Position numbers and translations under genes: made by a program
Assembly (NCBI GenBank): GCA_016209145.1
Contig: JACQWT010000186.1
Span: 1-34,236 of the forward strand
DNA from: Deltaproteobacteria bacterium
GTDB taxonomy: Bacteria; Myxococcota_A; Polyangia; Polyangiales; Polyangiaceae
Reading direction: 5' to 3'
DNA length: 34,236 bases
Part shown: in pieces, positions 1 to 34,236 of the stretch
Numbering within the stretch: position 1 is the stretch's first letter
Layout: every line of letters starts with the position of its first letter
Notes under the pieces: model-generated
Database searches by the model: none
What the model was told of the DNA's origin: nothing
Seen by the model: only the letters and a program-made list of their open reading frames with translations

Positions 1-100
1 CAGCCCCGCCTGACGAGCCGGGTGTTGGAATGCGTGAAAGGTTGCCACGGCGGTGCCGGCAGATCCGGCACCAGGGCGAGCGCTCGGGCAGTCGATACGC

Positions 101-2737
101 TCACGTGCCGCCGCGCGCCGCCGTTCGCCTCCGCGCCCGCCACACGAGGGCGCACGGCAGCACCAGCACGGCAGCGCAGAGGCAGCAGATCTCGCCCGTG
201 GCGGCGGCAATGCCGAAGCTGTGGATCGCCTGGTTGATGGACAGGGTGAGCGCCAGGTACCCGAGGATGGTGGTGAGCGAGCAGAGGATCACGGCTCCCC
301 CGGTCTCGACCACCACGCGCCGGATGTCGCCGCCGCCGGCCAGCCGGTAGCGCTGCATGATGTTCACGGCGTAGTCCGCGCCGACCCCGATGGTGATGGG
401 CAGCGCCACGAAGTTGAGGAAGTTCAGCCGCAAGGGCTCGACCTCGATGCCGGCAGGGCCGAGGTGGCTCTTCCACACCGCCAGCACGCCCAGCATCCAG
501 CACAGCCCCATCAGCACCGAGCCCACGACCCACAGCGCGGAGGCGCGCCCGCGGAACGCCAGGAGCACGATGAGAAGGGTAGCCAGCAATGACACGGCCA
601 TGGCCCGGGGGGCGTCCTCGATCACCGCCAAGAACATGTCGGCGTAGACCACGCTGTGACCGCTCCCCTTGACGACCGAGCCGTCGGGCAACGCGGTCGT
701 GCGGAAGGTGTCCGCCCAGAGCATGAGGTACTTGCCGTCCCAGACGCTGCGGCCCCGCGTGGGCACGATGTACACCAGCCGGCCACGCGTGCCGTCGCGC
801 TCCACGAAGGAGCCGACCACCTGCTCGGGGAGATCTTCGATGCCGATGGGACGCAGATCCTTGGGCGGCAGGTACTGCCGGAGCTTCTCCCAGTCGGCCG
901 GCGCCATGGCACCCTTGTCGTGGGCCTGCTCGATCTTGGCGCGGGCAGCCTGGATGAGCGCGATCTTCTTCTCCTGGTCCCGCGGCAGTAGGGAGTAGAC
1001 GGTGACGACCTCCTCGAAGGGCTTGAGCTCGGCCGGGGCGGCATCCTTGCGCCGGTCGAGCTCCTGCTTGAGCGCCGGTACCTGCTCGAGACGCTCGACC
1101 ACGATGGCCAGGCCGTCCTGCCCCTGGCGGCCGACGATGTCGTCGACGAGCACGCTCAGGCGGCGCGCCTCCGACGGCGCGAGCTTGGGCTCGTTGCGGA
1201 TGTTCTTCATGTTGTACTCGAGCGGATCCGCAGCGATGTAGCGGTAGCCGAGCACTGCCGCCCCGAGCGCAAGTGCCAGGGCCGCCCCGGTCACGAGGCG
1301 CGGGGCCCGGCCGGAGAGCCAGGCGAAGGGCCGGCCGTACAGGCCGCGCAACCCGCCCACCACGCCCGCGGGCGGCTTGATGGCGCGCACGCGCTCGGCG
1401 ATGGCGAGGATGGCCGGCAGAAACAGATAGGTCGCCAGCCAGCAAAGCAGCATGCCGGTGCCGCCGATGATGCCGAAGTGCTTGAAGCCCCTGAAGTCGG
1501 TCACCGCCAGCGAGCCGTACGCGGCGGTGGCGGCGCTCGATGCGGCCAGCGTGCCGAGCCAGGTCTCCCGGTGAGCCAGGAAGGCGCTCTGGGCCGGCGC
1601 GAGCGCCCGGCGCGCCTCCAGGTAGCGCGCCATGTAGATGATGCTGAAGTTGATGCCGTTGCCCACGACGATGCTCACCAGAAAGCCCGTCGACGTGTTC
1701 AGGTGGCCGACCAGCAGGTAGGCGAGGCCGAAGGTCCACAGCACGCCTACACCCACGGTCAGCGTCATGGCCACGAGCGTGCGCAGGCGCAGATAGAAGA
1801 GGAAGACGACGCCCAGGATGAGGACCACGCCCCAGAAGCCGACGTGGGCCAGATCGCCCTTGACCTGCGCGTACTCCTCGGCCCCGGTGATGAGGTTGCC
1901 GGTGAAGCCGATGCGCATGCTCCGGTCGAAGCGCTCCGGCCCCACGCGGGCGACGGCCTCGCGCACCCGCGCGAGCAGCGCCTGCGTGCGCTCGACGTCG
2001 CCGATCCCGATCGGCGTGCGCACCAGCACCACCGCCGTGTGCGTCTCGGGGTCGAGGAAGTAGCCGTCGGGATAGCGGGCCTTCTGGTCGCGCTCTTGCT
2101 GGGTGCGCTTCTGGAGGCGCTCGCGGATGCTCTGCTCCGTGAGCGGCGGCGGCGGCTGGTCGTCGTCCAGCAGCAGATCGGCGCGCCGGCCGACCTCGTA
2201 GTCGTAACGCGCCTCGATCTCGTCGTGGATCTCCCGGATGAGGTCCAGCGGCGCGTACAGGAACCGGTTCTGATCGAAGAAGGCATGCGCCTCGCGCACG
2301 CCGTCGTCAACCCGACCCACGAGCGGCGGCCCGATGGCGCGCAGCTCCGGCGCGAGCGCGTCGACGAACCGCTGGAGCGCGCGGTTGTCGCTGCCCTCGG
2401 CCACCACTGCCAGGTTCGAGACCGCCGGCAGCCGCTCGGCCACGCGCGCGGCCACAATCACGCTCTCCTTGTTCTCCGGCAGCAGCTCGCCCAGGCTCGT
2501 GCGCAGCGTGAGCCGCGCGGCCAAGGCGCCGGCGAACAGCGTGGAGACCAGGGCGAGGCAGAGCACCGACCAGGGGTGGCCGGTTTGCACGTCGGACAGG
2601 CGCCGCAGGGCCCACGCCATCGGCGCACCGCCCCGCGCGCGCCCCACCGAGGAGGGAGCGGCCTCGCGCCCCGACGAACGCGCCGGCGGTGTCAGCGCTT
2701 CGCCCGGCTTCGGGTCGGGAGCCATGGGAGGCGTCAT
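101..2737 (-). CDS. RND/MMPL-family membrane exporter
   Basis: An 878-aa polytopic membrane protein with RND/MMPL duplicated topology. A first transmembrane segment (about residues 54-76) is followed by a periplasmic loop beginning LRTSLGELLPEN. A helix cluster covers about 295-455 and includes GNGINFSIIYMARYLEARR. A second large loop covers about 500-720, and a second helix cluster runs to about 865 (GVGADYAVNIMQRYRLAGG is in its second helix). The acidic and glycine residues in those two helices fit the proton-relay region of MMPL proteins. The N-terminal 45 residues are Pro/Ala-rich and cytoplasmic. Length and layout match MMPL proteins that move lipids or hopanoids across the envelope (HpnN-like), but the substrate cannot be told from sequence. 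The start ATG at 2737 is the first of two (MTPPM). It is divergent from the glycosyltransferase gene, with 74 bp between the two starts. Family assignment is firm, substrate unknown. Confidence 0.88.
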   Translation of the reverse strand: MTPPMAPDPKPGEALTPPARSSGREAAPSSVGRARGGAPMAWALRRLSDVQTGHPWSVLCLALVSTLFAGALAARLTLRTSLGELLPENKESVIVAARVAERLPAVSNLAVVAEGSDNRALQRFVDALAPELRAIGPPLVGRVDDGVREAHAFFDQNRFLYAPLDLIREIHDEIEARYDYEVGRRADLLLDDDQPPPPLTEQSIRERLQKRTQQERDQKARYPDGYFLDPETHTAVVLVRTPIGIGDVERTQALLARVREAVARVGPERFDRSMRIGFTGNLITGAEEYAQVKGDLAHVGFWGVVLILGVVFLFYLRLRTLVAMTLTVGVGVLWTFGLAYLLVGHLNTSTGFLVSIVVGNGINFSIIYMARYLEARRALAPAQSAFLAHRETWLGTLAASSAATAAYGSLAVTDFRGFKHFGIIGGTGMLLCWLATYLFLPAILAIAERVRAIKPPAGVVGGLRGLYGRPFAWLSGRAPRLVTGAALALALGAAVLGYRYIAADPLEYNMKNIRNEPKLAPSEARRLSVLVDDIVGRQGQDGLAIVVERLEQVPALKQELDRRKDAAPAELKPFEEVVTVYSLLPRDQEKKIALIQAARAKIEQAHDKGAMAPADWEKLRQYLPPKDLRPIGIEDLPEQVVGSFVERDGTRGRLVYIVPTRGRSVWDGKYLMLWADTFRTTALPDGSVVKGSGHSVVYADMFLAVIEDAPRAMAVSLLATLLIVLLAFRGRASALWVVGSVLMGLCWMLGVLAVWKSHLGPAGIEVEPLRLNFLNFVALPITIGVGADYAVNIMQRYRLAGGGDIRRVVVETGGAVILCSLTTILGYLALTLSINQAIHSFGIAAATGEICCLCAAVLVLPCALVWRARRRTAARGGT

Positions 2738-2811
2738 AGCACGCCGCCGTAGCAGCCGCTGTTCGGCCGCGGCGGCATGTTCTATGAACTGCGGGCCAAG
2801 GAGACCAGCTC

Positions 2812-4005
2812 GTGCCCAGGGTGCTTCTCGATGTTTCGGTGCTCGGCAGCCAATCGCGGGGCCGGGGCATCGGCCGCTACGTGGCCGACCTGGGCCGGGC
2901 GCTGGCCCGTGCGGCCGGGCCGGACTGCGACCTCGAGTTGCTCGGCGTCGAGCGCCTGCCCTGGCTGCGGCCGGCCGTCGTCACCCGCGAGCTCGCCGGG
3001 GCCATCGACCGGCTCACGCACGCCGGCGCACCGTGCGAGGGCCACATGGCCTGGGCCTATCGGCTGCGCCTGGGCATGGCCGCCGCGGCGCGCGCGGCCG
3101 GGGCGGATCTGCTCCACTGCGGCCATCCCGACGCCACGCCGCTCGGCCGCACCGGCTGCCCGCGCCTCACGACCTGCCACGATCTCATCCCGCTGCGCTG
3201 GCCCCGCGAGTACCTGACCTGGAAGGACGGCTACCGCATCGGGCAGCGCCTCCTGGATCGCCGCCGCTACCTCTGGGCCGACCACATCATTGCCGTGAGC
3301 GAGGCCACCGCAGCCGATCTCGTGGCCCGGCTCGCCGTTCCCGCGCGGCGGATCAGCGTGGTTCCCAACGGCCTCGATCTGACGCAGTGGCCATCGCAGC
3401 CTCAGCCCGGCGACGACGCCGTGTGCGCCGGCCACGGGCTGGAGCCGCAGCGGTTCTTGCTGTGCGTCGGCTCGGCGGACTGGCGCAAGAACTGCATCGG
3501 TGTGCTGCACGCCCTGGCCGTCTGCCGGCGCCGGCAGCCGGCGCTCGACTTGCGCCTGGCGTGGGCGGGAGAGACGCGCCCGGCCCTGCTCGGACGGCTG
3601 CGGCTCGGAGCCCGCGCGCTGGGCGTGGCGCCGGCCGTGCAGCTTCTGGGGGAGATGACACGGGAGCACCTCGGGGCCCTGTATCGGACGGCGGCGGCCA
3701 CCCTGGTCGTGTCGTGGCAGGAGGGCTTCGGCTACCCCGTCCTGGAGGCGATGGCCTCGGGGTGCCCTGTCGTGGCGAGCAACTGCTCCAGCTTGCCCGA
3801 GGTGGCGGGCGACGCCGCCATCTTGGTCGATCCCGACTGCCCCGAGGCCATCGCCGCGGCCGCGCTCTGCCCGGTCGAGAGCCCGGCCGAGCGCCTCCGC
3901 CTGGCCGAGGCCGGCCTGGCGCGGGCCCGACGCTTCAGCGCCGAGCGCTGCGCGCAGGAGACGCTGGCGGTCTACCGCCAGGTGCTGCGCGGCGCCGCGG
4001 CTTGA
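2812..4005 (+). CDS. Glycosyltransferase, GT4-like (GT-B fold)
   Basis: A 397-aa retaining glycosyltransferase of the GT4/glycogen-synthase-like class. The N-terminal Rossmann half carries the glycine-rich loop SQSRGRGIGRYVADLG (about residues 14-29). The C-terminal half carries VGSADWRKN (the donor-site start) and the EGFGYPVLEAMASGCPVVAS block with the E-x7-E pair (E304 and E312) that contacts the nucleotide sugar. The SSLPEVAGDAAILVDP sequence after it is typical of mannosyl- and rhamnosyl-transferases. The GTG start is chosen because AGGAG lies about 8 nt upstream (CAAGGAGACCAGCTCGTG). No signal peptide or membrane segment is visible, so it likely acts at the cytoplasmic face on a lipid-linked or surface glycan. 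It stands alone and converges on the metalloprotease gene with a fold-back repeat between them. Acceptor and donor sugars are not deducible. Confidence 0.9.
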   Translation: MPRVLLDVSVLGSQSRGRGIGRYVADLGRALARAAGPDCDLELLGVERLPWLRPAVVTRELAGAIDRLTHAGAPCEGHMAWAYRLRLGMAAAARAAGADLLHCGHPDATPLGRTGCPRLTTCHDLIPLRWPREYLTWKDGYRIGQRLLDRRRYLWADHIIAVSEATAADLVARLAVPARRISVVPNGLDLTQWPSQPQPGDDAVCAGHGLEPQRFLLCVGSADWRKNCIGVLHALAVCRRRQPALDLRLAWAGETRPALLGRLRLGARALGVAPAVQLLGEMTREHLGALYRTAAATLVVSWQEGFGYPVLEAMASGCPVVASNCSSLPEVAGDAAILVDPDCPEAIAAAALCPVESPAERLRLAEAGLARARRFSAERCAQETLAVYRQVLRGAAA

Positions 4006-4047
4006 GCCGGGCCGTACCCGTTCACGGCATTTCGGCGCCGGCAACGA

Positions 4048-4185
4048 CGGCTCGCCGAGTCGGCCGCGATCGCGGCCTACGTCCTCGGCCCGGGTCCTCA
4101 CGTACAGGAGTACGCTGCGGCCCGGGCCTCCGGAGCGCTGCTCCGCTTGCCAGTCCCGCCGCGCTCGCGGCCGCCTGACGAGCCG
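4048..4185. repeat. Imperfect fold-back (MITE/REP-like) element
   Basis: The segment folds on itself at three levels. The outer arms are CGGCTCG (4048-4054) and CGAGCCG (4179-4185), each followed inward by a CGGCCGCGA-type block. The middle arms are GGCCCGGG (4087-4094) and CCCGGGCC (4121-4128). The inner arms are CGTAC (4101-4105) and GTACG (4110-4114). The middle and inner arms share one centre at 4107.5. A perfect 16-bp palindrome, GGCCGCGATCGCGGCC, lies at 4062-4077. It sits between convergent genes and contains the stop codon of the metalloprotease. No transposase ORF fits inside, so it would be non-autonomous or an intergenic palindrome. Confidence 0.6.
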
Positions 4186-5105
4186 ACTGGGAGAAGGCGT
4201 GAACGCGTGAGCCGGGCCGACGCCACGAGCGCGCCGAGCCCCAGCAGCAGCGCGCCGGGCGGCGAGCCTCCGGCCCTGCCCGCTGCGGCGCACTGGCAGC
4301 CCGGCTCCTCGGGCGGCGGCTCGTCCACGCAGTCCTTGGCGAAGCCGTGCCGCGGCGTGGGATCGCAGGCCCCGGCGTCGGGCCCGGGATCGGCGGGCGG
4401 GTAGGCGGCGCACACGGCGGCCACGTCGTCGGCCTCCAGGGAGCGCAGCTCGGTCTCGCCCATGACGTACGTGGTGCGCATCGTAGCCTTTGGGTCCTGC
4501 GCGTGGGCAATCCCGAGGAAATGTCCGGCCTCGTGCGTGATGATCGAGAGCAGGTCGTACTGGACGCCGACGTCACCGGTCGTGATCGGGATGGTGGCCG
4601 AGTTGATCTCGAGGTCCGCGTCGAAGATCTCGCCCGTGTCGAGCTGATACGTGACCGTCGTAAGAGCCAGGGCGTTGCTGCTGCCGTAGGGCCAGTCGGC
4701 GTCGCGGAAGACGATGACGTTGGCGTTGCCGCCCTGCTGGTTGTACTCGTGCCGGGCGCATGCCACCGGACCGAGATTCACGGGGTGCATGTTCGGTCCC
4801 GCACCGTCGCAGTCAACGTTCTCCCAGGCCGCGAAAGCCTCCGTGGCCACGCCGTTGGCCGTCTGCCAGTCCACCTTCGCACTAGCGTCTTGCTGGACGG
4901 AGTAGCCGAAGCAGGGCTTGCTCCAGTACAGCGGGATCTGGCAGTCGGTCTTGCGCGCCGGCTTGCACTGCTCGCCCGGCGAGCCGTCCGGGCAGACGGC
5001 CGTGCGGCAGTAGGCCCCGGCGGCAGAGCTGAAGAGCAGCACGACGCCGAGCGCGCCGGCCGCGCCCCGGCGGGCGCCAAGCGGCCGCCGCTCAGGGCCG
5101 GGCAT
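4098..5105 (-). CDS. Matrixin-like zinc metalloprotease, MYXO-CTERM-type
   Basis: A 335-aa secreted metzincin. A signal peptide (about residues 15-31, LGVVLLFSSAAGA) precedes a Cys-rich N-terminal region. The zinc site is HEAGHFLGIAH at 191-201, giving three His ligands (191, 195, 201) and catalytic Glu192. A candidate Met-turn is Met209 in DPKATM. These match matrixin/metzincin proteases. Near the C-terminus GCQC is followed by a hydrophobic run (GALLLGLGALVA) and RLTRSR, which resembles a MYXO-CTERM sorting signal. An atypical tail of about 32 residues follows, encoded at about 4101-4196 inside or beside the fold-back repeat, so the natural stop was probably lost. The gene overlaps the upstream secreted-protein gene by 14 nt, suggesting one operon. 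The substrate is unknown. Confidence 0.88.
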   Translation of the reverse strand: MPGPERRPLGARRGAAGALGVVLLFSSAAGAYCRTAVCPDGSPGEQCKPARKTDCQIPLYWSKPCFGYSVQQDASAKVDWQTANGVATEAFAAWENVDCDGAGPNMHPVNLGPVACARHEYNQQGGNANVIVFRDADWPYGSSNALALTTVTYQLDTGEIFDADLEINSATIPITTGDVGVQYDLLSIITHEAGHFLGIAHAQDPKATMRTTYVMGETELRSLEADDVAAVCAAYPPADPGPDAGACDPTPRHGFAKDCVDEPPPEEPGCQCAAAGRAGGSPPGALLLGLGALVASARLTRSRLLPVGSSGGRERGGTGKRSSAPEARAAAYSCT

Positions 5106-5691
5106 CGCGTCGCGCCTTGGCGGCCCGCACCGCGGCGATGGCGGAGTCGAGATCGCGATCGTCGAGCTCGCTCGTCACCGGCACGACGCGCCTGCCGCGC
5201 GGGTGCAGGAGCAGGCCGATCTCCCCGCTGCGCCGCAGGCGGGCAGGCGCGCCGGCGCTCGCCTCACGGATGGGGTAGTGCCCCTGGGCCATGCCCGAGA
5301 CGACCAGCTCGCCGTCACCCGCGCGCGTGAGGAAGAGCAGCGAGAGCGAGCCCGGCTCGATCTGCGCCTCGCCCGAAACCTGCTGCCCGATCTTGCCCAC
5401 GACCCCGCCCAGGGTGCGCACCCAGAGATCCTTCTCCGCCGGCCCGAGCAGCGTCTGCTGTGCCGCGAGCTTGGTGTAGGTGACGATGCGGCGGCCGCCG
5501 CCGAGCTCGATCCAGAGGCTCCGGCGCTCGATCGCGCGCGCCACGACAGCATGCGTGGAGCGCGCCACCAGCTCGTCGAGGCTGAAGGCAACGGCCACGG
5601 CCGCGCGCGCCGGCACCGGCCCCTGCCAGGGAGCCGTGGGATCGGCGGCAAGCACCGCCAAGGCGAAGAGGCAAGCCAAGAGCTGCCGCAT
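5092..5691 (-). CDS. Secreted protein of unknown function upstream of matrixin
   Basis: A 199-aa protein beginning MRQLLACLFALAVLAADP, a clear signal peptide. The longer open frame starting at 5757 is rejected because its extra 22 residues would place the signal peptide internally. The mature part contains SLDELVARSTHAVVARAIE and a beta-rich segment (IVTYTKLAAQQTLLG, LWVRTLGGVVGKIGQQVSG). It has no cysteines and no motif I can tie to an enzyme. In myxobacteria, proteins of this layout often sit beside matrixin-type proteases. Here its 3' end overlaps the protease start by 14 nt, so the two are likely co-translated and may work together, for example as a chaperone or inhibitor. That role is inference only. 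Confidence 0.7.
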   Translation of the reverse strand: MRQLLACLFALAVLAADPTAPWQGPVPARAAVAVAFSLDELVARSTHAVVARAIERRSLWIELGGGRRIVTYTKLAAQQTLLGPAEKDLWVRTLGGVVGKIGQQVSGEAQIEPGSLSLLFLTRAGDGELVVSGMAQGHYPIREASAGAPARLRRSGEIGLLLHPRGRRVVPVTSELDDRDLDSAIAAVRAAKARRDARP

Positions 5692-5704
5692 GGCGCAAGC
5701 ATAG

Positions 5705-6127
5705 CACGGGAAGACGCTCGGCGGCTCGGGCGCCACGTTCCGCGAGCGCATCATCATTTACCTCAAGCTCATCGAGAACGGCCAGAACCTCGGCAAGCAG
5801 TGGATGGTGACCTACCGCCAGGACAACGTGCCCGTCGGCTACGGCCAGATCGCCACGCCGAACGGCTGGGGCTACCGCGACAGCTTCGGCTACCAGGACG
5901 GCTCGGCCGGCAACGTCTGCTCGCACGGCTGCAGCTCGTTCCGCGGCTTCGGCATGTTCCACGACGGGAGCGGCATCGGCTACTGCGGCACGCAGACCGG
6001 CAACAACGGCTGCCGCGACGGCAACAACATCTGCTGGGTGCCGCGCAGCATGGGCTGCAACGTCGGCAGCGCGCGCTGCGCCTACCTGGTCGATCCCGGC
6101 GAGGGCGTGATCTACGCGGCGCGCTGA
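5705..6127 (+). pseudogene. 5'-truncated Gly/Cys-rich secreted-protein fragment
   Basis: The frame is open from 5705 but has no ATG, GTG or TTG before 5804. The untranslated-looking stretch still reads as protein (RERIIIYLKLIENGQNLG), continuous with the part after Met 5804 (VTYRQDNVPVGYGQIATPN). The rest is rich in Gly, Asn and Cys (SHGCSSF, GYCGTQTGNNGCRDGNN, CNVGSARCAYL), like the C-terminal part of a secreted disulfide-bonded domain. No signal peptide or promoter is present, and it abuts the start region of the secreted-protein gene on the other strand. The simplest reading is that the 5' part was lost by deletion. If anything is made, it would start at 5804 and be 107 aa long. The family is not recognised. 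Confidence 0.5.
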
Positions 6128-6133
6128 ACGCGG

Positions 6134-8197
6134 CTACCTGCCGTCACCGCGTGCGCGCAGCATGCGGCGCATCACCTTGTTCGATGCGGTGCGCGGCAGG
6201 CTTTCTACCAGCACCACCTCGTGCACCCGGAACAGCGGGTTCATCTCCCGGCTGATGGCCTGCTGCAACTCGGCGCGGAGCTGCGTCGCGCTCGCGCCCT
6301 CGGCCCCGGGCGCGGGCACGGCGTAGACCACTAGCCGGCTGGGCCCGCCCTCCGGCGGCTCCGCGGCGACGGCAGCGGTTTCCACCACCGCCGGGCAGGC
6401 GTTGCAGACGCGCTCGATCTCGGCGCTCGCCACCTTGATGCCGCCGAGCTTCATCGTGTCGTCCACGCGGCCCATCGCCCGCACGTAGCCGCCGCCCAGG
6501 TGCTTCATCTGGTCGCCGTGACGCCGCAGCAGCTCGCCCCGCGGCCCCCGGGGCATGCCGGCGAAGTAGATCTCGTGGTGGTCGCCGCCGAGCAGCCGGT
6601 TCGAGCTGCCGAGCATGGGCGCCGCGAGGCACAGCTCGCCCTGCTCGGCCGGCCGGCCCTGCTCGTCGAGGATCACGAAGTCGCAGCCGAGCGCCGGCGT
6701 GCTGAAGGCCGCGGGGACCTGGGGCTGCACCAGCGTGCCGGCGATGTAGCCGCCCCCGATCTCGGTGCCCCCGCAGTACTCGATGACCGGCCGGTAGCCC
6801 GCGCGGCCCATGAGCCAGAGCATCTCGTCGGGGCTCGATGACTCGCCCGTGGAGCTGAACAGGCGCAGGCCCGACCAGTCGAGGCCGTCCATGCAGTCCG
6901 ACGCCTTCCATGCCTTGACCAGGCTGGGCACCAGCCCGAGCATCGTGACACGCGCGTCCTGCACGAACCGGCCGAAGGGCCGGGCAAGGGAGCTGCCGTC
7001 GAACAGCGCGATGGCGGCGTCGTTGAGAAGGCTGGCGTAGATGAGCCAGGGCCCCATCATCCAGCCGAGGCTCGTCGGCCAGGCCACGATGTCGCCGCGG
7101 CGCAGGTCGTGGTGCGCCCAGCCGTCGGCCGCCGCCTTGATCGGCGTCGTGTGGCTCCAGGGAATGGCCTTGGGCTCGCCGGTCGTGCCCGAGGAGAAGA
7201 GCACGTTGGTCGGCGCCTCTGCTTCGGCGACAGCATAGGGTGGCGCCGCGTCGCTCGCCGGCGCAGTTGCCAGGAAGTCGCACCAGGAGATGTCTCCGGC
7301 ACGCAGGCTGGCTGCGAGCGGGCCCTCGGCCGCCAGCACGATCGCGCGTGGTGCGCCGGCACGCACTACGCGCTCGTAGAGCGGCAGCGCCTTGCCGGCC
7401 CGCAGGACCACGTCCTGCGTGAAGATCGCCTTGGCCTGGCCGATGCGCAGCCGCGTCGCGATCTCGGGGGCGGCGAAGCTGTCGGCGATGCTCACCACGA
7501 CCGCGCCGGCGATCACGATGCCGAGGTAGATCTGCACGGCCTCGTAGCTCATGGGCAGGCAGACGGCGATGGCGTCCCCCGGACCGAACCCGGCCGCCCC
7601 CAGGGCGCGCGCCACGCGGGCGCACTCGAGCCGCAGCTCGCCCAGGCTGTGGCGCTCGACCGCGCCACCCTCGCGCTGGTAGACCACGGCGAGGGCCGCG
7701 GGATCGCGCTCCAGCGCCGCGCGCGCGATGTTGAGACGCATGCCCGCGAGCCAGCGCGCGTGCTCCGCTCCGGCCGAAAGATCGAGGATGCGCTCGGCGG
7801 GACGGTCGGCCGCGATGCGCAGCCTCTGCAGCATCTCCGACCAGTGCGCCTCGGGCTGCTCGACCGAGCGGCGGTGATACGCGCGGTAGTCGCCGCCCAT
7901 GACGCCGCCGAGGTTGGTCGCGGCCATTTCCTCCTCGCCGGGAACCCAGCCCGGCGCCGGACCGCGCGTACCATCCCAGCCGGCGAAGCAGACATCGTGG
8001 ACGAGCCGGTGGACGGCGAAGGGATGCGCCGGCACAAGCACGCCCCGAGCGATGCGCCGCCAGGAGCCCAGCGGATCGGCCGAATCGAGCTCGGCCTGGA
8101 GCTTCGGCGCCAGTGCCTCCGCCTCGGGACGCGCGAGACCGAGCCGGGCGAGCGCCTCGACGCCGGGAAGCTCGATCGCGCCCTGACGCCCGTTCAT
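6134..8197 (-). CDS. AMP-dependent acyl-CoA synthetase/ligase
   Basis: A 687-aa member of the ANL (acyl/aryl-CoA synthetase) superfamily, longer at the N-terminus like acetyl-CoA synthetases and plant AAE17/AAE18-type enzymes. The phosphate-binding motif FSSGTTGEPKAIPWSH lies near residues 335-350. EYCGGTEIGGGYIAG is the A5 region. GRVDDTMKLGGIKV is the A8 hinge. The C-terminal LPRTASNKVMRR supplies the adenylation-essential lysine. It would activate a carboxylic acid through an acyl-AMP and transfer it to CoA in the cytoplasm. Substrate (acetate, acetoacetate, propionate or longer) is not evident. All motifs are intact. It stands alone, 6 bp from the convergent fragment at 6127. Confidence 0.9.
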   Translation of the reverse strand: MNGRQGAIELPGVEALARLGLARPEAEALAPKLQAELDSADPLGSWRRIARGVLVPAHPFAVHRLVHDVCFAGWDGTRGPAPGWVPGEEEMAATNLGGVMGGDYRAYHRRSVEQPEAHWSEMLQRLRIAADRPAERILDLSAGAEHARWLAGMRLNIARAALERDPAALAVVYQREGGAVERHSLGELRLECARVARALGAAGFGPGDAIAVCLPMSYEAVQIYLGIVIAGAVVVSIADSFAAPEIATRLRIGQAKAIFTQDVVLRAGKALPLYERVVRAGAPRAIVLAAEGPLAASLRAGDISWCDFLATAPASDAAPPYAVAEAEAPTNVLFSSGTTGEPKAIPWSHTTPIKAAADGWAHHDLRRGDIVAWPTSLGWMMGPWLIYASLLNDAAIALFDGSSLARPFGRFVQDARVTMLGLVPSLVKAWKASDCMDGLDWSGLRLFSSTGESSSPDEMLWLMGRAGYRPVIEYCGGTEIGGGYIAGTLVQPQVPAAFSTPALGCDFVILDEQGRPAEQGELCLAAPMLGSSNRLLGGDHHEIYFAGMPRGPRGELLRRHGDQMKHLGGGYVRAMGRVDDTMKLGGIKVASAEIERVCNACPAVVETAAVAAEPPEGGPSRLVVYAVPAPGAEGASATQLRAELQQAISREMNPLFRVHEVVLVESLPRTASNKVMRRMLRARGDGR

Positions 8198-8297
8198 GGC
8201 AGGAGCAACGCGCCGCGGCCGGGAGGCGTCAAGGGGCGCCGGGCGATTGTCCGGTTGGCACCCATGCCCTGGGCGGGCCGACTTCCGGCAGCCGGCC

Positions 8298-8588
8298 TCA
8301 GGCGGCGTCCGATGCGTCCGTGGGCTCGACCCCTGGCAAGGCCGCGCCGGTGGCCCGGTGGCGCAGCACGTCAGGGCACAGATCGACGCCTCCGGGCCAG
8401 CATAGTGTGCCGGCCTCCTCGTCGAGCCTCACGCGCCGGAAGAAGTCGACGTCCGCGAAAGGCAGGAAGACGCCGCCGCGGCCGACGAGCCAGCGACTGA
8501 AGTCGATCGTGCCGCGCGAGCCGTCGGTGAACTCGAGCTCGATCCAGTACTCTTCCAGGAGGCGGAAGCTGCGGACCTTGATGGCCAT
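8298..8588 (-). CDS. DUF2442 family protein
   Basis: A 96-aa protein. The core (VRSFRLLEEYWIELEFTDGSRGTIDFS, then FLPFADVDFFRRVRLDEEAGTLCWPGG and DLCPDVLR) matches the DUF2442 pattern of a beta-rich fold ending in the conserved W-x-G-G-x-D-L-x-P-D segment. DUF2442 proteins are widely found beside DUF4160 proteins in compact two-gene modules with toxin-antitoxin genetics; which partner is toxic is not settled. Here it follows the DUF4160 gene by 15 nt on the same strand, the usual order. The tail after about residue 76 (TGAALPGVEPTDAS) is low-complexity and probably disordered. Confidence 0.85.
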   Translation of the reverse strand: MAIKVRSFRLLEEYWIELEFTDGSRGTIDFSRWLVGRGGVFLPFADVDFFRRVRLDEEAGTLCWPGGVDLCPDVLRHRATGAALPGVEPTDASDAA

Positions 8589-8603
8589 GGGCGACTCCAG
8601 ATG

Positions 8604-8864
8604 TCAGCTGAGAGGTTCGATCTTCTGCGGCGGTTGGCCAGCACGCATGGCCCGCCAGTTGGCCGCCAGCTCGTCCTGGTGAGCCGCCGCCCATTCCAGC
8701 ACCAGCGACAGCACGCGGGGAGAGAGCTCGCTCCGGAGCACCGCCAGCGGCCGGACGGCGACCCAAGCCTCACGGTCACCGTAGCTCGCATGGAAGTGCG
8801 GCGGCGGATGTTCCTCGAAGTACATCCTGATCACGATCCCAAGGAATCGAGAGATCTCGGGCAT
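8604..8864 (-). CDS. DUF4160 family protein
   Basis: An 86-aa protein. MPEISRFLGIVIRMYFEEHPPPHFHASYGD is diagnostic of DUF4160: a short beta-strand, then the Y-x-x-E-H-x-P-P-H-F-H-A block. It is followed by VLSLVLEWAAAHQDELAANW, the conserved helix of the family. Length is normal for the family. It is the first gene of a two-gene unit with the DUF2442 gene, which begins 15 nt downstream. Such pairs are regarded as toxin-antitoxin-like. The pair lies just outside the tRNA-Arg island, next to tandem palindromes, a common setting for mobile stress modules. Confidence 0.88.
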   Translation of the reverse strand: MPEISRFLGIVIRMYFEEHPPPHFHASYGDREAWVAVRPLAVLRSELSPRVLSLVLEWAAAHQDELAANWRAMRAGQPPQKIEPLS

Positions 8865-8950
8865 GCAGCGCTCGCAGGTCGATTCTGGGCGATGGGAGCG
8901 CAGGGCGCAAGCTCGGCGACTGCGACGGCGGGATGCGCGCCCGATGGGGA

Positions 8951-9049
8951 GGTGATCGGCTGGTCAATTCCCGCTTTCCGGGAATTGAAGCCCCGATCAC
9001 CGCGTCATCGACCCTTCAACTCCCGCTTTCCGGGAATGAAGCCCCGATC
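8951..9049. repeat. Two tandem palindromic repeats (REP/BIME-like)
   Basis: Copy 1 spans 8951-9001. Its arms pair end to end (GGTGATCGG with CCGATCACC outside; CAATTCCCG at 8965-8973 with CGGGAATTG at 8979-8987 inside) around the 5-nt loop CTTTC. Copy 2 repeats the core 52 bp downstream (about 9016-9049) with one substitution and one deleted T, and the same loop. A further partial arm, CAATTCCCG, is at 9058-9066. The repeats lie between the DUF4160 promoter and the tRNA. Confidence 0.7.
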
Positions 9050-9160
9050 GGCGGCGCAATTCCCGGAGCTGGCCGGCCGTGCAGGAAAACGTCGCCGGAT
9101 CGCCCCCAGGCGAGGCGGCACGACATCGCGGAGGGGAGGAGGCCCCACTCGTCCCGCCAG

Positions 9161-9234
9161 CGCGCCCGGAGCGATTCGAACGCTCGACCGTCGGCTTAGA
9201 AGGCCGCTGCTCTATCCGGCTGAGCTACGGGCGC
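9161..9234 (-). tRNA. tRNA-Arg (anticodon UCU)
   Basis: A complete cloverleaf on the minus strand. The acceptor stem GCGCCCG pairs with CGGGCGC, with G as discriminator. The D-arm is GCTC/GAGC and the T-arm GAGCG/CGCTC with loop TTCGAAT. The anticodon loop CTTCTAA gives UCU, reading AGA. The anticodon stem has one terminal G-A mismatch (27-43). CCA is not encoded. Its first 41-42 nt are duplicated at 15678-15719, so this copy is a junction product: the 3' half is chromosomal and the 5' half and upstream sequence come from the integrated island. Confidence 0.95.
9193..9234. other. attL: 42-bp direct repeat, copy 1
   Basis: The sequence from GGCTTAGAAGGCC to CTACGGGCGC is identical over 42 bp to 15678-15719. 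Flanking bases differ on both sides (9192 C versus 15677 A; 9235 A versus 15720 C). It covers the tRNA from its 5' end through the anticodon loop. The bases just outside (9235-9258) are strikingly AT-rich for this genome, as at recombinase core or arm sites. Confidence 0.85.
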
Positions 9235-9616
9235 AAGATATTGATATTGCAAGATTTGTAGCGGCGGCGTCCACTTCGGCCGGCCGGCACGCACCGAGGT
9301 GCGGCGCGAGGTGCAGGCGCCAGCGGCCTGCGTCGTCGGCGGCTGCGCGATGCGTGGCGCGCCGACGTTCCAGCCACGGGCCGGCCAGCTCGGCGAGGGT
9401 CGGCACGCTCTTCGGGTCGCGGGGCAGGCCGGCGCGTCCCGCCGCGATGTCGCCGGTGATCTTGGCCCGGACTTGCTCGGCCAGCTCGCGAGTCTCGAAG
9501 CCCCCCGCGTAGCGCCGGCGCCCGTGCTCCCGCCAGGACACCGCCCAGTTGTCCGGGCCGCGCCGGTAGACGCTGCCCTGGCCATGCGCTCGCCGGTGTT
9601 GGCGCCGCGCCATCAT
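9212..9616 (-). pseudogene. Tyrosine-recombinase (phage integrase) N-terminal fragment
   Basis: The first 125 or so codons encode an integrase arm-binding domain (GSVYRRGPDNWAVSWREHGR, then GGFETRELAEQVRAKITGD) and the start of the core-binding domain (PTLAELAGPWLERR, HLAPHLGACRPAEVDAA). The frame then enters AT-rich junction sequence and stops inside the tRNA D-loop. The catalytic domain with the R-H-R-Y residues is absent, so it cannot recombine DNA. The start Met overlaps the stop of the upstream RHH gene (ATGA), so the pair was one operon. Because the fragment is co-directional with tRNA-Arg, its transcript would run straight into the tRNA. Confidence 0.8.
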
Positions 9617-9837
9617 CGCCCCCCGCGCCGTCGAGGGGCCGGCGCGATGATGCGCGACGGATCTTCGGCGAGCGCGTCGAGCCCGAGTCGCAGCGCCGCC
9701 CGCGCGATGCTGTGCCGCGAGCCGACGGGGATGCGCTCGGCCAGCGCGTTGAGTCGGTCGGCGTCCGCGGCGTCGAGCCGCAGGCCGAGGGTCACCCCAA
9801 GCCGCCCGCTGTCGCCGCTTCGCCGCCGTTTCGCCAT
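9613..9837 (-). CDS. Ribbon-helix-helix DNA-binding regulator
   Basis: A 74-aa protein. RLGVTLGLRLDAADADRLNALAERIPVGSRHSIARAALRLGLDALAED has the RHH layout: a beta-strand (VTLGLRL) that inserts in the major groove, then two amphipathic helices. Lysine/arginine-rich ends flank it (MAKRRR at the start, APRRRGG at the end). The start at 9837 is preferred over the frame's first codon at 9903 because the extra 22 residues have no RHH character. It overlaps the integrase fragment by ATGA. It likely acts as a dimeric repressor or excision-directionality factor of the island; GCTAGC sites upstream are candidate operators. Confidence 0.75.
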   Translation of the reverse strand: MAKRRRSGDSGRLGVTLGLRLDAADADRLNALAERIPVGSRHSIARAALRLGLDALAEDPSRIIAPAPRRRGGR

Positions 9838-9895
9838 GCGCGCATGATGCACCCCACTACAGCCTGAGTCAAGGTCGGTCAGCAGCGCTGGCAGC

Positions 9896-9938
9896 GCTAG
9901 CACCAGGCCTCAGCGCTTGCAAAGCTAGCACTGCTAGC
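9896..9938. promoter_or_regulatory. GCTAGC repeat cluster, candidate RHH operator
   Basis: Three copies of the palindromic hexamer GCTAGC lie at 9896-9901, 9924-9929 and 9933-9938. Related AGCGCT steps lie between them (CAGCGCTGGCAGCGCTAG, CTCAGCGCTTG). The site is in the 127-bp divergent gap between the RHH gene (start 9837) and the HTH gene (start 9965). RHH proteins typically bind short repeated half-sites, so autoregulation and control of both directions is plausible. This is inference from position and repetition. Confidence 0.45.
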
Positions 9939-9964
9939 GACAGCGCCGTGCTACTCTCGACGCG

Positions 9965-10678
9965 ATGCCGGGAAACGCCAGAAGGAAACCGCCGGGCGGC
10001 AAGCGAGTCAGCCGAGCCGAGGTCGAGCGCCGCATGGCCGAGGTCGAGCGGCTCGCGCTCGAAGGCCGGTCACGGAGCGAGATCGTCGCCGCGCTCCGCG
10101 AGCTGGGCACCGCGCCCAGCACGACGGACGCCTACCTGGCTCGCGTGCGCGACAGATGGATCGCCGACGGCGAAGCAGGTCGGCCCGCCGAGCGGGAGCG
10201 GGCCGTGGCACGGTTGCGTGGGTTGTCGCGCTCGGCCGAGGCACGGGGTGCGTTCGGCGCGAGCGTCGCCGCCGAGCGGCTCGCGGCGGAGATCCTCGGC
10301 CTTCGAGCGCCCGAGCGACACGAGGTCACGGGCGACGGCGTCGGTAAGCTCGTGTTCACCGTGGAGGTGCCCGAGCTATCCACCGAGGTGCGCGACGCGG
10401 AGGCGGCGGCGCGGGCGAACCGCCAGATCGCCGCGGCCGAACGCCGCATGTCGTCAAGCGGCGCGCCCGAGCCGTCCCGGCGCGGACCGGGCGAGAACGC
10501 GCCGGTGGCCCCGGCCGCACCTCCCCCCTCGCCCAGCCGCGCGAGCCCCGCCTTGCCTGCTACGGCAAGCACAGCGCCTACGTTTCGCGGCCCGTCCCGG
10601 GAGCGGCAGCCGCTCGGGCCGGTGCTCGCGGCGCTCGGCCGCGGGGATCGAAGCGCTCGGCAGCGCTGGGCCTTCTGA
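9965..10678 (+). CDS. HTH protein, phage terminase small-subunit-like
   Basis: A 237-aa protein. The N-terminal 70 residues are basic and helical. The segment VERLALEGRSRSEIVAALRELGTAPSTTDAYLARVRDRW looks like a helix-turn-helix followed by an extended helix. AAERLAAEILGLRAPERHEVTG around residues 105-125 resembles the oligomerisation segment and the ...G-L-x-A-P-x-R-x-E-V-T-G motif often seen in phage small terminases. The C-terminal 80 residues are Pro/Ala/Arg-rich and probably disordered. No large terminase or structural gene accompanies it, so if this reading is right the island is a satellite-like or decayed phage element. An ordinary DNA-binding regulator is the alternative. Confidence 0.5.
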   Translation: MPGNARRKPPGGKRVSRAEVERRMAEVERLALEGRSRSEIVAALRELGTAPSTTDAYLARVRDRWIADGEAGRPAERERAVARLRGLSRSAEARGAFGASVAAERLAAEILGLRAPERHEVTGDGVGKLVFTVEVPELSTEVRDAEAAARANRQIAAAERRMSSSGAPEPSRRGPGENAPVAPAAPPPSPSRASPALPATASTAPTFRGPSRERQPLGPVLAALGRGDRSARQRWAF

Positions 10679-10756
10679 AGCCGGCTGGCCGCCGAGCGAG
10701 GGCGCAGCGTCCGCGCCGCCAGGGTCCGCGCCCCACGTCCCACGACCCTCTGCCGA

Positions 10757-10774
10757 CCCGCGGGCTGCCGCGGG
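10757..10774. terminator. GC stem-loop between convergent genes
   Basis: A perfect 7-bp stem, CCCGCGG / CCGCGGG, with loop GCTG. It lies in the 116-bp gap between the end of the HTH gene (10678) and the end of the minus-strand small gene (10795). No T-tract follows on either strand, so intrinsic termination is uncertain. Confidence 0.3.
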
Positions 10775-10794
10775 AGCGCCCGTCCGAACGACGC

Positions 10795-10998
10795 TCAGCG
10801 TGTGCGACGGGCTCTGGGTTTGGTCACCACAGGGCGCTCAAGCGCCCCCAGGACTTCCGAAACCACTCGTTCGGCTTGGTCCTCGATCAGCGTCTGCTGC
10901 TCGGGCCGGCGGCGCGTCGCCGGTACTTCCGGCATGAACTCGCGCATGACGCATTCGGCGTTGCAGAACGTTCGTTCGGGATGTGCACGGCGGGTCAT
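10795..10998 (-). CDS. Small protein (67 aa) downstream of Ntn-hydrolase
   Basis: The start ATG (10998) lies 3 nt after the TGA of the Ntn-hydrolase gene, so the two are almost certainly one translational unit. The protein has a CNAEC pair (Cys-x3-Cys) near residue 12, a probable helix (LIEDQAERVVSEVLGALE) and a basic tail (KPRARRTR). I do not recognise a family. Possible roles are an accessory subunit, adaptor or inhibitor of the hydrolase. That is inferred only from the spacing. Confidence 0.5.
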   Translation of the reverse strand: MTRRAHPERTFCNAECVMREFMPEVPATRRRPEQQTLIEDQAERVVSEVLGALERPVVTKPRARRTR

Positions 10999-11001
10999 GA
11001 T

Positions 11002-12291
11002 TCACACTCGGTAGTGGCGCGCAATCTGGCGCGGATTGAGATCTGGCTCAAAGTAGTGTTTCCGTCGAACCCACACAAAGCCGTCGCCCTTCGTGATGAC
11101 GGCCACGTCGATGGGCCCGCCAACCGTCTCTTCCTCGGCAGCCACTCGTCGCCTGAACGACGTCAGGTTGACGAGCGCCTCTGCCATCGCCCCCAACTCG
11201 CTCTTCGGAAGGAAGGCCACCATACTCGTCACGGGGGCCGAGAACTCCTCGTGCCGAAAGCGTTCGAGAACGTCCCACAGCGGGGGGAGCGCGCCTTGCA
11301 CATACTGGCGCATGCGCCGGACCATCGTTGACATGCGCTGCTTCGAGAGCCCCGGAAGCTGCGTCACCGCCTTGTTCGCCAGTTCCGCAACGAGCCCAGC
11401 GACAACCTGCTTGGTGAGCTCCTCCAGCCGCGGGTCGATGCCCTCCATGAAGGAGTACACCATCTCGGACTGGGCGAAGGGACGGATGATCGCCGCTTTG
11501 CTGTGCGAAATTGCGTCGCGGCCTCGTTCGGCCCAGCGCAACTTGCCGGCGACGACATCCCCGACCACCAGCTCCACCATCGAAGGGAAATGCTCGGCCA
11601 CTCCAAAGCCCGCCATGACCAAACCCGTGGCGTCGGGCATGAACACGGCGCGGCGCAAACGGTCGAACACGAGATCGGCAAGCTGCTCATAGCCGGCCCG
11701 CCCAAGCGGGGTATTGGCGAGCGCTTCCCTCAGGGCCCGCAGAACCGCCGGCCTGTAGCGTCTTCGGAGCGCGGCCGTCCCGAGAGGCCGCGCCAACAGC
11801 TTGCCCCTCCGGTTGTCCCGGCGAAGCTGCTCGATTTCGGACCCAAGAAGCCGGGCCAACAATCGCCGCGCCTCGCTCTCCGAGAGCTGCCCGTGTTCGT
11901 CCATGTACTGCCGGAGCTTCCGTTCGACGCTCGCCCTAAGGGCGCCCACGGCAAGCCCAACGTGCCTGAGCACGGCCGCTTCCTGGACCTCTGGCGGGAA
12001 GAGGGCGCTCCGCCGCTCGACAAAGGCGAGGAAGTCTCGCGCGAAGTCGCGCACCGTGCGGAGAGCCCGGACGTTCTGCTGGCGGTACTCCTTGATGAGC
12101 ATTTCCCACGGCGCGTCCTGGATCGCCGTGCCCCCACAGAGCATGGCAGCGACAGGTGCCGTCTCGCTCAAGAGGAACAGCTTGTCGGCGGAGTTGTAGA
12201 TCTTGGTGCCAGCGTGGCCGCCGATCGTCAGCGCGCTGTCGGTCGCCAGCGCCACCCCCAGCGCATTCATGAGGCAAACCTCTGCGGTCAT
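11002..12291 (-). CDS. Proteasome/HslV-like Ntn-hydrolase with long C-terminal extension
   Basis: A 429-aa protein. After Met removal the N-terminus reads TAEVCLMNALGVALATDSA: Thr1 would be the nucleophile, Asp17 lines up with the proteasome/HslV Asp17, and Lys29 or Lys36 in TKIYNSADKLFLL with Lys33. VAAMLCGGTA resembles the next core strand. The remaining 350 residues are helical and not like HslV (about 175 aa), for example DFARDFLAFVERRSALFPPE and VVAGLVAELANKAVTQLPG. The start at 12291 is chosen because it exposes Thr and the upstream open frame (to 13137) has no protein-like sequence. No HslU or ATPase gene is nearby. It is followed 3 nt later by a 67-aa gene. Peptidase or amidohydrolase activity is inferred from the N-terminus only. 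Confidence 0.65.
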   Translation of the reverse strand: MTAEVCLMNALGVALATDSALTIGGHAGTKIYNSADKLFLLSETAPVAAMLCGGTAIQDAPWEMLIKEYRQQNVRALRTVRDFARDFLAFVERRSALFPPEVQEAAVLRHVGLAVGALRASVERKLRQYMDEHGQLSESEARRLLARLLGSEIEQLRRDNRRGKLLARPLGTAALRRRYRPAVLRALREALANTPLGRAGYEQLADLVFDRLRRAVFMPDATGLVMAGFGVAEHFPSMVELVVGDVVAGKLRWAERGRDAISHSKAAIIRPFAQSEMVYSFMEGIDPRLEELTKQVVAGLVAELANKAVTQLPGLSKQRMSTMVRRMRQYVQGALPPLWDVLERFRHEEFSAPVTSMVAFLPKSELGAMAEALVNLTSFRRRVAAEEETVGGPIDVAVITKGDGFVWVRRKHYFEPDLNPRQIARHYRV

Positions 12292-12873
12292 CGTCGTCGC
12301 AGCCCTGGCGAAGGAGACGCTAGCAACGACGGTTCCAGGTGTCCAGCGCGAGGGCAAAACCAGCGGCACGGCGCCGGGCCTCGCGGAGCGGGGCGACGAG
12401 GCGGCGAGGCGTCCCGGGATGGGGCCAGCGGCCGGCACGCCGGGGGGTGGGGCCCAGGGTCGCAGACGCCACAGGCACGCCGCAGCCCGGCCAGGACGCA
12501 GCGGAGGGAGGCCAGGCGCCTGGCGGGGCGGAAGGCCAGGGCGCCGCCGGCAGACCCGGGGCGGGCGCTGAGCGCGGCAGGCGGGGGCAGCGACGGCCGG
12601 GCGGGGAAAAAGGGGGCAGGGTGTCGGTCGTGGCCGCCACGCCGGCCGAGCGGCCGGCCGACAGGTTCCGAACCCGTGCGCCGATGCCGCGGAAGCAGCC
12701 GGGATCGTGGGGCATTCACGAGATCGGTGCCCGCGCGGGAATCGTCCCGGACGATTCGTTTTCGGCGCGGCCGCGTGATTCCGCGTCGTTGCGCGCGCCG
12801 CGGCCAGCGGTGCCGAGCACGTGGGCGACTCCGCCGACCAGCATGGTACGGTGCGGCCAGGAGGGACAGGCGC
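12292..12873. other. 582-bp gene-free stretch with a 19-bp palindrome
   Basis: No convincing gene lies between the divergent Ntn-hydrolase and lipoprotein starts. The open frames seen here are low-complexity Arg/Ala/Gly products of high GC. The only sharp signal is the perfect palindrome GAATCGTCC-C-GGACGATTC at 12739-12757, which could be an operator for either gene. A good ribosome-binding site (AGGAGGGAC) precedes the lipoprotein start at 12874. Confidence 0.45.
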
Positions 12874-13605
12874 ATGACGAAGTGGAGCAGTTGGGCAGTC
12901 GCCGCCGCGGCGTGCGGACTGATCACGTGGCCGGCATGCGGCAGCGACAAGCCAGTGCCGATCAAGCCGGACACACCGACCCCAAGCACCACGCTGCCGG
13001 ACGGTGGTGGTGGTGCTGGCGGCGGCGGCGAGCCTGCCAGCTCGATTGCGGGCTACGTCAGCGGCAGCCGCTTGCGGGCTCGCTACTACCAGGGGGCCGA
13101 CGGCTCGAAGGCGTACATCGGCTTGTACGACTCGCAACTGAGCGTGCAGTGCAACTTCGCTAGGAGTGTGTCGGAGAAAGCGTGCTCGAAATGGTCCAAG
13201 TTATCGAAATCGCTCACTTTACTCTGACGCTGGAACCGAACAATTCCGCGCACTTAGTTTTTTCTCCGACAGACTCCTAGGGCGAGCGACGGGAAGACCC
13301 GGTGCCTGCCCGCTGGCCTCGCCGCCGCGTCCTCCTACTTCACCGACGCTGCCTGCACCCAGCCCGCTGCCTACGTGACCAAGGGGTGCCCCCCTGGCGC
13401 GTACGCTCTCCTGTACTTGGGGAAGTGCGTGCCCTACCAGCGCGAGGTCCGGCCTGTCGCGAAGCCGTCAGCGACCCTCTACTCGAACGCTGGCGGTCCG
13501 TGCGTCGACGCGACTAGCTCGCTGAACAAGAGCTCAGACTTCTACAGCCTCGGTGCCGAGGTCGCCTCCAGCACGTTCGTGGAGGGAGTCGAGATGACCG
13601 AGTAG
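12874..13605 (+). pseudogene. Lipoprotein gene split by a MITE
   Basis: The start ATG at 12874 follows AGGAGGG. The product begins with a lipoprotein signal (AAAACGLITWPACG) and a Gly-rich linker. The N-terminal half (SRLRARYYQGADGSKAYIG, then LSVQCNF) and the C-terminal half (ASDGKTRCLPAG, SSYFTDAACTQPAAYVTKG, DFYSLGAEVASSTFVEG) together form a secreted Cys-containing family I recall from Polyangiaceae. The halves are separated by an insert at 13160-13280 that introduces a TGA at 13225-13227. The net insertion is 117 bp if the flanking CTAG is a target duplication, so both halves stay in the same frame. Removing it gives an uninterrupted protein of about 204 aa. As it stands, only a truncated 117-aa lipoprotein would be made. 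Confidence 0.75.
13160..13280. mobile_element. MITE with about 20-bp inverted repeats and CTAG ends
   Basis: The left end CTAGGAGTGTGTCGGAGAAA (13160-13179) is matched inverted by the right end, whose reverse complement reads CTAGGAGTCTGTCGGAGAAA, a single mismatch in 20. CTAG at both ends is a likely 4-bp target duplication or part of the inverted repeat. The 80-bp centre is AT-richer than the surroundings and encodes nothing. This is a non-autonomous element that would need a transposase in trans; the ends resemble those of IS1182/IS5-type elements, but that is from memory and unverified. Confidence 0.8.
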
Positions 13606-13815
13606 AACTACGGGCACAGCGCGATCGTGCTGCTCGACGCGCCGCGCGGCATCGATGGCCAGCGCCGCCCCAGGGCCGCGGCAGCAAGACGGCGGCAGCG
13701 TGGCGCGCCCCACGAGCCGCGACCAGTGCGCGCGGCCACGGCCGGCGGGGTGCACCGCGGACTCCAACCTCCACGGAGCCGGCGCGAGGCGGGCTAGCCC
13801 TGCCTGCGCCGTCAG

Positions 13816-14199
13816 CTACGCCGCCGATGGACCGCGACGCCGGGGAGCGGCGCGGAGCAGTCGCGACACGTCCACGTCGAGCCCCTCGCACAGCCGCGCG
13901 ACCGTGGTGAGCGTGGCGTTCACGTCGGCGGCCTCCACTTGCTGCCAGAGGCGCGTGGACATCTCGCAGCGGTGCGCGGCCTCTTCCTGCGTCCAGCCCC
14001 TTGCGATCCGGAGACGACGCGCGTTGAACGCGAGACGCTCTTGAAGCGCAGCGTACGCAGGGCTTCCGTACTGCGCCTCCCGTTCCGTCCGCCCCTCCGT
14101 GCCAACGTGGGTGAGACAGTCGCCCCCCCGGCGCCGTAGCCCTCGCGGGACCCCACGCAGGAAAGCCCCAGAGCCACGGCCGCCGCCTCGGCGATGCAC
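13816..14199 (-). CDS. XRE-family HTH regulator (5' end uncertain)
   Basis: The C-terminal 65 residues are a clear Cro/CI-type helix-turn-helix: [38 protein letters not shown], then [20 protein letters not shown]. The 127-aa frame begins at ATG 14199, but its first 30 residues ([15 protein letters not shown]) are the other-frame shadow of a retropepsin-like gene, and no other start codon occurs before the HTH. The natural 5' end therefore seems to have been lost when the two genes were joined by a deletion. If expressed from 14199, the DNA-binding domain would be intact. Confidence 0.6.
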
Positions 14200-14480
14200 G
14201 TGGATGTCGCTCCAGTGTCGATCAGGAGGAACCCGGTCACAGGGAGCGGCACCGGCTGCCGATCCGCAAGGAGCGCCGCTTCATGGGCGCCAGGTACTCG
14301 CCATTCGCCGATGAGTACCGGACCGAGCGCGCGCAACAGGCCCTTCTCGAACCTACGCTCGAAAAAGGTCGGCACACGTGCTGCATTGCCGTGCGGAACA
14401 GCATGCTGCTGGCTGCCGCTGCGCCCCCGTCGCGCGCGCGTCCGCGCTCGCAGCCGTCGGGCGGCCTCGCCCTTGGCCAC
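13920..14480 (-). pseudogene. Retropepsin-like aspartic protease, truncated
   Basis: From the GTG at 14480 the frame encodes PTFFERRFEKGLLRALGPVL, then [20 protein letters not shown] and [12 protein letters not shown]. The LLIDTGAT segment is the catalytic D-T-G-A motif of retroviral-type aspartic proteases, which act as homodimers. Homologous homology-like sequence ends near 14100, after which the frame only shadows the XRE gene in another register, so the C-terminal half with the flap and the second hydrophobic-hydrophobic-Gly motif is missing. It starts 1 nt after the stop of the 78-aa gene, the usual partner arrangement as I recall it. Confidence 0.55.
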
Positions 14481-14481
14481 G

Positions 14482-14718
14482 TCACATCACTCCGAGTTGC
14501 CATGAGAGCGACGTGGTGACGGGGAGACGAACCACCTCGCCCACAAGGAAGACGCCGCGCAGCCCGTAGCGCGCAACGCCGGCAGCGTAGGCTGCGCCGA
14601 ACTGCCTGAAGAACTCGACGGGCTGGCCATCCTTGAACAGCACGAACTCGCCCGGGTGCTCGCCCAGGAACTGATCGAGCTGTCCCTCGAAGGCCCTCTG
14701 CTCCTCCTCGATCGTCAC
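14482..14718 (-). CDS. Conserved hypothetical, partner of retropepsin-like gene
   Basis: A 78-aa protein from a GTG at 14718, with GAGGAGG about 10 nt upstream. It reads TIEEEQRAFEGQLDQFLGEH, PGEFVLFKDGQPVEFFRQFG, AAYAAGVARYGLRGVFLVGEV. The acidic N-terminal helix followed by F-V-L-F-K-D-G is typical of a small soluble protein that I recall lying directly upstream of aspartic-protease genes in many bacteria. Function is unknown. The longer frame to 14799 is rejected because its extra 27 residues lack a ribosome-binding site and homologous look. Confidence 0.65.
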   Translation of the reverse strand: MTIEEEQRAFEGQLDQFLGEHPGEFVLFKDGQPVEFFRQFGAAYAAGVARYGLRGVFLVGEVVRLPVTTSLSWQLGVM

Positions 14719-14847
14719 AACCGCGACACCTCCTCGGGCAGCATAGCAGGGTTCCAGGCCTGCCGGCGAGCCTGCGCATCCGCACAGGGGTACACACATC
14801 GCTACTGCCGGCGCCCGAAGCCCATTCCCGCCGGGCCAGGCACGCAG

Positions 14848-15549
14848 CTAGGGCCGCATGCCGCGCCGGCGCGCGCGCACGTAGCGGCGCACCGTCTCGG
14901 CGTCGGTGCCTTGGGGGTCGTCGGGCGGCCGCAAGCCGAGCGCGACGGCGAGGGCGCACACCGTGTCGACGTAGCGCACCTCGGCCTCCTTGCCGCGCTT
15001 GTTTCGGCGCGCGCGCACGGCGGCGCGCCAGAGTTCTAGCGGCGCGTCGGTGGGACCGAAGACTTGCAGCCATCGGCGCTGAGCCCAACGGGCTTCACTC
15101 CGCTCTTGATCTTCCATGCCTTCGCGCCAGTCGGCCGGCAGCTCGTCGTGCTCGCGCACGGCCTGCTCGACGCAGGCGGCGAGGAACGCGATCTTGTTGG
15201 GCCTGCTGTCCCGTGACACGCCGTGCAGCACCTGGATCGCGCGCCGGGCCGCGCCGCCGAGGTTGGCGCGCTCCGCGGCCTCGCGGACGACGCCCGCCTC
15301 GAATGCAGCCGCCAGCTCGCGCCCCGACGGATCGCTGCGTTGGAGCCGGCGCTGCCGTTCGGCGGGGGTGTGCGGCCAGCCGGCAAGCTCGTATGCGATG
15401 GCCTTCGCCTCATCGAGCAGCCGGAGCGCCGCCGCCGCATGCGCGTCGAGCTTGACCGCGTTGGCGTGGCGAGCCGTCGGCGGTGTCGGGGCGGGGCGCT
15501 TCATGGCTTCCGAAAGTCTGTCCTGTGTGGGGACGAGTTCGGTAGCCAC
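14848..15549 (-). CDS. Unknown island protein, helical and basic
   Basis: A 233-aa protein from the GTG at 15549; an alternative ATG start is at 15504 (MKRPAPTPPTARHAN). It is mostly alpha-helical and charged: AAALRLLDEAKAIAYELAGWPHTP, RELAAAFEAGVVREAAERANLG, then ELWRAAVRARRNKRG and a basic C-terminus (VRRYVRARRRGM). No enzyme motif is visible. Position is the outermost gene at the right end of the island, reading away from the att repeat with direct repeats just upstream, which is where a replication, partition or excision protein of a mobile element would sit. That role is inference from position. Confidence 0.5.
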   Translation of the reverse strand: MATELVPTQDRLSEAMKRPAPTPPTARHANAVKLDAHAAAALRLLDEAKAIAYELAGWPHTPAERQRRLQRSDPSGRELAAAFEAGVVREAAERANLGGAARRAIQVLHGVSRDSRPNKIAFLAACVEQAVREHDELPADWREGMEDQERSEARWAQRRWLQVFGPTDAPLELWRAAVRARRNKRGKEAEVRYVDTVCALAVALGLRPPDDPQGTDAETVRRYVRARRRGMRP

Positions 15550-15584
15550 ACTGTAGCCAAATGCACCCGCTACGGGCCTACTCG

Positions 15585-15667
15585 GAGTGATCCCGAGTGA
15601 TCACATCTCGAGCAAGATTGCCTTGTTTTGCAGGGGTCCTGCGCATGTTCTGTGATCACGTGTGATC
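15585..15667. promoter_or_regulatory. Helically phased GTGATC repeats at island end
   Basis: GAGTGATC occurs at 15585-15592 and 15595-15602, and TGTGATC at 15651-15657 and 15661-15667; each pair is spaced exactly 10 bp. The second pair ends 10 bp before the 42-bp att repeat, and the first pair lies 36 bp upstream of the 15549 gene start. One-turn spacing is typical of iterons, recombinase arm sites or cooperative operators. Confidence 0.5.
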
Positions 15668-15677
15668 CGTCCTTGGA

Positions 15678-15719
15678 GGCTTAGAAGGCCGCTGCTCTAT
15701 CCGGCTGAGCTACGGGCGC
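15678..15719. other. attR: 42-bp direct repeat, copy 2 (displaced tRNA 5' half)
   Basis: Identical to 9193-9234. On the minus strand it is nucleotides 1-42 of tRNA-Arg, followed not by the rest of the tRNA but by island sequence. Upstream of this copy (15720-15780) the chromosome keeps what looks like the original tRNA promoter region, including a TACACT -10 candidate (minus strand, 15750-15755) about 30 nt before the tRNA 5' end. Confidence 0.85.
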
Positions 15720-15874
15720 CTGCGGCCGGCTCGTGCCGGCGCGAGCGCCAGTGTAGCAGCCCCTTCGGCGGCGCCGGTAGCGGCAGGTGGGCGTCCCGGC
15801 GCTTGCGCCTACCGCTTCTGCTATGATGATGCCCTGTCGCGCCCGTGGGCGCCCCTTGGCCCGAGGAGATCCAG

Positions 15875-17158
15875 ATGAACAGGCAGACTCTTCCGTGGCT
15901 GGCCGCGGCGTTGCTCGTCGCAGCGTCCGCCGCCTACTCGCAGCACGCGGCCGCCTTGCCCGCGACGATAACCCAGCAGGGCCGCCTCTACGATGCCAAG
16001 AGCGGGCAGCCGGTCGAAGGCGAGATCGAGGTCGCCTTCGCCCTCTACGACAACCAGATCGCCCCGACGCCGGTGTGGATCGAGATCCAGAAGGTGGCTT
16101 TCGAGGACGGGTACTTCAGCGCGCAGCTCGGCTCGGTCATGAAGTTCCAGGACAACACCTTCGACGGCTCGCCGCGCTACCTGGGCATCAGCGTGGGCGA
16201 CGATCCGGAGATGACGCCGCGCGCCGTGGTCGGCAGCGTGCCCTACGCTCTAGTGGCCGAGAACGCCGTCGGCGACATCACGCCGAGCTCCGTGACCATC
16301 GCGGACTACGGCGAGGTCATCGACAGCAAGGGCAAGTGGGTCGGCGACCCCACGGGGCTCGTGGGCCCGGCCGGGCCGAAGGGCGACAAGGGCGAGACGG
16401 GCCAGGTGGGCCCGCCGGGGCCGCAGGGCCCGCAGGGGCTCACGGGGCCGCAGGGCCTGACCGGGCCGCAGGGGCCGGTGGGCCCGCAGGGACCGCAAGG
16501 CCCCGTCGGGGCGATGGGGCCTTCCGGCCCCAAGGGCGACCCGGGCCCGCAGGGGCCGAAGGGCGACCCCGGAGCGGCGGGGCCGGCCGGCCCGCAGGGT
16601 GCCCAGGGCCCGCAGGGCCCGCAGGGCCCGGCCGGGACGTTCAGCGGCACGTTCAAGGGCAACACGACCTTCGAGGGCGACATGAGCGTCGTCGGCAACG
16701 CCGTGGTGCAGGGCGAGCTCTTGCGCAAGGTGCAGCGCAAGGTCGTCTACAGCTACGACTCCACCACGAACGGCGTGGTCGGCTCGCGTTCTTTCGACTT
16801 CACCAAGCAGCGCAACGACACGGCCGTGCGCATCCAGTGGTACGACAACTTCCGCTGCGGCGGCACCAGCGTCGCCTGCCGCTGGGACGTGCGCATCGAC
16901 GGCCAGGACTGCGGCACTCCGGGGCCCGTGCGGGCAGACATGTACAACGAGCCCCTCACCAACCACCACTACCCGATGACCATCGTCGGCTACTGCTCGA
17001 AGCTCAAGGACGGCACGCCCGTCGGCGCAGGCGCACACAAGCTGACCATCGTCGAAGGTGCTTCGCCAGCACACACCCATGGCGGGCCCGTGCTCGGCTG
17101 GAACTGGGCCAACAACGACGGCACTTGGACCGTCATCGAGGTCGAGGAGGTGTTCTAG
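15875..17158 (+). CDS. Secreted collagen-like protein
   Basis: A 427-aa protein from ATG 15875, preceded by GAGGAG. A signal peptide (about residues 5-28) leads to a domain of about 135 residues beginning [20 protein letters not shown] and containing [17 protein letters not shown], a module common in myxobacterial surface proteins with collagen tails. Thirty uninterrupted Gly-X-Y triplets follow (16364-16633), rich in GPQ and GPK/GDP. A C-terminal beta-rich domain of about 170 residues holds four cysteines (FRCGG, SVACRW, GQDCG, GYCS). Such proteins trimerise through the collagen rod and act as extracellular fibres or adhesins. The start at 15845 in the same frame is rejected because it places the ribosome-binding site inside the gene. 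Confidence 0.88.
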
Positions 17159-17174
17159 CCTGCGCCGAGGAGTC

Positions 17175-18556
17175 TCACGCCGCCGGCAGGCTGAGCTGGA
17201 ACTCCACCCGCGGCGGTCCGGGCGTGAGGCATTCGGCGCGGCCGCCGTGGGCCAGGGCCACGGCGCGAACGATGGCCAGGCCCAGGCCCGTCCCGCCCCG
17301 CTCGCCGCGCGAGGTCACGAAGCGCTTGAAGATGCGTTTGTGCACGTGCGGGCTGATCTGGCCGCCGTTCGCCACGCGGCAGCACACCTCGCCCTCCTGC
17401 CGGCCAAGCGCGATCTCGATGGGCTGGCCCGGAGTGCCGTGCAGTCGGGCGTTGTCCACGAGGTTGCGGATGGCGCGGCCCAGCCAGGCGGCGTCGCCGC
17501 GCACTACGAGGCTGCCCTCGGCGCGGATCTCGACGCTGGCCCCGAGCTCCCGCACGGCCTCGGCGACGGCCTGCGCCTGCGCCAACAGATCTACCGGCTC
17601 GGCGTTCTCGACGCCGCGCGCCTCCACGCGCGCGAGACTCAGCAGATCGCCGAGCAGGGCTTCGATCCGGCCGGTGGCATCGAGGATCCGGCCGAGGAAG
17701 TGCGCCGCCTGCCCCGGCTCGTCCTGGGCCCCGTCGCGCAGCACCTCGGCGCTGGCGCGAATTGCCGCCACCGGGTTCTTGAGCTCGTGCGAGAGATCGG
17801 CGGCGAAGGCCTCGACAAAGGGCCGGCCCTCGAGCTCGCGGCGCATCGAGTCGAGCGCCCCGCTCAGCCGCTTGACCTCGCGGCCGTGCCCAGGCGGCGG
17901 CGCGGCGCGGCGGTCGCCGGCGCTGACGCGCTCCGCGAAGCTCGTCAGCGCCTCGATCGGCGCGGCAATGGTCCGGCCGATGACGGCCGCCGAGGCCGCC
18001 GCCACGGCGCCCAGCACCAGGCTGATGACGAGGACCGTGGGGGCGAAGTCGGCCAGCGTCTTACGGATGAGCAGTGTCGGCTTGACCACGCGCACCTGGC
18101 CCACGATCTGGCCGCGCACGCGCACCGGCGCGAAGGCCGCCACCGTGCCGTCCTCGTCCGGAGAACGGCCGCTGGCGAAGACCGGGCGGCCCTGGGCGTC
18201 GAGCAACGCCAGGTGAAGCTCGACGCCTTGCTGCTCGCCGCGACCGCGGCGCAGCCGCTCTGCCACCTGGGCCAGCGTGGCCGGACGCGTGGTCATCTCG
18301 GCGCTCACCAGCGCCGCGATGGCATGCGCCTCGTCGAGCGCCGCCTCTCGGCCGAGCAGGGCGGCGCGGGCCTTGATGCGGTCGAGCACCAGCACGCCCA
18401 GGCCGAAGGCGAAGGCGCCGACGATGCAGGCGAGCGCCAGGAAGATCTGCATCCGCACCGACAAGCCTGCCGTGCGGGCGCGCAGCAGCCGAGCCGCCAC
18501 AAAGGACACGAACACGATCAGACCGATCGCGCCGGCGGCCACGAGCACAAAATGGG

Positions 18557-18560
<4 letters not shown>
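17175..18560 (-). CDS. Sensor histidine kinase
   Basis: A 461-aa membrane kinase. Two N-terminal helices (about 3-22 and 38-58) are followed by an extracytoplasmic sensor of about 115 residues. A third helix (FAPTVLVISLVLGAVAAASA, about 168-190) leads to HAMP, then the H-box FAADLSHELKNPVAAIRASA, the N-box RNLVDNARLHG and the G2 box GGTGLGLAIVRAVALAHGG. The usual G1 motif (D-x-G-x-G) is replaced by VANGGQIS, lacking the Asp, so ATP binding may be altered. The GTG start at 18560 overlaps the regulator's stop (GTGA), showing translational coupling. It phosphorylates the regulator encoded just upstream. Stimulus is unknown; neighbours suggest an envelope or extracellular signal. Confidence 0.9.
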
Positions 18561-19288
<728 letters not shown>

Positions 19289-19321
19289 GCTGGGGAGTGT
19301 AGTCCACCGGGCGGCGGGCGG

Positions 19322-19918
19322 TCACGCAGGGTAGCGCGAGGCCGCCGCCGCGATCTGCCGCGCGATGCCCACAAGCCGCTCGTAGTGAGCGGGGATGGGG
19401 CCCAGACCGGCGTAGTGCACGACCAGCCCGCCCGGCCGCAGCTCCAGGTGCCCGCGAAACCCCCAGCCGGCGAGAAGTCGCCGCAGCTCCGGATGGAAAG
19501 CCGCTGCCGCCTCGGCCGGGGTGGGCGCCAGGGTCGTAGCGTGCCGGTCCCAGAGCGCGTCGCCCACCTGCACGGCGGGAGGCGGCCGGCTCTCCAGGAA
19601 AGCCACGCGCGTGATGAAGTGCTCCCCCACGCGCGCCGCCGCGCGATGGCGCAAGCCGGGGTAGCTCGCAAAGGCGAGCACGGTGCGCTCCATCGGCTCG
19701 CCGGCGCCTTCCTCGGTCCAGGGCTCCACCAGCACCACTTGCCCGTGCCGGCCGACGCGCGTGACGGAGTTGAGGTAGTAGGCCGCAGGCACCAGCGTGT
19801 CGAACGGCTCCCATTGGCGAAACCACCCCTGTTCCGGCCAGGCGAGGAAGGGCAGGCCCTGACTGCTCGCCCAGGCGGCGATCGCCTGCGTTCCGGCCGG
19901 CGTGAATGCGGGTTCCAT
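19322..19918 (-). CDS. Conserved hypothetical cytoplasmic protein
   Basis: A 198-aa protein starting MEPAFTPAGTQAIAAWASSQ. It has no signal peptide, no cysteines and no membrane segment. Aromatic-rich motifs stand out: FLAWPEQGWFRQWEPFDTLV, PAAYYLNSVTRVG and GWGFRGHLELRPGG. The ends of PAHYERLVGIARQIAAAASR are helical. I do not recognise a family; a small alpha/beta fold is likely. It lies 9 nt after the Cys-rich lipoprotein gene and 33 nt before the response regulator gene, so it is probably transcribed with both. Confidence 0.65.
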   Translation of the reverse strand: MEPAFTPAGTQAIAAWASSQGLPFLAWPEQGWFRQWEPFDTLVPAAYYLNSVTRVGRHGQVVLVEPWTEEGAGEPMERTVLAFASYPGLRHRAAARVGEHFITRVAFLESRPPPAVQVGDALWDRHATTLAPTPAEAAAAFHPELRRLLAGWGFRGHLELRPGGLVVHYAGLGPIPAHYERLVGIARQIAAAASRYPA

Positions 19919-19927
19919 GATGCGATC

Positions 19928-21091
19928 CTACCGGCCGCCGACCGCGGCGCTCACGCTCGCCCCGGCGTTGACGCTGACGCCCAGCGAGGCCCAGGCACTG
20001 CCCGCCAGCCCGACGGCGTCGGCCACGCAAATCCCTGCTTTGAGGGCTTTCGGGCCGGGCTCGAGCTTGCGCACCAGATCCTGAAGCTCGGCTCCGGCCG
20101 CGACCACATCCGCTGCGGCGGCCTGGGCGCTCCTGGCGCGGCCGAGCTGGATCTCGGCGATCTTCGGCAGTGCCGTCTCCAAGGCGGACGCGAGCTTGGT
20201 GACGCTCTCGTCGAGCTTGCCGCCGGCCGTCACGAGCACGCCCGGCGGATCGCAGGCCACGCTGGCTGCCCCCCTCCCGGTGCAGCCGATGAGGCAGCCG
20301 GGTTCGACCTTGGATGGCTTGAGCTTGCCGGAGCACTTGGGCGCCTTCAGCTCCGCGCTGCAGCCGCCCGCGCAGCGGCCTTCGCACTTGGGCTGGCCCA
20401 TGACCTCGCACGTGCCCGAGCAGCGGCCCTCGCATGAGCCCTCGCACTTGGACGCGCTCTTTCCCTCCGCGGCCGTGCCGTTGCAGCTTCCGTCGCACTT
20501 GCCGTTGCAGCGGCCCTTGCAGGCGGCGCCGGGCGGGAGCGTGCAGGCGCCCTGGCACTCGGCCTCGCATGTCCCGAGGATCGCGGCGCCCTTGCAGCTT
20601 ACCTCGATCTCGGCGCGCGAGAGAGCGGAGCCGCACTCGCCCAGGCACCGGCCGAAGGCGTCGAGGTCGGCATAGCACTTGGGCGCGAGGATCTCGACGC
20701 TGAGCTTGGCGTCCTTGTTGGCGCTGAGGATCCCCCTTGCCCGGTCGGCCACGGCCTCGCAGACATCCTTAGCCCCCTCCCCGCCGTCCGGCGCGGCGGT
20801 CACGGAGCCCGCATCCATGTCGAGCGCCAGGCCGAGCTCGCGGCACGATGCGATTAGACTCACTTCAAGCCGCAGAGCAAGCGCATCGAGCTCGCGGGCC
20901 GCCGCGGCAAATGCCTTGCCGCGCCGGGAGATTTCCGCCTGACCTTCGATCTCGAGAACGCTGAGATCGCCGCCGCCGAGCTCACCGCAGCTCGCCGCGG
21001 GGAAGGCAGCAAGCCCGTTGCAGCCTGGTAGCGACGGCGCAAGGAGCGCCAACATGGACAGGGCTAGCACCGTCGATCGGCCCATGACCAT
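19928..21091 (-). CDS. Cys-rich lipoprotein with GxCxGxC repeats
   Basis: A 387-aa protein with lipobox LLAPSLPGC (Cys24). A mixed helical domain follows to about residue 165, then about 100 residues of Cys-Gly repeats, including CEAECQGACTLPPGAACKG, CNGKCDGSCNG and CEGSCEGRCSGTCEV, with more than 20 cysteines. A C-terminal helical domain (KLASALETALPKIAEIQLG; VVAAGAELQDLVRKLEPG) completes it. Outer-membrane anchoring is implied by the lipobox. The repeat could bind metal or form a disulfide ladder; neither is proven. The start is one of two Met codons 6 nt apart (21091, 21085), with GGGAG upstream. It follows a related-looking lipoprotein gene by 119 bp. Confidence 0.78.
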   Translation of the reverse strand: MVMGRSTVLALSMLALLAPSLPGCNGLAAFPAASCGELGGGDLSVLEIEGQAEISRRGKAFAAAARELDALALRLEVSLIASCRELGLALDMDAGSVTAAPDGGEGAKDVCEAVADRARGILSANKDAKLSVEILAPKCYADLDAFGRCLGECGSALSRAEIEVSCKGAAILGTCEAECQGACTLPPGAACKGRCNGKCDGSCNGTAAEGKSASKCEGSCEGRCSGTCEVMGQPKCEGRCAGGCSAELKAPKCSGKLKPSKVEPGCLIGCTGRGAASVACDPPGVLVTAGGKLDESVTKLASALETALPKIAEIQLGRARSAQAAAADVVAAGAELQDLVRKLEPGPKALKAGICVADAVGLAGSAWASLGVSVNAGASVSAAVGGR

Positions 21092-21210
21092 CGGCGCAAG
21101 CTCCCGCGAGCGGCCGCCATCCGGCCGAGCTGGCAGACACACGACCGCGTCGCGCTCGAGCCCGCCCGCGCGACACCGAGCGCGACGCGACCGCTGTCGT
21201 GGCAGAAGGC

Positions 21211-21951
21211 TCAGCCCGCCTTCGCCTCGCCCTTGGCCGAAGCCTGGACGTTCACCGAGAAGTCGACCTTGGCGTCGAGATCGGCCTTGAAGCCGGTCAG
21301 CGTCTCGACGGCGCACTTGACCTCGCCCACAGCGTTGAGGTCCGTGACGAGCTGCGTCACCAGGCCCTGGCCCTTGGTCGTGAGCTCGGGCACCTTCGCC
21401 AGGAAGGCGATGTAGCCCTTCGCCACGCCCAGGAGCTTGGGCATGTGCACCTTGATGGCGTTCACGGTGACGTCGAGATCGGCCTTCACATCGGCCTCGG
21501 CCTCGCACTTCGGCTCGATCTTGACGTTGACCGACGCGCTGGCGCCGCCCTCGGCGGCCGCGTCTCCCTTGGCCCCTTCATCGGAGCTCGCCTTGCCGCT
21601 GGCCGACGCCTCGAGCTGGGCCTTGAGGTCGATGTCGGCGCTGAAGTCGAAGGTGCACTTGCCCTTCGCCTTGAAGCTCTCGAAGTTCGCCTTGAACTTC
21701 GCCAGCACCGCCTCCTCGGTCCCGTCGACCTTGAGCTCGCCGGCGATCGCCTTGATCTCGGCGGTCCACTCGGCTTGGAGCTTCTGCACCTCCAGGACCG
21801 TCTCGACGAAAGCCTTGGCATCGCCGGTCAAGTTGGCCGCGAGCTCGCCCTTGCCGAACTTGCACTCGCCGAGACCCGGAACACCGGGAATGGCACCGCA
21901 GCCGATGGTCATCAGACTCAGCCCAAGGATGGGGCCCCACGTTCTGTTCAT
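21211..21951 (-). CDS. Lipoprotein, helical, unknown function
   Basis: A 246-aa protein with lipobox SLMTIGC (Cys18) and start ATG 21951 preceded by AGGAGA. The mature protein is built of Lys/Ala/Asp-rich helices (FVETVLEVQKLQAEWTAEIKAIAGE) and alternating-charge strands (FDFSADIDLKAQLEASASG; PKCEAEADVKADLDVTVNAI), with a few cysteines (ECKFG, KCTF, PKCE, VKCAVE). The amphipathic strand-helix alternation suggests a scaffold or lipid-binding protein on the outer membrane. It precedes the Cys-rich lipoprotein gene in the same orientation and probably shares its function. No known family is recognised. Confidence 0.75.
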   Translation of the reverse strand: MNRTWGPILGLSLMTIGCGAIPGVPGLGECKFGKGELAANLTGDAKAFVETVLEVQKLQAEWTAEIKAIAGELKVDGTEEAVLAKFKANFESFKAKGKCTFDFSADIDLKAQLEASASGKASSDEGAKGDAAAEGGASASVNVKIEPKCEAEADVKADLDVTVNAIKVHMPKLLGVAKGYIAFLAKVPELTTKGQGLVTQLVTDLNAVGEVKCAVETLTGFKADLDAKVDFSVNVQASAKGEAKAG

Positions 21952-22079
21952 CTCGTTCTCTCCTGTCAATGGTGGGGCGCTAGCGCACCCCGGTGCCCGA
22001 CCAGCCTCCGCCTGGCCAACCCGTGGCACGGTGGCGGCGAATCGAGCGGCCTCGCCCGCCTGAAGCAAGCGACGCGGCC

Positions 22080-23282
22080 CTAATACCGGATCTCGGCGAG
22101 GCGGGCAAGAAGTACTGGCGCGCGCCGCCGCCGGCGCCCGCGGGCAAGCCAGACGAGCGCCAGCGCGGCAGCCCACGCCGCACTTCCTGCCCCGGCGGAC
22201 GCCCCGAGCGACGCGCGGCAGTCGCAGCCCCCGTCGCTCGGACCGAGCGCGCCGAGCGGGCTCGCCGCCACCGCTCCCGCGCCGCCCGCGCCACCGCTGC
22301 CCGGAGCGCCGCCGCCCGGCTCGGCCCCAGCCGCGCCCCCGGCGGCCGGCTCGCCGCCCGCCCCCGCCGAGCCCCCGGCTCCGCCGCCTCCGCCCGTGCC
22401 CGCGCAGCTCGTCTCGTGCGTGGGGCGGGTACTCGCGCAGTCGGTCGGAGAGGCGCAGCTCGGCTCCGGCAGATCCGGAGGGCTGTTGCCGTTGCCGATG
22501 TCGCCGGGGTTGGGGTAGGCCGCCTCGGTCGCCGGCCACTTGCCCTGGGTGTGCTCCAGCCGGCCGAAGATCTTCTCCTGGTAGGGCGCCGCGCCGCCGA
22601 TGGCGGGATCCCACACGCCGCGGTCGGGATCGTAGTTGGGATTGTTCGGGTTGTTGACGTAGGCGAGACCGTTGTAGGCCCACGCGGCGGTGTACCAGTG
22701 CTCGATGATCCGCGGCTGGTTGTCGCCCACGCACTTGGTCGCGCGCCACTTGCCCGCGAGGATGCTGGCCCCGGTCGCCAGGTTGTAGAGCGCCTCGCCC
22801 GCCACCCGGTCGCGGTCGAAGGCCGGGGTCTCGCCCGTGTGCATGCCGCTCGTGACCTGGCTCACGCCGTAGCCGCAGTCGAAGGAGATGATCGTCTGCG
22901 GGGGCTTGCCCACCTGGTCCGGAGGCTTCGTCGGCGCGCAGAACTGCTGCCAGCCGCTCTCGGCCATGGCAATGGCCTTGAGCAACTCGCAGGGGAAGCG
23001 CGCCGGCACGTCGTGCAGCGGCTCCGGCTTGCCGCAGCCCTGGCCAATGTCCTTGACGGCCGGCCCCTGCGCGCCCCATGCCTCGGGCCCTTGGGATACG
23101 AGCAGAAAGAAGTCCTGCCACTGCTCGGCGCTCGGGTTCGTCCCAGGCACGGCATCGACGCCGCAGTTGTGGTCGTTGGCCGGGCTCGACTTGGTGTAGC
23201 TCGGGCAGTAGGCCGCCCGGGCCGGGGCCGCGACGCCGAGCGCCGCACCGAGCACGAGAAGCGTGGCGCAGGGGCGGCTCAT
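22080..23282 (-). CDS. Lytic transglycosylase-like protein, MYXO-CTERM-type
   Basis: A 400-aa secreted protein. A signal peptide (about residues 1-24, ending PARAA) precedes an SLT-like domain: CELLKAIAMAESGWQQFC with candidate catalytic Glu108, ISFDCGYGVSQVTSGMHTG, LYNLATGASILAGKW and WYTAAWAYNG. This would cleave peptidoglycan glycan strands without water. A Gly/Ala/Pro-rich linker of about 70 residues follows (GGGGGAGGSAGAGG). The end reads GGCDCRA, a hydrophobic run (AAWAALALVWLA) and GRRRRR, a MYXO-CTERM-type anchor. Its start overlaps the stop of the upstream propeller gene (ATGA), so the two are coupled. Whether it serves growth, predation or export is not shown. Confidence 0.83.
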   Translation of the reverse strand: MSRPCATLLVLGAALGVAAPARAAYCPSYTKSSPANDHNCGVDAVPGTNPSAEQWQDFFLLVSQGPEAWGAQGPAVKDIGQGCGKPEPLHDVPARFPCELLKAIAMAESGWQQFCAPTKPPDQVGKPPQTIISFDCGYGVSQVTSGMHTGETPAFDRDRVAGEALYNLATGASILAGKWRATKCVGDNQPRIIEHWYTAAWAYNGLAYVNNPNNPNYDPDRGVWDPAIGGAAPYQEKIFGRLEHTQGKWPATEAAYPNPGDIGNGNSPPDLPEPSCASPTDCASTRPTHETSCAGTGGGGGAGGSAGAGGEPAAGGAAGAEPGGGAPGSGGAGGAGAVAASPLGALGPSDGGCDCRASLGASAGAGSAAWAAALALVWLARGRRRRRAPVLLARLAEIRY

Positions 23283-24451
23283 GGGGCATCTCCCGCACGA
23301 GCCGGCTCGACGAAGCCCGCCACTGCGATCCGCGCTCCCTCCGGCACCGGCAGCGGGCGAGCCTTGCCGAGTGGGCGATCCACGACGAAGGCCACGGGCA
23401 GCTTGCCGGCCGCGAAGTGCTCGCCCACGACGAAGCGCCCGTCCGCGCTCGACGAGCGCACGACGTCGGTCCCAGGCCCGAGGGGACTCGCGACCGCGTC
23501 GCTCGATCGCAGCAGGCGAAGACCCCGGCCATCCGGATTGAAGGCCACGGCCGCCTGTGCGCCTTGCGCGGGCCAGACGTGGGGCGCGAGCGAGAAGCTC
23601 GCACCCTCGTACAGGCGCGCTCTGGTGCCGCTCGCGAGATCGATCTCCTCGATCACCCAGCGCCGCGCGTCCGTCTCGTGCCTGCCGCGGTAGACGAGCT
23701 TGCCGCGCTGCTCATCCACCGAGAAGTCACGGGCGAAGGGCGGGAGATCCGCCACGAGCGAGCGCAGCGCGCCCGAGCCGCGGTCGACGGCCACGATGTC
23801 GGCACGCCCCGGCCCCACGCGGTAGACGACGATCTCGCCGCAGCTCGCCCCGGCGAGGTGCACCACGTAGCCCTGGAAGGCATGCACGCGGCGCGCCGCG
23901 CCCGAGCCCAAATCGATCTCGTCGATGCCGAGCTCGTCGACGCGTAGCTCGCCCGCCGCTGGGTCCGGCCCGCCGCGGCCGCGCGAGACAAAGATGCGAC
24001 CATCTGCCGTGACGAGCGGGCGGCTCGCGTACACGACGCCGGTGCAAAGCTGGATGGCGCCGCGGCCTGGATCGAGGCGGTACAGGGCCGTGGCAAAGGA
24101 GCGGTCCCGGCCGGCCACGGCCTCGGCCGCAACGAGCACGGTGCGCGTGCCCGGCACGATCTCGGCACGAACGCTCCCGGTAGGCCGGTGGCTGAACCGC
24201 AGCGCGGCCACGGCGGCGCCGGCGGCGGTGGCGGGATCGACGAAGTAGAGTGAGCTCTGCGTCCCCTCGGGCGCCGTGGCGACTAGCGCCACGACAGGGG
24301 CGCCGGAGAAGCCGTAGGGCGCCGCGGCCGCGACCGTCGCGCCCGGATCGGCTTCCGCGCGCCGACCGGGAGTGACGAGGGCGAGCGCGCAACCGAGCAG
24401 CACGACTGCGGGCACGAAGGAGCGGAGCGGGCGGTTCGTGACGAGGATCAT
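23279..24451 (-). CDS. Secreted beta-propeller (TolB-like) protein
   Basis: A 390-aa protein with an N-terminal hydrophobic segment (VPAVVLLGCALALVTPG). The mature part is a string of four-stranded blades: SLYFVDPATAAGAAVAALRF, ALYRLDPGRGAIQLCTG, ELGIDEIDLGSGAARRV, VYRVGPGRADIVAVDRGSG, WVIEEIDLASGTRARLYEG and AVAFNPDGRGLRLLRSSD. The D-P/D-x-x-S-G turns resemble TolB/WD40-like PD repeats. It likely binds a ligand or partner in the periplasm. Its stop overlaps the start of the transglycosylase gene by 4 nt, which points to a partnership with that enzyme. No catalytic residues are recognisable. Confidence 0.75.
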   Translation of the reverse strand: MILVTNRPLRSFVPAVVLLGCALALVTPGRRAEADPGATVAAAAPYGFSGAPVVALVATAPEGTQSSLYFVDPATAAGAAVAALRFSHRPTGSVRAEIVPGTRTVLVAAEAVAGRDRSFATALYRLDPGRGAIQLCTGVVYASRPLVTADGRIFVSRGRGGPDPAAGELRVDELGIDEIDLGSGAARRVHAFQGYVVHLAGASCGEIVVYRVGPGRADIVAVDRGSGALRSLVADLPPFARDFSVDEQRGKLVYRGRHETDARRWVIEEIDLASGTRARLYEGASFSLAPHVWPAQGAQAAVAFNPDGRGLRLLRSSDAVASPLGPGTDVVRSSSADGRFVVGEHFAAGKLPVAFVVDRPLGKARPLPVPEGARIAVAGFVEPARAGDAP

Positions 24452-24530
24452 CGCCGCCCGAATACCCTAGCGCGAGTTACGCCGGCAACCCAAGCGTGAA
24501 ACCGGGGTGCACTCTGGTATGCTAGTGGTC

Positions 24531-24992
24531 ATGGCCGACCGCAGCCAGGACTGGTTCCGGCAAGCCGAGGACGACCTCGGGCACGCCCAGGACGCCCGCG
24601 AGCGCGGGCGCCACAACTGGGCCTGCTTCGCCGCCCACCAGGCCGCCGAGATGGCGATCAAGGCCCTGCATCTCAGGCTCGGTCAGGACGCTTGGGGCCA
24701 TGTCGTCCACAAGCTCCTTGCGGCGCTTCCACCGGGTTGCGCCGTGCCGGGGAGCCTCCCCGACAAGGCGCGGGTGCTGGACGCGTACTACGTGCCCACG
24801 CGATATGCGAACGGCCACCCCGAGGGCGCGCCCTTCGAGCACTACGGGGAGATTCAATCATCGGGAGCGATCGAGTATGCCCGTGAGATCCTTGAGTTCG
24901 TGCGTCACGCTGGGGTGTTGGGAGCGATGTCGATTTGGCTATCGAGCTCGCCGCGTCCGACCAGCCGTTCGGCGAACGGCTGCTGGACGTGA
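24531..24992 (+). CDS. HEPN-domain protein
   Basis: Starts MADRSQDWFRQAEDDLGHAQ, with CFAAHQAAEMAIKALHLRLG and the tail YYVPTRYANGHPEGAPFEHY, IEYAREILEFVR. This is the HEPN fold (four-helix, about 130 aa). RYANGH fits the R-x4-H RNase motif of HEPN toxins, partners of MNT nucleotidyltransferase antitoxins that may AMPylate them. A TATGCT -10-like hexamer at 24518-24523 lies 7 nt before the ATG, so the transcript may be leaderless. The last residues after EFVR (HAGVLGAMSIWLS) are read from the fused MNT gene in another frame, so the C-terminus is aberrant. Its partner is truncated. Confidence 0.82.
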   Translation: MADRSQDWFRQAEDDLGHAQDARERGRHNWACFAAHQAAEMAIKALHLRLGQDAWGHVVHKLLAALPPGCAVPGSLPDKARVLDAYYVPTRYANGHPEGAPFEHYGEIQSSGAIEYAREILEFVRHAGVLGAMSIWLSSSPRPTSRSANGCWT

Positions 24993-25156
24993 GCTGCGCG
25001 GGACTCCCCGTTCCGGCCGATATCGTCGTGTACACGTCGGCCGAGATCGAGCGCATGGCGGCGGAGGGGCGGCAGCTCCCCCGCTCCATTCGCTGGCGCT
25101 GGGAGCGCGGGAGCGTGACCGCAGCCGCGTGCCGCCAGCCCCAGCTCCTGGAGTAG
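24896..25156 (+). pseudogene. MNT nucleotidyltransferase remnant
   Basis: In the frame following the TGA at 24893-24895 the sequence reads RASRWGVGSDVDLAIELAAS, then VPADIVVYTSAEIERMAAEG. GSDVDLAIEL is the metal-binding D-x-D motif of MNT-type nucleotidyltransferases. The N-terminal 30 to 40 residues, including the L-F-G-S-R-A-R motif, are missing, and no start codon precedes GSDVD except TTG. The gene therefore looks deleted into the 3' end of the HEPN gene, leaving one catalytic motif. A 73-aa product from TTG 24935 is the only likely translation, and it would begin inside the motif. Confidence 0.65.
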
Positions 25157-25191
25157 AATGCACTGGGAGGAGCCACGATCGGTCTGCGCAA

Positions 25192-25458
25192 GTGCGTTCT
25201 GTGTCTCGGGACGGCGGCGCGGGCGGCACAGGCGGCGTAGCGGATGCCGGCGGCCCGGATGGCTGTCCGTGCGCCGGGGGCCTCACCTGCTGCAAGAGCG
25301 CCGACGGTGGCCCGGTGTGCGTCGAGTCCGGGCTGATGCACACCTGCGCAACGCTCGTAGGCGGCACGTTCCGCTGCTGGGGTGGCAACCTGGCGGGCCA
25401 ACTCGGCGACGGCAGCCAAGTATCCAGCAGCGTGCCCGTTGAGCCGCAGGGCCTGTAG
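25192..25458 (+). pseudogene. RCC1-repeat lipoprotein remnant
   Basis: The frame from GTG 25192 encodes a Gly/Asp linker (DGGAGGTGGVADAGG), a Cys segment (CPCAGGLTCCKSADGG) and half of an RCC1-type repeat, HTCATLVGGTFRCWGGNLAG, then QLGDGSQVSSSVPVEPQGL. Full-length myxobacterial RCC1 lipoproteins carry several repeats and a lipobox. Here only one repeat remains and the hydrophobic signal is in another frame, so it is a truncated relic. After 25458, the 288 bp to the PAD gene contain no gene I can support. Confidence 0.55.
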
Positions 25459-25746
25459 GAGCCGCGTAACCCGCCGCCCGCCGCCACCGCCGATTCGCAT
25501 GGCGCCCGCCCGGGATGCCCGGTAGCATCGTCCCAGAAGCCCGAACCCGTGTCCGACCAACAGCGAGGCAAGCCATGCTGGTAGCGACGGCGAGGCGGAG
25601 CGCAGTTCTAGTGCCGCGCGGCACAAGCTCGGCCGCACCTTGGAGGACACGCGCGGCACTCGCCGGAGGGGGTTCCGGGGGAGGCCGGAAGTGCCGCCCG
25701 CCGGAAGTCGGGACGTGCGGCGAATACGCGGCGGGACTTCTGGTGG

Positions 25747-27645
25747 GTGGCACTTGCGGCGGTGCTGGCCGCTGCGAGCGGCTGCGGTGGAGAAGACGAG
25801 GCCGGGCCGGCACCGCTCGCGCCGGTGGCCGACGCGGGGCCGCCTGACGGCGGGCCGCCCGGCCCGGTGGTCGACCTCGTCGTGGATGCGAACCGCGACG
25901 GCTGGGTCAAGTACGACGATCCCGCCGACCAGGACCACGAGGACGAGTGGACGGCCGAGTTCGGCGCCTCGTTTCTCGCCAACCTCGACGACGACGACCA
26001 GGACGGCGTGCGGGACAACGAGGACGGGGTCGTCAACGGTGACGCCGACGTGTTCGATCTCGCGCGCATGCTCATCATCGGCTGGCCCGAGGTGCCCGAA
26101 GGCGCGAAGGGCACGCTCAGCATCGACGAGGCGTCGGTGCCCCACGTGCATGTCTTCAAGCGCGAGGGGGACGGAAGCTGGAAGCTCGTCCTGGGAAGCC
26201 TCGGCCCCTGCGGCATCGGCGGCGACAAGACCTGCGAGCTCACGAGCGCCAAGCTGGAGCTCGACGCGGCGGTCCTGGCAACCGGAGCCGAGCTCGGCAT
26301 CGAGGCAAAGCGCTTCAAGGGCACGGTTGACGCCGGCGACTGGAGCGGGATGGTCGAGCTGGAGCTTGGCGTCGTCGATGGCAAGGAGAAGCCGGTCGGC
26401 AAGGACAGCGTCAAGATGCGCGTGGCGCCGTGGATCGCGTTCGGCAACTTGTCCCTGCACGATACGGTCTTCTCCAGCACGATCTCCTCGGAGTTCGTCA
26501 ACGGGCTCAAGGTTCCGATCCAGGATGCCGGTCTCACCTACCGCAAGATCAAGATGGGCGAGTGGCCGGACCACTGGACCCAGGACATCTTCGAGACCGG
26601 CTACACGGCGATCCCCTGGGAGGGCGGCAAGGTGCAGGGCATGCGCGTGGCCATGCCGCGGCCCTGGGGCCGCTCCGAGGGCGCAGAGGCGCTGCCGCGT
26701 GCTTGGCTCGCCGACCACTACCTCGGCCCGGACACCGGCTGGTTCGAGCCGTGCGAGCGCAAGGACTCGGAGGACGGCCCGAAGTGCCCGATCGACGACG
26801 AGGCGCACCAGGGCGTGCACTACGGCAGCACCTTCGATTCGTTCGGCGACCACGACCTGCTCCCGCCCTACGAGAAGGACGGCGAGAGCTATCCGCTCGG
26901 CCGGATCATCACCGGTTCGGCCGACTACGTGATGCCCGAGACGATTGCCTTCTACGAGGCCCAGGGCGTGCAGTCTCCCGTCACCGCGAAGACGATCTGG
27001 CTGGCGGTGGGGCACATCGATGAGGTCTTCAGCTACGTGCCGGCCAAGACGGCGCGGGGCTGGAAGCTGCTCGTGGCCTCGCCCAAGCTCATGCGCGAGA
27101 TGATGGAGGACCTCCAGGCCAAGGGCCACGGCGACGTGCAGATGTTCGTGGGCCGGAAGGTCTATGGCCCCGACAACAAGCTGGTCGACGCCGCCGTCTC
27201 GATCGACGCCGTGCTCGCGAGCGAGGATCTGGCCAAGGCCAACCAGATCTCGCAGGCCGAGATCGACGACATGCTGGCGACGCTCGTCGATCTGACCGGC
27301 GTCACGCCGGACGAGATCGTCGAGATCCCCTTCCTCTACGAGGAGGTCTACGAGGGCGCGATGCTGGCCTTCAACCCCGGGACGGTGAACTCGCTCGTCT
27401 TCGGGGACTACTTCGTCGCCCCGAAGCACTTCGGCCCGATCATCGACGGCAAGGACGCCTTCGACGTGGACTTGAAGCAGCGGCTCGCCACGCCGCAGAA
27501 CGCCCTGGGCAGCGACGGCCAGGGGATGAAGGTGTACGCCGTGGACAACTGGTACGGCTACCACATCCTCATGGGCGAGGTGCACTGCGCCACGAACTGG
27601 CAAGGGCCGCCTGCAACCGCGGCCTGGTGGGAGGTGGAGCCATGA
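25747..27645 (+). CDS. Peptidylarginine deiminase (PAD-type), lipoprotein
   Basis: A 632-aa protein whose C-terminal half matches the animal PAD catalytic domain. Catalytic residues are Asp280 (WTQDIFETGY), His423 and Asp425 (VGHIDEVFSYVPA), and Cys614 (GEVHCATNW). Supporting blocks are AMPRPWG, LGPDTGWF and SYPLGRIITG. The N-terminal part is very acidic (WVKYDDPADQDHEDEW; NLDDDDQDGVRDNEDG), fitting calcium binding. It would convert protein arginine to citrulline, releasing ammonia. A lipobox (AAASGC) suggests outer-membrane attachment. The GTG start leaves only about 12 residues before that Cys; the preceding in-frame codons encode RRDFWW, a good n-region, but no start codon, so the 5' end is uncertain. 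The HEAT gene overlaps its stop. Confidence 0.88.
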   Translation: MALAAVLAAASGCGGEDEAGPAPLAPVADAGPPDGGPPGPVVDLVVDANRDGWVKYDDPADQDHEDEWTAEFGASFLANLDDDDQDGVRDNEDGVVNGDADVFDLARMLIIGWPEVPEGAKGTLSIDEASVPHVHVFKREGDGSWKLVLGSLGPCGIGGDKTCELTSAKLELDAAVLATGAELGIEAKRFKGTVDAGDWSGMVELELGVVDGKEKPVGKDSVKMRVAPWIAFGNLSLHDTVFSSTISSEFVNGLKVPIQDAGLTYRKIKMGEWPDHWTQDIFETGYTAIPWEGGKVQGMRVAMPRPWGRSEGAEALPRAWLADHYLGPDTGWFEPCERKDSEDGPKCPIDDEAHQGVHYGSTFDSFGDHDLLPPYEKDGESYPLGRIITGSADYVMPETIAFYEAQGVQSPVTAKTIWLAVGHIDEVFSYVPAKTARGWKLLVASPKLMREMMEDLQAKGHGDVQMFVGRKVYGPDNKLVDAAVSIDAVLASEDLAKANQISQAEIDDMLATLVDLTGVTPDEIVEIPFLYEEVYEGAMLAFNPGTVNSLVFGDYFVAPKHFGPIIDGKDAFDVDLKQRLATPQNALGSDGQGMKVYAVDNWYGYHILMGEVHCATNWQGPPATAAWWEVEP

Positions 27646-28604
27646 TCGCGCGGCAAGATCACGTGATGGTCCGGGGCTGGCTGGCCCTTGCCCTGGCAGT
27701 GGCGCTGAGCGCGGCGGCCGCGCCGGCCGTGGCGGCGGGGCTCGTTGCCTCGCCCCAGGATCTTGAGCCGGCCGCGCGCGCCGCGCTCGCGAGCTCCATC
27801 CAGGCCGAGCGGGCCGCCCATCCCGAGGCATTCTCGACCCTGGGGCGCGTGGACGGGCACCTGCCTTCCGGCTACGGTAAGCTGCGTAACCCCTCGCCCA
27901 AGCTCGTCGGGCTCGAGCTGCGCCGGCTCGGCTGGCCGGCCCTGCTGCCCATGCTCGATGCGCTGGCCTTCCAGGCGCCGGCGCGTCGGGGCGCCACCGA
28001 CGCCGAGCAGCGCGCGCTCGCGGTGGGCATGCTGGATGCCGTGGGCCGGCTGCGCGATGCGCGCTCTCGGCCGGTGCTGGAGTCCGCCTTGCGCCAGCGC
28101 GACGACGAGGTCGTGCGCGCCGCGGCCCTCGCCCTGGGTCGGCTCTGCGACACCGGCTCGTTCGAGTTGCTCCGCAGCGCCGCGCGCGGGTCGGATCTGG
28201 CGCGTGATCCCCGCCGCCTGGCGGCCGTGGCCGGACTGGGGGAGTGCCGGCGGCTCGGGAGCGCTCGCGTGCTCGGCGCCATGATGGGCGCCACGCGCGA
28301 CCCCGTCGCGGCTCAGGCCCTCGCCGAGGCGCTCGGCTCGGTCGGCTCGAGCTGGGCCTGGCGGGCCAAGGGCCCCAAGGCCGAGGCCGAGAGCCTGGCC
28401 GTGCGCCGCCTGGCGGCCGAGGCCCTGGTCCGCGCCTTCATCGGCCAAGACGGCGGCGCGCGGCAGGCGTTGGGCCGCGCCCTCGTGCTCGTCGAGCACC
28501 CGGCCACGCCGGATCTGCTGCGCGAAGCACGGGCGCGCGCCGACGCGCAGACCGGCCGCGAGATCGATCGGCTCCTGGGCCGGCTCGAAGGCAAGCGACG
28601 CTAG
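27642..28604 (+). CDS. Secreted HEAT-repeat protein coupled to PAD
   Basis: A 320-aa protein whose ATG overlaps the PAD stop (ATGA). A signal peptide (WLALALAVALSAAAAPAVAA) is followed by paired helices of HEAT/PBS-lyase type: LELRRLGWPALLPMLDAL, MLDAVGRLRDARSRPVLESA, EVVRAAALALGRLCDTGSFE and VAAQALAEALGSVGS. These alpha-solenoids bind proteins. Strict coupling to the deiminase suggests that it binds the enzyme or its substrate outside the cell. It lies 13 nt before proS, so read-through of that gene is possible. Confidence 0.82.
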   Translation: MIARQDHVMVRGWLALALAVALSAAAAPAVAAGLVASPQDLEPAARAALASSIQAERAAHPEAFSTLGRVDGHLPSGYGKLRNPSPKLVGLELRRLGWPALLPMLDALAFQAPARRGATDAEQRALAVGMLDAVGRLRDARSRPVLESALRQRDDEVVRAAALALGRLCDTGSFELLRSAARGSDLARDPRRLAAVAGLGECRRLGSARVLGAMMGATRDPVAAQALAEALGSVGSSWAWRAKGPKAEAESLAVRRLAAEALVRAFIGQDGGARQALGRALVLVEHPATPDLLREARARADAQTGREIDRLLGRLEGKRR

Positions 28605-28617
28605 GAGACCGCGCCCG

Positions 28618-30150
28618 GTGGCGAAGCAGAAGCACGGCAAGACGGCGGTGAGCCCCACCCGCGAGGAGGACTACGCCGAGTGGTACCAGCAGGTGGTGCG
28701 GGCGGCGGATCTGGCGGAGGTTTCGCCGGTGCGCGGCTGCATGGTGATCAAGCCCTGGGGCTACGCCCTGTGGGAGAACATGCAGCGCGTCCTTGACGGC
28801 ATGTTCAAGGCCACCGGGCACCGCAACGCCTACTTCCCGCTGTTCATCCCCAAGAGCTTCCTGGAGAAGGAGGCAAGCCACGTCGAGGGGTTCGCCAAGG
28901 AGTGCGCCGTCGTCACGCACCACCGGCTGGTGGCGGGGCCCTCGGGCGGGCTCATCGCCGACCCCGCCGCCCAACTGGAGGAGCCGCTCATCGTGCGGCC
29001 CACCTCGGAGACGATCATCGGCGCGAGCTTCGCCCAGTGGGTGTCGAGCTACCGCGACTTGCCCCTGCTCATCAACCAGTGGGCCAACGTGGTGCGCTGG
29101 GAGCTCAGGACGCGCCTGTTCCTGCGCACGACGGAGTTCCTCTGGCAGGAGGGGCACACCGCGCACGCCAGCAAGGAGGAGGCTCTGGAGGAAACCTACC
29201 GGATGCTGGACGTCTACGCCGACTTCGCCGAGCGCTACCTCGCCCTGCCGGTGGTCAAGGGGCGCAAGAGCGCCGCCGAGCGCTTCCCCGGTGCCGTGGA
29301 CACGCTCACCATCGAGGCGATGGTGCAGGACCGCAAGGCCCTGCAGTGCGGCACCTCCCATTTCCTGGGGCAGAACTTCGCGCACGCGAGCGGCATCAAG
29401 TTCCAGAGCGCCGCGGAGAAGGAGGAGTATGCCTGGACGACCTCGTGGGGTGTGTCCACGCGCCTCATCGGTGCCCTGATCATGACGCACGCCGACGACG
29501 ACGGCCTGGTCGTGCCGCCGCGCCTGGCGCCCGCCCACGTCGTCCTGATGCCCCTACTGCGCGACGAGGCGAGCAGGCCCAAGGTCATGGCCTACGTGGA
29601 CGAGCTACGCGGCCGATTGCGGGAAGCGCGCTTCGACGACCGGCCGCTGGAGATCGAGGTGGACGGCCGGGAGATGCGCGGCGGCGAGAAGGGCTGGCTT
29701 TGGGTCAAGCGCGGCGTCCCCGTCCGCGTCGAGATCGGGCCGCGCGACGTCGAGGCCGGCGCCGTGAGCTACGCCCGGCGCGACCGGCCGGCGGCTGAGA
29801 AGCAGGTCATGGCACGGGACCAGTTCGTCGCGGCACTGCCCGGCATACTCGACGAGATCCAGCGCACCCTGTTCGAGCGCGCCACCCGCCTGCGGAGCGA
29901 GCACACGCGCGACATCGACTCGTGGGCGGACTTCGCAGCCTTCTTCACGCCCCGCGACCCCGAGCGGCCCGAGATCCACGGCGGCTTCGCCCGCAGCGGC
30001 TGGTGCGGAGAAGCGGCCTGCGAAGCGCGCAGCCACGAGCTCAAGGTCACGCTGCGCTGCATCCCGCTCGGGGCCGAGCACGAGCGTGGCTCGTGCGTCG
30101 CCTGCGGCCGGCCGAGCGAAGAGCGCGTGATCTTCGCCAAGGCGTACTAG
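28618..30150 (+). CDS. proS: Proline--tRNA ligase, type 3
   Basis: A 510-aa class II aminoacyl-tRNA synthetase that charges tRNA-Pro. N-terminal YAEWYQQVVRAADLAEVSPV and GCMVIKPWGYALWENMQ are the archaeal/eukaryote-like ProRS signature. RPTSETIIG and VVRWELRTRLFLRTTEFLWQ, then QEGHTAH are motif 2 and its partners. GVSTRLIGALIMTHADDDGL is motif 3. The anticodon domain follows, and then a zinc-type C-terminal module (WCGEAACE, LRCIPLG, SCVACGRP) ending in Tyr. The editing insert of bacterial-type ProS is absent, defining type 3. The GTG start at 28618 is 13 nt after the HEAT gene stop. An essential enzyme, apparently intact. Confidence 0.96.
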   Translation: MAKQKHGKTAVSPTREEDYAEWYQQVVRAADLAEVSPVRGCMVIKPWGYALWENMQRVLDGMFKATGHRNAYFPLFIPKSFLEKEASHVEGFAKECAVVTHHRLVAGPSGGLIADPAAQLEEPLIVRPTSETIIGASFAQWVSSYRDLPLLINQWANVVRWELRTRLFLRTTEFLWQEGHTAHASKEEALEETYRMLDVYADFAERYLALPVVKGRKSAAERFPGAVDTLTIEAMVQDRKALQCGTSHFLGQNFAHASGIKFQSAAEKEEYAWTTSWGVSTRLIGALIMTHADDDGLVVPPRLAPAHVVLMPLLRDEASRPKVMAYVDELRGRLREARFDDRPLEIEVDGREMRGGEKGWLWVKRGVPVRVEIGPRDVEAGAVSYARRDRPAAEKQVMARDQFVAALPGILDEIQRTLFERATRLRSEHTRDIDSWADFAAFFTPRDPERPEIHGGFARSGWCGEAACEARSHELKVTLRCIPLGAEHERGSCVACGRPSEERVIFAKAY

Positions 30151-30152
30151 TG

Positions 30153-30182
30153 TATGCTGGGAGGGCTTGTGCTTGCTCCCAG
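30153..30182 (+). promoter_or_regulatory. -10-like TATGCT and 5'-leader hairpin
   Basis: TATGCT (30153-30158) starts 3 nt after the proS stop and lies about 65 nt before the ATG at 30222. A hairpin, CTGGGAG (30157-30163) with CTCCCAG (30176-30182), overlaps it. The hairpin could end proS transcription or shape the leader. GAAGGAAAGG supplies the ribosome-binding site before 30222. The -35 match is poor. Confidence 0.35.
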
Positions 30183-30221
30183 GGAGCGGCCCGGCGCCGA
30201 CACGAAGGAAAGGGGTACTCC

Positions 30222-33006
30222 ATGAGACGCTCTCTTGCCGTAGCTCATCTTGCCGCCAGGCCCATGGCGGCACCGCTGTGCGCGTGCCTTGTCCTGGCAG
30301 CGCAGGCGGCCTGCTCGGGCAGCTCTGCGGAGACGGCGGCGCAAGGCCCGGGCGGCGGATCCGGCGGGGCCGGGGGCGGCGGCGCGCCCTGCCCGCCCGG
30401 CCTGACCGAGTGCAGCGGCCACTGCGTCGCCCCGGGGGTCGATCCGCAGAACTGCGGCTCCTGCGGCAACGCCTGCCCCGAGGACAAGGTGTGCTCGGCC
30501 GGCCAGTGCGCCCTGGAGTGCCTCGGCGGCGCGACCAAGTGCAGCGGCCTGTGCGTGGACACGGCCATCGACAAGAACAACTGCGGCGCCTGCGACAACG
30601 CCTGCGGCCCTGGCCTGGTCTGCTCCGCGGGCCAGTGCGGCCTGCAGTGCCTGGGCGGCACCGTGCTGTGCGGCGACGGCTGTGTCGACACCTCCTTCGA
30701 CCCCGCCCACTGCGGCTCCTGTGACAAGGTCTGCGCCGAGGGCGAGGTGTGCTCGGCCGCTCTGTGCGACGTCGCGTGCCTGGGAGGCACCACCAAGTGC
30801 GGCGAGCTGTGCGTGGACACGGGCCCCAATCCCGCCCACTGCGGCGCCTGCGGCAACGCCTGCCCCGCCGGGCAGGTCTGCTCCGCCGGCGCGTGCGCCC
30901 TGCAGTGTGCGGGGGGAACCGTCAAGTGCGGCAACCTGTGCGTGGACACCGCTCTGAGCCCCGTCAACTGCGGCGGCTGCGGCGTGGCTTGCGCGCCCGG
31001 CGAGGTCTGCTCCGCCGGCCAGTGCACCTTGCAGTGCGCCGGCGGCACCACCAAGTGCGGCGGCGGGTGCGTGGACACCGAGACCGATCCGGCCCACTGC
31101 GGCGGCTGCGGCAAGCCGTGCGCGCCGGGACAGGTCTGCTCCAGCGGCCTGTGCTCGCTCGATTGCGTGGGCGGCACGACCAAGCGGAGGCACGACCAAG
31201 TGCGGCGACAAGTGCGCCGACTTGCAGACCGACCCGGCCCACTGCGGCGGCTGCGGCAAGGCTTGCGCCCAGGGGGAGGTCTGCTCCGCCGGCGCGTGCG
31301 CCTTGCAGTGCTTCGGCGGAACCACCAAGTGCGGCAACAAGTGCGTCGATCTCGCCACCGATCTCGCGAACTGCGGCGGCTGCGGGTCGCCCTGCGGCGG
31401 CGGCCAGATCTGCTTGGCCGGCAAGTGCTCCCTCGAGTGCGTGGGCGGCACGACCAAGTGCGGGCAGAAGTGCGTCGACACGGCCACCGATCCGGCCCAC
31501 TGCGGCGGCTGCGGCAAGCCGTGCGCGCCGGGACAGGTCTGCTCCAGCGGCCTGTGCTCGCTCGATTGCGTGGGCGGCACGACCAAGTGCGGGCAGGAGT
31601 GCGTCGACACGACGGCCGACCCGGCGAACTGCGGCAAGTGCGGGGCGGCCTGCCCGCCGGGGCAGGTGTGCTCCAGCGCTCTGTGCTCGCTCGAGTGCGT
31701 CGGCGGCACGACCAAGTGCGGTTCGAGCTGCGTGAACACGAGCTCCGACCCGCTGCACTGCGGCAAGTGCGGTGCCTTCTGCACGGGTGGCCAGATCTGC
31801 GCGGGCGGGGCGTGCTCCCTGGAGTGCGTGGGCGGAAGCACGAAGTGCGGTTCGTCTTGCGTCGATCTCCAGACCAGCCCCGCGCACTGCGGCAAGTGCG
31901 ACAGCCCGTGCGGCGGCGGCCAGATCTGCGAGAAGGGCGTTTGCAAGGGCCTGGTCTGCGCCCCGAACGCGGTCGAGCTCTGCTACACCGGCCCCAAGGA
32001 CACGCTCGCGGTGGGCGAGTGCAAGCCCGGGACCAAGACCTGCAAACCCGACGGCACGGGCTACCTCGCCTGCTCCGGCGAGGTGCTGCCGGCCCAGAAG
32101 GAGATCTGCGCCAACAACAAGGACGACGACTGCAACGGCAAGGTCGACGACGGCTGCACCCTGAAGAGCTGCAAGGAGATCCTCGCCGGCAACCCGAACG
32201 CCGCGAGCGGCAAGTACACCATCGATCCCGACGGCCAGGGCGGGGAGGATCCCATCGACGCCTACTGCGAGATGGCCTTGAACAGCGGCGGCTGGACGCT
32301 GTGCGCCAGCCTGACCAAGGGGTACGTGCCGTCGGACACCATCTACAACTTCAAGACCTATGCCTTCCAGGCGCGCAAGAACAACAGCCGCAACTTCGTC
32401 TACGACCAGGACGCGCCGGCGCGCACGACCAACAGTTGGGACAACTCGGAGCAGCTCAACTACGGGCAGTTCTGCCGGCTGCTGGGCAACGGCGTGAACG
32501 AGACCTGGATCATGGCCAAGATGTACAACTGGGCGAACAACGCCGGCGCCAGCGCGAAGAACACGAACTACAATCTGGTCAAGAGCGGCATCTACCAGGG
32601 CAACCTCTTCCTCCAGTGGTTCACCAACAGCGCGTCGGCCCGGACGTTCACCCGGCTATCCGGCGACCAGCTCTACGTCACCAACAACAACAACGGCTAT
32701 GGCGGGCCCTACACCACTCCGAACGTCGGGTGGGTCCCCAACAACGAGACGGCGCCGTACACGCACAGCAGCAACCCCTGGGGCGCCGGTGGCCAGATCC
32801 AGAATGCGAACTGCGTGGGGTGCACCGAGAGCGGCGGACCGTACTCGAACATCCCCTACGGCCAGACCACGATCCTGAACAACATGGGGCACCCGTTCTG
32901 GACCGGGGTAGCCAACGTGCGCTACGGCTGGAGCGACTGCACCGCCAACGGCAACTGCAACTACCACGAGTCGGGCTTCGGGGTCTGGCTGTTCTTCGTG
33001 CGCTGA
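30222..33006 (+). CDS. Large Stig1-repeat / MopE / fibrinogen-like lipoprotein (frameshifted)
   Basis: Lipobox AAQAAC is followed by a Gly-rich linker and about 13 Cys repeats of 40 residues (consensus C-x-G-G-T-T-K-C-G-x-x-C-V-D-T, then D-P-A-H-C-G-G-C-G, then G-Q-V-C-S-x-G), the Stig1-like pattern. Then comes a MopE-like motif, NNKDDDCNGKVDDGC, and a fibrinogen-like C-terminal domain (SCKEILAGNPNAASGKYTID, YCEMALNSGGWTLCAS). This architecture is typical of myxobacterial surface or glycan-binding proteins. After ...GGTTK an extra 16 nt (31185-31200) duplicates the preceding bases and shifts the frame. Removing it joins the frames of 30222 and of the downstream part exactly (total about 922 aa). 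As written, the product would end with scrambled sequence. Confidence 0.85.
31083..31184 (+). repeat. 102-bp exact internal repeat, copy 1
   Basis: Identical to 31486-31587, from ACCGATCCGGCC to GGCACGACCAAG. It codes for the unit TDPAHCGGCGKPCAPGQVCS and the residues that follow. The copy ends directly at the 16-bp duplication (31185-31200). Identity over 102 bp inside otherwise diverged repeats implies recent gene conversion or assembly error. Confidence 0.9.
31185..31200 (+). repeat. 16-bp tandem duplication (frameshift)
   Basis: CGGAGGCACGACCAAG repeats the preceding GCGGCACGACCAAG with minor change. Its length (16) shifts the frame by +1. Deleting it makes the downstream frame continuous. 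Confidence 0.85.
31486..31587 (+). repeat. 102-bp exact internal repeat, copy 2
   Basis: Identical to 31083-31184. After it the reading frame continues in the expected way (AAGTGCGGGCAGGAG), so this copy shows what the first junction should look like. Confidence 0.9.
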
Positions 33007-33695
33007 CGCAGCCCGGGTAGCACGTCGTCCCGCAGAATGGGCGGGAGCATGCGCAAGAGCGCGCAGTGCGCCTCCCGGGTGGTGCCCGTGTAGCCGCGCA
33101 CGCGCAGGCCCCCCTGGGCGAACGATGTCTTCTGCTCGACGCCCTCCAGTGCGACGAGGCCCGCGTAGCGGCGCTGCGCCCCGAGCTCGTGGAGCAGGTA
33201 GGACGCGGTTTCCGAGGTGGAGGCGTAGCCCACCGGGCGGATCTCCGAGTGCGTGACCACCATCATGGCCTTGCCGTCGCGCGCGCGGCGGGCGAAGTCG
33301 AGGAAAGGCTCGATGGCTTCGACGCCGAGGCCGCCGTCGGGCCCGTACGAGGCGTGCAGGCCGTCGAGCAGGATCACGGCGTCGAGCCCTTCGGGCCGAC
33401 GGAGCAGGATCTGGTGGACCGCGCCGTAGCCCGCGCTCCAGGCCGAGACCACGAGGCGGCCGAGCCGCGGCGCCGCGCCGTCCTGCTCGGCGAGCGCCCG
33501 GCGCACTGACTCGACCAGCTCGCCCAACGCGCTCGGGGCGGCGAAGGCCTCGGCGTAGCGCTGCGAGCCCTCACCGGCGTCGATGGCGACGATGACGAGC
33601 CCCAGATCGGCGGGCGCGAGCAGCGCACGCACCGCCTCCGCGCCGTGGAAGTGGACGAGCAGATCGAGAAAGCCGGCGCGCCGCGACGCGGGCAC
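32961..33695 (-). CDS. Alpha/beta-hydrolase-like protein, catalytic part
   Basis: From GTG 33695 the 244-aa product reads ASRRAGFLDLLVHFHGAEAV and GLVIVAIDAGEGSQRYAEAF, then LGRLVVSAWSAGYGAVHQIL, with the nucleophile-elbow-like S-A-W-S-A-G-Y-G and DAVILLDGLHASYGPDG. This fits an alpha/beta-hydrolase. The sequence upstream of the GTG continues in frame (PERGSGSYGGWRSLPLGRLL) to an amber codon at 33798-33800, beyond which the same frame encodes an N-terminal anchor and linker. The C-terminal 15 residues (RQRTKNSQTPKPDSW) are antisense to the end of the neighbouring gene. The two genes overlap tail to tail by 46 bp. The substrate is unknown. Confidence 0.68.
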   Translation of the reverse strand: MPASRRAGFLDLLVHFHGAEAVRALLAPADLGLVIVAIDAGEGSQRYAEAFAAPSALGELVESVRRALAEQDGAAPRLGRLVVSAWSAGYGAVHQILLRRPEGLDAVILLDGLHASYGPDGGLGVEAIEPFLDFARRARDGKAMMVVTHSEIRPVGYASTSETASYLLHELGAQRRYAGLVALEGVEQKTSFAQGGLRVRGYTGTTREAHCALLRMLPPILRDDVLPGLRQRTKNSQTPKPDSW

Positions 33696-33797
33696 GAGCA
33701 GGCGGCCGAGCGGCAGGCTCCTCCAGCCCCCGTACGACCCGCTGCCGCGCTCTGGAATGCTGCACGATGCGGGGCCGGCGTCGGCAGCCGCCGCGGC

Positions 33798-34025
33798 CTA
33801 GGGGGGCGGCGCGGACGCGGAAGGCAGACCGGCGGCCGCCACGGCTCGATCGGGAGGCCTCCCGCCGGCACCGGTCGTGGCCGGGCTCCGGGCCTGCCCG
33901 GGGCCGGTGGCGCCACCCGATGCGGGTGCGCGCGCCCGCGCCACGAGCAGGACGAGCGCAGCCAGGATCAGCAGCAACAGCGAGCCCGAACGTGCCCGCG
34001 GGCGAAAACGGCGAAGCTGAGGCAT
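33798..34025 (-). CDS. N-terminal membrane anchor/linker ending at amber codon
   Basis: A 75-aa frame: RRFRPRARSGSLLLLILAAL is a positively charged n-region and a hydrophobic helix, then a Pro/Ala/Gly linker follows (ARAPASGGATGPGQARSPAT; AAGLPSASAPPP). It is in the same register as the downstream hydrolase gene, and the sequence after TAG (ADAGPASCSIPERGSGSYGG) continues the linker naturally. The stop therefore most likely interrupts one membrane-anchored secreted hydrolase gene. If expressed alone it would be a small single-pass protein. Confidence 0.55.
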   Translation of the reverse strand: MPQLRRFRPRARSGSLLLLILAALVLLVARARAPASGGATGPGQARSPATTGAGGRPPDRAVAAAGLPSASAPPP

Positions 34026-34061
34026 GCGCAGCCCGGACGGCCAGGCGCGGCAGGGCGGCGG

Positions 34062-34236
34062 CTACGCGCCCGGCGGCACCGGCCCCCAGAGCTGCTCGTA
34101 GATCCGGCCCATGGCCTGATGCGTATCCGGCGTGAAGCCGTTGTAGGGGTACGGCCACTGGAAACCGTCCCAGCGCACCTGGGTGCAGGAGAGCGAGATC
34201 ATCAGCTCGATGGGCGGCCGAGCAGGCTGGGTCGGC
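34062..34236 (-). CDS. Unidentified gene, 3' end only
   Basis: The last 57 codons of a gene whose start lies beyond the window: PTQPARPPIELMISLSCTQV, RWDGFQWPYPYNGFTPDTHQ, AMGRIYEQLWGPVPPGA, stop TAG at 34062-34064. Many aromatic residues and prolines suggest an extracytoplasmic or enzyme surface. Too short to identify. It ends 37 bp before the start of the anchor frame at 34025. Confidence 0.5.
   Translation of the reverse strand, partial: PTQPARPPIELMISLSCTQVRWDGFQWPYPYNGFTPDTHQAMGRIYEQLWGPVPPGA

Follow-up and report, generated by a model that had tools for sequence, protein, structure and literature searches.

What could a proteasome-like threonine hydrolase do in a mobile island of a deltaproteobacterial genome, with a protein of 67 aa encoded directly behind it? 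The locus that raises this question lies in a stretch of 34,236 nucleotides, the whole of which is called the window here. It is part of an island of ~6.5 kb that contains both genes and is flanked by a perfect 42-bp tRNA-Arg repeat. The integration target is the tRNA-Arg (TCT) gene found by ARAGORN at 9160–9234 (minus strand). One att-like copy of the direct repeat lies inside this gene (9193–9234) and the other, a displaced 5' half of tRNA-Arg, at 15678–15719, which indicates that a ~6.5-kb element entered the tRNA gene at its anticodon-loop half. The first-pass annotation, made from the letters alone, had rightly placed the locus in a tRNA island, whose integrase is apparently present as an N-terminal fragment only. 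This probable tyrosine integrase fragment of 134 aa (9212–9616, minus strand) was recognized by eye and has no Pfam match, and its stop codon falls within the tRNA repeat. Since the integrase appears reduced to a fragment ending in the tRNA, self-excision of the island is improbable. The island also carries a helix-turn-helix regulator of the XRE type (13816–14199, minus strand; Pfam HTH_31, E=1.8e-10) and several ORFs without assignment. The GC content of the enzyme gene region is 65–69%, against about 70–75% for most of its surroundings, as expected for imported DNA. Two other ORFs, of 574 and 711 aa, overlap the enzyme gene and were rejected as spurious frames of GC-rich DNA (~70% GC), because the family alignment fixes the enzyme start at 12291.

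The enzyme gene (11002–12291, minus strand, ATG start) is present as a single copy in the source genome and encodes a protein of 429 aa, which its reading frame, AlphaFold2 (AF2) model, fold matches in the PDB and match to the phage protein family phrog_5990 identify as a proteasome-like Ntn (threonine) hydrolase. Its N-terminus, translated from 12291 to 11002 on the minus strand, is MTAEVCLMNALGVALATDSALTIGGHAGTKIYNSADKLF, with Thr directly after Met and the T-x15-D spacing noticed at first reading, the mature Asp17 standing 16 residues past Thr1. Homologues were collected by tblastn and pattern searches; they are full-length, with about 26–37% identity, and, with 80 of 154 IMG/VR contigs kept, they form 56 groups at 80% identity; the family alignment has 50 rows. 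M1, T2, D18 and K37 are invariant in these 50 non-redundant homologues, so that none lacks Thr after Met, and most residues of ETVGGPIDV are likewise invariant. Because the mean column identity across the alignment is just 39%, this invariance of the active site is not due to chance. The codons concerned lie on the minus strand at 12286–12288 (Thr2, the mature Thr1 and predicted nucleophile), 12238–12240 (Asp18, the mature Asp17, predicted to be catalytic) and 12181–12183 (Lys37, or K36 in the mature protein, the equivalent of proteasome Lys33). The segment ETVGGPIDVA (11101–11130, minus strand) is the final Ntn core motif and corresponds to SGGMIDVAVI of proteasome beta.

A profile search against PDB sequences places T2 on Thr1 and K37 on Lys33 of the Thermoplasma proteasome beta subunit (E 0.0014), and in the same alignment VGGPIDVAVISKGDGFV pairs with SGGMIDVAVITRKDGYV. 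The lysine helper had been sought in TKIYNSADKLF. The segment was the right one, and the catalytic residue is the K of NSAD-K-LF, which falls exactly on K33 of GKKLFQI; the K of TKIYN was rejected, since the profile alignment puts K37 on K33. The position of the proteasome Ser129 is apparently A or Q in the enzyme family, judging by sequence alignment only, and for that reason peptidase activity is not certain; the Thr/Asp/Lys set is intact, and catalysis is a prediction. Scans of both window genes gave no Pfam, NCBIfam or PADLOC family match, and the Pfam Proteasome family (PF00227) matches 3 of the 50 homologues, with a best E of 2.4e-4. One RefSeq protein of the family, WP_231531568.1 (E. 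coli locus L100, 7786–9189), has an overlong annotated N-terminus; its family start MTAEI is internal, and the nucleophile is hidden because the annotated start lies ahead of it.

Structure prediction had been set as the test of the Ntn assignment, and its outcome agrees with sequence and profile in supporting a proteasome-like Ntn hydrolase. The AF2 model, built from the 50-row alignment (pLDDT 90.5, pTM 0.86), shows a complete proteasome-type Ntn fold. Strands S1–S4 are followed by H1 (62–72), H2 (80–93) and a helical insertion at about 100–213 (window 11653–11994, minus strand). Then come strands within 222–273, H3 (275–283), a second helical insertion at about 287–359 (11215–11433, minus strand), H4 (363–384), strands within 394–409 and a C-terminal helix. 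The separate helical region of 350 residues described by the first-pass annotation is thus mistaken: both insertions are interleaved into one Ntn fold, which is completed at the C-terminal end by the conserved strands 394–409. Foldseek against the PDB returns proteasome or Anbu chains at all ranks from 1 to 32, with probabilities up to 1.00 and E-values of ~1e-3, which we consider modest because the insertions break the alignment.

The sequence family is already known, as is clear from phrog_5990 and from its fit to a published cluster of proteasome homologues, so that the early expectation of an undescribed system does not hold for the enzyme. All 50 tested homologues match phrog_5990 (PHROGs v4), and for the window protein the match is full-length (E=2e-89); that entry is of unknown function, with neither a fold nor a partner. 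Fuchs, Alva and Lupas (2021) described 22 clusters of proteasome homologues, among them PMI-4 (Proteasome homolog with Multiple Insertions 4; reference sequence e.g. HDY66466.1), which has insertions after H1/H2 and between H3/H4 and a broad distribution, and is the sole PMI cluster marked for phages (PMC8665760). The enzyme resembles PMI-4 in both insertion sites, in having no propeptide and in its occurrence in many bacterial phyla and some archaea. PMI-3 has both insertions too, but the distribution of the enzyme over many phyla and phages sets it apart. PMI-5 and PMI-6 are set apart by the S3–S4 site, where the enzyme has no large insertion and the model shows only short loops between the strands of residues 12–53. 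Connectase is likewise a proteasome-fold Thr enzyme with added helices and no propeptide; it differs in that its helices are inserted between S3 and S4 and in being confined to methanogens. The described insertion sites, as located in the model, and the distribution make it very probable that the window protein is a member of PMI-4.

With 20S proteasome beta, HslV, Anbu and BPH the enzyme shares the Ntn fold, the equivalents of Thr1, Asp17 and Lys33 and the GG.IDV motif, and it differs from them in about 185 extra helical residues, a small partner gene, a phage distribution, the lack of an unfoldase gene and the probable loss of the Ser129 position. HslV, Anbu and BPH are compact, and HslV has HslU beside it, whereas the enzyme has long insertions and, as the first-pass annotation had correctly stated, no ATPase or unfoldase gene beside it in the window or in the annotated loci. 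For the proteasome homologues of the 2021 survey, no co-occurring gene or suggestive genomic context was reported, their functions were left open, and it was proposed that insertions of this kind could block double-ring assembly (PMC8665760). The enzyme, in contrast to PMI-4 as published, has a partner gene and a cargo context. In the open-licence literature we found no published activity of the enzyme family and no later functional work on it. What appears to be new is therefore the enzyme–partner unit and not the enzyme family.

The enzyme is spread over phages, satellites and hosts in Pseudomonadota, Bacillota and Bacteroidota, a planctomycete, an archaeal MAG and the window's own phylum. 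Full-length homologues occur in Streptococcus satellite phages, in phages of Providencia, Stenotrophomonas and Porphyromonas, on plasmids of Rhizobium, Mesorhizobium, Ruegeria, Pantoea and Enterococcus, and in a planctomycete and a Thermoplasmata (archaeal) MAG; viral contigs of IMG/VR with the enzyme number 154. Its distribution is sporadic and the pair is rare in chromosomes: the enzyme was found in 22 of 5426 E. coli genomes, and in the window's class 2 of 318 genomes, one of them the source genome, have a full-length copy, the three other matches there being shorter relatives. It is absent from all 14 control genomes. This pattern bears on whether the enzyme could be a general protease for protein quality control or stress that mobile elements carry incidentally. 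The relationship to the proteasome would fit such a role, since 20S proteasomes without a cap are able to degrade unfolded proteins, as PMC8665760 discusses; however, the sporadic occurrence, the absence from the controls, the link with a variable partner and with cargo sites of phages, and the lack of an unfoldase neighbour make it highly unlikely. Shorter relatives of ~275–290 aa, which keep both ends of the protein and miss most of its middle, occur in related genomes at loci L115 and L116 (genomes G746 and G034, respectively). They share the N-terminal and C-terminal family motifs (GGPIDIA.ITK.EGF.WVRRKHY), lack the long insertions, and by their sequences are candidates for other PMI clusters that bridge proteasomes and the enzyme family.

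The small gene reported 3 nt downstream of the enzyme is real in position and length: it runs from 10998 to 10795 on the minus strand, in one frame with the enzyme gene, and encodes 67 aa. Its product is basic (pI 10.4), with the motif RTFCNAECVMREFMP and a C-terminal amphipathic helix. In GC-rich DNA open frames are abundant, and the window partner gives E=16, not significant, against a profile of six other partners, so that the frame might be due to chance and the enzyme act alone. This is hardly credible in view of its occurrence across the family. A same-strand ORF of 40–80 aa whose start lies between -40 and +30 nt relative to the enzyme stop is found directly behind the enzyme in 46 of 50 non-redundant loci (92%), against 64 of 236 control genes (27%), which were other long genes of the same loci. 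The four exceptions are L010, with an overlapping partner, L011, with one of 35 aa, L090, with one of 34 aa as in the similar E. coli locus L100, and L029, with none; counting the partners of L010, L011 and L090 would be a post hoc relaxation of the criterion. Partners are annotated independently as CDS in several phages (L004, L005, L008 and L009) and are also present, unannotated, behind the Rhizobium, Ruegeria and E. coli copies. For the E. coli prophage enzyme WP_000123148.1, the ORF downstream has 49 aa (L098, 10308–10457). The window partner scores 51 against the partner at L002, the locus of the closest enzyme relative, a value that none of 2000 shuffles reaches; the comparison with the partner of L114, from the same taxonomic family, is not significant (score reached in 105 of 2000 shuffles). 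By eye, these three partners have in common [KR]xFx[SN], then [FY][IM]P, and the C-terminal amphipathic helix. Purifying selection is seen in the few partner pairs that are measurable, e.g., dN 0.10 against dS 1.0 for L050/L005, as dN/dS is saturated for most. That a proteasome-type Ntn fold is encoded here together with a genuine small partner gene is close to certain.

Enzyme and partner distances co-vary (Mantel r=0.37, reached by 0 of 2000 permutations), a correlation of which base composition and shared phylogeny may account for part. As judged by their sequences, the partners are too divergent for a single family profile; most are basic and hydrophilic. A fused enzyme–partner AlphaFold model, built via readthrough of the in-frame TGA between the two genes, leaves the partner undocked, with pLDDT of 40–45 over the motif and about 80 in one helix; the placement of the partner is thus of low confidence, and binding is conjectural. 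It could be argued that the partner, being small, variable and always adjacent, is the substrate of the enzyme, which would mature or ligate it as a connectase-like transpeptidase to give an effector or signal. Connectase shows that ligation is possible for this fold (PMC8665760), and the gamma-proteobacterial partners have in common an aromatic C-terminus and a motif of the LREWQ.xFNP type. Across the partners, however, there is no common cleavage or recognition sequence, nor does the partner have secretion features, and such processing is decidedly unlikely. We suggest tentatively that the partner inhibits or regulates the enzyme and is not its substrate.

Temperate phages, satellites and plasmids carry the pair as cargo, typically as a cassette that stands alone between two gaps. 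It stands at the very end of the Streptococcus satellite Javan103, where an HTH gene precedes the enzyme, and at the end of prophage Javan85. In a Providencia phage it lies between a methylase and a holin, in a Stenotrophomonas phage opposite to the lysis genes, and in E. coli antisense between Q and a methyltransferase/holin. In another E. coli prophage (L100), the pair is found in the immunity region, where the gene immediately ahead of it codes for a repressor-like HTH protein, and a comparable immunity-region slot is occupied by rexAB in lambda. RexAB and other prophage exclusion systems are two-gene cassettes in lysogen-expressed slots of temperate phages; the likeness to the pair is one of position only, with no relation in sequence or fold. 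Transcriptional repressors and regulators are the commonest neighbour type of the enzyme. This, together with the HTH genes ahead of the enzyme in L100 and in the Streptococcus satellite and its copies by Q or lysis genes, would fit a regulator of the element's own life cycle, in which the element or its helper phage supplies the target of the protease, be it a repressor, an antirepressor or a late protein, with the partner as adaptor and no part in defence. However, the pair is found in unrelated elements with different regulators, on plasmids and in structural gene clusters, and slots beside repressors are classic cargo slots as well; we regard such a regulator as unlikely.

The neighbourhood survey that the first-pass annotation had proposed bore out the short gene behind the enzyme. 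Known defence genes are not generally enriched near the enzyme (PADLOC, 114 neighbours of mostly viral loci), and no curated PADLOC defence model matches enzyme or partner. Some copies do have defence surroundings. In genome G300, a divergent relative with an internal TAG lies near HmaB/HmaC and two PADLOC (PDC) candidate defence families, and on Rhizobium plasmids the enzyme has an E1-like/multiubiquitin/ClpP cluster and a PD-T4-9_A-like gene in its vicinity. At loci L101, L102 and L104 of these plasmids, an HTH gene, a small gene and the PD-T4-9_A-like protein stand beside a cluster of multiubiquitin, ThiF/E1, DUF6527 and ClpP-like genes that adjoins the enzyme; this neighbourhood is possibly a plasmid defence island.

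The best reading, which we put forward with reserve but as a serious contender, is that the pair is a protease with its regulator, expressed in the lysogen and acting against competing mobile elements in defence or exclusion. In its favour, the pair occupies lysogen-transcribed positions, runs antisense to late genes, has moved repeatedly from one type of element to another and includes a variable partner; the defence surroundings in G300 and the Rhizobium plasmids and the sporadic occurrence add support. It is weakened in that no PADLOC model covers the pair, defence genes are not enriched in the viral contigs, the partner is undocked, and the chromosomal copy that comes closest to a defence-island case (G300) is divergent and contains an internal TAG. 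Judged by context, a defence or toxin–antitoxin role is plausible, the toxin–antitoxin likeness being that of a two-gene organisation only.

According to this defence model, methionine aminopeptidase would remove Met and expose Thr1 without a propeptide, and the insertions would prevent the usual double ring and might act as a sensor or lid. The partner, made from the same transcript, would bind the enzyme and either keep it inactive or direct it to its target, with the pair being expressed in the lysogen. On interference by another phage or element, the enzyme would be freed or aimed and would cut a phage or host protein, so that the resident element would be protected by superinfection exclusion or abortive infection. 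It is rather doubtful whether this amounts to a new class of immunity or exclusion system that works by proteolysis; such a class would consist of a stand-alone proteasome-fold Thr protease with no ring partner or ATPase, checked or aimed by a fast-evolving co-encoded protein of ~35–71 aa, and carried through bacteria and archaea on phages, satellites and plasmids. With the conserved partner and the setting as phage cargo, the function of proteasome homologues that was left open in 2021 can for the first time be approached concretely; lysogen expression, an activity that depends on Thr1 and an identified regulator or substrate are predicted from them. If the defence reading is true, proteasome-type proteases without the usual ring and unfoldase join the bacterial immune toolkit.

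Some minor features were observed by the way around the locus. Within 14240–14847 (minus strand), a short ORF (~14485–14733) resembles DUF5678-type proteins by eye, with no Pfam match. Downstream of it, a retropepsin-like aspartic protease motif was read by eye in a frame that is apparently broken, and it appears to be the remnant of a second protease in the island. Just beyond the island, a plus-strand gene at 15845–17158 encodes a protein with collagen-like GPQGPQG repeats.
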